Source: Cylindrodendrum hubeiense (taxonomy: Eukaryota > Ascomycota > Sordariomycetes > Hypocreales > Nectriaceae). From it: a stretch of DNA of 64,000 nucleotides. The notes beneath the pieces are model-generated. The model saw nothing but the letters and a program-made list of their open reading frames with translations. It was not told the DNA's origin and did not search any database. Where the stretch lies: the NCBI GenBank assembly GCA_014621425.1, contig JAANBB010000018.1:124001-188000 (forward strand), given 5' to 3'. The translations under genes and the position numbers were made by a program. Positions 1 to 64,000 of this stretch are shown here, piece after piece; the first letter of the stretch is position 1; every line of letters begins with the position of its first letter.

Positions 1-888
1 CCGGGGTATCCAGGTTAAAAAGAGGCGATACCGTCTGGACAAGTGAGTACAGGACTGACCAGCATATGTAATAATAAGTTACATCCCGCTAACCTAAAAA
101 CTTCGTTCGCAGGTACATATTACAAAGATCGTCGAGCTGGTTGCTTCCAAGACATGGTCGTGGTCCCGCAACACACTGTGTTTCCCATTCCTTCAAATCT
201 CGACTTCGGCGGTGCTGCATGTCTCGGTGTTGCGGGGCTTACAGCAGCCATGTCGCTTTGGCGCTGGTTGGATGTTCCGATGCACCAAATGTTGACAGAA
301 AACCTCGGCCAGGCCAAAGAGCCTCGAAAACGCGACTTGATGCTCATCTGGGGGGGCTCGACAGTCACAGGCCAGTTTGCTATCCAGCTTGCTGCCATCG
401 CTGGGATCGATGTGATCGCCGTATGCTCGGACTCTACTGCGTCGCTAGTTTCCTCTCTAGGAGCCTCCCATGTCGTGACCTACACGGGCAAGACTGATTT
501 CCACATTGTCGGGGAGATTCTGTCACTCGCCCAAGGCAGACTCACCAAGGCGATCGATCTGGTAGGTGCGGCAACAGCAAAGTTGGTTCTTCAAGTCATC
601 GCTGCTTGTGGCCAGGACAAGATAGTCGACTTCGCACCTCTAGCTTTCATGTCTAGCAAGCAAATTGTGCCGTGCAATGCAAAAGTGCACAATGTGGAAA
701 TGAAACAGTTCGTCTTGAACAGCGATTCAGAGAGATACGGCGCACGACTAAACGAATTGGTGCAACAAGGGCTTGTGAAGCTTCCCGTCGTTCGTACGAT
801 AGAGGGTGGACTGCATGCTGTGGAGGAGGGCTTGAGGAGGGTAAAAGAGGGAAGTCTGGCGGGAGAAAAACTTGTTGTTATTTTTTAA
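1..888 (+). CDS. ToxD/LovC-type enoyl reductase (zinc-binding dehydrogenase family), 3' part
   Basis: The gene enters from the left edge, so its N-terminus is missing. Exons 1-42 and 113-888; the 70-nt intron starts GTGAGT, has a GCTAACC branch-like site and ends CGCAG. Splicing joins a GDTVWT segment to TYYKDRRAGCFQ in frame, which matches the medium-chain reductase fold of fungal trans-acting enoyl reductases. The visible part has the family's VAGLTAAMSLWRWL segment and a Rossmann-type nucleotide-binding stretch, WGGSTVTGQFAIQLA. Relatives reduce enoyl intermediates in trans for highly reducing polyketide synthases, or act as stand-alone quinone-type oxidoreductases; which applies here is not visible because the upstream neighbours lie outside the window. 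No zinc ligands are seen, as expected for this family. Stop is TAA at 886-888. Confidence 0.8.
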
Positions 889-1053
889 GGAGTGTATCGT
901 AAACCATCCCACTTAGGTTGGGGATATTGATGCGAGAGGTGAGCCAGCAGGATGTTGCCCGGTCAATAAACTTAGCCCTACCCTCCAGCAGCTCGCTATC
1001 CTCTGCTCACTGAACTATTGATTTTGGTCGCCGGTTTGATATCCAATTGGACG

Positions 1054-1148
1054 GCTTCCGTAGCTCAGTTGGTTAGAGCATCGTACTAATACTTCAATTG
1101 CCAGTGTTGGTGATGCGAGGGTCGCAGGTTCAAGCCCTGCCGGGAGCA
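1054..1148 (+). tRNA. tRNA-Ile (anticodon AAT) with a 21-nt intron
   Basis: A full cloverleaf can be drawn: acceptor 1054-1060 pairs with 1141-1147 (one G-U pair), D-stem GCTC/GAGC, anticodon stem 1081-1085 with 1114-1118, loop CTAATA plus A1113, anticodon AAT at 1088-1090, and T-arm GCAGG-TTCAAGC-CCTGC. A 21-nt intron (1092-1112) lies between positions 37 and 38, the canonical place for nuclear tRNA introns. The unmodified anticodon would be read as inosine-AU and decode ATT and ATC. Confidence 0.9.
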
Positions 1149-1172
1149 AATTTGTCTCACCATGCCATCCAA

Positions 1173-1180
1173 TTTTTTTT
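1173..1180 (+). terminator. Pol III terminator of tRNA-Ile
   Basis: A run of eight T residues begins 25 nt past the 3' end of the tRNA-Ile gene, the usual RNA polymerase III stop signal. Confidence 0.75.
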
Positions 1181-1336
1181 GGCCCACCCGGCTAAAAAGT
1201 GCGCATAATTAGTTTTCCCGGCTTCCTGTTTGTTCTGTCTGTTTGTTCCCTTGAAGAACTAAGTTAGCGTATCATGTACTCCAGGCCCAACAAAGTGCGA
1301 CGAAGGCACAGTTGGATAACCAGGGTAGGTCGGAAG

Positions 1337-1493
1337 GGGGAGAAGTGAATTGGGGGGAAGTGAATTGGGGGAAGTGAATTGGGGGGAAGTGAATTGGGGG
1401 AAGTGAATATGAGCTTTCTATTGGTCAGAATACGCCTACTGTTTTCAGCCTGTATTTTTCCAGTAAGGCGCTATTCACTTCCCTCCCAATTCA
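1337..1493. repeat. G-rich tandem repeat with an inverted copy
   Basis: From about 1337 to 1409 a unit close to GAAGTGAATTGGGG is repeated about 4.5 times, with unit length alternating between 14 and 15 bp because the G run is 5 or 6 long. A near-perfect inverted copy (ATTCACTTCCCTCCCAATTC and following bases) sits at 1472-1493, so the two could form a stem with a loop of about 65-125 nt. No coding potential is seen in 1149-1841 apart from this. Confidence 0.85.
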
Positions 1494-1841
1494 CATTTTG
1501 CTGCAGCACTCCAGCCAATTGTGCGGGTGATCTTCGCCAACCGGAGGGTCGGCCCCTTCTGGGCGAGCCAGCCAGACCACCTGCCACTTTGGGTACTAAT
1601 GAGCCACACATACTTGAAAGAGCTGAAAATGAAGGTCGGCACAGCCCCAACATAGCCACCAACATTGCCACTGATGATCCCAGGGAGGGCCACCCTCTCC
1701 AAATTTGGTTAATATGATGATTCCCCGCAAGAGTTACTTCTTAGTTGATTGCTACTAGCAGCACCAACTCTGCCATGTCGAGTTTAAGACTGTTTCAAAC
1801 TCTTCGTCATCTCGGAAATTCCGGGCTTCTTGTCTGCAGCC

Positions 1842-4800
1842 ATGGCTCTGGAGTCACTTGCGGCACTCGCGGCAGCAGGAAACATTCTTCAGTTTGTCGA
1901 ATTCGGAGCTAAGTTACTGCTCGAGACAAGAGCCATCTATAACTCTGCAACGGGAATCAGCGATAGCCATGCCGTCCTTGCAGTCATTGCACAGGATGCC
2001 TACAACATGTGCGATGCCATGTCGACTCTGGGGCCTGGGACGGAGCCCTTGAAGGAGCTCCTCAGAGAAGGACAGCGGATGGCCTCTGAGTTATTAGCAG
2101 CCATCCACAGGGTGCAGCATAGCACTGGGAACTGCACCAAATGGAAGAGCTTCAAGTCGGCGCTGAAACAGGTCTGGAGCCAGAAAAACATCGACGACTT
2201 TGCAAACAGGCTGGTGAAAATCCAAACCCAGTTAGCATCACGAATGCAAATGTTGCTATTGTACGTCACGTTATATGTACATTAAGCTAACGATAACTGA
2301 CCTCGTTATTCATCTAGGAGCAATATGGCTGTGCTTCAGCAAACTATCACCAAGGTAGAAGAGGAAAACAGGAAACTTGACGTGCACAGACGTCACGAGC
2401 TGCGCGAAATGAAAGAGCACTTGATTGAGAGCTTCAGGCAGTCTTCCGAGCCGACGAGCCAAGAAGATGGGGCCAAAGAGACTCTATTACAAGCTTGCTT
2501 TCGCCAATCGCAGCAAGCATCTTCTGTCGATCAAGAGGATGTGCATCGATTGTCCCATATGCTTCAAGGTCTTGCAAAGGCAAGCATAGACTTAGAAGCG
2601 CATGCGAGGACAGCAGCAGCGAACCAGCAATTTTTGAGGAGCGTTCATTTCGGTCAGCTTGAAACTCGTCATCGCACTATTCCGCGAGCCCATCGAGAAA
2701 CCTTTGAGTGGATACTCGAACTCGAACAGCCTTTGTCTGAAGACACGCCGCATTGTGGGTTTAGCGAGTGGTTGCGGTATGGAAATGGCTTCTACTGGGT
2801 GCAGGGAAAAGCAGGTTCCGGCAAGTCCACCCTCATGAAATTCATCTGCCAGGACAAGAGGACAGTCGATTTTCTTCGTTACTGGGCTGGGTATGAGAAA
2901 CTCGTCACTGCAAATTTCTTCTTCTGGAGCTCCGGCTCCAAATTGCAAAAGACACAGGAAGGACTTTTACGTTCGCTCCTGTTTGAAGTTCTGCGAAGCT
3001 GCCCTGAATTGATACCTCTAGCTGCTCAGACACGATCGGAGCTCCTCGGTTATGAGAGAGAAGCCATGGGCTGGACACCCGAAGAGTTGCTAGAAGTCTT
3101 CCGCGAAATTCTGAAGGATGACATCTCCGCCAAATTTTGTTTTTTCGTCGATGGACTTGACGAATACAAGGACGAAACTCGAACATCCAAGGACTTGGTA
3201 CGAACCCTTGAAGCTCTAGCGGAATCTCCCCACGTCAAACTATGCGTTTCCAGTCGGCCATGGATGATATTCGCAGATACGTTTGGAGAGAATCACAATC
3301 GGTTCCTGAAACTGGAAGACCTAACCCGCCAAGATATACGTACATACGTCACGGACAAGTTTTACGAGCACACGCAGTTCCGAAAACTCGAGAAAGACAA
3401 CAAGGCATTTTCTGATCTCATTGAACAAGTCGTTGTACAATCACAGGGGGTTTTTCTATGGGTTTTTCTGGTGGTCCGTGACCTGCTAGAAGGGTTCACA
3501 TACCACGACACCGTGGCAACTCTCCACCGAAGGCTTCTCGCGTTCCCACCCGATCTGGAGAAATACTTTCAGCACATATTTGACTCGATTCCCAAATTCT
3601 ATCGAAAGGAGACATTGCAGTTCTTCAAAACCGCTCTTATAGCCCCCGAGCCCCTCCTAGTAGTCACCTACTCGTTCTGGGACGATTTATCAAGCGATCC
3701 TGGCTTTGCTCTGCGCCAACCTCAAGAGCCCATGCCGGATACGGAGATCATTGTGAGACAGGACCAAACTAGGCGGCAGCTCGATGGTCGCTGCAAAGGT
3801 CTTCTGGAAATGGTGGTCGATGATAGGAACACTGAGCAGTACTTTCGCTACCGTGTCGACTTTCTCCATCGAACCGCACGGGACTTTATGATTGAATCTA
3901 ACGAGATCCGATCACTGTATGGAGATACAGAACAGCTGCAAGATGTGACATTTGAACTGGAATTGTCTCGCTGCTTGCTCGCAACAATCAAACGATGCCC
4001 CAAGATTCCACCTAGCCGGCCACGGTTGAGAGCGTATCTACACAGCTTGGTCGACAACCTGCTGAGAATCGCTCAAAAGTTCGAAATCAAGATGAGCAAT
4101 GACAAACAGAGTACACAGCAGCTTATCGATATTCTTCAAATAGCAGAAGACGCCTACACACAACTTGTGACTTGGCGAGGCAATTGTGAACCCTCTGACT
4201 CTTCACGCTTCCTGGGATTGGCCTGCCAGTACAACGTCTATGGTTATATTGAATACAGACTGCTTCACAAACAGTCACCATTTATTCCTGCAGTTGCTTC
4301 TGGACGACCACTGCTTAACTATGCGATTATAGGAGAAAATGACTCGCATTGCCCTTCGTTGCGCGTAACTCGACTGCTATTGGGAAACGGCGCGCAACTA
4401 GATAAAAAATGCTGGGAAGAATTTCTTATTAGGGTGAAACGGGGAGGGTTGAATACCGAAGATCCAGCAAATTTCGAGTTGGTGCGGCTTCTATTGAGCT
4501 GCGGACCAGATCTAGACGCCGAAGTAACAATGAGTACCATGAATGACACAATGCGCAACCTGGAGGATACTGTGGATTTTAGCTCACATACTGAGCCTAA
4601 AGTTCGGGCATCAGATATAATCATCAAAGCATTTCCTGATGCCGCGAGGTTGCTGAAGCAATCCACCGTTGTTCCAGACCATGGACAGACTGAAAATCAA
4701 CAGACCGATCAAGATGGACTTTCGTTAAAGCACGACCATGGCGTCATTCTAGAGGAGCCGGGAACACTGAATCGAATACAGCGAGACAGTTTGAATACTA

Positions 4801-4970
4801 GCTGGTCTTCCTATCAGGCTTGGATCTCAGATGAAAGAGCGCATCGGGGAATTGAGGGGAGGACTTCAGAAACAGATCAACGATTTTCGGTTGAAGTCGA
4901 AGAACCTAGTCTAGAAGTGGTAAAGCCAGGTCGTATAAGACGATTGCTAGGTAGATGTTGTTTTGGGTAA
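1842..4970 (+). CDS. NACHT-type STAND NTPase (fungal NLR-like protein)
   Basis: Two exons, 1842-2260 and 2318-4970 (57-nt intron, GTACGT...CATCTAG), give 1023 residues. The ATG at 1842 is preferred to an upstream in-frame TTG at 1830. Residues 1-140 form an alpha-helical N-terminal module of the kind found before fungal NACHT domains (MALESLAALAAAGNILQFVE). The NACHT part has a Walker A motif GKAGSGKST, a Walker B-like FFVDGLDEY and a SSRPW sensor-type motif, followed by a conserved post-NACHT stretch with RVDFLHRTARDFM. The C-terminal third has no clear WD40 or ankyrin array, only weak leucine-rich helices. Fungal STAND proteins are thought to sense non-self or stress and trigger cell death or defence; the effector output of this one cannot be named. 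It is flanked by repeat DNA on its 5' side. Confidence 0.85.
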
Positions 4971-5620
4971 TGATGCATGGTGCATAGCAAATGTGAAGAC
5001 ATAAAACTTCCTTGTAATATCTAATAAAATCTCGAGAATCAATATGATAGGATGACGTTAGACCCATTTCTTCTTTTACGTTAGAACTATACTTTTCTCT
5101 AGAATACCATCCCACCATTTGAACTCGGAAAAGTCAACTGTCTCTCTGAGTTGATGGTCTGACAGGAGAGCCGGCAACGCAACCTACATACTAGGCCTGA
5201 ATCTGCCGGTTTCCTAGTGCAATGGAACCTGTGTGGCAAAACCCGGGATGTTGAGCGGCGTGGCGCACTGCGGAACTGACGAAAGACGTCATCAAGGTCA
5301 TCAATACCGCTGCGCTTTTATAGAGGTCCAGATCGCGATATTGTGGTAGATTATTTGGTGTCAGAGACCAGATGGTATGCAAGCCACTCTCGTATGCCTC
5401 TTCAGTCCATTAAACAAGAGAAATATTGTTCAAACTCCGGAAAAATCGACAAGACAGACGAGCTCCCTAGTACTGATCCGGATGCACCCCTTCGAGTTTT
5501 CTTCATGTTTTAACGCAGCTCAGTCTAAACTCTTTTCTCTGCCATCTTTCAGTGGTAGCTCAGTTCTGAAGAGCAGGGGCTCGTTTTGGCGTGTCCGATA
5601 TGCTGAAGAGGACATTATCT
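4971..5620. other. Intergenic space between convergent genes
   Basis: This 650-bp stretch lies between the 3' ends of the NACHT gene and the DUF7053 gene. Only short open frames without family resemblance occur. I see no tRNA, repeat or transposon ends. Confidence 0.5.
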
Positions 5621-6505
5621 TCAATTTGAGAGTTCTTTCGGCTCATGATGTAAGTCGCCCGGTAATTCGAGGGGGATGATTTGTTCTTTGGACAGGGCAG
5701 GTGGCAATGTGCTTTGAACCGGACCTAATTTGTTAATTTGCTGACCTTGGTTCGGTGAATATGAAGCTTGGACAGCTCCAGCATGGTTCCGAGTTGGAGT
5801 AGAATTTGCTGCCAGTTCGCTCGGTTGAAACTTCGAGGCTAGTTCATGCGGCAATTCTGCTGGCAAGCCGGACCCGCCCTTGAAGCCGGGCATATGAGAC
5901 TCGGCATCCTCCATCATACGGCGTAAAACAGCAGCGTCGGCCTGCTCTGCCTTTTTTATGATGCGCTGTGCCATTTCTTTGCTTGCTGTCCTCAGCTGCG
6001 TCTTAACGTAGCTGAGCATAGCAATATTGCATGTAATGTCAATATCCTCCCGTAGGTATAACCCATCGGTGGGCGCACCTAGAGACTCGAGGCCAAGCTC
6101 AAGTCGTTCCGCTGGTTCAATGCCCGATTGGTTGCTGGCGATACAATATGTGCTGCGTATGTCCACGCTCATAGGGGCCTTGATATGCGTCTGCAACCCC
6201 CAGGGCATGTTGTGGAAGCATCCTTTGAAGGTCACGTCGCGGGAAATGCCATTGAAGCTGATAATCCCAGAGCCAGGCTTGGCTTGTCCCGGGATGAGTT
6301 TGAATCGCTCGACAATGTCGTACCAGTCGCTGTCGCATTCATCAGCCGCGGTGCCGGGCGGCGAGGCAATGGCACGGTAGTCGACGACGAGCGGATTGAT
6401 GGTGATGACCTCATTGTGCGAGTGGAGTACATTGATGGCGAATTGGCGTGGAATGAAGTTGGGAATAGGCGTCACCACAGTGAGGGCCTCTCGTTTGCGT
6501 AACAT
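5621..6505 (-). CDS. DUF7053-type fungal protein
   Basis: A single exon encodes 294 residues starting at the ATG at 6505. The N-terminal two thirds (about residues 1-190) resemble the fungal DUF7053 family: an opening MLRKREALTVVTPIPNFIPR, a central GSGIISFNG strand, FHNMPWGLQTH, and the segment GAPTDGLYLREDIDI. The fold is expected to be START/SRPBCC-like, but that is inference. The last 100 residues are proline-, serine- and glutamine-rich and probably disordered. No signal peptide or membrane segment is visible. Function is unknown. Confidence 0.75.
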   Translation of the reverse strand: MLRKREALTVVTPIPNFIPRQFAINVLHSHNEVITINPLVVDYRAIASPPGTAADECDSDWYDIVERFKLIPGQAKPGSGIISFNGISRDVTFKGCFHNMPWGLQTHIKAPMSVDIRSTYCIASNQSGIEPAERLELGLESLGAPTDGLYLREDIDITCNIAMLSYVKTQLRTASKEMAQRIIKKAEQADAAVLRRMMEDAESHMPGFKGGSGLPAELPHELASKFQPSELAANSTPTRNHAGAVQASYSPNQGQQINKLGPVQSTLPPALSKEQIIPLELPGDLHHEPKELSN

Positions 6506-6960
6506 GGTTGATACGTCAATAGGACACCGAGAGGTGAAACTGAATTGATGACGACAGGACCATTCATTTCACCATACAAGTCCCGTGGTTGATCATTGCC
6601 AAGGGGGGCCGTGCTGATGACATTAATGCCTCAGGCACATACATCACATAACTTTCAACGAGTCAATATACCATACCATACCTAATTGAGACGAGCACCC
6701 TAGCAAACATGTGGATATAGAGTCCAGTATAAGGGAAGTCAATAAGTCTGTTGTCATCACGAGCTCACCCGAATGTTCTGCTTGAAAACTTTCGCTGGAA
6801 CCGTAAATAAACAACCGTTCACATATTTAACTTGGCTCCACTTCCACTACATTTCGTACCAAACCGGATACATGCTGTCACCAACTTGTTCCCAAGGAAC
6901 CAAATTCTCCAGCACAATCCGACAATCAATGGCCATTAAGCCCAGAACCTTCAATCTGAT
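6506..6960. other. Intergenic space upstream of the DUF7053 gene
   Basis: This holds the 5' side of the DUF7053 gene and the 3' side of the alpha/beta hydrolase gene. No RNA gene, repeat or convincing coding sequence is seen. Confidence 0.45.
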
Positions 6961-7945
6961 TTACTGATCAAGGAAATTGTTGATGACGGACGAGGCATTC
7001 TCAGGGTACTGAAATAGGAAGCCGTGGCCCGAATCGGGGAAGAGATGCAATTGGCCTGCGGAACCCTTCAACTTTTTGAACAACAGGAGGCTGTTCTCTG
7101 TAGGCATCAGGATATCATCGCCTCCTATTGTGCAGTTCAATAATTAACATCTTTCTCGATTATGTGGGAATTCACTGACCGTTTATCACGAGAACTGGAA
7201 GCTTAAGCTCATGAAGTCTGTCATAAGAGCCAGACGAAGACTGATCAGGATTAAGAAATCGCGTGAACGCGTCTGCCTGCTTATCTTCTTCATGAACATC
7301 AACAAAGCCATTTCTGTATCGTCGAGCTGAAGTGATTCGCTGCCATGCAGCTTGGCCAATGGCCTGATTCTTCTCAGTCGATGCGAAGAATCCTCCCAGG
7401 AAAGCGCTTTTATGTTGTTCCAGTGTTTCGGCTTCTTTCAGCTTTCCGAAGGCGGTAAAGTCTGGTAGGACAAGGCCTTCGCCCACACTCGGGGCAGTAC
7501 TGGCCAATACAAGGCGACGAACAAGATCCGGCGCGTTGAGAGCTACCATCTGTGCGACTGCACCTCCCAAAGAGAAACCAAGCACGTCGACTTGATTGAA
7601 CCCAATTGCCCTAATTGCATCGATGTATACCTGAGCAGTACCTGCTGCACTATCAGAAATTTGGCCCTCGGATCGCCCGATGCCCGCATTATCAATCAAA
7701 ATGACGTGACGCTTAGCAGCAAGACGATTAACAAAAGCTGGATCCCAGTGGTCCATGGTTCCTCTTTATGAAGCTTGGTTAGCCGCAGGTATATAGTGCT
7801 GTGTTGTATTCATATGTAGTATCACATGCCTGTAATAAACCATCAAAACGAGCGGGAAATTATCCGGTGAGCCCAGCTTGCGGTACGCCAGTCGGATTCC
7901 CCCAACGGTGGCAAATTGGTCTTTGGCGGTCTCGTACGTAGTCAT
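6961..7945 (-). CDS. Alpha/beta hydrolase with a GC-AG intron
   Basis: Three exons on the minus strand, 7830-7945, 7180-7763 and 6961-7124, encode 287 residues. The first intron (7764-7829) must use a GC donor, CAG|GCATGT, with a GGCTAAC branch site and AAAG acceptor: only this phase rebuilds the family motif YYRGTMDHWDP. The second intron (7125-7179) is GT-AG. The product has an oxyanion/strand segment before HVILIDNAGIGRSEG, a nucleophile elbow GFSLGG (Ser103) and a C-terminal DSGHGF that supplies the catalytic His. Relatives are cytosolic esterases, dienelactone-type or enol-lactone hydrolases; the substrate is unknown. An ATG at 7987 would add 14 residues but lies outside the conserved start. 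Confidence 0.85.
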
Positions 7946-8501
7946 GTTCTTTGCGGTTATGATTCTTCGAATTGTCTTTAATAGCAAAATTTAACTTGGA
8001 GTGTTATGGATTGAAGAAAGATATAAGTGCATTTTACCTGTTTGACCTGACGCCTTTATAAGTTCATTGCAAGCTCTATCGGAACGCATCGGGTCATTAT
8101 GAGGTACGGACAGGACTGCGGGTATTCGGAGCAATTAGGCTCGGGCGGGTACTCGCGTATCCAATGCGACATTGCGGGTATCCGATTTCTTGACAATCTA
8201 CCCGGTTAGGCTATTCATCGTATAAGCATCCTCCCCAAAGGTTAATCGCCACTTGATGACATGTCAATTTTACAGACTATTGAGACGGCTATCCAAGGCC
8301 ATACAATATAGAATCTCTAACCCCAAATTACAATAAATACTCGTAACTATTTGTCTTCAGTGTTTCAACTTCGGACTCACTCTCATTCACAGCCTCTGTC
8401 GCCTTTGCTTCATGCTCTAGATGTATTTCTATTGCTTAAATATATACCGAGGAATAATACAGTGTCTAAATTTTACTATTACACTTTTTATCTTAAGCCA
8501 C
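7946..8501. other. Intergenic space
   Basis: This contains the 5' side of the hydrolase gene and the 3' side of the GH71-subtilase gene. A few GCGGGTATYC-like words occur around 8115-8190 but form no clear repeat. Nothing else is recognised. Confidence 0.4.
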
Positions 8502-11500
8502 TCATGAAGTAAGATCGCTTCGACAAGCACAGTAAGACTGTCCGATGGTGACAACTCCGTCAGAACCCTTGGTGCCGGATGAGGCCAAACAGATAGTATA
8601 GTCGGTTCCAGTGCAAGTTCTCTGCCAGACACCGTCGCAATCGGCAGGCTTGGCGCATTCCACCTTGGGAATACCGGCATTTGGATCAGCTGCTACTACC
8701 TGGGTAGTAGTTGGGACAGCAACTGCTTTAGGGGATGTGGTGGAAGCAATTGCTTTGGGGGATGTGGTGGTTGGTTTGGGGACGACGGTGACCGGCGTGG
8801 GGGCGACGGTGGATGTTTTGGGGGAAACGGCGACAGTGGGGTTGGCAGGGTCGGCTAGTATCTCATGTTAGCATTGAACGAACGTATCACGAAGACGGAG
8901 AGAAACTTACCGAAGTCAGGGGAGTCGCCAGTAGGCTTGGCGTCACAGTAGTATCCAGTGCATAGCACACCGCATCCAGCAGTGCAAGTAGGCGAGGGCG
9001 AACCGCTTGAGTATGTGAACGAGTCACCAGAGTTGCTGCCGCCACCGGGTGAAAGCCAGCTGGGGCAGCCTTGGACCTTGTTCAACAAACAGTTATCATC
9101 CTTGACTTGACCGTTCCACACGAGGGAGTCGGGTGCGGCGTCGGCAGAAATGATGTTGAAGCTGTCAATCTTGAGTGATCTCACCATCTTGCGGACGAGC
9201 TCAACAGTCTTAGCAGCATCTGCCAGCGTCGTGGCTGATTGCTGGTTAAGACCACGGAAGTAAGCCACGAGGCCAGCAACCATGGGGGAAGCTGTTCGAC
9301 AAATGATGGTTAGCCAAAGCTACAAATTAGACATGCTGAATGAATGCAACTTACCGAATGAGGTTCCACTAGCCTCAGTGTATCCTCCACTTGCAGCGGG
9401 TGTAAGTCTAGAAATGGGTTAATTCTCATCCCTTTCGATTGGTACAAGACCGGCGACTTGTGATAACTTACACATTGTGTCCCCAAGCGTAGGCGAGACC
9501 AGGGCTGTTGTTTGTAAAGTAGTTGGAAGTACCGGCTCGCTTCGCGTTCTTGTCCACGGAGCCGATGACGAGCATGTTGGGCAAGCTTCCATCGTGGGAA
9601 AACTTTTGAGGGTACCACTTCTCGGCGCGTTCGTTGGCAAGATGGCCAGAGTTGCCAGACGCAGTGACGAGAACAGCACCGTAGTCATTCTGAAGGCTGC
9701 CCAGGACTTGGTCTGTTCCGAGTTAGCAGGACGACTAAGACAACTCCTGTGTTATGACGGAAGGTTACTCACAGAAAAGCTCTCCATATGGCTTGATGCT
9801 GTGCATGGCTTCGACCCGAACACCCCAAGACATGTTGATGACAGCCTTGCCCTGGAGATTATTGGCCTTGATGTGGTCGGCAATCAAGAGCAGAGCATGA
9901 ATTGTTCTCTCATTAGCCTGGTCACCTTGGAACACACCACCCATACTCACGGAAACCACTGTGGCTTTGGGTGCGACACCAAGGTTCTGTCCGGCGGCGG
10001 CTGCGATGACAGCAGCACCGTGCCATGGATCCCAGGTGGAGACGGGTCCGTAGCTTTGCACTTCAAGAGACTCGCCCTTGAGATTTGCGAATTCCTGTGC
10101 ACACACTGTGGTTAGCTACAGCTATATTTCCCCCGCCTGAGTGGAGGTTGGGGGTTGACTCTGTTGAAAACACTCACCGGATGCCCGTTTGTTGCCGGGA
10201 ATGCATCCTCGACGATATAAATGACCTGTCCATCTCCGGCACTCTTGTCATAATAGAAGTTGTAGACTTCTTGGCTGTTTGATGTAGCCACATAGTTGTT
10301 GTCGTTCAACCAGTCAGTACCTTCGGGGGCAGAGAGTTGCGATAGATGCCAGGCAGCCTGCTTGCTGTCTCGCTTGCCCAAGTTGGCATAGGTTCCGTTT
10401 CGGAGTTCCTCCAGATCAATGGGAAGGTCGCTCTCAATGGCTTCCTTTCGCCCAATGTTACCGAAAGTAACAAATGTCTTCTTGGTCCTCAAAAAGTTCT
10501 GGTAGTCGTACATGTAACGAACGGTCGTCATTCCCTTCAGCTTACTCTCCATAGAGCGAGGCATCTGCTTGACGACAAAGAAGGCGGTGACATCGAAAGC
10601 TGAGGAGCGGGCCTCGATGTAGTCGAAGTTGTTTGTTCCTTTCCACTTGTCAAGACGAGCGCGAAGGTTCGCCAACTCGGCATACTTGAAAACCTTGGGA
10701 TACAAGATGTAGTCAGACTCTCCACCAGGGCAGCTCAGGTCATTTTCCCACTGAATGGGGTTGTCCTGGTCAAAGATGGAAGAACCAGAACTAGCCTGTC
10801 GAGCCTCGAGCTCATGCTCAGACTCTTCCACCTCCGTCTTGGGGTTGCTTGTAGGGACAGCAGTAACCTCGGGGAGGACAGCATTGGGGAGAGCAGGGCT
10901 TGGCTCACTGCGCTTGATTTCGCAAGAGGAAATGGTCTCGGTGTACTCGGGAACCTCGCAACCGTAGACGTAAGCAGTACGAGTGATAGTTGAGGAGGTA
11001 GTGGTAACAGTCTTGCCATCGCTAACAGACAGACCCAGAGAAACCGTCTCGAAGTGGACCTCCTGGGAGACTGGGGTACAGTCACTTGGCTTATCGGGCT
11101 TGTTGAGAACAGGGTTAGGTCCAGGAGGAAGAGTGACCTTGGGCCAAGGAGGAAGCTCGCCCTTGAACTTGACTGTCCAGCCGTCACGCAAGACAATGCT
11201 GGGGGGTGGCGGGCCAGGTCCGATAATACCGGTCGGGAGTCTGATCTTCCACGTGGAGACTTTGAACTCGGGGAAATCAATGCAGAAGCTGAAGAACCAG
11301 AGGCCATCACAGGTGACAACAAAAACCTCCTCGTCGTCATCATCATCATCATCGTCGTCGTCTTCATTATCGTCCTCGATGGTTCCAGGAGGGAACTGAG
11401 TCCACGTGGGGACGGGAGTTGAAACAGTCGAAGTAATATCCACCTTAGCAGTAAAGGTTGTCTTGGGAGGTGTGCCGCCGTTACCGCCGGTGGCGCCAGC

Positions 11501-13911
11501 ACCCCAAACATCGCAAGTGTCGGTCCACTTATCAGGAGGGCCTTGAGTCATCTGAGGCCAGGGAGGCAGAGTCAGCTCGCGAGTGGTGATGGAAGTCTTT
11601 CCATTGGTGGTGTAGGTGATGGTGACATCGACAGGATCGATAGCCAAGCTGGTGCAGGCCACGAAAGCGGCGCCATCGGTAACAGAGGTGCTGACGGGGA
11701 CATTGGAGAATGAAGCTGATCCGACAGTAATGGGCTTTGGTGTGAGGGTAACGGTAGATGTCGACGATCCGATTTGGATAGAAGTGGTGTAAGCAGGGGG
11801 GGTGATTGTGGTGGAAGAGGGCATCGAGCTGGGAGGGAGAACAAAGATACAAGGAGGCTCGCAGTGGGCTGTAGCACCACCATAGATCTCAGTACCAAGG
11901 TAAACAGGGTTGCCGCTCTCATGGCCATCACCGCCGTCCTGAACACAAGAGTCTGGAGGACAGTAGTCTCTGCTGCAGGAAAAGTCACAGATAGCCTCGT
12001 AAACGAGAGGGTCCAGTCCTTCCTTGGCAGAACCACCACGCTCTCCCTGGGCGGGAGGGTCGTGCAGAGCTCCCGAGGTGAGACAGGTGCAAGTACGGAC
12101 AGGACAGAAACCGAAGTTGCAAGCGTAGCTGCAGAGACCCTCCAGGCCAGGGCCACCCTCGCCAGAGGTACAAGCGTCGGGGGTAAATGGAGAGACGTTA
12201 GGGACAACCAGAGGGTGTTCCTTGGTGTCACAGTAGGCGGATGGGCAGTATCCCAAGTTGCAGGCAAAGGTGCACAGTCCCTGGTAACTGGCCGAGGCTC
12301 CCTCAGCCGGGTAGCCGACAGTTCCAAATCCAGGAGTGTCAGAGTCAGGCTCTTCCTTCTTGGCGCCCATGTTGCTGCAGTAGCAAGCTCCAGGGGGGCA
12401 ATATCCGTACTTGCAGTTAAACTCGCAAAGATCGTTGAATTCGGGGGCTCCAGGGGCTGATCCTTCGATACAAACCCACTTGGAAATGTCAACGGCCTTG
12501 TTGGCGCTGCCGCCATTCGTGCTTCCAACCCAGGCGTTCCAGTTTTGCTTTCCGTTCTGGCCATCAACAGCATTGCAGTCGTTTGTAATCACCCGTCCGT
12601 TGAGGGTCATACCGCCAACGGTAATGACTACGGCGCCTCGGTTGCCGCCATAGCTAGCGCTACCGTGGTACAAACCGCTTCCATACTCAGGTTCGCGAGT
12701 CCATGAAGCGCCGAGATCGACACCTCCGACGGTGACCTTGACATCCTGGTGGCTGGTGAGGAGAGCGGTATAGAAGATCTTGTCCTCGACAATCTCATAG
12801 GGGTAAAATTCTTTCTGCAGCTGGCTAACGGTGTTACCCGTGGTCCAGCCATCATCACAGCCAGACTGCTTGGGCGTGGGACGGTACCAACCCGAGAGAC
12901 CCTCTTGAGTGATGGTTGCCTTTCGGTTCTTGTACAAGTCAATGACAAAGGGAAGAAACTGTCTCCAACCGTCGTGGGGCATATCCTGGGCGTAGTTAAA
13001 CGGCGCCTCGCCAACAGTGAAAGCTTGGTAGTCATCGCCATCAACGTACAGAGGACCAATATGGTGAGACTCTCCGAAATCGTTCCAGGAGATAATCTGG
13101 ACATAGTCGGGGTTCAGGAAGATGATCTGCTGCCATCGGTCGAACCACATGCTGTCACCACGCCACATCCAGTTCTTATCGTAACCGGGCAGGTTAGTGT
13201 AGAACCAGGGGCTGGCAGGCATCATGTACTTCAGATTCTTGCCCCAGGCCTCCCCAGAGGTATTCATAAACTCGAGGTACGAGGCGTCGACGTAGGTGTT
13301 CATGTCCATGTCACCCCATGGCCAGGCAGACCAACTGAAGAGGCCATCGACAACACCCTCCGACTTGTCGAGGGCCTGCTTAGCACCGAGGGAAGACCAA
13401 TCGGGGATGAACAGAGCATTAGTCTTGCTCTTGATCAACTCCCAATCGCCAGAGTTGGCAGGGCCCTCAAAGGTCGAGACCACGGGCTGTCCGTCATCGA
13501 TGAAGTAAGAGTCGTAAGCAGAGAACTGGAGGATATATTGCTGGACAATGTTGGCGCTCCAAGGACCACCGCCGGCATAGTCAAAAGACAGAATCATGTG
13601 GAAGTCGCCCTTGGTGTCGGCCACCTGGAAGGCAGTGTTGAGTGCATTGTAGGCAGACGCGTCATCAGAACGGATGTTGAGAGCGAAACCGTCAATGTGC
13701 GCATCTCGCGCAAGGTCAATGTCTTTTTCCCATTTGGCTGAATCCCAAGTTTTGGCGTTTTCCACCTATTGTCGTGTTAACTTCCAATGCACCAAAACAG
13801 TAGCTGCAGATGCTAGGCGTTTAAACTCACCATGAAATGGGCAAATACTGCCTTTGTCGCTTGGACGCGGACACAGCCCAGGAGGACTACCAGAAGACTG
13901 ATGGCCCACAT
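8502..13911 (-). CDS. Secreted GH71 alpha-1,3-glucanase fused to a subtilisin-like protease
   Basis: Seven exons on the minus strand (13831-13911, 10178-13765, 9773-10094, 9472-9712, 9355-9407, 8911-9291, 8502-8854) give 1672 residues. Residues 1-18 are a signal peptide (MWAISLLVVLLGCVRVQA). Residues about 20-460 are a GH71 mutanase domain, starting FAHFMVENAKTW and containing WNDFGESHHIG at about 254-264. Four Cys-rich modules of the type CxFxCxxGYCP follow at 473-639, then Thr/Pro-rich sequence, a run of aspartates near 823-841, and more Pro-rich linker. From about 1190 there is a subtilase (S8) domain: VIYIVED supplies the Asp region near 1213-1214, WHGAAVIAAAAG the His (1248), TASGNSG the oxyanion Asn (1351), and SGTSFASPMVAG the Ser (1427). 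The tail is Thr/Pro-rich plus a short Cys-containing end. GH71 and the start of the protease share one uninterrupted 3588-nt exon, so the fusion does not depend on a splice prediction. It probably acts on cell-wall alpha-1,3-glucan and protein outside the cell. Confidence 0.88.
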
Positions 13912-15500
13912 GATGGCTGTATTCTCGTCTCTGAACGGACAGAAAGAGTGATGTCTGTTCGGTAAGGAGCCGTGAGGAACTCTAGAGGATAAATTCCTAG
14001 GCAATGGGAGATGTCCTCATAGTTAAAATAGTTCTACTCCTACGATGGTCTACCATGATGGTCTGGCGATAACCGGAAATAGGCGCTCTCTGTCCGGTCT
14101 CCATTGGTCCCTGCATAATGGATAGTCTCGGGCCAACCCGAATTGGACAAATACTCGGGTGGGGATGGTGTTTTTGACATAGACTCGTAGGGTTCGCCAG
14201 CCTTGCCAGGTCGTACCAATACCGTCTAAGTGACCGTGCCCACAAAGGCTGCGACTCCAAGACATCATGGGAACAGCACGGACACCGGCAGGCACTAGTC
14301 GAGATTGGAAAGGCCGCCGGCAAAATAGGCGGCCGTGATAGAGCCCATGCACGATTCACAACCTTGTCCGGCAGTCCCTAGTTCATTAAGGGAGGACAGG
14401 AGGTCCACCTTGGACGGATCTCTGCTGCCTCTGCGGAAGTTCGGCAGAGACTATTCCATCCTTGGCAGTCCGGCCGGGGTATGCTGTTGAACTACAATGG
14501 CACGAGAGCACGTGTGGGGTAACATGGAGGACTCCGGTCGAGCCAGTAATATACCTGACCGTTCCTTGAATACGAGGAATGGAGAGCATCATGAGGTTGG
14601 GTCAAGGTGCTGATTACTGCCGTGGTCCCGGATCCTTCAATCGTTGTCAATTTTTTTGCCCTGTCACAGCCTTAATTTTATGGGGCGACATAAGCTTAAC
14701 AGTCTTGATTTGTACAAGTGCTTATGGTACTTTTGAGCGCAAAAACGTGGACTGTGTATTCCGTCCGGCCCACCGGTTCTTGAGCGCTCGATTGAGGCTC
14801 TTTCTCCGGAGCACCTATGTACTTGTAATGCACACACCGACTATTTCCTAGACATTATTCATGCCTTTTTGCATTCTTTTCCGCACAAACACTACTTGAC
14901 TCGTGAACTGCAGTTAAATCACCTTCCCCACAAGACATGTGTCCCCACAAGACATGTGCCGCAGCTTCTAGCAGTGTTCTGAACAAGCTAGCTCGTGAGA
15001 GTGGCACCCAGAGTTGATTAACCCACAACTACGGAGTAGTACGGAGTAGACACTCGGCTTAATAAAACTACCCAAGTCTGAAGAAGAATGCTCCGTTCTC
15101 GTTCTCGTTCCGTCGGCTCCGCGTCAGAATAATGGGCTCTGCCAGAAGTGGATACAGTTAAAATAGAGGATACCCGCCAAAATACCCAAAAGTGGCACGG
15201 AGGCTGGCCGAAAATTGGACGCTTTGGCCGGCACAGCCAATTGCCTTGACCTCCTAAACCCGGCAGCCTTTTTGAAATTAATTCATGCTTCCTCACAATC
15301 TGCAAGGCGACCTAGCGGCTTGGCAGGGGCGGGAAAAAACACAACGGTCAAAGCAACAACGCACTCCATCGCTATCGACGACGCCAATGAGTCAACGAGT
15401 TGCAGCGGCGGTATATCAGTCCAATTAGCCCGAAAGACGACGCGCCCTTTTCGAACAACTCAGTCCACTTTGTTCCCGCCAGAGAGAAAAGAAGAAAAAG
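13912..15500. other. Intergenic region between divergent genes
   Basis: This 1.6-kb stretch holds the promoters of the GH71-subtilase gene (minus) and the DUF4419 gene (plus). Open frames at 14050-14359 show no family resemblance. A short direct repeat of TACGGAGTA occurs at about 15030-15048. No RNA gene or transposon is recognised. Confidence 0.45.
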
Positions 15501-16634
15501 ATGCCCACAGTCATCAGGCCGCAGCCGTCCAAGGTCGGACAGAGCTATGACCGGCTCTTCACGTCGTCCAAGGATCTGTTGACGTCCGTCTCGTATCAAG
15601 ACAGCTACAAACCCGTGCTCCACTCGTCGTTCGCTGACCTGGGCGCTGCCGAGTCGCCAGTTGGCGTCGCGCCGCACGACAACGGCTTCGTCCACACGCT
15701 GTTGCGAGCATGGCAGCAGGACCTGCATCTCGAGCTGCGTCCCGACGATGTGTGGCTGGCCATCCTGTCACAGCTCAGCTTCTTCATCCTCAGCCGTGGC
15801 GAGGAGCTGCGGCCGTTTTTTGTCAAGCACGAGGGCCAGAAGACGCTCGAGGTCGACATGCGGCCGCACTCGCTTGGTGACGTCAACATTGACCACTTTG
15901 TGGAGCGGATGCGAGATTTGATGGTAACGCAGCTCAGCGATCCGTCCGTCGCAGAGTGGATGATGCCGCGGTTTTCCACCACCACGCAGACTGACATTAG
16001 CGTCGCTTGCATGCTCTTCATGGGTTCAATGAAGCAGTATTTTAAATACCAGATGGATGTCGGCTGCGGCTTTCCCTCGGTAACGCTACACGGCACGCGC
16101 GACGACTGGGAGTTGATACGCCAGTGCATCACGCGCTTCAAAACGCTGGGCGATTACCCAGAGCTGAATGAGTTTGTCACATGTCTCGACTGCGTCCTGG
16201 TAAACATGATTGCAGGCTTCGACACCCCCGACTCACCAGAAGTGCACGACTTCTGGATGCGCGCAGCCCACGCAGGCGGCACGCGTGCGTCAGGTGGCCT
16301 AGTGACCCTGTCGGGATGGCTCACGGCCTTTTGCTTCTGGCAGCTCGACGGCACGCGTACCCGTGGCTTCACCGACGAGGAGCTAAGCCGCGAATGGAGC
16401 ATGCAGAACAATCCCGAAGAATGGGCAAGACTCGAGCTGTCGGGCATTGGCTTTCCGGTTATTGAGCGGGCAAAGATCCCCGCGGCCACGGTGCAAGTGG
16501 ATGTACGTGTTGTAGACGGGTTTACAGAGGAGCAGACGCTGATTATCGCCGGCATGATTGGCATGGAGCTGGATAGCGCAACGATGTCCATTGCCAAACC
16601 CCGACCAGGGTGGTGGATATTGCATAAAAAATAA
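15501..16634 (+). CDS. DUF4419 domain protein
   Basis: One exon encodes 377 residues. The sequence is GC-rich and matches the DUF4419 family throughout: an early GFVHTLLRAWQQDLHLELRPDDVWLAI, the segment MMPRFSTTTQTD in the middle, and a C-terminal SGWLTAFCFW followed by VDGF, given here as separate short motifs. No signal peptide, membrane segment or catalytic motif is evident. The family is widespread in fungi and slime moulds but has no established function. Start chosen at the first ATG after a purine-rich leader (AGAAAAAG just upstream). Confidence 0.85.
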   Translation: MPTVIRPQPSKVGQSYDRLFTSSKDLLTSVSYQDSYKPVLHSSFADLGAAESPVGVAPHDNGFVHTLLRAWQQDLHLELRPDDVWLAILSQLSFFILSRGEELRPFFVKHEGQKTLEVDMRPHSLGDVNIDHFVERMRDLMVTQLSDPSVAEWMMPRFSTTTQTDISVACMLFMGSMKQYFKYQMDVGCGFPSVTLHGTRDDWELIRQCITRFKTLGDYPELNEFVTCLDCVLVNMIAGFDTPDSPEVHDFWMRAAHAGGTRASGGLVTLSGWLTAFCFWQLDGTRTRGFTDEELSREWSMQNNPEEWARLELSGIGFPVIERAKIPAATVQVDVRVVDGFTEEQTLIIAGMIGMELDSATMSIAKPRPGWWILHKK

Positions 16635-17742
16635 AAGACGCTGGGTCAATACAATAATTCAAGCGATTATACCATGGCATTATTATGGCAAGTGTATCAG
16701 TACAGAAGGGCTGGTATAATTAAATTGCCGTACTGGGACGAAATTCATCCCAACACATGCATGTTTGCCGACTAGTCCGCAACTTGTACAACACATTGGG
16801 GGCGAACGACCATTACTCACAGTACCCATCTAAGTTGTGCCAGTAAGAGATAGTTGCGGGACTAATATGAATATACTAGCTAAAACTATACCAACATGAG
16901 AAAACTGCTAGACTAGTACCGACGATGGACTATATGAGTATGAGGAAATTGCCGGACTGGTATATTGTGTCCCGGTATGAGGCGGCTTAGACACGGAATC
17001 AACAAAATCACAATGTTTATTACTCTCTAGGCGCTTATTATGGATAGAAACAAACTCATATTTACTTTTTTTTCCTCAAGTTAGTAAATCCCAGGGTCGG
17101 TTGCGCATGTGGCGAACAAGATACGATCACATCGCGCGAGTCTCGACCTACCCTACAGTTAACTGAGTACATTTATCTTATCACCTCTCGTCAGGATTTT
17201 GTGACATTCTAGGCATTAAAAACGGGAAAATAAACAATTGAATCCCATACCAAGTCTCAGCTACTATTGTTTTCGCCAGAACAGTCTTGAAATAGTTTTG
17301 TCGAGGTTAAATACATCAGCCCATCTTAATTGCATCCGTGTTGTCTTCCCTGACTTCACCCCACAGCTGGGCTTCTTAGCGTGCATCCGCCAATTTGAGC
17401 TTCAACCCAATTGATGACGGTCAAAGATAGAACAAGTTGTGGCTGCTTAACCAGACATATTGTCCAAGCAAAAATAACAAATTGGCTTTCAACAGATGGC
17501 GTCTCTCTTTTTATCATCCCGCGGATCTTGTTTTTCTCACATTACTTCGAGATCAAGCAACTAAATTGCGATACAGAGCACTGGAAGTTCAGTGCAGGTT
17601 TTACGTCGATTTAATCTTTTTCCTTTCCCTCAATTAAAAAGATGAAAACACATGAGTAGATGTAAAATCTTACGTCTAGTCCTCCCTCAAGCAAGAGTGA
17701 AATCCACAACAACCGGCAAAAAAGAACATTGAAGAGATTCAA
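16635..17742. other. AT-rich intergenic region
   Basis: About 1.1 kb between the DUF4419 gene and tRNA-Asn. Repeated words such as GGACTAGTA/GGACTGGTA and GTGTCCCGGTATGA occur around 16740-16990 but without a regular period. No coding sequence is supported. Confidence 0.4.
17718..17723 (-). terminator. Pol III terminator of tRNA-Asn
   Basis: Six T residues on the minus strand begin 20 nt beyond the 3' end of tRNA-Asn, suitable as an RNA polymerase III stop. Confidence 0.65.
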
Positions 17743-17868
17743 CTCCCCGAGATGGGCTCGAACCATCAACCTCTCGATTAACAGTCGAACGCGCTCTTTG
17801 TGATTATTAGTATTTATACTGCGAAGTCGAATTGATCGAGTACTTACAGCCAATTGCGCCATCGGGGA
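17743..17868 (-). tRNA. tRNA-Asn (anticodon GTT) interrupted in the D-loop
   Basis: Read on the minus strand, all parts of a tRNA-Asn are intact: acceptor TCCCCGA (17862-17868) pairs fully with TCGGGGA, D-stem GCGC/GCGC, anticodon stem TTCGA/TCGAG (17785-17789 with 17773-17777), loop CTGTTAA with anticodon GTT (17780-17782), and T-arm GATGG-TTCGAGC-CCATC. The D-loop is split by a 52-nt insertion (17796-17847). Removing it restores GGCGCAATTGGCTAGCGC, the normal tRNA-Asn D-arm. The A-box and B-box promoter elements are both kept, and a T6 run lies downstream, so transcription by Pol III is plausible. Whether it is processed or is a pseudo-tRNA cannot be decided from sequence, but no stem is damaged. 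Confidence 0.85.
17796..17847 (-). other. Spliceosomal-intron-like insertion within tRNA-Asn
   Basis: The 52-nt insertion begins GTAAGTACTC, a perfect fungal 5' splice site, contains AAATACTAATAATC (close to the TACTAAC branch site) and ends CACAAAG. Its length is typical of introns in the protein genes of this window (47-123 nt). It lies in the D-loop, far from the 37/38 position used by nuclear tRNA introns. A 5-bp inverted repeat AGTAT-AA-ATACT precedes the branch-like site. Excision by the spliceosome is an inference; the exact ends could shift by one base. Confidence 0.7.
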
Positions 17869-18059
17869 TGTTGCAGGTTGTTGAAACTCGGCTTCGATAA
17901 TTCCGCCTAAGCGTACGCCAATGCGAACCCGTTACGCGCCATTTTTCTTGTACCTCAACTTTTCGTTTTCGTAGCCGAGAAGCGAGCCTAAATATTCCAA
18001 TTACTCTGGCATGAGAAGCGATTAAGCTTTTGGAAACAATGGGATTTCATATCTGTATG

Positions 18060-19728
18060 CTATTGTACGCTGACCTCCTTCGACAGAACTTTCACTTCGA
18101 TCGCCTCAGCGACCTTCTCGTTGTCCACTTGGCCAGTTGCCGCAGCGGCCTTTTCAGCTTCAACCGACTCCTTTCGTCCCCATTTGAATTGAGATCCGTA
18201 GTGATCATCCCTCAACTCCTTAGATCCCAGGAGATTCTCCCTGAACGTACCGCCAGGAACAGCATAGTCCTTCCACATCAGGCCTCGCTCCTGTAGGACA
18301 GGAACGAGTAGGTCGACAACGTCCTCCCAACTGCCGGGATTGGTCACACTTCCGACATTGAAACCGTCCACATCTGCGTCCTCGACCCACTGCTGCATTA
18401 CATCGGCCACTTCCTCGGCGGTGCCTACAGGGCAGCAATGAAGACCACCCAGAGCCATACGTATACCGAGTCTTCGTGGCGTCCAGGGCCGCTTGTCCTC
18501 TTCTTCGCTAGCCTCTAGTGCCGCAAAAACTGCCTGGATTGCCATAGCCTGTGACATACCGCTCAGGTCCATAGGCTCATCCAAGGGAAATGATGCCAAG
18601 TCAATACCAGTATAACCGCTGAACTGCGCAAGCCCCGCGACTGGATCGGCATTCTCCAACGCCTTGTCGTACTTGGCTTGGGCCTCCTCCTTTGTCTTCC
18701 CGATGATGGGCATGAAGCATGGGAAGAACTTTAGGGAACTGGAATCACGACCGTTTGCGGCCATGGCGGCTCGCATCCCAGACACGGTCTTGGCGGCTTG
18801 TGTGGCGTTGACAGTGTTCAGGAAGACAGCTTCGGCATGCTTCGCCGCGAACGCAGTGCCTGACTTGGACGTTCCAGCTTGGAACAACACGGGAGTCCTC
18901 TGAGGAGATGGGTGGACTTGTGATCGACCCGACATTTTGAAGTATTTACCCTTGTGCTCAATCTTCTTGATTTTATCGGCATCAAAGCCCAATCCAGTGG
19001 TACTATCGAGAACCACCGAATCCGGTGCCCAAGATGATTCCCACAATCTTAAGGCAGGAACGTCCATGTTAGCAGACCCTAAGTAAAGGGAATGTGGCAT
19101 CATCAATTGGTCAAGAAATACTCACTTGTACACAACGTCCATGAATTCATCGGCAATGACATAACGCTCGTCATGCGGTACCGTGCTCTCGTGTCCAAGA
19201 GCATGAGCGCTGGATTCAGTGAAGCTGGTGACGATGTTCCAGGCGCATCTTCCCTCAGTGATGTGGTCAAGAGATGAGAACTGCCGAGCAAGAACGTAAG
19301 GGTTTGAGTACGTAGTTGACTGAGTCACCGCAAACGATACGTTCTCCGTCACAGCCGCCATGGCGGACACGAGCACCAATGGGTCCAAGTGTGCGACTTG
19401 ATGAGCGGCTTTTAGCATCGTGTCTAGACCTCCTCCATACACATCGAAGCCGACAAACCAGTCGGCGAAAAAGATTGCCGAGATCTTACCCCGGTCCGCA
19501 AGCCGAGCAAGGTCTGTGTAGTACTTGAGGGTATCCTTTTTGGTGGATGTGTCATCTGATCGCCTGCATCTCAGTTAGCGTCTCCTCCCAGTAATCGGTT
19601 TCAAGTTGCAAAATAGCTTTTAAGTGATGGATGGATGGTTGGTCAACTCACTTCCACTGGCCAGAGGCCATGTAGCCACCGACATTGGCGATCTCCAAGA
19701 AGCAGAGCTGGATCTGTTTAGGTGCCAT
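18060..19728 (-). CDS. NtaA/DszA-family flavin-dependent monooxygenase
   Basis: Three exons on the minus strand (19652-19728, 19126-19563, 18060-19047) encode 500 residues. The second intron ends CTTAAG after a TGCTAAC branch site, and this choice joins VVYK to LWESSW, as expected for the family. The product is a bacterial-luciferase-like TIM barrel: N-terminal KQIQLCFLEIANVGG, FADWFVGFDVYGG, then EGRCAWNIVTSF and a C-terminal VDGFNVGSVTNPGSWEDVVD. Relatives use FMNH2 and O2 to oxidise amines (nitrilotriacetate), sulphur heterocycles or sulphonates, and need a separate flavin reductase, which is not seen here. It stands divergent from the P450 gene with 725 bp between them. The product should be cytosolic, as no targeting signal is seen. 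Confidence 0.88.
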
Positions 19729-20453
19729 CGTGCTTTCGGTGCCTGCTGTTTAATAATCAAGTTTCGACAATCAAAGGATATCTGGCTGATGTCTGAAAGT
19801 GTTTATGATGCAGCAAATCTTGGAAGGCACATGAGGATGAGATTGGCCAACAATAGTTGTAGGCGGCCAGATATTGGTGCCATTGATCTAGTTCAATAGA
19901 GACTAGAGGCTCAATTCTGTCGGAATGGAGTAGCTACACTCCGACCCTCCAACATTGTCAACAATTGGAAGCCGAACTTGGACTCGGATTGATTGCACAT
20001 TCCCGCTGTAGCATCGTGGCACATCGACATGATATGACGTGGATGGAGCTGTTCTCTTATCTATCGGAAGCTAGTCGAGCTTCCGACAATGTGTGGGGCG
20101 TGTGAAGCTGATTCTGGTGTGGGGACGATGCTTATCTCCCGTTGCCGCATTCTACCTACCCGTCCAAGGGCATTAACTCCTTGGGCCAGTCAACTGTCGC
20201 CTATTTGCATGGTATCTTATCATTGATCAGCAATTCAAGCGTCTTCGGGGGACAGGAGCTCGAATTACTGGAAGCGGCCTCCCGAAACCCGAAGATAATG
20301 AATATGCAGCGTAGGCAGCTTTAACAATTGGGCCGGAATAAAGAGGTTATCATGATGGTGGCTCTGACAATTGATCAAAGTCAGACCACAAAGACCAGGC
20401 AATAGATCCTGGCCTGAAAGTTGAATTATCTTCTCACTACTACAGAAAACAAC
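19729..20453. other. Divergent promoter region between monooxygenase and P450 genes
   Basis: This 725-bp space separates two divergently transcribed oxygenase genes and probably carries shared control sites. A CGG-type palindrome for the nearby Zn2Cys6 regulator was not identified with confidence. No coding sequence is supported. Confidence 0.45.
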
Positions 20454-22195
20454 ATGACGATTGAACTTGATGCAGCGGACTTTCTCCGCGACACTATTTT
20501 GTCGCCGAGAGGCGCTGTGACATTTATCGCGGTTCTCATTGCGATTGTTCTTCTGGTATGCCTTTCCATGTGTGGTTAATTCATATTTATTCCCACGCGC
20601 TTCTTCTAACACTTGCTAGACGGAGGCATACAAGACTGACTTCGCAAAAATTCGGGGCGTCCCAGAACTCCCATCGGCGTTGCCCTTTGTCGGCCATCTT
20701 CATCTCCTCGGTGGCAGGAGTGGCAGGAATGATGCCACCGTCTTCACAGAATGGGGCGAGGCAGTCGGCTCCAACGTCTTTCAATGTTCTCTTGGAAACC
20801 AGAGGACTGTCGTTGTCAATGACTGGGCTACCATGTATGCGCTCTGGATTGAGCAGTCTCAGCAGCTCATTGATCGGCCGCATCAGCCTGGGTTTGTGGA
20901 TAAGCTGGGTATTGATCTTACGGGATCCTGCATGACGGACCAGATCCGGAAGTGTCGCGCTGCGGGAATGCGAGCGTTAGGCAAGGTATGCCCCAAACAA
21001 ATTACTTCTTCAGCTTGAGTGTGGCGAATTGACGCGTTACTGACACAATGTGGAATTGCAGCCAAACTGGCACAAATACTATCACCTCCTTGAGCCATCT
21101 TCTTCCAAGTTCATCTCATCAATTTTTGGAAGATCCAACGACGGCAAAACCCCTCTTGACACTTATGTCCACCTTCGCCACATTGTCTTTGACCTCTGCC
21201 TGTCTCTAACCTACGGAGCTCGATTCGGCGACGTCGACGATGACTTCATGCTCAACTTTATCAAGTCAATCAATGCCGTTTCCGCAGTTCGCTCTTCTAC
21301 CAAGGCGTATCGCCACTTCGTGCCATTGCTACGGATGATACCAGAAGCCACCAGTGAGACGATATCAGCCGAGAGAATCCGACGCAGACATCGAGACATT
21401 CTGTTCAATAATTACAACGATCGAATTGCAGCTGGTGAGACTGTTGACTGCATCGTCGCGGCCCTCGGTGAAGACAAACTCACCGAAGAAGAGGTTCACG
21501 GTACTTGCATTTCGCTCCTCCAGGCCGCTCCTGATACCGTTGCCTCTGGGGTGTACCAGGCGGTTGCTTGGCTTTGCAGTCCGGAGGGCAGACCAACTCA
21601 ACAAGCCGCTTTGGCTGCTATCCTCGAAGCTTACGGCGGTGACCGTGACATGGCATGGAAGATGGCCTTCCGCGAGGAACGCGTCCCACTCATTAGTTCT
21701 CTCAACAAGGAGACACTGCGATTCTTCACTTTTGCTCCTTACGCCACACCGCGCCGTACTGTCAAGGACGTGACTCTCCCTAATGGTGCTGTCCTCCCCA
21801 AGGGCATCACTCTGATCATGAACGCTCAGCAAGTCAACCACGACGAGGCACACTTCTCCAGCGCATGGAGCTTCCAGCCTGATCGTTTCGTCGATAGCAA
21901 GCCGGGGTTGCCGCACGTTGCTTTCGGAGCGGGCAGTCGGATCTGCCCCGCCGTGAACATCAGCAACAGGATCGTCTGTGCGCTGTTGACGAGGCTCATC
22001 CTGGCGTTTGAGATGGAAGGAAGCAAAGAGCCAACTAGGGCGCCGAATGTAGACGCCATAGAGTTCTCGGATGTCTATGATGAGCTGGTGGCGCATCCGA
22101 GGTTCTACGACTGCCATTTCAAGGCTCGGGATTCTGCTTGGCTGGACAAGATCTTGGCGGAGGAGAAGGCTACGGCTATGGCTAGCGCGGCTTGA
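20454..22195 (+). CDS. Cytochrome P450, CYP504-like
   Basis: Three exons (20454-20555, 20620-20985, 21062-22195) encode 533 residues. An N-terminal membrane anchor (about residues 20-35) precedes the proline-rich hinge VPELPSALPFVGH. The I-helix region reads LLQAAPDTVASG, an atypical form of AGxxT; the ExxR motif is ETLR; and the heme-binding loop is FGAGSRICP with Cys451 as iron ligand. The overall pattern resembles fungal phenylacetate and hydroxyphenylacetate hydroxylases (CYP504), but the exact substrate is not certain. It would sit in the ER membrane and need a cytochrome P450 reductase. Its neighbours, a flavin monooxygenase, an OYE homologue and a Zn2Cys6 regulator, suggest a shared pathway. 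Confidence 0.87.
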
Positions 22196-22481
22196 GGGAG
22201 GAGTCATCCTGGTCGTGGCTCTCCAGGCCCAAGATGAGTGCCCGTGTCATTTAGCACATCGAACTACAGCGTAGTTTAGATATATGGACTAAATATGGGA
22301 TGGAGTGAGAATTGCCAAACAAAAGAATGGGATCTGAATCGATCGTCTATATCATAGAGAAGTGATCACAAGCATAGAGACCTTAGAAATCTCAATAGTA
22401 AATGTCCTCACTTAAAAAGTAGCATTGTAAGACACCCCGGCATATGTATTTAATCTAAACCGCTGAGATTTCTAGCTAGGT

Positions 22482-23793
22482 CTATTCTGTCTTCTTTTGC
22501 TCGCCCTCTCCCCACGTGGGATAATCGACATACCCATGCTCTCTAACCCCATCCCAGCTGCCGTAAAACCGACTTCGATCATATTCATTCAACGACTTGC
22601 CTAGTTGAAGTCTCTCAGGCAAGTCAGGATTACTGACGAACAATTTGGCAAAAGCTACAGCATCCCATTTCTTCTCTAGAACAGAGCCGACAACGTTTGT
22701 CGCGTCCCACCCTCCGCAACTAATGCTTGGGATGCCACTTTTCTTTAGAATGTCTCGGAAGTGTTCGTTGGAGACCTCAGGAAGGGTCCAGGAGCTGTTG
22801 AAGAGCTCGTTGTTGGCTTCTACTCGATCAAGCCTTGGCTCAATGAAGTGGACATAGGACAGCTTGTTGTCGCCCTGGTAGGTCGAAGCCAACTGAGAAC
22901 AAAGATGTGACCAAGTCTCTACCCGCTCGGCGCCGAATGTCTCATTATACAGACCCGTCGGCTCTAGACGGATGGCCACGTTTGAGGGCCCAACGGCGGA
23001 TGTAACCGCAGCCACCAAGTCGAGGGCAAATTTGCCTCGCGCTTGGGGAGAGCCACCGTAGGAGTCTGTGCGAGAATTGAGGTTTGAATGCAGGAATTGA
23101 TCGATAACTAGAGCGGGAAATCATTATCCTCCGTTCGTTTGAACATCATATGCGTCAATACAGCCAGAGGATTCACTTACGGTTACCATTGCCTCCGTTG
23201 ATCTCGACACCATCAAAACCAATACTTATAGCCGCCTCGGCCGCCTTGACAAAGTCTTGAGTTGTCTTGGCGATCTGATCCTCTGTCATTGCCACGGATG
23301 GGAAATCTCGATAGCGAATTTTCTCCTTGGTATCCGGTGTCCGAAACGGAAACGTCTCATCTGTCGACCAGGGCACTGAACTCGCACTGACGACTGGATG
23401 GCCCGTCATTTGAGGGATGGTGGCTCGCCCCGCATGCCACAGCTGCGCGTAGATGTAACCTCCTTTCGCGTGCACGCCTTGAACGACCTTCTTCCAGCCT
23501 TCATATTGAGACTCGTGAAATAGCCCCGGGACATTTGGCATGCCACTCGCTTCCAGCGAAGGAGGAATACCCTCGGTGATGAGGAGTCCGCCAGGTGACG
23601 CGCGTTGGCTATAGTAGCGGGCGACAAGATCATCCGCAAGCCAAGTACGGTTATCGACAGAGTCAGAGAGCGCCACGCCGCGATTGCGGGTCATAGGGGC
23701 CAGGACAACGCGATGGCTGAGCTCAATGCGCCCATTGGCAATGGCAAGAGGAGTAAACAGCTCGTTGGAAGACATTATGGCATCAATTGACAA
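22482..23793 (-). CDS. Old yellow enzyme homologue (NADH:flavin oxidoreductase) with altered active site
   Basis: Two exons (23181-23793 and 22482-23107; 73-nt intron) encode 412 residues. The TIM-barrel OYE family is clear from NELFTPLAIANGRIELSHRVVLAPMTR, here cut short as LFTPLAIANG and HRVVLAPMTRNR, plus AQLWHAGRA and RLEPTGLYN. In typical members the substrate-binding motif reads HGANGY or HSANGY; here it is NGGNGN, so the first His and the Tyr proton donor are both replaced by Asn. The exon junction falls two residues after this motif, and no alternative splice site restores His or Tyr. The protein may still bind FMN and a reduced nicotinamide, but its chemistry could differ. It lies tail-to-tail with the P450 gene. 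Confidence 0.87.
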
Positions 23794-24186
23794 AGGTCAA
23801 AACTGGGCGACGGAGTGCAAAATTAACGCTCACACGCCTCTTGCGTTCAATTATGAGGTTAGTCTCTATAACTCTAGGCGAAGAATATCCCACCGGGACG
23901 GAGAAGCTGGTTCCGAATTACGGAGTGCATGAGAGCACGCAATCGCCGTGGGGGATGAGGTAGCGCCTCCCGACCCGATGATTCCGATGCATTAGTCTTA
24001 TCGGACCCGGTTTACTCTCTGATAAATCGCTGCACTAGCCCACAAGGCGGCATTGCCTGCCTACATCCCGCATCGGCAGCGAGGCGGGATTGAAATTCCA
24101 CTGCCGACATCGACATCAGGATTGGGCCGTGATGCAGCCATTTTACGTAGTTCCCCACCAGCTTCCCCTCTGCAATATGTCAGGCC
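23794..24186. other. Intergenic space upstream of the OYE homologue
   Basis: This 393-bp stretch contains the promoter of the OYE gene and the 3' flank of the regulator gene. Nothing further is recognised. Confidence 0.4.
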
Positions 24187-26597
24187 CTATTGGTTGGGCA
24201 TTTGAGCCATGGACAACTCCATTCCGGGTGGAAAGTCGAGCAACGGCGTCAGGCCCGTGTTAGAACTGTAGGTATTGTAAGATGTTGATTCATTCCCCAA
24301 CTCAGTCGTCTGTGGCGGCCGATATTCGATCGTGTCGGCAAGACCCGAGGTCTCCGTCTCGGTCGCAAATTGACTGATGCCAACGGTGAAATCCTCACCC
24401 GTCATATCGGTGATTATCTTGGAAAACTCCTCGAAGCTGCAGTTGTCGACCTCGTACGGCACACTGGTCTGGATTAAATGGGCAGATGGGGCGAGCTCCT
24501 CTGTGAGCCCTGCCACAGCCTCGCGGGCTCTCCGCTCGGGCGCGTTGGATATTTGGTCAATGACCCTCTGTCGGATGACTTCGAATGCGTTGCGGTACTT
24601 CTTGGCGGACGGGACTCGCTCCGCAATCACAAATAAGATGATGCTGCAGTCGTGGATTCCGTTGCTGGTAGTCATGTCGAAGATTTCTTCTGGGGATATC
24701 CAGAAACAATAGACGAGCGTCAGGCCTACATAGATTCGTTAGTCAAATCGTTCATATTATTCCAGACCATATTGTCGTCACTTACCAGCCATGAATACGG
24801 TCTGGAGCGCCATGAGTGAGTAACCCACGGCGAGAGTTTGATGGAGCCGCTTGTAGGCGCCGCACACGCCAGCGCATGCTTTTGCGCATCCTTTTAAAAA
24901 TCGAGGTGCGACGTTGGTTTTTGAGATTTGGGGATAGAGCACTAAACGGATAACTTTGTAGTAGAAGACCAGCTGCGGGGAAAATGGTCAGTAATGTACT
25001 TGAAAGTGCTGAACAGAATACCTACATAGAAGTCATAGCCATCAAAGGGCAGATCGCCCACATCTTTGACTTGGCGTGTGTCCTGAGGGATCCTTGCTTT
25101 CCACTGTTCAAGTCGAGACAAAAACCCGTCAATGGTAGCGTCGTCGATCGTTATGTTTTGGTCGACTCTGTAAATGGTCTGTTGGATATCTGACTCTAGT
25201 TGTCTGAGCTGAGCGATGAGAATGAACGATGTCAATGATGTGCTCTTGGTAGGATTTCCTAATAGCGTTGACACGTGAGCCATCTGCTCTTCGGTGGTAT
25301 CCTCATTAATGTCAAGCGGGAGCTCAATGTCGATATCCCTATCAGAAATACCAAATGGCCTTCCCATTGGAATGGATATTTGCCGATCAAAGGCGTAGCA
25401 TGACCAGAACAGACGCTTGCGCAGCTCATTATCCATCGTCAATCGCGACATGGCCTTGGTCTGACGATGAAGTCCGTGGTCGATCGCGATGAGCAACGCA
25501 GTGCGGCTACACGCCCAGGCTCCGGCTCCAACAGGGTCGCGGAGGCAATAAATCGCCATCAGCATCAGCGCCTGGACGGTCCTGACATCGTTGAAGCCGA
25601 GAATACTGTCGAGGTTCTGCATGGCAGAAGCGTAGTGCCGCTTGACGTGGAAGGACCCAGACTCTCCCGTTGTCTCAATGAAGCGGCCCGCAGTGGCATA
25701 AACGAGATGGAGGATTGTGGTATCAAACACGTCGGTGAGCGCATGCCGTCTTCGGTGAACGTGCCGAGCCCAGACGGAATGGAGAACAGGCCATCGGGTC
25801 GCAATGTGCTTAAGATAGCCACCAAAGAGCCTATCAGCGACAAGCGATGGCATGTCTGCAAAATCAATGGGTTCAGGCGTGTCGATAGAGGAGGATGGCG
25901 AAGATTCTGGTGGCATGGGAGTGCGCGCCGCCATAGAAGGTAGCCGGGCGCGATGAAGTCCTCCGCCCGGGCCTAAGAAGTTGAATAGACGGCCTAAAGC
26001 GACGTGCGATGAAGCTCCCATGTATCCAGAGCCGTTGACATCCAGGGACAGGCTTCGCAATACTGAGACGACCGAGTCGGCGCCGTCCTTCCAGTCCAGT
26101 ACAGTCTCATCGGGATCGGATGGCTCGGTTATCTCGATGTCTGAGCTGGAGTGATTCCTCTTGCTCTTGTTCTCAGACATAGCGCTCTCCGCGCCGACCG
26201 AAGTGCTAATGCTCGATGCTTCTGTCGATTTCCAATGGTCACTGCTCAAGTCGGCCATGCCCTGCGTCGCAAGGAAGCTCTCCAGCTCGGCTACGCGGCG
26301 CTCCAGGGCTTTGATGTACCAATTCTTGCCAAACGGCATAGGTCGTTGAGGCACGACATACTCGCAGTTGTGGTTGGTCGATTTGCACTTGCTGCAGGGC
26401 TGGATGCCGTCGCACTTTTGCTTCCTCGTCTTGCACCTCTGACAGGCCAACGTCACTCTCGACCGCTTACCTCGGATCGACTCGTCGTCTTGCTCCGCAT
26501 CTAGCTCACTGGGTTGTGATGTCCACACCGGGAACTGGGTTGGGAGTTGGCCGATGGCAGAGCCATGTTGTTGCTCGGGTGTGGCCTCCAGAGTCAT
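24187..26597 (-). CDS. Zn2Cys6 transcription factor with fungal-specific domain
   Basis: Three exons (25026-26597, 24786-24972, 24187-24725) encode 765 residues. The DNA-binding domain has six Cys between residues 52 and 78 in the order CQRCKTRKQKC then CSKCKSTNHNC, after a basic RGKRSR stretch, with a short coiled-coil-like helix (KALERRVAELESFL) behind it for dimer formation. The middle homology region (about 240-520) carries YATAGRFIE, LMLMAIYCLRDP and RKRLFWSCYAFDRQISIPMGRP, as in the fungal transcription factor domain. Exons 2 and 3 add hydrophobic helices and an acidic, Thr-rich tail. It would act in the nucleus and is a good candidate regulator for the oxygenase genes next to it. Confidence 0.88.
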
Positions 26598-27646
26598 GGT
26601 GCTGTGATGTAGATCCTCGGCCTGACATTGATAATGTCAAAACTGCACGGAGCAAGTGAATCATGGGGCGTGACAGTGATCCGGGTCGAAACCTGGGGAA
26701 CTGATAAGACACATCTTGCCTCCCGCCATGATTGGTTGCGATAAGTTGCCGGTGGGAGTGATGGATAAGCTAACATCTGGCTGTCTTATCTTGGTGAGTG
26801 ATCATGTTCGAGTCAGATGCACCACGACGACTATGGGGATTTGGTTCCTCGATCAACTACACTGATGATGGGTGTGTTTATCAAAAATGCCCATAACGGA
26901 AGTTTAGAGGACGGATACTAAGTTGTGTCTCGAGGGGCGGAGATCCACTTCACCAGTCAATCCTGGTAGCCACATCATGGGGCATCGGGCGGGATCATGC
27001 AGCAATAGGGCTAAGCGGATTAGTTATTCTGAATACCCCTGATTAAACATCTGATGAGTCCCTCGGAGCTGCCGCTGGAAATTCCCCATGCACGCAAGGC
27101 GTGATACGAGCACAGGTACTCCTGGGCAATTTTGCATAATGTCACAGCTCACAGTTCGTATCCGTGCTGTCCGTGTGCAGATGGAAGCTCCACCTCAACC
27201 CAACGAATGTTACGAAGGCAGTGACCTGGTTGGTTTCGGTCCATGGGCCGAAGAATCCACAATTGCCGTGTTTGCGGGGCTTCACAGCTTGAACAGCAAC
27301 AGCCAACTTCACGCGGCGGAGAAACTCAAGTTGGCCGAGAGGGTTGGGCGCTTGTGGCCATCTTTGCCCGTATCGAGTGGATCGTCCCATCTCTTCTGCA
27401 CGTGGGTGGTGACGATAAGGTGTGAAACCGGGACGTTGGTCCATCCACTAGCAATCTCGGAATGAAAGAGTGGGATGTATTTTCAGCTGTACTTCGGATT
27501 CCGGGTGCTTCGCGCACCGACGAGGGCTTTGTATGCATTCTAACTCACGGACGTTTTGTCGTCTTCTTTAATAGTTGACCTGCGTCTTCTTCCCTCATTC
27601 GATCTTCCTTCTTTCATCCCACCCACGTCTTTCGTTAATATTCATC
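26598..27646. other. Divergent intergenic region
   Basis: About 1.05 kb between the regulator and cutinase genes. Open frames on both strands at 27088-27465 mirror each other and match no family I know. Two pyrimidine-rich stretches near 27570-27645 lead into the cutinase start. Confidence 0.45.
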
Positions 27647-29056
27647 ATGAAACAGTCATTCGCTCTCCCCATTCTGCTCGCTGCCAGCACCCAGGCTAGC
27701 ACCATCGCCGTCCGCGCCGACGACTGCAAAGATGTGCACATCTTCCTCGCCCGTGGAAACAACGAGCCCTACCCCGGCCGTCAGGGCAAGCTGGTCAACG
27801 CCATCTGCAACGGCTTGAGCAGCTGCGACTACGAGGACATCAAGTTCTACAACCCTGGCAACTCCAACTACTGCAACGCTGTGTATGAGGGTGCCACCAA
27901 CGGACTTGCTCAGATCACCGCCTACAACCAGAAGTGCCCCGACTCGAAGCTCGTCGTCAGTGGCTACTCTCAGGGTGCCGATGTTGTTGGAGATATCCTG
28001 GGTGGAGGTGGCGGCAAGATCTTCGGCTGCACCCAGAAGGCCAACACCGGGTTCGATGCCAAGTCTCGACCCGCGAACAAGAGTGAGTTGCACCGCGTAT
28101 TACCAGTCGGATGGAGAGACTGTTTGCTGACAACCGTATTTGTAGTTGCCGCCGCCTTGGTCTTCGGTGATGTTCGCCACACTGGCAACCAGGCCTACGG
28201 CGCACTGGACGGTGCCAGCCACGACGGTGTTGCGCCCCGCACACCCGAGATGCTCAAGAACCTGAATTCGTATGGAGCTGCTCTTAGATCCTACTGCGCT
28301 AAGGGTGATCCCATCTGCGCCAAGGGTTCCACCGTCGCGGACCACCTGAACTACTTCGACTTGTATACGGATGTGGCTGCTGAGTGGGTTCACGAGCGCC
28401 TCAGGGCCGTCGATAGTGACTCGGCCGAGTCTACTTCCTCCAAGGTCAAGACGACCGCCAAGGCGACCGCCACTTCCACGGCCAAGTCCGGGTATGCGAC
28501 CATCTCCATCCACCACGGGTCCAACAGCACCATCACTGGTTCTGGTCCGTTCTACACCAACCCCGAGGGTTCCTCTGCCACTGAGGCCGTCACCGTGCCC
28601 GCCTACGGCCACGACTCCGAGACCATCACCTACAAGCCCGAGGTTATGACTACTGTGGTCACCAAGTATGCAACTGTCACTTCAGATTGCCCGTCCAAGG
28701 GAGCTGTCTACACCGAGTATAAGACCGTCTCTGTTGAGTGCCCCATTTGCGAGTATGTCTCCAAGACGGCCACCGGCCACTCTGAACCCAGTGCCACCGG
28801 TGCTGAGCACACCAAGCCTGCTGGCGGATATCCCTCCCAACCTGCCTGGGCCACTCAGACAAACTCCAAGCCCAGCGCGACTGGATACCACCCGGGCAAC
28901 AACGCCACCGCCAGCCACTACGCCCCTGGACCATCATCTTCCGCTCATTCCACCCCAGTCCCCAGCGTGCCGGTTGTGGGTGCTAGCGCGGCTTCTATGT
29001 ATCTTCCCCAACTTACGGGTGTGATCTTTGCCATTGCTGCAGTCTTGGCCTTCTAA
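27647..29056 (+). CDS. Secreted cutinase-like esterase (CE5) with a GPI-type tail
   Basis: Exons 27647-28082 and 28146-29056 encode 448 residues. A signal peptide covers about residues 1-23. The cutinase fold has VHIFLARGNNEP, the nucleophile GYSQG (Ser108), a GDPIC segment (Asp200) and DHLNYF (His212), with paired cysteines typical of the family. After residue 225 comes a Ser/Thr/Pro-rich linker of about 190 residues and then a hydrophobic C-terminus (TGVIFAIAAVLAF), as in GPI-anchored wall proteins. The 63-nt intron (GTGAGT...TTTGTAG) has a length divisible by three and no stop, so unspliced RNA would add 21 residues. The enzyme likely hydrolyses cutin-like or acetyl ester bonds at the cell surface. 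Confidence 0.88.
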   Translation: MKQSFALPILLAASTQASTIAVRADDCKDVHIFLARGNNEPYPGRQGKLVNAICNGLSSCDYEDIKFYNPGNSNYCNAVYEGATNGLAQITAYNQKCPDSKLVVSGYSQGADVVGDILGGGGGKIFGCTQKANTGFDAKSRPANKSELHRVLPVGWRDCLLTTVFVVAAALVFGDVRHTGNQAYGALDGASHDGVAPRTPEMLKNLNSYGAALRSYCAKGDPICAKGSTVADHLNYFDLYTDVAAEWVHERLRAVDSDSAESTSSKVKTTAKATATSTAKSGYATISIHHGSNSTITGSGPFYTNPEGSSATEAVTVPAYGHDSETITYKPEVMTTVVTKYATVTSDCPSKGAVYTEYKTVSVECPICEYVSKTATGHSEPSATGAEHTKPAGGYPSQPAWATQTNSKPSATGYHPGNNATASHYAPGPSSSAHSTPVPSVPVVGASAASMYLPQLTGVIFAIAAVLAF

Positions 29057-29896
29057 GTAGCGAGTGTAAAATGGCAAAGGGCACAAGCTTTTTTCTTCCT
29101 TTTTTTCTTTTTCTTTTTGTAAATAGTATCAACATTTAGCTACTTAGTAATACATCTCTGTCCGTGTAAAATACTACATAGATAGCTCGAGCTATTGAAC
29201 TGATGTTGATTGTCATTAGCTGGAATGCTCGCGTGTGCGCTATTACCGTCGCGCTAGCATTACACTGCAATTGATAGCCTACCTGCAATTGATGTTATGG
29301 AGAGGGCGCTCTAGGATGACCAGGTTTGGATTACTGAAGGCTCTCATTGAAATATCCCGCGCATGCAAAAAAATTGATTATCATCACTTCCCTTCGATCA
29401 TCACTTCCTGACAATGAGTGCGAGTGACAATCTCACAGTACCCAATGACTGGATGACTCTCGTTTGAATTCTCTAGTAATACAGACAGTGTCCATGACAT
29501 TTCTAAACAATAGCTCGAACACCGACGAGATTGGACAGAAGAATGGCGATGCTTCTTTGTTTGGCAAAAGGAATCCATTTCCCTGTGACCCCCCTTAGTA
29601 CAACGCGAAGTTTTTTTTTTACGATTAGTATTCTTTTACTTCAGAACATAGCGTGGGAGTTTTTCAAGATTTGCGCTCTTGGTGCTAACCGAAAACAGCC
29701 TTGGCTTTTACTTGCTGCGTGGTGTTGAAGTAGAGCAGGCTATGCGACTAATGACAGCATAAATATCACTAGGGTCTAGTATACGATTCTCGATCCAATC
29801 CGTCACCGCCGTTTGTAAAAACTATATTTTTAAGCTCCGGGCATAATCAAGAAAAAGAAAGCGAGTTTAGAGAAAGAAATAGCACCAAAGATAACC
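29057..29896. other. Intergenic space between convergent genes
   Basis: This 840-bp stretch includes a pyrimidine-rich 3' flank of the cutinase gene (29092-29120) and a T9 run near 29610. No gene, tRNA or repeat element is recognised. Confidence 0.4.
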
Positions 29897-32800
29897 TTAG
29901 AGCTGCATCTCATTTTCGTCTTCACCACCGGGTACCATGTCCGCGTCCAGCGGAAACTGCCGGAAATCCCAGGTTGTCGGGTCTATCAAGCCCATAGACA
30001 AAGAGTTGCATGCCTGTTCACGTCCTCTTAACAACTCTGCAATGTCAAAACGTTGATTCCTCTCGGCAAACCGGATTGCCCTCGAGAACCCGCGCGCCCC
30101 GGGCATCGCGCCCCAATCGAGAAGCAGCCGCACCAAGCTTATTCTTCCATATTCACTCGCCCCCTCAATAGCGGTCCTGCCCTTTTTTAGAGCCGCCGGG
30201 GCATTGACGTCAGCGTTATGGGTGAGGAGGACTCTGACAATCTGGATGTCTCCAGAAAGTACAGCACCCTGCAGAGCTGTGACTCCGCCTGCCTTTGCAG
30301 GAGGTGCATTGACGTCAGCCCCGTGCTGCAACAGAAGTGCAACGATCTTGGCGTTTGGTTTATGTGAGACTGCTGCTTGCAGAGCAGTGCGGCCGTATTG
30401 GTTTCCGGCTGGGGCATTGACTTCTGCGTGATTTTGTAGAAGAAGTGTCACTGTCTCCTCAGTGCTTGGATACTCTTCATGTCGAAAATAGTATGGACAA
30501 AAAGGATCTATGGCTGCCTGCAGAGCTGTGCGACCTCCAAAGTCCTCGGAAGCCGGGTCGTTGATGTTGGCATTATGCCTGAGGAGAAGCTGCATCGCTT
30601 CCATGTTATGAAGTGCCGCTGCAGTCTGAAGTGGCGTCATATTCCCAGCTAATTCATCTCGCCCCTCAATGGCTGCCTTGGCTTTGAGTGCTAGCTCGAG
30701 GCATTCCATTTGCGATGCCCGGACTAGCTGATGCAGAACCGTACAGTCCGTGCCATTAGTACGATTGACCGGTGCCCCATGCGCGAGTAACTTTTTGAAG
30801 ATGCCAATTCGTTCGTCATTGGATCTGTCACGTTCTGGTCCATTGGAAGGGTCACGTGCCCAACCACTAGCTGCCGCTTCCAGTAGGGTGAGGATCCCAC
30901 CTTCGGCCGGAGGTGCTGTGGTTTTAGCCCCGGCTTCGATCAAACAATCCACCAGCTGGACATTTCCTCCTCGAGCTGCCGCCTGAAGTGCCGTTAACTG
31001 ATGGGGGTTTGCGGGTAAGTTGACATCCGCCCCCCGTTCAAGTAGATAATGCACAAGTGCAACATGGTCCCCCTCCCCGTCTCTCGGGCCCCACATCGAG
31101 GCTCCATCGGCAGCAGCTTGTAGAGCACTTCGGCCAAATACTCCGTAGGCATTGACGTCGACCCCTGCATCAATTAAAAGGCCACATTCGCCAATCAATC
31201 CTCTCATTGCATATTGCGCTAACGCAGTTGGACCGGTCAGGTTTACTTTAAACCCTAATCGAAACATGGTGGAAAGACACTCAAGGGAGCTTCCCACTAG
31301 GGCGCGCGAGAACCATCTGTCGGTTACATTCGCCCCGGCCTTGATCAGGAGATAGATCATGTCTGAAGACCTGAAGTCCATATCATCGTGGAGAGCCAGG
31401 GCAATAGGGTGCTCAAACTTATACAATTTGTTCTCCTCGTCCGAATCTTCATCACTCTGTTCATCCTCGTCATCCTCGTCATCCTCGTCATTCTCGCCAT
31501 TCTCTTCCTGCTCATCTGACTCTTCATCAAACTTGTAAGGGTCATAGCCATCTTGAGAACGACGATATCCAAGTGCATTTGGGTCTACACCTCGGTGCAA
31601 AAGTGTCCTCACCGCCTTCAGGTTCCCCATTTTGATTGCGGCACACAATCCAGCCTCCAGAACCTCGTGTTGAACGATGTCATGCTTGAGGAGGAATTGA
31701 GCCAGTGAGCTATTACCGACTTCAGCTGCATCCACAAGAAGCAATGGATTTACTGCTGTGCCTGAATTTATGTTCGATTCCATACACTCTGTGAGCAACC
31801 TGTACATGCTCTCCGACCTTTCTTTCGCCAAAGCATAGAGAGTAGACCCTTCGATTTGTAGCTCATGAGATATCTCAGCACCTTTTTCCAGCAATAGCTT
31901 TACCATACTGTGGTTTGAGATTCTCACAGCTTCAACCAGTGCTGATCTATCATCCCTGATACCAAACCGTTTGTTGACTTCTGCCCCAGCATCGATGAGG
32001 TAACTGAGTATATCCGTGGAGCCGCCACGAACAGCGCCACCCAATGGTGTAATTTCATCGCCGACAGGGTATTCTTTTATGTAGCCGATACTAACGTGTC
32101 GATCTAAATGATTCGCGTTGGCACCGCTGGTGACTAGGAGCTTGACTGCCTCCAAATTTTTGGATTCCGCGACATGGGCGAGCAATCTTCCGCCTACTGA
32201 ACCTGAGAGTGTGCAGCCATCTGCCGCTTGAATGAGCTTAATAGTTTCAAGCGGGTGGCTCATGATAAAAAAATCATTACGATCGCGTCTAATGGTCTCA
32301 AGATAGGAGCGGTAGCGATCGTGCTTGATGAAATGAGCTTGGTCAACGATGGCGGTAAGAACTTTTGTGACGAATGCACTCGCCATATTTGAGGGTCTCT
32401 TATGTAAAAGCTCATAGAGTCCAACAACAAGGCCTTTATTGATTATCCATTCGATGAAGCTCAAAAGTTGATCTCCGGTCAGGAATTCGTTCAAGGTGAG
32501 GCATATAACGACAGAGAGCATTTGATCAAGTGAATCCTGGTTGTTGCCGCCAAAGCGAAGTCGTCCTCCCCCGTTAGTGTCTGTAAGAACATTCTCTAAC
32601 AGGTTTGCCGTAGACTTCAGGTGCTCAAGCTCTGGTTCCAGGGTGGTTAATTGCCATGCAAGCCATCCAGGTTCCCCCATCGGCACTCTCGCGTCAGTAT
32701 GATCCCAGACAGGCCCCAAAGCCCCAATATCTAAGCTGACAGCATTGCGATGGTTGAACCCAGACGTTAGCATGTTGATTTCTGGTGGTCTGCGTTAGTA

Positions 32801-33781
32801 AACCTAGAAGATGCGCATCTGTGAAGAGTCGCCAAATACCTGGAGACACCCAGACTGGTTCCAATGGCGCTTTGATGAGACTGTTTACACCTGGTGTCTG
32901 TGGAGGCTTTGTTGGTGAGACACAAATTGCAAAAAGAGAAGATTCTCCTGTTTGGCGTGGGGCTCCTTTTTGAGCATGAAATGAACGGGTTTCCATAACG
33001 GTCTGAGTAGCCATCGCGTCCTCTTGCAAAGATGCTGACGACTCTGAGTCGAGATTCCTTGGATGAGCGAGTCCAAGAGCGTCTGTAAAAGAAGAGCAGG
33101 TAGGATTGACCAGATTGACTGGCGGAGGTGTGCTGAAATCGAGCTCGATGTCTGCCATGTGAATGCCCATACTGCTCTCGAAACCTCCATTTTCTGGCCC
33201 TATTTGAGTCATCATAGGCAGATCAACGAGCACATCAGCATTCTCCGCGGCAACTGGAATTAACTCAGAATTCTCTCCTGTCGACTGAATGACCTCTTGC
33301 GAAGTTAAAGTGCGAATTTCAACTCGATGTCGACCATAGGTTTCGATGCCCAAGTCTGCCAGATTTTTCAATCAGCCAGAGTCTCAGAATCATGCGAATA
33401 ATCACTTACCGACATTAGTCGATGGTAAATCTATTTGATCTTTGCCATAGAGCCTAAGCGCTCTCTTGACACGTTCTGGATCTTGCCGTCGACCATATAG
33501 ATACACATCAGAGGCTATGCCTTGGGCTCTTCGTTTGCGAATTTCGCTGGCAACCACTTGCCACTCGCCAGCGCGTAACTTCTTCCGGCCATTGAACTTC
33601 GTCTTAAACTGTCGTATCCTTTCGATTTGTGAGCCCCTGGTGTTCAATGGAGCGAGAGAACTTACGTGATAGCGAGGCTATGTTTCTCATTGAGGAATTC
33701 AATAGTCTCCTCGGCGCTCTTGCCATCCTCTATGTACAGCTTGGTAGCTTCGCGTTCATACTGAGACCAGTTCACGGGCAT
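29897..33781 (-). CDS. Clr5-domain ankyrin repeat protein
   Basis: Four exons (33666-33781, 33410-33618, 32840-33355, 29897-32781) encode 1241 residues. The first 60 residues form a Clr5-type domain: NWSQYEREATKLYIEDGKS leads into a conserved RQFKTKFNG end, rebuilt across the first intron (47 nt). A low-complexity region follows, then a leucine-rich helical segment, and from about residue 480 a long series of ankyrin repeats with repeated signatures such as GRTALQAA, TPLQTAAAL and VRLLLDWGA. An acidic insert (about 25 Glu/Asp within 40 residues) interrupts the array, encoded near 31430-31535. Clr5 domains occur at the N-terminus of many fungal ankyrin or STAND-like proteins and may bind DNA or protein; the function here is unknown. 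Confidence 0.85.
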
Positions 33782-34459
33782 GGTAGGTTGGAGAACTCGG
33801 GTTTGATAGTGGATAAAATGGGAATCGATCGGTGAGTTGTTGAAGAAGTTGAAAAGCAGAATGTAAGTCAGAAATATTGTTGTCTGTCGTCGATGGAGGT
33901 GGAAGTACATGTAGCTGGTAGCAGGGTCTTTTTGCAGTCTATCGCTTCGATCTACAGAGGTTGTTTTTGTCAGGTAGGTTCTTTTTGTTGGGTCGGCTCT
34001 TTTTGTCGGGCTGGGCCTTTTACTCAGGAGGCGATTGGTCGCCTTATTTTCATGCAACATCCAAAACGCCACATACGCATGAATTGGTCAGTAAGTTGTA
34101 ATTTGCACATCTGCCTGGAATTGATGACGTGTTACTTACTACTGACGTACTGGTACCTCGCAGTTAGCATTTATTATGGAAAAGTGACAGATTCGTTGTC
34201 ACCGCATTTGATCAAGGAGGTATTGGCCCTCAATTGAGTTGGGATTCTGATTATAGATCTAGGATGTCTCTGATCTCTCTTCTCTTGTTCGGAGTGTTTG
34301 GGTCGGTCTTAAGCCTCTAAATAAAGTCCCATTATCGGTTTATCACAGTTTGATACATATCCAGTCATAATACTGTCATACAGTGCCGCAAAATAACAAG
34401 CAATAGCTCCAGACTTTATGAAACCATCTCATTCTGGAATCATATGAAACCTATGTCCA
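33782..34459. other. Promoter side of the Clr5-ankyrin gene
   Basis: The stretch at 33955-34025 has three loose copies of a GGTTCTTTTTGTYGGG-like word. It may be leader sequence of the Clr5-ankyrin gene. No separate gene is supported. Confidence 0.4.
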
Positions 34460-34467
34460 AATTTAAA
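34460..34467 (+). repeat. Left target-site duplication of the transposon
   Basis: AATTTAAA lies directly before the left inverted terminus and is repeated exactly at 35051-35058 directly after the right one. Confidence 0.85.
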
Positions 34468-34557
34468 GGCAATTGCTAGACGGGCATGACGTTTTGCTAC
34501 ACGGGCATGATCTTACACGGGTATGACTTTTCCACCACTCTCATTGGCTTAAAAATA
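34468..34557 (+). repeat. Left terminal inverted repeat
   Basis: About 90 bp that match the right end in inverted order with scattered differences. It contains three spaced copies of an ACGGGYATGA word. Confidence 0.8.
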
Positions 34558-34960
34558 ATTGTTAGTGTATGGGAATTCTGCCACATTTTCTCTTTGTATC
34601 CCCAAGCCTCCAGCAGCTCCAGCAACCACAATGCCCTAAATCTCCAGCAGCTACAGTACCCCAGGTCTCTAGTAGCTATAGTACCCTAAGCCTCCAGCAG
34701 CTACAGTAATAATAGTAACCCGAACCTCCAGTAGCTATAGCGATAACAGCGCCCCAAGCCCAAGAGGCTTGGGCGCTGTAGCTACTGGAGACTTAGAGCG
34801 CTATAGCTGCTAGAGACGCAGTTGCTGGAGACTTAGCGTATTGTGGTTGCTGGAGCTGCTGGAGCTTTGGGGTGCTGTTGTTGCTATAGCTACTGGAGAT
34901 TCGGGGTGTTAGTAACGCTGGCTTCACCGCCTTTAATTGTATGTATATGTGGAGCAAGAA

Positions 34961-35050
34961 ATTTTTGAGCCAATAAGAGGGGGAAAAAAAGTCATGCCCG
35001 TGTAAGATCATGCCCGGATAGCAAAACATCATGCCCGTCTAGCAATTCCC
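34961..35050 (-). repeat. Right terminal inverted repeat
   Basis: The inverted partner of the left end. In this orientation the three CGGGCATGA words are conserved and the T-run before CCCCCTC is longer than on the left. Confidence 0.8.
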
Positions 35051-35058
35051 AATTTAAA
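35051..35058 (+). repeat. Right target-site duplication of the transposon
   Basis: AATTTAAA directly adjoining the right inverted terminus, identical to the copy at the left end. Confidence 0.85.
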
Positions 35059-35092
35059 TATCTACACATAACGTCCGTGCATTCTAAAATGC

Positions 35093-36933
35093 TCATGCGT
35101 TGTAAGGCCCGTCAGACGAGTCACCCTGGTTCTCGTTATGAATTGGTACATCCTTAATGTCATGGCGGAACTGCTCTTCCTCCTCCTTGAGCTGAGCCTT
35201 GACGATCTTGTTCGCGTTCCAGATTGGGCTGACCTCGAACAGCCGCTCAACCTTCTCGAGTGGAATACCGCTGGTCTCGGGGATGAGGAAAAACGCGAAG
35301 ATGAAGGCAAAAAAGGAGAGGGAAGCGAAAAACATATAAACCCCGTACCCCATGGCCGCAAACATTTGCTCCGTAAATCTTGACACCAGGAAGTTGAATA
35401 GCCAGTTGCTTGAGGTGGTGAAAGCTTGAGCCATGGACCGGAAACTGGGGTCGAAGAATTCCTGTGGAGAAATTTCGTTAGTGGGGACCGTTGGGGAGCT
35501 GGGAAGAGGAATGACTTACAGAGTTAATGACCCACGGGGTGCCGTTCCAGGTGGGTGTGTACACAGCGGTCCACAGGTAGAAGAAGACGATGGCAGCAAT
35601 GCCGCTGCCACTCAAGTGGTCCTGGGGGTTCTTGGTGGGCTCAACAATGCAGACGTATGCGCCGATGACCCACATGCAGATCGAGCCGGTGATACCACCG
35701 ATGAGCAGGAGCTTTCGTCGTCCAAGTTGATCGACGAGGAATAGGAGCCACACGAAAGTCATGGCAGCCTTGACGACACCGAAGATACCGGTCATGACAT
35801 TGACAGTATCAGTCTGGACGCCGATGCTCTGCAAATAGTCAGCACCTTGCTTCATCCAATTGAATTTCACTCGAACCGACTTGGTAGACCGTGTGAGGCT
35901 GTCGAAGAGGGAGGGCAGTGGACTTACAGAGAAGATTGTGGGCGAATAGTAGTTGATGGCGTTGATGCCTGAACCGTTCTGCCAGAAGAAGAGCATACAT
36001 CCCAGGAAGAGACGCCACATCATGCTCGGCTGCTGAGCGAGGGCCTGGAAGGGCTTCCACAAGCCGATGCAGCCAGCGGCCTTTTGGGCTTCAATGGCGT
36101 GGTCAACAGCAGCGACCTCTTCGATGATGTAGATGTCGGTGGGGGTCAATTGGCGAACCCAGCAGAGGTTGTCCATAGCTTGCTTCCGGCGGTCATTGAG
36201 AAAGAGCCAGCGAGGGGATTCCCGGATCCACAAGGAGCCAATGAAGAGCAGACCACCTGGGATGAGTTGGATGGCGAATGGAATAAGCCATTGCTTATGG
36301 CCTTCGGGTACGTGCTTTTCAACACCATACTACGCATCATCCAGTAATTAGCTTGCGGTGATCGTATGGAAAGGAAATCTCGATTTTGTGACTCACGTTG
36401 ATCCAGAAGCCTACCATACCACCAATCTGCCACCCAAGCTCATACAGACCAACGAGTCGTCCTCGAATAGCTGGAGGCGCAAGCTCAGAAAGGTAGATGG
36501 GGACAATGTTGGAGGCAATGCCGGTAGCCAGGCCCGATATGACACGGCCACCATACAAGATGCCCAGGCCAGTCTCGCTAGTAGCACCGCACTGAAGTCC
36601 GGCTCCAAGGGTGAAAGTGGCGGAGGCGATGGCCAAGCACCATTTGCGGCCAACCCAATTGCTGAGGACATAGGTGAGAAGAGCGCCAAAGAAGGCGCCA
36701 GCAATGAAGAGCGAAACAATATTCTCGCTGATCAAGTTTTGCTCTACCTTAGTCTTCTTATCGATACCGAATTCCTTCTCAAAGGAGTCGAGTTTGATGG
36801 TGGTACCGATAAAGGCACTGGTGTAGCCAATCATGTTGGAACCGCATGATGCCACGACGGCCAGCATGTAAACACGCCAATTGTAGACTGACGGAGGCGT
36901 CGGCCGGTCTTCGACAAGAGTAAGGAGCCCCAT
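35093..36933 (-). CDS. MFS sugar/quinate-type transporter
   Basis: Four exons (36397-36933, 35928-36329, 35520-35828, 35093-35461), all joined in phase 0, encode 538 residues. Twelve membrane helices can be followed. Sugar-porter signatures are present: GRKWCLAIASATFTLGAG after helix 2, GRVISGLATGIASNIVPIYL cut here as GRVISGLATGIA and VPIYLSELAP, RESPRWL after helix 6, GSGINAINYYSPTIF in helix 7, and PETSGIPLEKVERLF at the end. The pattern is close to fungal quinate permeases, but a hexose or other polyol substrate cannot be excluded. Its stop codon is 34 bp from the transposon's right duplication, so the element inserted just downstream of this gene. Confidence 0.88.
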
Positions 36934-38296
36934 GGCTACTGAGTCGAATAGCTAGAGCGGAGGGAAAGGTCGGGGATGAAGATGGATGGTGTCGATAAGA
37001 AAATTTAGCGAAACGAGACTATATATGGGATAGACGGGACAGGACCGGGGTTCTAGGTAATAGCTCGCTCCTTAGTCGGTGTGGGCGTGTGGAGTTCGCC
37101 CAAACAGACTTTCTCCATAAGCTACGTCACGTAGAACCACCGCGTCTGGGGCAGTATGGGGTTTAGAAAGAAGGTACAGATTCCCCCATGGAGTGAGACC
37201 TTTCCCCGGGCTAGTGTTTTCCCTGGTGGGGATATTAATCTGGGGCCAGCAAACGGTCGCAAGTGCTGCGTGGTATGTATCCTGATGGTGGGTATGCACA
37301 GCACGCACACCCCATGGTAGAGGAAGGGGTTTGAGATAAGGAGATTTCAGGCAGTCTGCCACAGAGTTTAGTTAGTCACAAGAGATGAGAACTGCAGTAA
37401 TAGAAATGTTATAAATAAATTACGAAATAAATAGGACAATACTAACAATAGTAGTAAATAGGGCGATGGAAATCAATTCATGTCAAAAGGCTCTGGCACG
37501 ATGCCCATCTGCGTGTCCGGATTTCGCAATCCCGGTCTATACCCCATATATCCCCCATAAAGCATGCCATACATTAAAGCCTATCTCCCCATAGAGTACG
37601 GAGTACAATACGGGGTAGGATCTCACTCGCAGAAGAAAAACCACGAACACGCAATATCGAACACAGAACTCCACCCCATGGTTGCAGCGTTCTAGAAAAG
37701 ACATGCGTTTTCTGGGCTGACGAACACATATTGTCCAAGGTCCAGCCAGCTGAGGCATTAATGGAAATACCTTCATCGCGAGTAAAGGATTTTCCCTTGT
37801 TGACATCTACCTCTGCGGTTCCCTGGTGCGTATGCTCGATGCATGGCGACGGCGGAGCCGCGGAGGCTCTGTGGGGTTATTCCCGGTTAATACCCACTTT
37901 CGCCACGTTCTGCAAATAATGCATTTGACATATCCCTCAGCCCCGGACCGACCGGAGGAGCGAGTGTCGGAGCGCACGTCGACGAGTCGTTGGAAACGCG
38001 CGCCTCAAGCTGGGAAAATCTTTTAACCATAGTGGAGAGTCCCACGCGCCGCGGCCCACATGTAGCCACAGTTCGGCACAGCATATCCGTCCTGCTCGCC
38101 TTACATCTCACCTAAGGTGAACGGACTTACGTCGGCTAGTTTGTAAACGAAGTCGGCATTATTCTAATTGGCTGCGGCTTGTGGAGAAGAATCGAAGGAA
38201 TACTGTCGCCGACCAGATGCGTAATTCGACGGAGTAGCTAATACCCGGCAGGGCGACAGTGCCGGCCTCTAGTGCGGCTCCGCACATCTCCATTAA
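36934..38296. other. Intergenic region between transporter and beta-galactosidase genes
   Basis: About 1.36 kb with the transporter promoter at its left end. Short TACGGAGTA-like words occur near 37595-37615. No gene, RNA or repeat element is recognised. Confidence 0.4.
37020..37025 (-). promoter_or_regulatory. Possible TATA box of the MFS transporter gene
   Basis: TATATA on the minus strand lies about 87 bp upstream of the transporter ATG. Position and sequence suit a core promoter, but this is only a motif match. Confidence 0.35.
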
Positions 38297-40984
38297 CTAA
38301 TTGACTCTCAAGTGTATAACAGCAGCTTGAAGCCCATCTGCCTCAGCCTTGATGATTACATTGCCAGTTTTGCCCTCTCTGGTTCTCACTATTGCAAGTG
38401 CAAGGCCGCTGAATGCCTTTCGTTCCAGTGAACCAAACGCGTTCATGTCGGCAGGGTTTCCGTTATCGGTTGCAACAATGTCTGCAGGCCCTGAAACCGA
38501 GAACTGGATTGTGTTGTCGGCTGTAGGCACGACAATGCCCTTTTTATCGATGACCTCAACTGTAAAGTAGGCCAAATCTTCTCCGGTAGAGTCGACAGTG
38601 GTCCGATCGGCAGTTACTCGTAGCTTGGTCGCTGCACCTGTCGTCCGAATGGTTTCTTCTATCCATTTCTTTCCGTTCTTATATGTCTTCACCTTCACAT
38701 TCCCTGGCTCGTATTTGACTTCGTCCCAACGGAAGCGATAGGTGAACTCATCCTTCTGGATTCGACCCTGCGATTCCCCATTCACAAAGAGCTCGGCTTC
38801 ATCTGCAGTAGAGAAAACGTGGACAGGTGTGATGTCGCCAACGCGATTTGGCCAGTTCCAGTGCGGGATGATATGGGCCATGGGAAGATCAGGTCGCCAA
38901 CGTGACTGGTACAGATAGAAGCGGTCCTTTTTAAATCCGGCCAAATCGATGATGCCTGAGTAGGAGCTGCGAGCGTCGTAATACGGAGTAGGCTCGCCAA
39001 TGTAATCAAAACCTGTCCAGACAAATTCTCCAGCAACAAAAGGGCTCTTGTCGTCATACATCCAGACTTTATCCGGGGGCGAACCAAAGTTGGCTGTGTA
39101 CAGCTCATATGCACTAACCTGTAGGGTAGTTGAGTTGCCACCTGAAGTTTCGTTGACGGGCGCGCCGGAATTGACCGTGACGGGGAACATGAAAGTACCT
39201 CGAGTGCTAATGGTTGACGCGGTCTCACTGCCAAGAATCATTTTGTCGGGAAAGGCCTCGTGGAAAGCAGGATATAAAGGTTGTGTCCGGATACCTTGGA
39301 GGTTGGAATAGTTTGGGGTGTCACGGATACCCGATCCCTGATAGTTGATGCTGAGAATATCCATAGCGTGGCCAAATGGCATGTCTGGCTTGGCATAGTT
39401 CATTGATGACGTGCCCGGTCTCGTTGGATCCTCATCCCTGACCATGTCGTGAAGGCGATAAGCTAGCACGGCCCCCTCTTCACCATTGTGCTGTTCCGTC
39501 ACTTCGTTCCCGAAACTCCAGGCAATAACGGATGCATGATTCCGATCACGACGCATAAAGTTTCTAAGATCAGCTTCATGCCAGTCGGAGAAGATAAGGT
39601 GGAAATCCCCATCAGTCTTGCCAAGCTCCCAACAATCGAAAATCTCATCAATGACCAGGAAGCCCATACTGTCAGTCAGCTCCAGAAGCTCTCGAGCAGG
39701 GGGATTATGCGACATGCGGATAGCATTGACTCCTAGTTCGTGAAGTATTTCCAACTTGCGCTCCGCAGCACGCAAATTGAAAGCGGCGCCAATGCCACCA
39801 AGATCGTGATGTTCATTCACGCCCTGTATCCTTACGTGTTCGCCGTTGACCAACAATCCCTGATCGGGATCGTAAGTGATTGCGCGGATGCCAAATGTTG
39901 TCTCATAAGTATCCAAGACGCGGCCTTCGATGGAGATGATTGTAACTGCAACGTAAAGATTTGGCGCCTGTGTTGGTAGAGGCCCCCAAAGGCGTGGGTT
40001 CTTTACCTCAACAGAGGAGTTGGTCGACGTTTTCTCTCCTTTTGCAACCTCGATTGACTTCTTTGGAAATGCTGCGACCCGCTTCTTTCCTGCTTTGCCA
40101 GTCTGTGCATCAACTTCATACACATTTGTACTAACATCGACTTTTCGGTCCGAGTCACTGGTATTTTCGACGTCAACGACGAGGTCGAGTGTCGCAGAAT
40201 CGACGGCGACATCTCTTGACGTGATGAAAGTCCCCCATTGGCCGACATGTAGCTTGCTAACTTTGGTAATCCAAACACTGCGGTACAAGCCGGCGCCGGG
40301 ATACCATCGCGCCGAATCAGGGGGGTTGTCTAAGCGAATCGCGAGCTGGTTGTCTCCGGCCTTGAGGTGAGAAGTTAAGTCCAGGCGGAATGAAGCATAC
40401 CCATAGGGCCAACCTCCTATTAATTTCTCGTTGACCCATACCATGGTGTAGGACATGGATCCATCAATGTCAAGGTAGATTGAGCCATCCAAATCCTGTT
40501 TGGAAATGGTGAGCTCTCGGCGATACCATCCAACTCCATGCACAGGCAGGCGCCCCATTCCGCCTCCGACAATGGGATCATCCTCGGTGTAGAAAGGCCC
40601 CGCAATGGCCCAGTCGTGAGGTAGTGTGACCTTCTCCCAATCACTTTCATCTAGAGATGCCTGGACGAAGCTTAGATTGCTAATTGGAGGGCTAGTACTC
40701 GGCACCTCGTAGTGATTGGCGGGGTCTTTGATGAAGTCGTTGGCTGATGGAAGAATCCATGGCTTCAACACAACTGCATTTTCGACATCGACCAAGTCCG
40801 GCCGATAATCGTAGATTATACCGTCAGAGTTTTGCTCCGTTCGCCAAAACCTCCAGTTCGAGTTAATCCCAGTGCGCTGCCGGCCGCCTTGACCAAGGTT
40901 TGTGACGGAGAGCGCTTCTGCGAGGTTGCTAGAGCCTAGCAACAAGAGGCTCTGCAAGACCGCTGGGAGAATTTTGAGGTTCAT
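38297..40984 (-). CDS. Secreted GH2 beta-galactosidase, bacterial type
   Basis: One uninterrupted exon encodes 895 residues from the ATG at 40984; seven further upstream codons are open but begin with GTG. A signal peptide covers about residues 1-25. The GH2 order is complete: sugar-binding domain with LPHDWAIAGPF, immunoglobulin-like domain, TIM barrel with GVNEHHDLGG and MSHNPPARELLEL, acid/base Glu494 in SFGNEVTEQ, and nucleophile Glu587 in LGSETAS. C-terminal domains resemble the DUF4982 and GH2 C-terminal domain 5 modules common in bacterial beta-galactosidases. No intron is needed, unlike most genes of this size here. Beta-galactosidase is the best guess; a related GH2 specificity is possible. 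Confidence 0.85.
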   Translation of the reverse strand: MNLKILPAVLQSLLLLGSSNLAEALSVTNLGQGGRQRTGINSNWRFWRTEQNSDGIIYDYRPDLVDVENAVVLKPWILPSANDFIKDPANHYEVPSTSPPISNLSFVQASLDESDWEKVTLPHDWAIAGPFYTEDDPIVGGGMGRLPVHGVGWYRRELTISKQDLDGSIYLDIDGSMSYTMVWVNEKLIGGWPYGYASFRLDLTSHLKAGDNQLAIRLDNPPDSARWYPGAGLYRSVWITKVSKLHVGQWGTFITSRDVAVDSATLDLVVDVENTSDSDRKVDVSTNVYEVDAQTGKAGKKRVAAFPKKSIEVAKGEKTSTNSSVEVKNPRLWGPLPTQAPNLYVAVTIISIEGRVLDTYETTFGIRAITYDPDQGLLVNGEHVRIQGVNEHHDLGGIGAAFNLRAAERKLEILHELGVNAIRMSHNPPARELLELTDSMGFLVIDEIFDCWELGKTDGDFHLIFSDWHEADLRNFMRRDRNHASVIAWSFGNEVTEQHNGEEGAVLAYRLHDMVRDEDPTRPGTSSMNYAKPDMPFGHAMDILSINYQGSGIRDTPNYSNLQGIRTQPLYPAFHEAFPDKMILGSETASTISTRGTFMFPVTVNSGAPVNETSGGNSTTLQVSAYELYTANFGSPPDKVWMYDDKSPFVAGEFVWTGFDYIGEPTPYYDARSSYSGIIDLAGFKKDRFYLYQSRWRPDLPMAHIIPHWNWPNRVGDITPVHVFSTADEAELFVNGESQGRIQKDEFTYRFRWDEVKYEPGNVKVKTYKNGKKWIEETIRTTGAATKLRVTADRTTVDSTGEDLAYFTVEVIDKKGIVVPTADNTIQFSVSGPADIVATDNGNPADMNAFGSLERKAFSGLALAIVRTREGKTGNVIIKAEADGLQAAVIHLRVN

Positions 40985-42202
40985 TTTGGATGGTGCTGAG
41001 CTCACACATTGGTTGCAATAAGACTTTCAAGCTGTAAGTGAAAGCTTGGAATGTTTCGACTCAAATTCTGTGCATTTTAACTACGGTGGGCATAGTTCCC
41101 CGCACATATTATCAAAGTATTCCCACCAATCCAGGCTCAAACTCATGATCATTAGGCTTGTTTGGGGTGCTACGCATGCCGATCAAGTATTAGAGTTGCT
41201 CCGGGTTGCTTTCGGTCATCACCAAGGGCATCAATGAGAGCACTTTACCGATGGATAAGGTTAAAAGAGGCAAGATCGGGGTGGCACCCCGCAGCTAACT
41301 GCTGATTATTGCACTTGTCTTCCGAATGAGTGGAGTAGCCTTTTAGCCTAATATACGCAGGGATACGATTGGAACGCATGTACGCAGGGTGGTATATTGT
41401 GAGGTAATTAGCATTATAGTACCCGAACTGGTCTTTGCATAGGGTTCCGGCTATATGGTGCGGGGGAGCCAGTGGTGTGCCGGTCGCGTGGTAGTAGGGC
41501 ATTTCGATGTTTAGCAGAGCATCAGTTATAAACCTGACTAAAATAACCATGCAATTAAATGTTCAATGCCACATCGAGGAATGGAAATGACTCTGTCAAC
41601 TATGAAAGTATTCTCGGCGTGACCTCCAGTGTATGGTCGATCGATTAGATGCCCTTGTGACGATCCTTAGAATCGTACAAGGAGGATTTCTGCGTACATT
41701 TGTGGAGGTAAATTCATCCAGAAGGAAACATTGGGGGATTGGTTGAGGCTCGAGCACAAAATTTGACTCTTTTTACGGTAAGCAGCCAAAGGTTAGCCTC
41801 TTGGCTTGTGAACTTGGGTATTTGGTTGAATCGGAAGGGGAACAGCAAGTTCTTGCATTTAGATGAGCAGGATGGAAGGGCATGAAGCACAAAGACCCCT
41901 TATTGATCCTGATTGGAGCATATGAACTTAGTGTGTACAGACATTATGTGGATGCTTGCTACATATCGTAGGGCTTGGTAGAACATGATTGCATAACCGA
42001 GAGCATGGGTGTGAAGTGTAATAGTACCTTCCTAAGTCCCTTGGTGTTGAGACCACGGGTTGAGTTACTAGGTCGGATGTTGTAATCGACTAGACTAAAC
42101 AATTGCAAAACTTAACAGAGCTGTTCCCTTTTCCCTCGGATCATTCACGCCATAACTTTACCCAGAATGTTTCACCACAGAGTTACCACGACCGCTGGCT
42201 TT
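40985..42202. other. Intergenic region
   Basis: About 1.2 kb upstream of the beta-galactosidase gene. A 101-codon open frame at 41245-41550 on the minus strand has no family resemblance and is not called. No other element is seen. Confidence 0.4.
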
Positions 42203-43050
42203 TCAACCACCAGCAACCCTTTGTAGGATTTGAAGAGTGTCCTCAGGACGCGAGACGAAAGGCAAATGTCCCGCTGAAATCTCATGGGTCATAACTTCGC
42301 CTGTAGCATGCCTTTTAAGAATCTCGATCAGCGCCAGTTGTGCCTCCCTTGGAACAATTTTATCCTCCCCGCATATAACATAATGAACCTTCACATATTT
42401 GTATCCCGGATATGTGAGCTTATTCTCAAAGCTCAGCCTGGAGTTGAACCTCGCCATCTTCGCTCTATGTTTCCAAGCTTCCTCTCTAGGCAAGTCAGAA
42501 AATGTCTGAGTGCCGTCTTCTATCTCGTCTGTCCATTCTATGTACTGACCGCCATCCTTGTCAAAGAGTTAGTGGTGAGAATACACGTAGGTTTTCAATC
42601 TGGACGTCTTCAATACGACGGAATGAGCTATTGCAAACATACCTTTGACTCAAAGATAGGGGGAGGATTCTGGCCAAAAAAGTCCAGTGCTGAAGTTTGG
42701 GGTTCAAGTATCATCGAAGTCACGTAGATGATCGTTTCGATGCCGCCTCTTTTTCCATACGAGGCACGTGCTGTAGTAGTAAGGAACTCGAGGGATTGTG
42801 TACCTGGAACTCCTCCTAGAGAGCTCGTGACAAGAATAACCCCCTTGTTCTCGTCAAGCAGGGGCTCGACAACTTGGCGAATTGCCAATACGTCGTCGCT
42901 AATGCCTGGAGCAGGCTGTCTCAGGTTTCGACCCACAGTGGCAAGTTGGACGGCAACAACCGCTACACCTTGGCTCTTTGCGAAGTTGCAGAAGTCTTGG
43001 AATATGGCTGGAGGCGTGCAAGCGCCTGGCACAATAACAAAAGTCGCCAT
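42203..43050 (-). CDS. Small alpha/beta hydrolase
   Basis: Two exons (42643-43050 and 42203-42556; 86-nt intron with a CACTAAC branch site) encode 253 residues. The start MATFVIVPGACTPPAIF, the nucleophile region VTSSLGGVPG and the C-terminal ISAGHLPFVSRPED, with the catalytic His, match the alpha/beta hydrolase_6-type family of small esterase-like proteins. An acid residue is likely in the VICGEDKIVP strand end. The ATG at 43050 is chosen; the upstream in-frame codon is TTG. The product should be cytosolic. Substrate unknown. Confidence 0.85.
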
Positions 43051-43532
43051 AGTCTCAGTTGTGGTCAAAGTGTGTGTTTAGAGCGGGCTGAAGATGTAGT
43101 GGATAGATGCTCACTCCAAGAGACACATGTGCGTCCAAGAGAGCCTCGAGTGATTTTCTCCATCACACGTCAGCACCAAATTCAGAAACTTAGTAATCAA
43201 GGCAATGTTGAGTGTTGATGCGGCGGATGATTTCTGCCCGGCCGGACGATAGATAGGTCCGGGCTCCGAGGGTTAGGCCAGTGATAGGAAGCCAGTCTAT
43301 TTGTTATGTACTGCAGCAGGACAAAGGCAGCCCTATCCATCCCGGTATCATCTACAAACTCAAGTCTAATGATAGAATAGGAGTCAGTTACATATAGGTA
43401 AAAATCTAGTAGTAATGGATTCATCATCCCTAAGTTCATTTCATTCCTCAAGCCCCGTCGGTGAGGGCCCGTACGCTTAGTATAATTCCCGTTTTGAATC
43501 CCCTTAAATGGATTGAGACCCATCCCAACTAT
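43051..43532. other. Intergenic space between hydrolase and ABC transporter genes
   Basis: This contains the hydrolase promoter and the 3' flank of the ABC transporter gene, both on the minus strand. Nothing else is recognised. Confidence 0.4.
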
Positions 43533-46500
43533 CTATTCCTGCTTCTTCTTCTCCAACTTCTTCTTAGGTACACGCAGCAGCCAGTACAACAGTAACGCTG
43601 CGCCAATGTTAAACAATACATAGACCCACAGGACACCGAAGTTCCTCCACCGGTCAGCATAGCTTATGCTGACTGTCTCAAGATACTTATTAGTGTCCGA
43701 AATAGGGCAGTAAAGGCATTCGACCGTAGCGCTATCATCCACAAGGTAGCCGCCGATGTGTTGCTGGTGGACAGCCACGTACTCACCGCAAGTGGAGCCG
43801 TTGGTGGGCTTGAATGAAAGTAACTCATTGTCCGCGCACACAACGTTGGTATTCGCTACTGCTGCGGACAGCACGCCGCCTACCATATAGGTGAACGGCG
43901 ATACGCGGTACATGAAAATCCAGAAACCGGGAAGGTCATCAGGCGAAGCAAGAACGCCGCAGAAGATCAGGCAGAGCGTGAAAAGTAAATCAGCAAGGGT
44001 GCCACCAGCCTCAGCTGCCTCAAAGCCAGAGACCATAAACGTCGAGAAGGTTCCAGCGAATATCATAAACATGAATAGGAATAGGAATACCAGTGCTCCA
44101 CGCTCAGTGACGTCCCCAGTTGGCTCGGCATTGCGGTAGAGCCCGACAGGATAGTACCAACTGAAATACATAAAGACGGCCATCAAGCTATTCCAAGGAA
44201 TCTCAACGATAATTTGTGAAAGCATGAAGACCTTCCATGAGTAGACCTTAGAAGGCCTCTCGCGAGCTTCGTATAGAGACCGTTGGATAACAAACTGCGG
44301 TATAGATTGCTGAACGATTTGGCCAAAAATAGTAATCAAGTTGAAGATGGAAAACATTTGGCTCTGAAGTCCCTGGATGCTGTTAGGAGCTTTGAAGAAG
44401 ATGAATCCAATAAAGAGGGATATAAGCGTGCACAGAGCAGTCTTGGAATAAATGTATGTGGGAGTACGCCAGTATTGCTGAAACACGCGGAAGAGATTTT
44501 CGCGGAGCTGGATCATGAACGGAGCTGAAAATTCGCGGTAGCTGCCAGGTTCGCCATCCATAACATCAGAAGAACCTTGTTTCTCGGTCTTCAGCTTCTC
44601 CAGTTCAACTTTCATGTCGCGATACTCGGTACTCTCACGCCACGTTTTGAACCAGTCGATATCAGTTGTCGATCCCGGGGCAGCCCCAATAACTTCAAGC
44701 ATCCACTCGGCAGGATTTGCATTAGCTGGACAGGGATGACCGCCATTGCGCTCAAAATAGCTGGTCATGATTTTCGAGTTCTCGCCAATGTCGCCAAAAT
44801 AAACAGTCTTCCCGCCCTCGGCTAGAAAGAGTAGGCGGTTAAAGCGCTGAAAAAGCACAGCTGAAGGTTGGTGGATCGTACAAAGAATTGCCTGACCGGC
44901 TTTGTTCAGCTTCTCAAGAAGATCCAGGATAGCCCAAGATGTTTGCGAATCAAGGCCAGAAGTAGGCTCGTCAACAAAGAGTAACAAAGGTGGCTTAGCT
45001 GCAAGCTCAACGGCAATCGTAAGCCGTTTACGTTGCTCCACATTGAGACCTTCGCCAGGTACACCAATAATGGCATCCGCATATTCATCCATATCCAAGA
45101 GTTTAATGACCTCTGCAACATAAGCCAGCTTATCGTTTCGAGATATATGTGCAGGCTGACGAAGGATGGCACTGAAATTTAATGCCTCCCTCACAGTTGA
45201 GGTCTGCAGGTGGAGATCTTCCTGCTGGACATAGCCAGTCTTCCTCTGGAAAGACCTATCTCGAGGTTTGCCGTTAACAAACATTTCGCCAGTGATAACA
45301 CCTATAGCGGTGCGGTCGGCTAAACAATCTAATAGAGATGTCTTTCCAGCACCTGAGACCCCCATCAAGGCGGTTAGAGTACCAGGTTTAACCCAGCCGT
45401 CGACATGGTCCAGAATGCGACGCGTCTCCTTCTTGATGTTGATATCATAACAAACGTCATGCCATTGAAACACGGATGACTGTTTCTGAAGGATTCCACT
45501 TGCTTTGCTATCACCGCGGCTCCACTTGTCCGTAATAATAGGGTGGATATTCGCTGTGGCAGCTTCAGGGTCCGTGTGGTTCTTCTCAGCAAGTTTGGCC
45601 GCGACAGGCTTGTAGCCGCGTCGGTAAACAAGGACTTCGCCCTTGGACTTCTTCGCCGAGACTATCTCAGCAGTACCCATATAGAAGAACGTAAGAACAA
45701 CCGTAAAGGCAATAATAATACCAAAATTTTGCCATCGGCGACTCCAAGAATAGTCGAAGGTAGAACTGGTGTAGTCGTCGCCAAGGACATAATCCTGGCC
45801 TGGTCTGGAACCAACGGCGTTGCATACATGATTTTCCCCAGTCACATCAGCGTACTGGGGAAACTCTCGGCTAGGAACGTAGTCATCGCAGTCAAACTTG
45901 CGGTCATGAAACTCATTGACAATAAGTGACTCGAAAGCATACGCCAAAGGATCTAGGTAATGAAGCCATCGGCACCAGTCAAGCATATACCGCTTTGGAA
46001 TAACGAAGCCAGTAAAGATGATCAGGTCAAGCATCAGAAGGCCAGCGGGCACCAGAGCTTGGAACAGCGTGCGAGAGGCCGAGGCGATTGTGCGGAAAAT
46101 CATCGACATGACCAAAACCATAGAGAAGGAGATGAGCAGGAAGAAGAAAAATGCCCCTGGCTCCCGCCGCAGGTTTGTCAAGAAATAAAGCGAAATGTTG
46201 AAAGTAATTGAGGTCAATATTTTGGCTGGCATGCCGCAAAGCATAGAAGCCACTGCCTCGGCTGAGGGGTGATAAAAGGCGTATCGGCTATGCTTTTCGA
46301 TAATTGGGCGTTGCGCAAACAGGGTCAAAATCTGGACGTCTTTAGTTCGATGTAGATAACTGTCATAAATCAATGTTTCATACCTCAAGAGCGCTCGAGA
46401 AGGCGTTTAACAAACAAGCAAAGAAGATCAAGGCTCCGCGTTGGAAAAAGGTTGATGAGGTTTGTTTGAGGTTGTAGAATATGCTACCAACGATGAGGGA

Positions 46501-48255
46501 CATGATGAAGTTTCCGATAACGGCACCAACCGTTACACCAGGGTCGTTTATGAATCGTTTCCAGCCACGCCACAAACACAACTGGATCTGTTGCGGGTAG
46601 CTGAGGATATAAGGAGACTTCATGCGCTGCCCTTTCGCCTGCTGAGCCTGCTTGGATGTACGGAAGGCTTCAGCAGCGGAGCCGTCGTTAAAGTGATTAA
46701 TCTTATACTGCTCGATCTCCGCCTGTAGTGCATGATACTGAGCACTATTCTTCCATGCAGCAGCAAATTCTTCGGGGGTTCTGGGTGCCTTGGATTTGAA
46801 GCCAGAACGGATAATGCGCTCGTCAGGGGCAGTCATAGAAGTAAGAAAGTCCGCAGTGGTCTGGCGTATTGGACACTCAAAGCCGAGATTAATAAAGTAC
46901 TGTTTAGCTTCATCAGCACGGCCAAAGAAAATCTGTCTGCCTTCATAAAGAACGATGACCTTATCGAAAAGATCATAAGCATTCTGTGACGACTGGTATA
47001 TAGATACACAGGCAGTACTCTTAAATAACTCAGTCTGGAGCCGCAATGTCTTGCAAAATTCAAGGGCATTGGCAGAGTCAAGGCCACGAGTTGAGTGGTC
47101 CCAGCATTGCAAGGGAGCGCCAGAAAGCGCGGCTTCGGAAATCGTGACACGCTTGCGTTCGCCACCAGAGACACCGCGGATGTATTCGTTTCCCACGCAC
47201 GTGTTGATAGTGTGCGAAATGCCGAAGATGGCCATAATGACATCTCGGAGGTGGTTGGCAAAGGCATTCTTCGTGACGCCTACAGGCAGTTGTCGTGGCT
47301 GGCGGGCATGGGCGGCAAAGGTGAGGGTATCGCCGACAGTCAGCATGGGGAAGTGCACGTCAACTTCAGCAGTGTAAATAGCTTCACCGCGGTGATGAGT
47401 ATGCATTTCCTTGGCCGTAATCCCTATGTCGCATGGTTAGCTTCGTAGTTGCCCACTACGTTGAAGTCTCAACGGAATTATTCATCGCGATGTTCCGTGT
47501 GCTATCCAAATTCTGCTCAAATCTAGAATAAAATGCTGTGACGTACCCCGATAATTGAGATAGGAACCCTCCCCAACGTAAATACCATTTGTCTCGCCGG
47601 CAATAGTCTTAAGGAGAGTAGAACAGCCAGAGCCCGGCGGTCCCAAAACGACAAGCATCTCACCCTCATGCGCCAGACCATCAAATTGGTTTAAAATATC
47701 GATGCGCTGGCGATTATCTCCCAGAAGGCCACGGACCATACCTGCTAGGGAGAGCCAGACATTGGCGACGTCCTTTTGATAGTCGGTACCAGCACCAAAC
47801 CCATGGACACTGAGGTTCTGGAAGCAGACACCAGTGGAGCGAAAGGACGCGCCATCGTCGGAAAACATTTGAATAATGGCTTTCGCCCATTCGGTGGCGC
47901 TAAAGTTGGGCGAGTTGGGATTCAGGGAAGAGTCGGCCTCTGCCATAAAGGGGTTGCCTTGAGGAGCACCGCTAGAGCAGCGCGAGTAGGATCTTGCTAG
48001 AGCTTGGACGGCGGAGGATCGTCGCTCCATTTCCAATTCGTGCTCGTCATTGTTGGCCATAGTCTCAGTTGAGGATACAGCCTTGTCGTCGGTCATGGAA
48101 GTGGTCTGCGTATTGGTGGTGTCGGACTTGTTGGCCCCTTGAGCGGTGGACTCGATCGTATCTTCTCCATAAGTGCGAATGCGCGTGGGAATCGGAACAC
48201 CATTATTAGAGACATTTCCGTCGCAGTTGACGTTCTGCTCAAATATGGCCACCAT
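43533..48255 (-). CDS. PDR-type (ABC-G) full-size ABC transporter
   Basis: Three exons (47547-48255, 46384-47423, 43533-46331) encode 1515 residues, the usual size of fungal pleiotropic drug resistance pumps with the order NBD-TMD-NBD-TMD. The first nucleotide-binding domain has the PDR-type Walker [18 protein letters not shown] (Cys in place of Lys), signature [11 protein letters not shown] and [11 protein letters not shown]. The second has a standard Walker [14 protein letters not shown], a degenerate signature [12 protein letters not shown] and Walker [14 protein letters not shown]. This asymmetric arrangement is normal for the family. It should sit in the plasma membrane and export toxic compounds or metabolites. 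A CDR-type extracellular Cys region occurs before the last helix ([15 protein letters not shown]). Confidence 0.92.
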
Positions 48256-50999
48256 GCTGTCGGCGCGTTGATATTTAGCATCGATCGCAAGCCAGGCGCG
48301 CTTATCGTTTTACGCTATCGCCTAAGGGGGTTAGGAAATCCAAGGCTCGAAAATTAAGGAGATGAAAGAAAACTGATCTGAAATAACAAAGGTCAGAAAG
48401 AATATTACGTATGCAACCATTTCCAGTTGGTGCCCACATTCGATGGCCTGTGACACCTATTCCTTCCAAGCAAGCTCACATCAGCCCGCAAATTCTCTCA
48501 ATGACCCTCGAGCTTCCGGAAGTACAGACACCGAGTAGAGTTTGGGAGTGCATCAGACCGGTCCGACGGCAGAGCACTCCGTTGAAGTCCTCCGCAGTAG
48601 TACACAACTGAAAATAGTAGCACTTTTTGGTTCCTCACAGTGTACAGGCTCACAGTACCCAGCCATATTCATTAATCCTACTTAGACTTCATGTGACAGC
48701 AGACTAATGGTCGAATTAAGTTCCGCATACTCAGTAGGCCGGTAAGATAATTCTCGGGTCAGCCCGGAGCGGGAGCTTATATCAGCACTTCAATTAGCGG
48801 GAGCAGTGGCAGCGTGCGCAAATTTCGTAAACTGTCCAGCCTCGTTAAAAAGGACAAGGATGTGGGACGCATTTGTGCGTAGTATCACTACCACGGCCGG
48901 TAGTTAATCCACCGGTTGGCGTTTCTTCCGAGCTTGGCGGGCCGACAACCCGTTGCAAAGCTTGATTGTAGTGACTTGATTGAGGACATAAACTGACATG
49001 TGGAACATCTTGTAGTGTAAACATGACTTACTTTGGGAATCCGAGAAGACCCATATCCCTATTGACTACCGATGTGGGTGGCCAAAGGTAGTTTCAGGTG
49101 TATGGGCGCGAGATGTAGCAGTCGGTACTCCGTCTAGTTAATACGTCAATTGTACTATGTACTTCGTATATGCATTTCAAGGTGAAGGTGGGGCTGGAAC
49201 ATGACGCACATAAGACCCGGGCATGAATCCCGAGGGTAGCACTGCAGTGGCTGTATTAGCTAGTAAGAAGATTTAAGGGTGTTACTATTGGTTAATTATT
49301 CTGTCACACGTTGTATCTTATCTCAAACACGTCAGAGGGGCCCAGAAACTGAATTCTAGGCTCTTGGCTAGATCCATGGCTTCCTTTGCTGTCCTTGAGC
49401 TCCGTGTCTGCCCGGAACCGCACCTCCGTCAAGGACCGGATAATCTGGAGGTCACCGGCGGCAGCTATCATTTTCATGATCACCATCATCTAGACTGACA
49501 CCTAGACCATCATTTAATGCGAATTCCAAGAGCATTAATAACTCAAACCATCACTTCCATCACGAGATGTCACATGTTCTGTGCTTCCCAAAATGGGACA
49601 ATAGAGTATCTGCTATGAATACCATAAATATATTCATAGTATCGCAACCTGGTTCTCGAATAAGGAGGCTCTTGAACGTACGTGATTGGGATTCTAGTCG
49701 TAATCTAGGCGATCTTTTAGGTCGGGATATGTGACACCGAGCTTGAAACCATTGGAATTCTACCAGAGTCACGCAAGAAGCATTCAGTCAATAATTGGCT
49801 TTAGCGGTTTTCGGTGGCTCCACATACAGCGATACTATGCAGCTGTAACCACTCCAGCGGGCTTGGCACGGGTAAGAACCCCGAATGTGCGATCCACACA
49901 TATGACCCTTTGCGTCATCAGCAGTCATCAGGCGCCCAGCCAGTCACATCAGGATCTGTACCGCAGGCGTGAGTCGCCAGGATGCCTATTTATCCGTGCT
50001 GATCTTCCCGGCTTACTAACAGGAACTTGGAGCGCATTCTCGCCCTTCATCTCTAGGCCAGTGAGTCTTAAATCGGACTGACAGTACACTAACATCATCC
50101 CAATCATACTAGCTTCTGACATATCGGTATCAGCGACCTTGGAAATTGTTACGCATGTGTAATTCTCCGTCTAGTATCCTCCAGCATGCAATCATGTTGG
50201 ACACATAACTACCACACACACTACATTCATCATCACTCTACCCTTTCCAGGTCTGTTGTTGGGATTTCTAGTGTCTCTTGCACCCTCCCACCACACATCA
50301 CAGGGAGTAAGTATTAGGTTATCAAGTGACTGAGGTCCATCCAAACAATTCAAGTCTGCCTGTATTGCTTACATATAATATGAATTAAACTATAGTGCAG
50401 TTAAGGCTGAAACCGACAAGCAGATTCTCCTTACGCTGTGTCAAACTGAGGCTTCTAGGTATCTGTGATAATTCAAATTTAAGTAGCACCTAACCCGATG
50501 CATATCACATATTACCGGGGTTTACATCATTTACTGGATTCAGATGAAAAGTCAGCAGAGCAAGTCTCAGTTCAAACTCCATCGTAACAGACATGAGGTT
50601 TACTGTTGTGCATACTTGATACTTGTCTATTTTGCACTAAATGGGGGGGGGAGAAAAGATCAGTACGTCTGTCACTCCTTGAACTAAAAGCAACTAGTAA
50701 CGTCTCAGTCATGGGATGGCAATACATCAGTGCCACCAATTTCTCTCAGCTTGGCAGAGGATCAAAGCACCGAGACATTGAACACCAAAGCGCCGAGCCA
50801 CTAACATCAAACCACCGAGACATGGAGCAGATTGCTACTTTGCCAATCAGCATACAAGCTGAAGTAAGATAGAGATCTATAAAACTCAAGGCCATTGCGC
50901 TTCATTCATTGCCCCAGTACACACCACCAATCAACACCATTATCTCCTCACATTCTTGTTCCAAGCATTCCCAAGTCAGCCGAATCTTCGAAATCAGTC
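48256..50999. other. Long gene-free stretch
   Basis: About 2.7 kb, the longest space in the window, between the ABC transporter promoter and the 16-Cys secreted protein gene. Open frames are short and lack family resemblance. It is rather AT-rich in its second half. A short direct repeat CACCGAGACAT occurs near 50768 and 50815. No transposon ends were found. Confidence 0.4.
50843..50884 (+). promoter_or_regulatory. CCAAT and TATA motifs of the 16-Cys secreted protein gene
   Basis: CCAAT at 50843-50847 and TATAAAA at 50878-50884 lie 153 and 116 bp before the ATG at 51000. Order and spacing suit a strong core promoter. Confidence 0.5.
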
Positions 51000-51380
51000 A
51001 TGAATATCATCGTTTTATTCCTCGCCATGTCAAGCCTTGGAATGGCCCAAGAATGTTCCAATACATCCCCATGTCCGGAGAAATACGGAGAGTGCAATAA
51101 ATGCATCACAACGTCTGATGGAATAAGAGCCGTCACCCGCGACATTTGTGGCGGCTACACCAAATCAAAATGCTATCAGCTCTATGGTGCAGGAGTTTTC
51201 ACCTGCACAGACGAATGCAATACCTGCCGCTGCGAATCGACAGGTATTGTGTCAACCGAAAAGGCGTGCAATACCAATGCATATGACTACAAGACCTGCC
51301 TATCGGACCATGAAAACAAGTCTTGGGAGTGTGGAAGCTTTATGTGCGAATGCACTGAGTGTGGAATAGGTTTATTCTAG
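51000..51380 (+). CDS. Small secreted cysteine-rich protein, effector-like
   Basis: One exon encodes 126 residues. A signal peptide ends about residue 17 (MNIIVLFLAMSSLGMAQ). The mature part of roughly 109 residues has 16 Cys, an even number that suits eight disulphides, in groups such as CNTCRCE, CECTECG and CNKC. No family is recognised. Small size, secretion and high Cys content are typical of fungal effectors or defence-like proteins, but the role is inference. A CCAAT and TATA pair precedes the gene, and the nearest neighbour upstream is 2.7 kb away. Confidence 0.75.
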   Translation: MNIIVLFLAMSSLGMAQECSNTSPCPEKYGECNKCITTSDGIRAVTRDICGGYTKSKCYQLYGAGVFTCTDECNTCRCESTGIVSTEKACNTNAYDYKTCLSDHENKSWECGSFMCECTECGIGLF

Positions 51381-51465
51381 GGATAGTAACAATCTATCAG
51401 ACTCTAGATTTGGATGTATAATAACTGTTGCTTTCACTTGGTAAATTCAGGTGATTTTTGGTTGC

Positions 51466-53075
51466 TTATGCCAGTTCCAGTGATCCTCCATCAAGTGGGC
51501 AATAGTCGTCCTCATCGGGATGCTGGTAGTCGCATAGCGTCTCCTCTGTCTCGTGTGTGTCCAACCCAGCTGCAATGTGCCTACACTTTGTTAGCGATGT
51601 CTTTAGTTTAGATATTACACTTCGCTGCAACTTACTTGTCCGTTGCCAGGACCTCGAGACCGGGAACGCAATCAATCAAGGCAATGATGATGAAAGATCC
51701 CACACCAGCCCATATGAAACCAATCAAAGCTTCGGCTATTTGAATGCCCAGCTGCTTCACGTTTCCATCGAAGAAAACACCGCCTACGATGTCGATCTCG
51801 CCGTACGCAGCTACCTTCTTTTGCGCAAAAAGCCCCGTGCAGATGGTCGCCGCGATACCACCAACGCAGTGGGTCGCAAACGTATCAGCGTTGTCGACCC
51901 ATCTCCAGCGCCTTGCCCAGTCGGTGAACTTGATACGCAGGGCCTGGCGGCAGAGCGTGGCACCGATGATGCCAAAGAAGAATGATGTGGTGAGGTCGAT
52001 GAAGCCGGCGGCGGGTGTGATCATGACCAATCCCGAGATGGCGCCCATGAAGATGGAGTCGATAGACCAACGGCCTGTCTCAAAGAAATTCATCAGAGCC
52101 CACGTCAACGCTCCAGAGGAGGCGCACAGGTTGGTCACGGCTAGGGCCATAAGGGATTGGAATGAGAGCGTCAGTGTTGTTCCAGCGTCGAAGGCGAGCC
52201 ATGAGCCCCAGATAATGATCATGGCCAGCAATTGGTAGAAGGAATTGCCCGGGCGATGCAGGCGAATGTGCGTCGGGGTGCGCACATTGGATCTGCGGGA
52301 GCGGAAGATGGGATACGAGAGGTACAGGCTGAGCGCCATGGCCGTGGCACCGGAACAGACATGTACGGGCGTTCCTGTGATTGCGACTGGTCAGCAATTG
52401 TTCTCATGTCTCACAATGAGATTGGCATTCGTCATTACCGCCAGCAAAGTCGAGAGCACCAAGTGTCTCTCCGAGAAAGCCACCGCCCCAAACCATGTGC
52501 GCCAGAGGGCAGTAAATGAAGGTTGACCAAAGCTACGGACAAATGTTAGACAGGATGCGCCAATTCTACTCGTAAATCGGGGACGAACAAAGATGAAGGG
52601 CACTATGGGCAGCAATCTCGCACGCTCGCAGAAGCCGCCCACGGCGATGGCGCAGACGGTGGCCTCAAAAACGAGCTGGAACTGGCTGAACAGGAGTGCT
52701 GGGATGGTGCCAATCGGCTGAGCGAGCACGCCTCGGTGGAACAGATGGGCGAAGTCTCCAATGATGGAACCGCCGTCGCCGTAGGCCAATGTGTAACCGA
52801 CGATCCACCATTGGATCGAGCAGGTCATGATGACCAGCAGCGCGGGGATGGCGCTGGAGAGGCCATTCCGTTTCCACGAGTAGCCGCCATACGCGATTCC
52901 AACCTGGAGGTGAGTGTCAGTGAATGTGACTCTCCGAGATGAAGACGCGCTCAACGAGGCACTGGGGAGTAGATACCGTGGGGACAATGGTCCAGCAGAT
53001 GCAAGTACAGACAATGATAAAGAGCGTGTCTGTCCTGTCGCAATCCGCCCAGTCCTTTAGCACAGAGTCAGCCAT
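51466..53075 (-). CDS. Ammonium transporter (Amt/MEP family)
   Basis: Five exons (52977-53075, 52589-52903, 52439-52532, 51636-52374, 51466-51580) encode 453 residues with about eleven membrane helices. Family marks are [19 protein letters not shown] followed by TPVHVCSG, where the first pore His sits, and TFATHCVGG, with the second pore His. The end of exon 4 would stop at once if read through; a GTAAGT donor there joins to a last exon coding [19 protein letters not shown] and a short acidic tail. The protein moves ammonium across the plasma membrane. Its gene is divergent from an amidase gene whose reaction releases ammonia. Confidence 0.87.
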
Positions 53076-54393
53076 GGTAGTGGTCGACGTCTTCAGCCCA
53101 GTGATGTGCCAAGTTTCAAGTTAATGAAAGGTTGACGTCGGCTCTCCAGCGAAGACGTACTCCTAAGTAGCAAATAGCAAACAGCAAAGCCCCTCCGCCA
53201 CTCATCACAGCTGCCCCGGGAAGGTATCACAATGCAAGATAAGGAGCTTGGCGCCGAGGCCGATCTGGACTTTTTTGCCAGATCGAGTCTAGCGCTATCA
53301 CGGAGCTGGAATTGGGTCCCTCGGTTGGTCAAGCCTCAATGGAGCAGGCCGTATATCCGTGGTTTTCGGCCGTTCAGCCAGTCCCACTGAGCGGAAACCG
53401 GGGACATGTTTATCCGGAGGCAGGCGTGCTCGGGTTCAGGTATGGAGCTGGGCCGACGGAAAAGAAGATATGTTGGCTGTAGGGTAGCCGGCTCACATGG
53501 GAGAGCTTCTCAGTCGAGCCGTTGGGCACCGAGCCACAAGTGCCGACATGGAAGCAGGCTCACTATTGCCGTGTTTCAATTCTGAATACAAAACAATTTA
53601 CCTTGTGCGTTAATCATGCTGCTATTGCGGGCATCTTGCGTGCTGGGGTTGCCATAGGTACGTAGGTCGCTAAACATCGGCTGGATGAGGAACAAACATG
53701 CCAAACCCACAATAAACGAACGAGTGTTGAGGCTGAGGCGGCGGCTGAGTTTGTTCACCGTCAATTCAGATTCAGCGGGCGCAACTTGAGATCAACCTGG
53801 TAGAGGTAGAAGAGGAAGTATAACTTATTTGAAGACGCTACAGACCAGGCACAAGCCAGCGACTCGACGTTGCCGAGGAATGTCGAGACTCTGACGTCAC
53901 TGAATCACAGGCGGCATCGGTGAGACGCCGTCACGTGACACGCATCAGTTGACCTTGAGAGTTGCAAAGTGGCCGGTGACTGCAGCGAGAACACAACAAA
54001 CGCAGCGTCACAGCGAAACTGCGCATTCCGAGTTGTTGTGTCTCTGGCAACTCTTTGAACCTGCCGCCACGTGAAACGCGTCTCCGATCTTGCACCGCTA
54101 ATCCTTGAACACTGCGCCCATTCACGCCTTCTTATTGGCTGTTCTCAGGTGACAGTGGTCTGAGACCAGCACTACGGAGCGCCGCGGCATCCGGGCCTAG
54201 CCTCCCTGATTTATTTATCTCCGACTTACGCATCTTGAGCTTCATCACGGCAACAACATCATCGAGAGTCATATGTGAGGATTTTACGAGTCACGCTGGG
54301 ATACACCGCATAAACGCCTTCTCACCACCGCAACCGCAGCACCGCGCGACCCATCGCGCCCGTCTCCCTCCGCCATCCTCCTCTGGGACCATC
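53076..54393. other. Divergent promoter region of ammonium transporter and amidase genes
   Basis: About 1.3 kb. HGATAR words, the target of GATA-type nitrogen regulators, occur at 53237-53242, 53295-53300 (minus) and 54215-54220 (minus), which is no more than chance predicts for this length. No coding sequence is supported. Confidence 0.45.
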
Positions 54394-56404
54394 ATGGAAC
54401 CAACCATGAGCCAGTCAAGCGGGAAACAGGGCTTCTTCAACTACCCGGAGCCCTGCAAGGGGTATGTTTGGTCAAGTCATAGCTCGATGCACTCTTCAAC
54501 TGACGCACAATAGTCCGGACGTCCCGAACGAGGATAGGAAGCTGAAGAACCCTGTCCTCCGCGGCCGACTCTTGGTCGCTGCAGGCTTCATGTGAGTACT
54601 CATACCCCAGACTGAGAGCCAACTAACCTCGTCTTTACAGCATGGAACACTCGCGCTTCATTCGCGAGACGGCCTGGAAGAATGCTGGCTTCGGCTCAAT
54701 GAAGAAGATCCAGGACCACATCATGGAGCACGAGCCCCGGTTCGAGCCCACCGTCATCCCAATGGCCATGACTCCAGCCCAGCAACAGGCTGCTATCAAC
54801 AGCGGGTTGAAGGGTCTTCCCGAGCAACTGAAGGATCGCAAGTTCTACTCAGTCTCCGACTATCACGCCATGTACTTGTCAGGCGATATCACGCCGACTG
54901 AGGTGGCCCTAGCGCTGGTGCCTCTGATCCGCCGAGATACTTCACCTCCAGGAAAGCACGCGGCGGCCTGGATGGACACGAACATCGAAATGGTTCTCAA
55001 GGCCGCCAGAGAATCAACGCTCCGCTACCAGGAGAAGCGGCCAATTGGTGTTCTGGATGGTGTCCCCACGGGAATCAAAGATGACTACGACATGGACGGT
55101 TACGCAACCAACATGGGATCACTAAACGACTATTCGACAAAGACTGACGACGACACATCCATCACCAACTGGTGTGTCAGAAAGCTGGAAGAATCCGGAG
55201 CTGTGATTCTCGGCAAGCTCACCATGAATGAGTTCGGTCTTGGTAAGTCACATCTCTCCTACAGATGAGCCACCTGCTAACCTTGCTAGACACAACTGGA
55301 AACAATCCAAACTATGAGACACCTCGCAACCCATTCAACCCTAAGTACTACACCGGCGGAAGTTCCTCGGGTCCCGCCTACGCAGTTGGTTCAGGCCTGG
55401 TTCCCATCGCTCTTGGAAGTGACGGCGGCGGCAGCGTGCGAATTCCTGCGTCGTATTGCTCCGTGTTTGGGCTGAAGCCTACCCACGCCCGCCTTTCGAG
55501 CCATCCCAGCCCGAACCATGCTCCCACATGCTCCGTAAACGGACCTCTTGCGGCCGACATTCATTCCCTCGCGGCCGTGTATGAAGTCATTGCGGATCCT
55601 CACCCCTCTACGCAATTCCCCCCTCTGTCCCTCCAGCCCAGCTCACCCCACACCAAGGTTCTCGGCATTGATGAGAGCTGGCTCTCTCGCGCCGAACCCG
55701 GTGTTCAGACTCTCATTCGCAACCTCGTTGGCAAGCTGTGTCTGAACTATGGCTACCATGTTGTTGATATCAACATCCCCTTCGTTACTGAAGGCCAAAC
55801 AGCACACTCCATCACTATCCTCACCGACGGCGCGACCCTACTTCCCAAGACCGACAACCTCACATCGGCGAACAAAATCCTCCTCGCCCTGGGTGGTTCT
55901 ACCTCGTCTACCGATTATCTCCTTGCACAGAAGCTACGCCGTCTGCTCATGCAGCACCTCGCTTATCTGTGGCAGAAGTATCCCGGCATGCAGATCATCA
56001 CCCCCACAACAGCATGTGCTGGATCACCAATCAATGGCGGGCGGGGCGAGATGAACTACGGCCTCAACGATGGAAACCACACCATTGCAAGCATGGTATA
56101 CGTCTGGCTCGCAAACTTCTGTGGCCTGCCAGCGCTCACTGTTCCTGCTGGTTATGTCGTTCCGAAGGGGCAGAAGGACAAGGGGGCAGTGGCAGACGAG
56201 AACACGGTAGGAAAGGTGTCGGTGGGACTGATGGCAACTGGCGAATGGTGCAGCGAGTCGGCACTGCTGAAGTTTGGTCTTGACGCCGAGGCTGCTGGCC
56301 AAGACATTCGGTACAAGCCCCCGACCTGGGAGGATGTCATCGCGACGACGAAGACCCAGGCCAAGTTAAACCGCACTGAAGGCAGTGCAGGAACGAGCGA
56401 CTGA
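54394..56404 (+). CDS. Amidase (amidase signature family)
   Basis: Four exons (54394-54461, 54514-54591, 54641-55242, 55290-56404) encode 620 residues, long for the family because of an N-terminal extension of about 110 residues. The Ser-cisSer-Lys triad can be placed: Lys195 in GVPTGIKDDYD, cis-Ser274 in GGSSSG and nucleophile Ser298 in GSDGGGSVRIP. No signal peptide is present, so the enzyme is probably cytosolic. It hydrolyses an amide to an acid and ammonia; the substrate is unknown. The gene shares its 5' region with the ammonium transporter, which hints at a role in nitrogen supply. Confidence 0.9.
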
Positions 56405-57290
56405 GTCTTGATTCGGTCCTGGTGGGGATACTAATTCTTTCTCATTAAGTAATTCCTTTGAGCGCGCTGGTATATCCCCGACGAAGCATCCCCCACCTTG
56501 TTTATAAAAGCAACCCACACAAAAGAATGGAGTCCTAATTTCTTTGCTTTAACCCTTTGTCACCTGAAAAGACATTTGAGAGCTTTATAAAAGCGTATGT
56601 TATAGAGTCTTAGGTCTGAAAGGATACAATACCACACAATTAGTAGTTGCCCAATAATATTTCACACTCGCCTAAAATATGCGCGTCATCTTTCCTCATC
56701 GAGTGTGACTAGTGATACATAGAACAGCCAAGAGTTGTATATTCGGCCCATATTCCTGATTTGCAAGTCACGCGCAATGCCAAGGTCTACTCTGGGTGCG
56801 GAACGGTTGCATCCTGTCAGCCGAGGCGCAGCGATTACCGTTGATCGCAACCTCGTGCTTACACCCGTCGGGTAGGCAGCCAATGGCCTCTAACGGCCCC
56901 TAGCTGAAGCCCTTGCGAACCCGAGGCTGACCAACTTACCAGGTAGTTTTCTTCAATGTCTCGTGAGCTTACATGGGATTCCGCGTTGAATCTCATGATC
57001 GCATAGACCCACAATCAGATTGATGAAGAACTTACATCCTGAGTGGGATGTCCTTTTGGATGCTATTCTCATCCGTATTGTCGAGCTGGTATTTCTCACG
57101 TCATCTTGATGCAAAGTGCAATCCTGTGTCGTATAAAACGCGAGGACAATAGGTTAAAGACGGGACCACTGCCTTTGATTCGCATTCTTATATTCAGTGA
57201 GAACCACTCAGCTCTCAGCTTCTATATCTCAACTGTGCCCTTCAACTGTTGTTTACACCCTTTTCATACGTGCTCTATATACCCAACACA
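56405..57290. other. Intergenic region
   Basis: About 890 bp downstream of the amidase gene. A TATAAAA word near its right end belongs to the next gene. Nothing else is recognised. Confidence 0.4.
57132..57138 (+). promoter_or_regulatory. TATA box of the zinc dehydrogenase gene
   Basis: TATAAAA lies 153 bp before the ATG at 57291, within the range seen for fungal core promoters. Confidence 0.45.
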
Positions 57291-58624
57291 ATGGCTTCCT
57301 CGTCGAAAGCCGGCTTCATGCGTGCCGTTCAGTGGGAGGGTGAAATTGGCGACATGAGCGTCAATATTGTCGCCCGCCCCAAGATCATCGCGCCGGAGGA
57401 TGCCCTCGTGCGCATCACGTCGTCCGCCATCTGCGGCTCGGACCTTCACATCTACCACGGCCTGTTTGGCAGCACCCCCCACGGTGTCGGCCACGAGGCT
57501 GTGGGTATCATTGAGGAGGTCGGTCCCGCAGTGGACTTCTATAAACGCGGCGACCGCGTGGTTATTGTCTGCGTGGCTGAAGACGGACACCTCGTTTCCA
57601 AGACTTCCCTGCAGCCCTTTGATGGCTTGATAGGCTATGGCCTCGGTTCAGAATTCGGCACTGACGATGGTTTGCAGAGTATGTTTCCTTCCTTTCCACT
57701 TCTATTAGCCCCTCACATAAGTGCATCTTTGCATGAAATGTGGTGGTTTGCTGGAAGGAGGTTACATGTGACTAACACTTCGCAGCGGAGTTCGTTCGCG
57801 TTCCCTGGGCGGACTCGTCTCTTGTCAAGATCCCGTCCACGCTTGAGGATAAGGAGTGGCTTCCACTTGCTGACGTCTTCCCGACGGGCTGGTCAGCGTT
57901 GAACCGGTCCGGATTCCAAGCCGGTGACACGGTTGCAGTTTTCGGGGCTGGTGGCGTGGGCCTGATGTGCGCCTACAGCGCCATCATCCGCGGCGCGTCT
58001 CTGGTGTACGTGATTGACCATGTACCGGCACGTCTTGGACAAGCGGCCGCTATTGGCGCAATGCCCATCAACTTCACGCGCGGTGGCAAGGCGTCCGAGC
58101 AAATCCTCGCGCTTCGTCCTGGTGGTGTCAAACGCTGCGTCGACTGCGTCGGCGAGGTGGGACTCAACGATGAGCTTAAGCATCAGCAGGACTACATCCT
58201 GCGCGAGGCCGTGAAGATCACAAGCGCCGGCGGCGGCATCGGCATTGCGGGCATCTACATGTCCGCACTCGCGAATAATGGCCAGGGCACTGAAGCCGCT
58301 GAGAAGCTTGGCCTCAAGGCTGAAATAAGCTTCCCCATCGCCGAGGCCTGGTTCAAAGGGCTTCAGATCCAGGGAGGCCTGGTCGACATCAAAGATAACG
58401 TCCCAGCCATTGCGGAACTCATCAAGAACGGGCGGGCGCGTCCTGGATTCGTCTTTTCGAGCGAGTACAGCCTGGAAGATGCGCCGCTTGCGTACCGTCG
58501 CTTCGAGAAGTGGGAGGAGACCAAGATCCAGCTCAAGGGAAACCGCAAGCACACAGAAGAGAATGCCCTGGAGATCCGAAATGGGTCGGGATCTGGTTTG
58601 AACGGTGCTTCGAACGGGGCTTAG
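57291..58624 (+). CDS. Zinc-dependent alcohol/formaldehyde dehydrogenase-like protein
   Basis: Exons 57291-57678 and 57786-58624 (107-nt intron) encode 408 residues of the medium-chain dehydrogenase family. Catalytic zinc ligands are expected in SSAICGSDLHIYHG (Cys) and GVGHEAVG (His, Glu). The nucleotide-binding loop reads VFGAGGVGLMCAY. The length and the segments GLIGYGLGSEFGTDDG and VDCVGEVGLNDE resemble glutathione-independent formaldehyde dehydrogenases and related broad-range alcohol dehydrogenases. The region that carries structural zinc in other members is reduced here and its Cys are not seen. A Gly/Ser-rich tail ends the protein. Cytosolic; substrate not certain. Confidence 0.86.
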
Positions 58625-59484
58625 TAAATATTCAGGAATAATGTCGTGGAGGTAGTAAGAACACATATAACATATAGCTAGATCAGGCATCTTCATTCTC
58701 ACTGCCACCGAATGCTACACCAACTGCAGCTTGCTAGATCCATTCTGAGTAAAATCATTTCAGCTGTATTTTGCACCACCAGTAATACCCACGTGACTTG
58801 GCATGGCCGCAACGATTGACGCGACGAAAGTTGGACATGAATTCAGCTGAGAAGTACAGCCTTACTACGGAGTCTGCTGGTTGCTGTTCCGCTGATGGCG
58901 CGATGAAGTGGTTGTCAACTTTAAGAGGTGCAAAGACGCGTCCAGTGTGGGGGATCACCCTCTAGTGCCATGGCTTGGATCTTGTCTCACCGATGCTACT
59001 ACCTTGCCACGCTATGCCGAGTGTTTTGGCGAGACAAAAAGGGAGATCCGGTCAATCTCAGCACATTCCAAGTTACATACCAGGTTTGGGTATGTCCTGT
59101 ATGCATGTCAGCCTTAACACTAGTGACATGCCTGCACTCGGAATACCACCATGTAAGCAAGGCACACATTGCTTGGGATTGGGGCCCTTGGAACACGAGC
59201 CCGCACCCCTCCACCTACTTGTCTCACTCTGGGCTTTGTAGGAAGAGACTGCCCAACTGTCAACTTCGCGAAGACCAATAACTCGGGTGCATGAGTGAGT
59301 CGACTAAGCCCCACCCAAGCCCCATAATACATCCAGCCACGCGGTTGCAGGAATGGCTGGCCTCATATCGATCGCGTAGTCTTCCACGGACCCTTTTAGT
59401 AGAGATTATTATTAAAGGGGTGCTTTGCTAAGATATCACTATTGACCATCCAAGAGATGAATCTACGCCCCGAGCAATCTTCTC
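58625..59484. other. Intergenic region
   Basis: About 860 bp between two genes on the plus strand. No gene, RNA or repeat is recognised. Confidence 0.4.
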
Positions 59485-60641
59485 ATGCGGTTTACTTCTA
59501 ACCACCTTCTGGGTGTGGCCTGGGCCTTTTTGAGCCTCGTCTTTGCCGCCCGCGCGCAACATGCCGCCTCTCCATTGGAGAGTCAGAAGAGCAGCGACGA
59601 AAACATCATGTTGCCACTAAAAATCACGGGTGTATCTCCTGGGAAAGCCGTCAAGCCAGGCACAGAGCTCAGAATCCTTTGCGTTGGCGATTCTATTACA
59701 TCGGGGTTCAGCGACGTGATCAGAACAAAGGGTAACGGTTATCGCCCTCATCTTCGAAACGCCCTGTCCAGTAAGACCCGGATGTAAAATCAAGCGGGAC
59801 ACACCAGAGTTGACTGATGTGGCTTTTGTAGAGGATCATGTCGTTTTCGCTGGCACAGAGGTCGCTGGCAACATGACCGATGGCTATTATGTGAGAGACT
59901 TTCGAGGCGCCTTGCCAGATTTAGAGCAAACTGACATCAAATTTGAAACAGGGAGCTTGGACTGGTGCGACGATTAATTCTATCAGCGACAAGCTTGGCC
60001 TTTCTCTTATGCAACGGCCAAATATCGTTCTTCTCCATGCGGGAACGAATGATCTGAGTGATAGGATTTCACGACCAGGAGAAGGTTTCGAACCCAAGGG
60101 TGTAGCCAAACGACTGGGAAATCTAATCGACCAGGTAATCGAGGCTTGTCCGGATGCTGTCATACTTGTTGCTATGATTATCGGTACATGCGACCACCAC
60201 AGAAAACCGAGAACTCTGGAATACCAAAAATTGATCCCTGGGGTTGTTCAAAAGCGACGTTCTAATGGTAACCACGTCCTTGCAGTCGACTTTACTACGT
60301 TTCCGGAAAGCGAAATTCAGGACTGTGTTCACCCATCCTCCAGTGGTTATATAGAGCTTGGCCACTACTGGTACGACTTTATTACTCAAATTCCGACCGA
60401 CTGGATCAATGACCCGGTTGGAGCTGACCCTATCCGCGATGAATCAACTGCGCCCACCGATAGCAACAGCGACAACGATAGCGCTTCCGAAAATGGCAGT
60501 GGCATACCTGTGGTACGGACGATGACATCTCCACTGTTATTCCTGCTGCTCGTATTGGTACCAGTTATAGTAAGCCTACTGCTATATGGTATCGGGACGC
60601 TGCGGAAGTTTCCGGCTGAGAGGAAGCAGCAGCTGGCCTAA
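59485..60641 (+). CDS. SGNH/GDSL hydrolase, secreted and membrane-anchored
   Basis: Three exons (59485-59770, 59832-59890, 59952-60641) encode 344 residues. A signal peptide covers about residues 1-24. The SGNH blocks are complete: VGDSIT with nucleophile Ser70, HAGTND with Asn148, and DCVHPSSSGY with Asp239 and His242. After a Ser/Asp/Asn-rich linker, a hydrophobic helix (LLFLLLVLVPVIVSLLLYG) near the end and a short basic tail suggest a type I membrane anchor. The pattern is close to fungal CE3-like acetyl esterases that act on plant wall polysaccharides, but a lipase-type role is possible. Confidence 0.85.
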
Positions 60642-60790
60642 ATGGGTATCTTTAACCAGGGAGCACTAGCCACCTCTGGCTTGATGCCTTTGAAGCACAT
60701 AATGTCGTATAGTACCGGATGAAATGAAGCTTGAGGTCTATTTATCTACCGTGCTACTAACCCTGCAAGTCAAGGTTACCGTAAATAATC

Positions 60791-62083
60791 TTAAATAGGG
60801 TTAACCTTGATTTGGCCCAGATTATTAAATACAACGTCTGTAAATCCAGCCTTCCCTGCTCCACCACTAGTGAATCATACCTTGGCCTTTGCGTTTCCCT
60901 GCAGAATCTACTCCAAGATGTACCTACCAGCTACCCCAGGTATATCGGCATTGGGAACATTAAACGCTGCGCTGTGGCCTAGAGCATGGTTTCCTTTCCA
61001 AGCCGGGGTGGTCGATGGAAGATCTGCGTAGTCACGTTCACCCTACCGTCGCGTCAGTAGTGATTGCAACATGGCCATGACAGGAGATGATATAGTAGAG
61101 AGGGAGGGATGAATACTAACATTGGGATACGCGACATCGGTTGTGCCACCGAGAATGTAGAAGACGGGCTTCGTAATGTTGCCTGCCACGCTCTCGCTGG
61201 CCTCATCGTCGAGTTGGCCACTATTGAAGATGGCAAGGTGGCTGACGCGCTTATCCTGGGCTCCAGCGGAATACGCCTCTAACCCACCGCAACTCTGGCC
61301 CCAAACTCCAATTCGTGTGCGGTCGATGTGTTTCCACTGGCCTTTGCCTGCATTCGCATACACCCAGTTGATGGCCGCAGTGAGAGACCCGGGGTTTTGA
61401 CCAGAGGCAGGGTTAGTTGGGTCAGACGGAGCCTCCACGTACTCAGATGGGTCGACGAATGCCGGACCTGTGGCGATGGCCAGAGCACCCCAAGAGGAAA
61501 CTTCGCCTAAAAAGTTGCGAAATTTGAGGCCGACTAAAGTTGGCATGTTCAGTACAGTATTTTGTGAGGGGGCAATAAAGCAATAGATGGTTTAAAGTTG
61601 ATGATACATACTGCCGTAAGTTAGTATAAGTATTATCGGACGAAAATATGTTGGGATCATAGAGAATAGACTGGTCCCCGAGAGGCAGCGCGCACTTGTC
61701 TCAATCTATGGAAAGGATCTGCGATGAAGCCCCAATATCACGTACCATGGGTCACAAGCTCCATTGCCCCAGGCAATGACAGGGAGCTTGAGGTTTGATG
61801 AGCCTAGACCGGATTGCAATGGTTGATAGAATGTGTGGTTGGGGAGAGCCTCGACTTCAAAATAGTACTGAGTTTCGTAAGCAGGGATTCCAAAATTTCA
61901 ATCTCAGAGGTATTGTATCATACCGATTTATAAGGGCCAGAGCCTCCGTACTGCGTTTTATATGTTAATTTCAAACCCCAAACACAGCATGGACTTGCTT
62001 AAGATTAAGGAAAAATATACCGTTGAGCCATGGTCGGTCGCAACCGCAGATGCAACTAGAGCTAGAGTTGCGTATAACTTCAT
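60791..62083 (-). pseudogene. Decayed secreted alpha/beta hydrolase
   Basis: Five exon-like blocks on the minus strand (62021-62083, 61924-61950, 61746-61867, 61121-61533, 60791-61042) follow a known fungal secreted hydrolase: signal peptide MKLYATLALVASAVA, GGSGPY, LPVIAWGNGACD, nucleophile elbow GVWGQSCGG, and HALGHSAAF for the His. Three lesions are visible. Blocks 3 and 4 do not join in frame with any GT-AG pair that keeps the motif. Where relatives have Trp, a TAG (60908-60910) follows YILE. A TGA (60875-60877) follows NAKAKV. The reading frame continues past both stops to a TAA at 60791. Both stops could arise from TGG by G-to-A changes. The middle block may still be read as a 160-residue frame. 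Confidence 0.7.
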
Positions 62084-62914
62084 CTTGTCGTGAAAACTTT
62101 CAGATTCCCAAATACAGGCCACAAGCCAGTTCATAGGTTAGAATCCGTAATTAACCTTCCTATCTTATAGATTGACCTGAGGGTAAATACTTAACCCTGA
62201 ACAGAACCCTTCTACTATATTCTTGAATCCTAACAGGACATAAATGCCCAAATGACCGCATACTCGCATTTATGTATGCCTCGGTTCTTTTCCCACTCAC
62301 CGGCAATTGAATTCGGGTATTGAATGGTTAGCTTGTGGGGGAAAAGTATTGAAAGGTGGACTAACAATATGATCATCGGTGGGTCAACGGCGATGTACTT
62401 GCCTCTTTCAAATCTAAAATTTAGGGGAGTTGCTTGATTGGTGTTAGTGCATCATATAGTGGCCTGTTGTCCTAGCGGAGTAGTTTTCCCGTTGTAAAAC
62501 CGTTGCAACATTCTCACTGCTCAGAAAGGGAGAAGATTTAGCCGCTATGGGTCAATTCGAAATACCGTTGGAGCGGCGTAGCTGTCTCGCCTTCCAGCTG
62601 GGATGAAATGAGCTGAATAGCCCTACCTCTGAACCTCTGCTTGTGCTACCCCGCATCGTTGTAAATTCCCGGAGAGAGCTGCCGTAGGGCGCCTGTCTAG
62701 CCGAGGGATCATCAATGGGTCTCTAAACCCCTCAACAACCCCATGGAGTAGTGTAGCATTGTACGATTCCCAATTAGGCTCTGCTCGTTTGAGCAAGATG
62801 GAAGAACGAACAGAAAAGCGATAGTAGTGCTCCTGTCGTTGGTATTATAGAAAGAGCGTCGCTTTTTCTCGATTTTAGCAACTTTGCACATTCAAGGTTT
62901 ATGAACGTCTCAAT
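62084..62914. other. Intergenic region
   Basis: About 830 bp between the decayed hydrolase and a broken secreted protein gene. Nothing is recognised. Confidence 0.4.
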
Positions 62915-63278
62915 ATGAGGCTATCATGTATTCTGTCCGTGATCGTGCTAGGGGTGGCTTCTGTACAGGCGGACACCGACCGGTCGATGCCATCTGTAAC
63001 CATCACCAATGGGAATATTAGGGGGGTTAACTACGAAGCGTCTGGACGATGGTGAATGTTGGGACTTCCGGCAGCCTAGTGGAACGCAGAGCCTGAATAT
63101 CGCCGGCTATTGGGATGAAAGTAGCACTCCGCATTCTTGGTGCTCCTGCACCTTTAATGATGACTGGGGTTGCAAGGGCAATCAAAATTATGCTTGAAAG
63201 CCTGGATCCAATTGTGTGCAGGGTAGAAGCAAGAACGGCTGGCAGTGGAAGAGCGCCAAGTGTTGGGTGAACAGGTAG
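62915..63278 (+). pseudogene. Small secreted Cys-rich protein gene, probably broken
   Basis: A signal peptide starts at the ATG 62915 (MRLSCILSVIVLGVASVQA). The first frame stops soon after a run of six G at 63021-63026. One base less there would lead into a second frame that carries six Cys (GEC, WCSC, GC, NC, KC) up to a TAG at 63276, interrupted once by TGA at 63195-63197. An alternative is a 49-nt intron 63026-63074 (GTTAAC...GGCAG), giving an intact 77-residue product that stops at the TGA; this would remove one Cys and has a weak donor. I favour a decayed effector-like gene. Confidence 0.45.
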
Positions 63279-64000
63279 AGGTTGCATGGATGAATTTTGC
63301 AAATGATGTTGACTTGCGAGAATTATTGGAGACTTAGGAGGAATTGGAGATTTTATAAATGCGATTTTGGATATAATCGACTCCTATTAACTCATTTCTT
63401 TGCGATATGCCCAAGTTCAGAGTTTGTTGAAGACGATGCTTATATTTGCGTGTGTTGGTTCTGAGTGGACTCGAGCTGTAGCTATTGCTGCTTGAAGTTG
63501 ATCTTTTTCGGCCCTTTCAGCAGTGAGACCTGGATGCCTGAGGCGTATTAATGACGTACAACCAAGCCAGTGGCTTCATCAGTCGATTGCATTAGAGGGT
63601 TTATGCAAAAACGGCCCGTATTCCGCCACGTAAGAAGCCTATGTAACATATGAGAGGGGACTTGCTTTTAGCTAGGAACAGGCAGATCAAGACGCAGCAG
63701 GGGAATATTTGAATTGAGGCTGCAAAGCTGGGACTTATCGGGCCAATGTACCTTTTGTTTGTTTCAGGACTAACGTGGTGGGAGCTGGATCACCTGGCCA
63801 GAGGTTCGCATTCAAGCGGTCTTGGTTGCGTATGCAAAGAAGTGAAGACCCTGATAACGTGCTATTCAAGTACCGTGACAGTATTCTGCCTGCGGTGCGG
63901 GGTAATCGTCACTTTTTGCCACACAACTATCGGTCGCCGAAGAAATGGAAACCCCGACTTCAGCGACGTATGCTGTGTCGCGCTCGCGTGGCAAACAACC
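63279..64000. other. Right-edge non-coding stretch
   Basis: About 720 bp to the window end. No open frame with family resemblance, tRNA or repeat is seen. Confidence 0.4.

What the first reader, a model, noticed from the sequence alone, without database searches (positions are those of the whole stretch)
17743..17868. Spliceosomal-type intron inside the D-loop of a nuclear tRNA-Asn gene
Seen: every helix of tRNA-Asn(GTT) is intact, but 52 nt interrupt the D-loop. The insert starts GTAAGT, has a TACTAAT branch-like word and ends AAAG; removing it exactly rebuilds the usual GGCTAGCGCG D-arm. Known: nuclear tRNA introns sit at 37/38 and are cut by the tRNA endonuclease; mRNA-type introns have been found in U6 and rRNA genes of some fungi. 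Inference: this may be an mRNA-type intron that entered a Pol III gene, for example by reverse splicing. The other tRNA in the window has a normal 37/38 intron.
Basis: partly seen in the sequence, partly recalled or inferred. Interest (0 to 1): 0.88.

Follow-up and report, generated by a model that had tools for sequence, protein, structure and literature searches.

The report
mRNA-type introns inside fungal tRNA genes
In this mould, five of the six nuclear asparagine-tRNA genes that could be found are interrupted at the same point by a short insert that carries the marks of an ordinary messenger-RNA intron, which suggests that the spliceosome, rather than the tRNA-splicing enzyme, finishes this tRNA.

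Summary
It is not a one-off. The genome, taken to be Cylindrodendrum hubeiense (Nectriaceae), shows six nuclear tRNA-Asn genes. Five carry a 51-54 nt insert at this site. The sixth is uninterrupted and equals the predicted splice product letter for letter. In the five, 74 of 74 exon columns and 15 of 15 splice-signal columns are invariant, against 2 of 39 other intron columns (P about 1.6e-11). Length and branch distance equal the medians of mRNA introns inferred in this genome; the AAG end is unusual (3 of 33). No strict bulge-helix-bulge exceeds chance. The promoter boxes are intact and all six genes have a Pol III-type T-run. Best explanation: a U2-type spliceosomal intron in a Pol III pre-tRNA. 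No RNA evidence was available and no other fungus could be examined. The listings of ten paper searches showed no report of such an intron in a nuclear tRNA gene.

The parts
17743..17868 (-). nuclear tRNA-Asn(GTT) gene, interrupted; 126 nt in all, 74 nt without the insert
   Evidence: exons identical to the uninterrupted copy at C795:22775-22848
17848..17868 (-). exon 1: acceptor 5' strand, D-stem 5' strand, D-loop up to position 20a
17850..17861 (-). A box (tRNA positions 8-19), wholly inside exon 1
   Evidence: read; A-box consensus and numbering recalled
17796..17847 (-). 52-nt spliceosomal-type intron between tRNA positions 20a and 21
   Evidence: four further genes with introns at the same site
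17842..17847 (-). 5' splice site GTAAGT
   Evidence: invariant in 5 of 5 interrupted copies
17806..17812 (-). branch-site word TACTAAT (presumed branch A at 17807, 11 nt before the intron end)
   Evidence: CTAAY at the same distance in 5 of 5 copies
17796..17799 (-). 3' splice site AAAG
   Evidence: invariant in 5 of 5 copies
17743..17795 (-). exon 2: position 21 to discriminator base
17780..17782 (-). anticodon GTT
   Evidence: anticodon at position 87 of the 126-nt gene
17754..17764 (-). B box GGTTCGAGCCC
17718..17723 (-). T6 run, likely Pol III terminator

Best explanation
The nuclear tRNA-Asn genes of this fungus (taken to be Cylindrodendrum hubeiense) are made by Pol III as precursors, five of six of which contain a short U2-type spliceosomal intron between D-loop positions 20a and 21. 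Shown from sequence: the site, the signals, their conservation, the intact promoter boxes and T-runs, and an uninterrupted paralogue equal to the spliced product. Inferred: U1 snRNP binds GUAAGU, U2 snRNP binds the (U/C)ACUAAY branch site, and the spliceosome removes 51-54 nt as a lariat and joins U20a to A21, restoring the D-arm. The insert is tolerated by Pol III because it lies just 3' of the A box and well 5' of the B box. The intron probably entered an ancestral tRNA-Asn gene once and spread by gene duplication, because the five copies share site and signals and some pairs keep intron similarity.
For: Six nuclear tRNA-Asn(GTT) genes found: 5 interrupted at one site, 1 not. In the five, exon columns 74 of 74 and signal columns 15 of 15 invariant, against 2 of 39 other intron columns, P 1.6e-11. 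Intron cores are 42-70% identical in global alignment; shuffled cores give 47-51%. Against 33 inferred mRNA introns: length 51-54 (median 52), branch A to end 11 (median 11), signal scores at the 21st-51st percentile; without the 4 introns whose loci had been fetched by a GTAAGT..CTAAY pattern, n = 29, the same medians and the 24th-51st percentile. No strict BHB above chance. T5 or longer within 40 nt downstream in 6 of 6 genes, against 2.7% of random 40-nt stretches of the window; no T-run over 3 inside the introns. Precedent: the fission-yeast U6 gene, a Pol III gene, has an mRNA-type intron (PMC10484740, passages; Pol III from its abstract).
Against: No RNA data: no spliced molecule was seen. 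All five end in AAG, as only 3 of 33 inferred mRNA introns do; common descent may explain it. The mRNA introns were inferred from coding potential and had to have GT[AG]NGT and CT[AG]A[CT], so the match in signals is partly built in, and a decoy run with AC ends gave 5. The consensus fold pairs AGU of the 5' splice site with ACU of the branch word in all five, so part of the conservation could in principle serve a helix. The signal columns were set before the test but after seeing sequences, and the five copies are related, so P is not a strict probability. One uninterrupted gene exists and could in principle supply all tRNA-Asn. No other species could be examined.
Confidence: 0.87

Rival explanations
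1. Non-canonical tRNA introns cut by the tRNA-splicing endonuclease, as in archaea, Cyanidioschyzon and nucleomorphs.
For: D-arm introns exist elsewhere, including position 20/21 in archaea (PMC4090602, passages), and many nucleomorph introns lack a defined BHB (PMC3978253, passage). Anticodon-loop introns are called in this genome, so the enzyme is presumably present.
Against: Strict bulge-helix-bulge scores at the junctions are 5-6 of 10 in the five copies; 469 of 2000 shuffled inserts reach 6 or more (relaxed forms not tested). Only one nucleotide separates the 3' cut from the D-stem, leaving no room for a central helix there. Endonuclease cutting does not explain invariant GTAAGT and CTAAY.
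Confidence: 0.06
2. The five interrupted genes are dead copies and tRNA-Asn comes only from the uninterrupted gene.
For: One uninterrupted copy exists at C795:22775-22848.
Against: All 74 exon positions are identical in all six genes while introns and flanks diverged. For the pair with the most alike flanks (C90 and the second C795 copy, 78% over 60 nt upstream) zero exon differences has probability about 1e-8 under neutrality. T-runs are kept. Gene conversion from the intact copy would tend to erase the insert.
Confidence: 0.05
3. Another class of insert (self-splicing intron remnant, transposon scar, assembly error) that resembles an intron by chance.
For: None found.
Against: 51-54 nt is too short for a group I or II ribozyme (recalled). 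No group I or II family reached its gathering score in the window. Five copies on three contigs argue against an assembly error. 1 of 400,000 random 52-mers carried GTAAGT, CTAAY near the end and AG.
Confidence: 0.02

Closest known systems
mRNA-type intron of the U6 snRNA gene (Schizosaccharomyces pombe)
   Same: A spliceosomal intron inside a Pol III noncoding RNA gene of a fungus (PMC10484740, passages).
   Different: U6 is a spliceosome part, and reverse splicing near its catalytic nucleotides is the origin proposed there. tRNA is not part of the spliceosome, and here five members of one gene family carry the intron.
Spliceosomal introns in nuclear rDNA of ascomycetes (Bhattacharya et al. 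2000)
   Same: mRNA-type introns in a noncoding RNA gene of ascomycetes (title cited in PMC2586383, passage; the 2000 paper was not read).
   Different: rRNA, a Pol I product (recalled), and not a tRNA.
Canonical eukaryotic nuclear tRNA introns at 37/38
   Same: A nuclear tRNA gene with an intron removed before use.
   Different: Different place (20a/21), mRNA-type signals, no anticodon-loop cut site; the expected machine is the spliceosome rather than TSEN and Trl1.
Non-canonical D-arm introns of archaea, Cyanidioschyzon merolae and nucleomorphs
   Same: An intron in the D-arm, in archaea even at 20/21 (PMC4090602 and PMC3978253, passages).
   Different: Those of archaea and C. merolae are linked to BHB motifs (many nucleomorph ones are not); here no strict BHB exceeds chance and spliceosomal signals are conserved instead.

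Membership tests
U2-type spliceosomal intron | 5' splice site GTRNGT | tested here: met
   GTAAGT in 5 of 5 copies
U2-type spliceosomal intron | branch site CTRAY at a suitable distance | tested here: met
   CTAAY, branch A 11 nt before the end in 5 of 5; inferred mRNA introns of this genome have median 11
U2-type spliceosomal intron | 3' splice site AG, usually YAG | tested here: met
   AG in 5 of 5, but always AAG, found in only 3 of 33 inferred mRNA introns
U2-type spliceosomal intron | exact joining restores the mature RNA | tested here: met
   exon 1 + exon 2 = uninterrupted paralogue, 74 of 74
U2-type spliceosomal intron | removal by the spliceosome as a lariat | not testable with these tools
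   no RNA data
endonuclease-type tRNA intron | bulge-helix-bulge or canonical 37/38 place | tested here: not met
   place is 20a/21; strict BHB scores no better than shuffles; relaxed forms not tested
functional nuclear tRNA-Asn gene | tRNA structure, A and B boxes, Pol III terminator | tested here: met
   the uninterrupted copy, same exons, scores 63.9 bits with the Rfam tRNA model (cut-off 29); boxes read, T-runs. The minimum-free-energy fold of the mature sequence and of the precursors is not the cloverleaf. Transcription not tested
tRNA pseudogene | exons decay like neutral DNA | tested here: not met
   74 of 74 exon columns identical in five interrupted copies

The most novel reading that the evidence does not exclude
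Spliceosomal introns are a standing feature of Pol III genes in this fungus and perhaps across Pezizomycotina: most tRNA-Asn genes, and possibly a U6 copy, depend on the spliceosome, so that supply of one tRNA is coupled to spliceosome activity. They have gone unseen because tRNA finders miss such genes.
Probability: 0.35. Interest if true: 0.93.

Novelty: new variant of a known kind. Interest (0 to 1): 0.87.

Why it matters
Eukaryotic nuclear tRNA introns are treated as the domain of the tRNA endonuclease. A tRNA family that needs the spliceosome would link two separate RNA-processing systems, show that a Pol III transcript without U6's tie to the spliceosome can be spliced, and bear on how spliceosomal introns enter new genes. 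It would also mean that tRNA counts in fungal genomes can be wrong for some families: plain ARAGORN calls one of the six tRNA-Asn genes, and the Rfam tRNA model puts two of six over its cut-off, one of them barely at 29.3 bits.

Tried and rejected
Relatives elsewhere: patterns for the interrupted gene gave 0 in viral contigs and 0 in genome contigs. Patterns for the uninterrupted gene or for exon 2 alone also gave 0, so these collections show no fungal tRNA-Asn of this type at all and the zeros say nothing about distribution.

Other interrupted tRNAs in this genome: a first pattern (GTAAGT, CTAAY, B box) gave 17 matches, control 12; 5 are the tRNA-Asn genes and the other 12 loci show no tRNA by ARAGORN. 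GTAAGT, GTATGT or GTGAGT 66-96 nt before a B box gave 5, 5 and 4 matches (backwards-pattern controls 5, 3 and 7, so match numbers alone prove nothing). All 5 GTAAGT matches are tRNA-Asn. Of the other 9, one lies at a tRNA-Lys on contig C360 (which I take to be mitochondrial from its tRNA set), one is a tRNA-like gene on C790 that I could not resolve, and 7 show no tRNA by ARAGORN. Other 5' splice sites and other B boxes were not searched, and the Rfam tRNA search scored only 63 of 1339 candidates, so this is not a full census.

Donor of the intron: the window's insert matched only itself at E up to 10; as the sister introns were missed too, the search is too blunt to find a donor. A first mRNA-intron inference (26 introns, lax 5' sites) was replaced (33 introns from 16 sequences).

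Literature: ten answered paper searches, judged from listings, and passages of eight papers, showed no spliceosomal intron in a nuclear tRNA gene. Some of these searches aimed at precedents or the species rather than at this question. The library is open-access PMC only.

Full report
What is there. On the minus strand of the window a tRNA-Asn(GTT) gene runs from 17868 to 17743. Exon 1 has 21 nt, the insert 52 nt and exon 2 53 nt. By standard numbering (recalled) the insert lies between 20a and 21, on the 3' side of the D-loop. The Rfam tRNA model scores the place below its cut-off (27.2 against 29 bits), with a false 5' half. ARAGORN without introns misses it; with its intron option it calls tRNA-Asn with an intron of 51 nt placed at position 35.

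The organism. A protein of the window is 98% identical to one of Cylindrodendrum hubeiense on a contig of 305,732 bases, the length of the window's contig C90. The genome held has 47.5 Mb; a paper lists the species' assembly at 48.81 Mb (PMC11433043, passage). The species belongs to Nectriaceae, Hypocreales, Pezizomycotina.

The family. A DNA search with the whole gene found six places. A search with the uninterrupted gene found the same six and no others at E up to 1; a B-box pattern also shows this B box six times. Five genes are interrupted: C90 (the window), C117, and three on C795. The sixth, C795:22775-22848, is not, and its 74 nt equal exon 1 plus exon 2 of the others. Four of the six lie within about 4.4 kb on C795. 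A tRNA-Asn called on contig C360 is taken as mitochondrial, because that contig carries a dense set of tRNAs of many kinds. The assembly may be incomplete, so six is the number found.

Conservation. The introns are 52, 54, 51, 54 and 52 nt long. In the alignment of the five interrupted genes, 74 of 74 exon columns are invariant. In the introns 15 of 15 columns of the signals GTAAGT, ACTAA and AAAG are invariant, against 2 of 39 others (hypergeometric P 1.6e-11). Intron cores are 42-70% identical in pairwise global alignment, where shuffled cores give 47-51%, so most core similarity is lost while the signals are kept. Neutral decay of dead copies does not give this: for the pair with the most alike upstream flanks (78%), zero of 74 exon differences has probability about 1e-8.

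Comparison with mRNA introns. From the window and 63 other loci (256 kb, some of it overlapping; set counted) I inferred 33 mRNA introns by coding potential on both sides, lying in 16 of these sequences; the same procedure with a decoy 3' end AC gave 5, so perhaps one in six is false. Their median length is 52 and the median distance from branch A to the end 11; GTAAGT and GTGAGT are the commonest 5' sites with 13 each. Four of the 33 lie in loci that had been fetched by a GTAAGT..CTAAY pattern; without them (n = 29) the medians are the same and GTAAGT has 9, GTGAGT 13. The tRNA inserts fall at the 21st to 51st percentile of signal score with all 33 and at the 24th to 51st with 29. The exception is the 3' end: AAG in all five, against 3 of 33. 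This is unexplained; descent from one founding intron is the simplest account.

Against the endonuclease. A strict bulge-helix-bulge at the junctions was scored in all five. The best values are 5-6 of 10 pairs, and 469 of 2000 shuffled inserts reach 6 or more. Relaxed forms were not tested. Only position 21 lies between the 3' junction and the D-stem, so a central helix has no place there. The consensus fold has no pair changed on both sides; it does pair AGU of the 5' splice site with ACU of the branch word in all five, which the invariant signals themselves would produce. The minimum-free-energy folds of precursor and mature sequence are not the cloverleaf; the covariance model nevertheless gives the uninterrupted copy 63.9 bits.

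Pol III features. The A box (8-19) ends two nucleotides before the insert, and the B box is intact. A run of five or more T lies within 40 nt downstream in six of six genes, against 2.7% of random 40-nt stretches of the window. No intron has a T-run above 3. That a Pol III RNA can be spliced by the spliceosome has a precedent in fission-yeast U6 (PMC10484740, passages).

What could not be tested. No RNA data and no other fungal genome are within reach of these tools. The zeros in prokaryotic and viral collections are empty, because patterns for the uninterrupted gene or its exon 2 find nothing there either. A published hint: a curation of Aspergillus niger found three asparagine tRNA genes where 17 amino acids have 8-24; Trp (one) and Cys (four) were low too (PMC6108506, passages). 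Interrupted tRNA-Asn genes may have been missed there, but it is no test.

Literature. Passages of two reviews (PMC4090602, PMC3978253) and of the tRNAscan-SE 2.0 paper (PMC8450103) discuss non-canonical tRNA introns in terms of the splicing endonuclease and BHB, chiefly in archaea; the word stem 'spliceosom' occurs 0 times in PMC4090602 and PMC8450103, and 'spliceosomal' once, about protein genes, in PMC3978253. The listings of ten paper searches gave no report of a spliceosomal intron in a nuclear tRNA gene. I recall none either, but subscription papers are not held.

Verdict. A real, conserved and, within what I could search, unreported feature: U2-type spliceosomal introns in five of the six nuclear tRNA-Asn genes found. 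It works like a known machine in a new place. The step that is inferred and not shown is the splicing itself.

Noticed in passing
G000 contigs C450:12981-13083 and C41:36727-36888: Two U6 snRNA matches over the cut-off: one of normal length (103 nt, 85 bits) and one spanning 162 nt (65.1 bits). The second may hold an insert of about 59 nt, possibly an mRNA-type intron in another Pol III gene.
   Followed up: partly
L093:1490-1648 (minus), C790: A tRNA-like stretch of 159 nt with a perfect acceptor stem, a T-arm, A- and B-box-like words and a T-run, but no good anticodon arm; Rfam 26.8 bits (below cut-off), ARAGORN calls a doubtful Leu(GAG) with a 69-nt intron. Unresolved.
   Followed up: partly
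G000 contig C795:20378-24730: Four of the six tRNA-Asn genes lie in one short stretch together with tRNA-Pro and tRNA-Glu genes in which ARAGORN calls anticodon-loop introns of 18-19 nt.
   Followed up: no
G000 contigs C90 and C795 (copy at 20685): These two tRNA-Asn copies share 78% of 60 nt upstream and have the highest whole-intron identity (0.77), so they look like a duplication that carried the intron with it.
   Followed up: no
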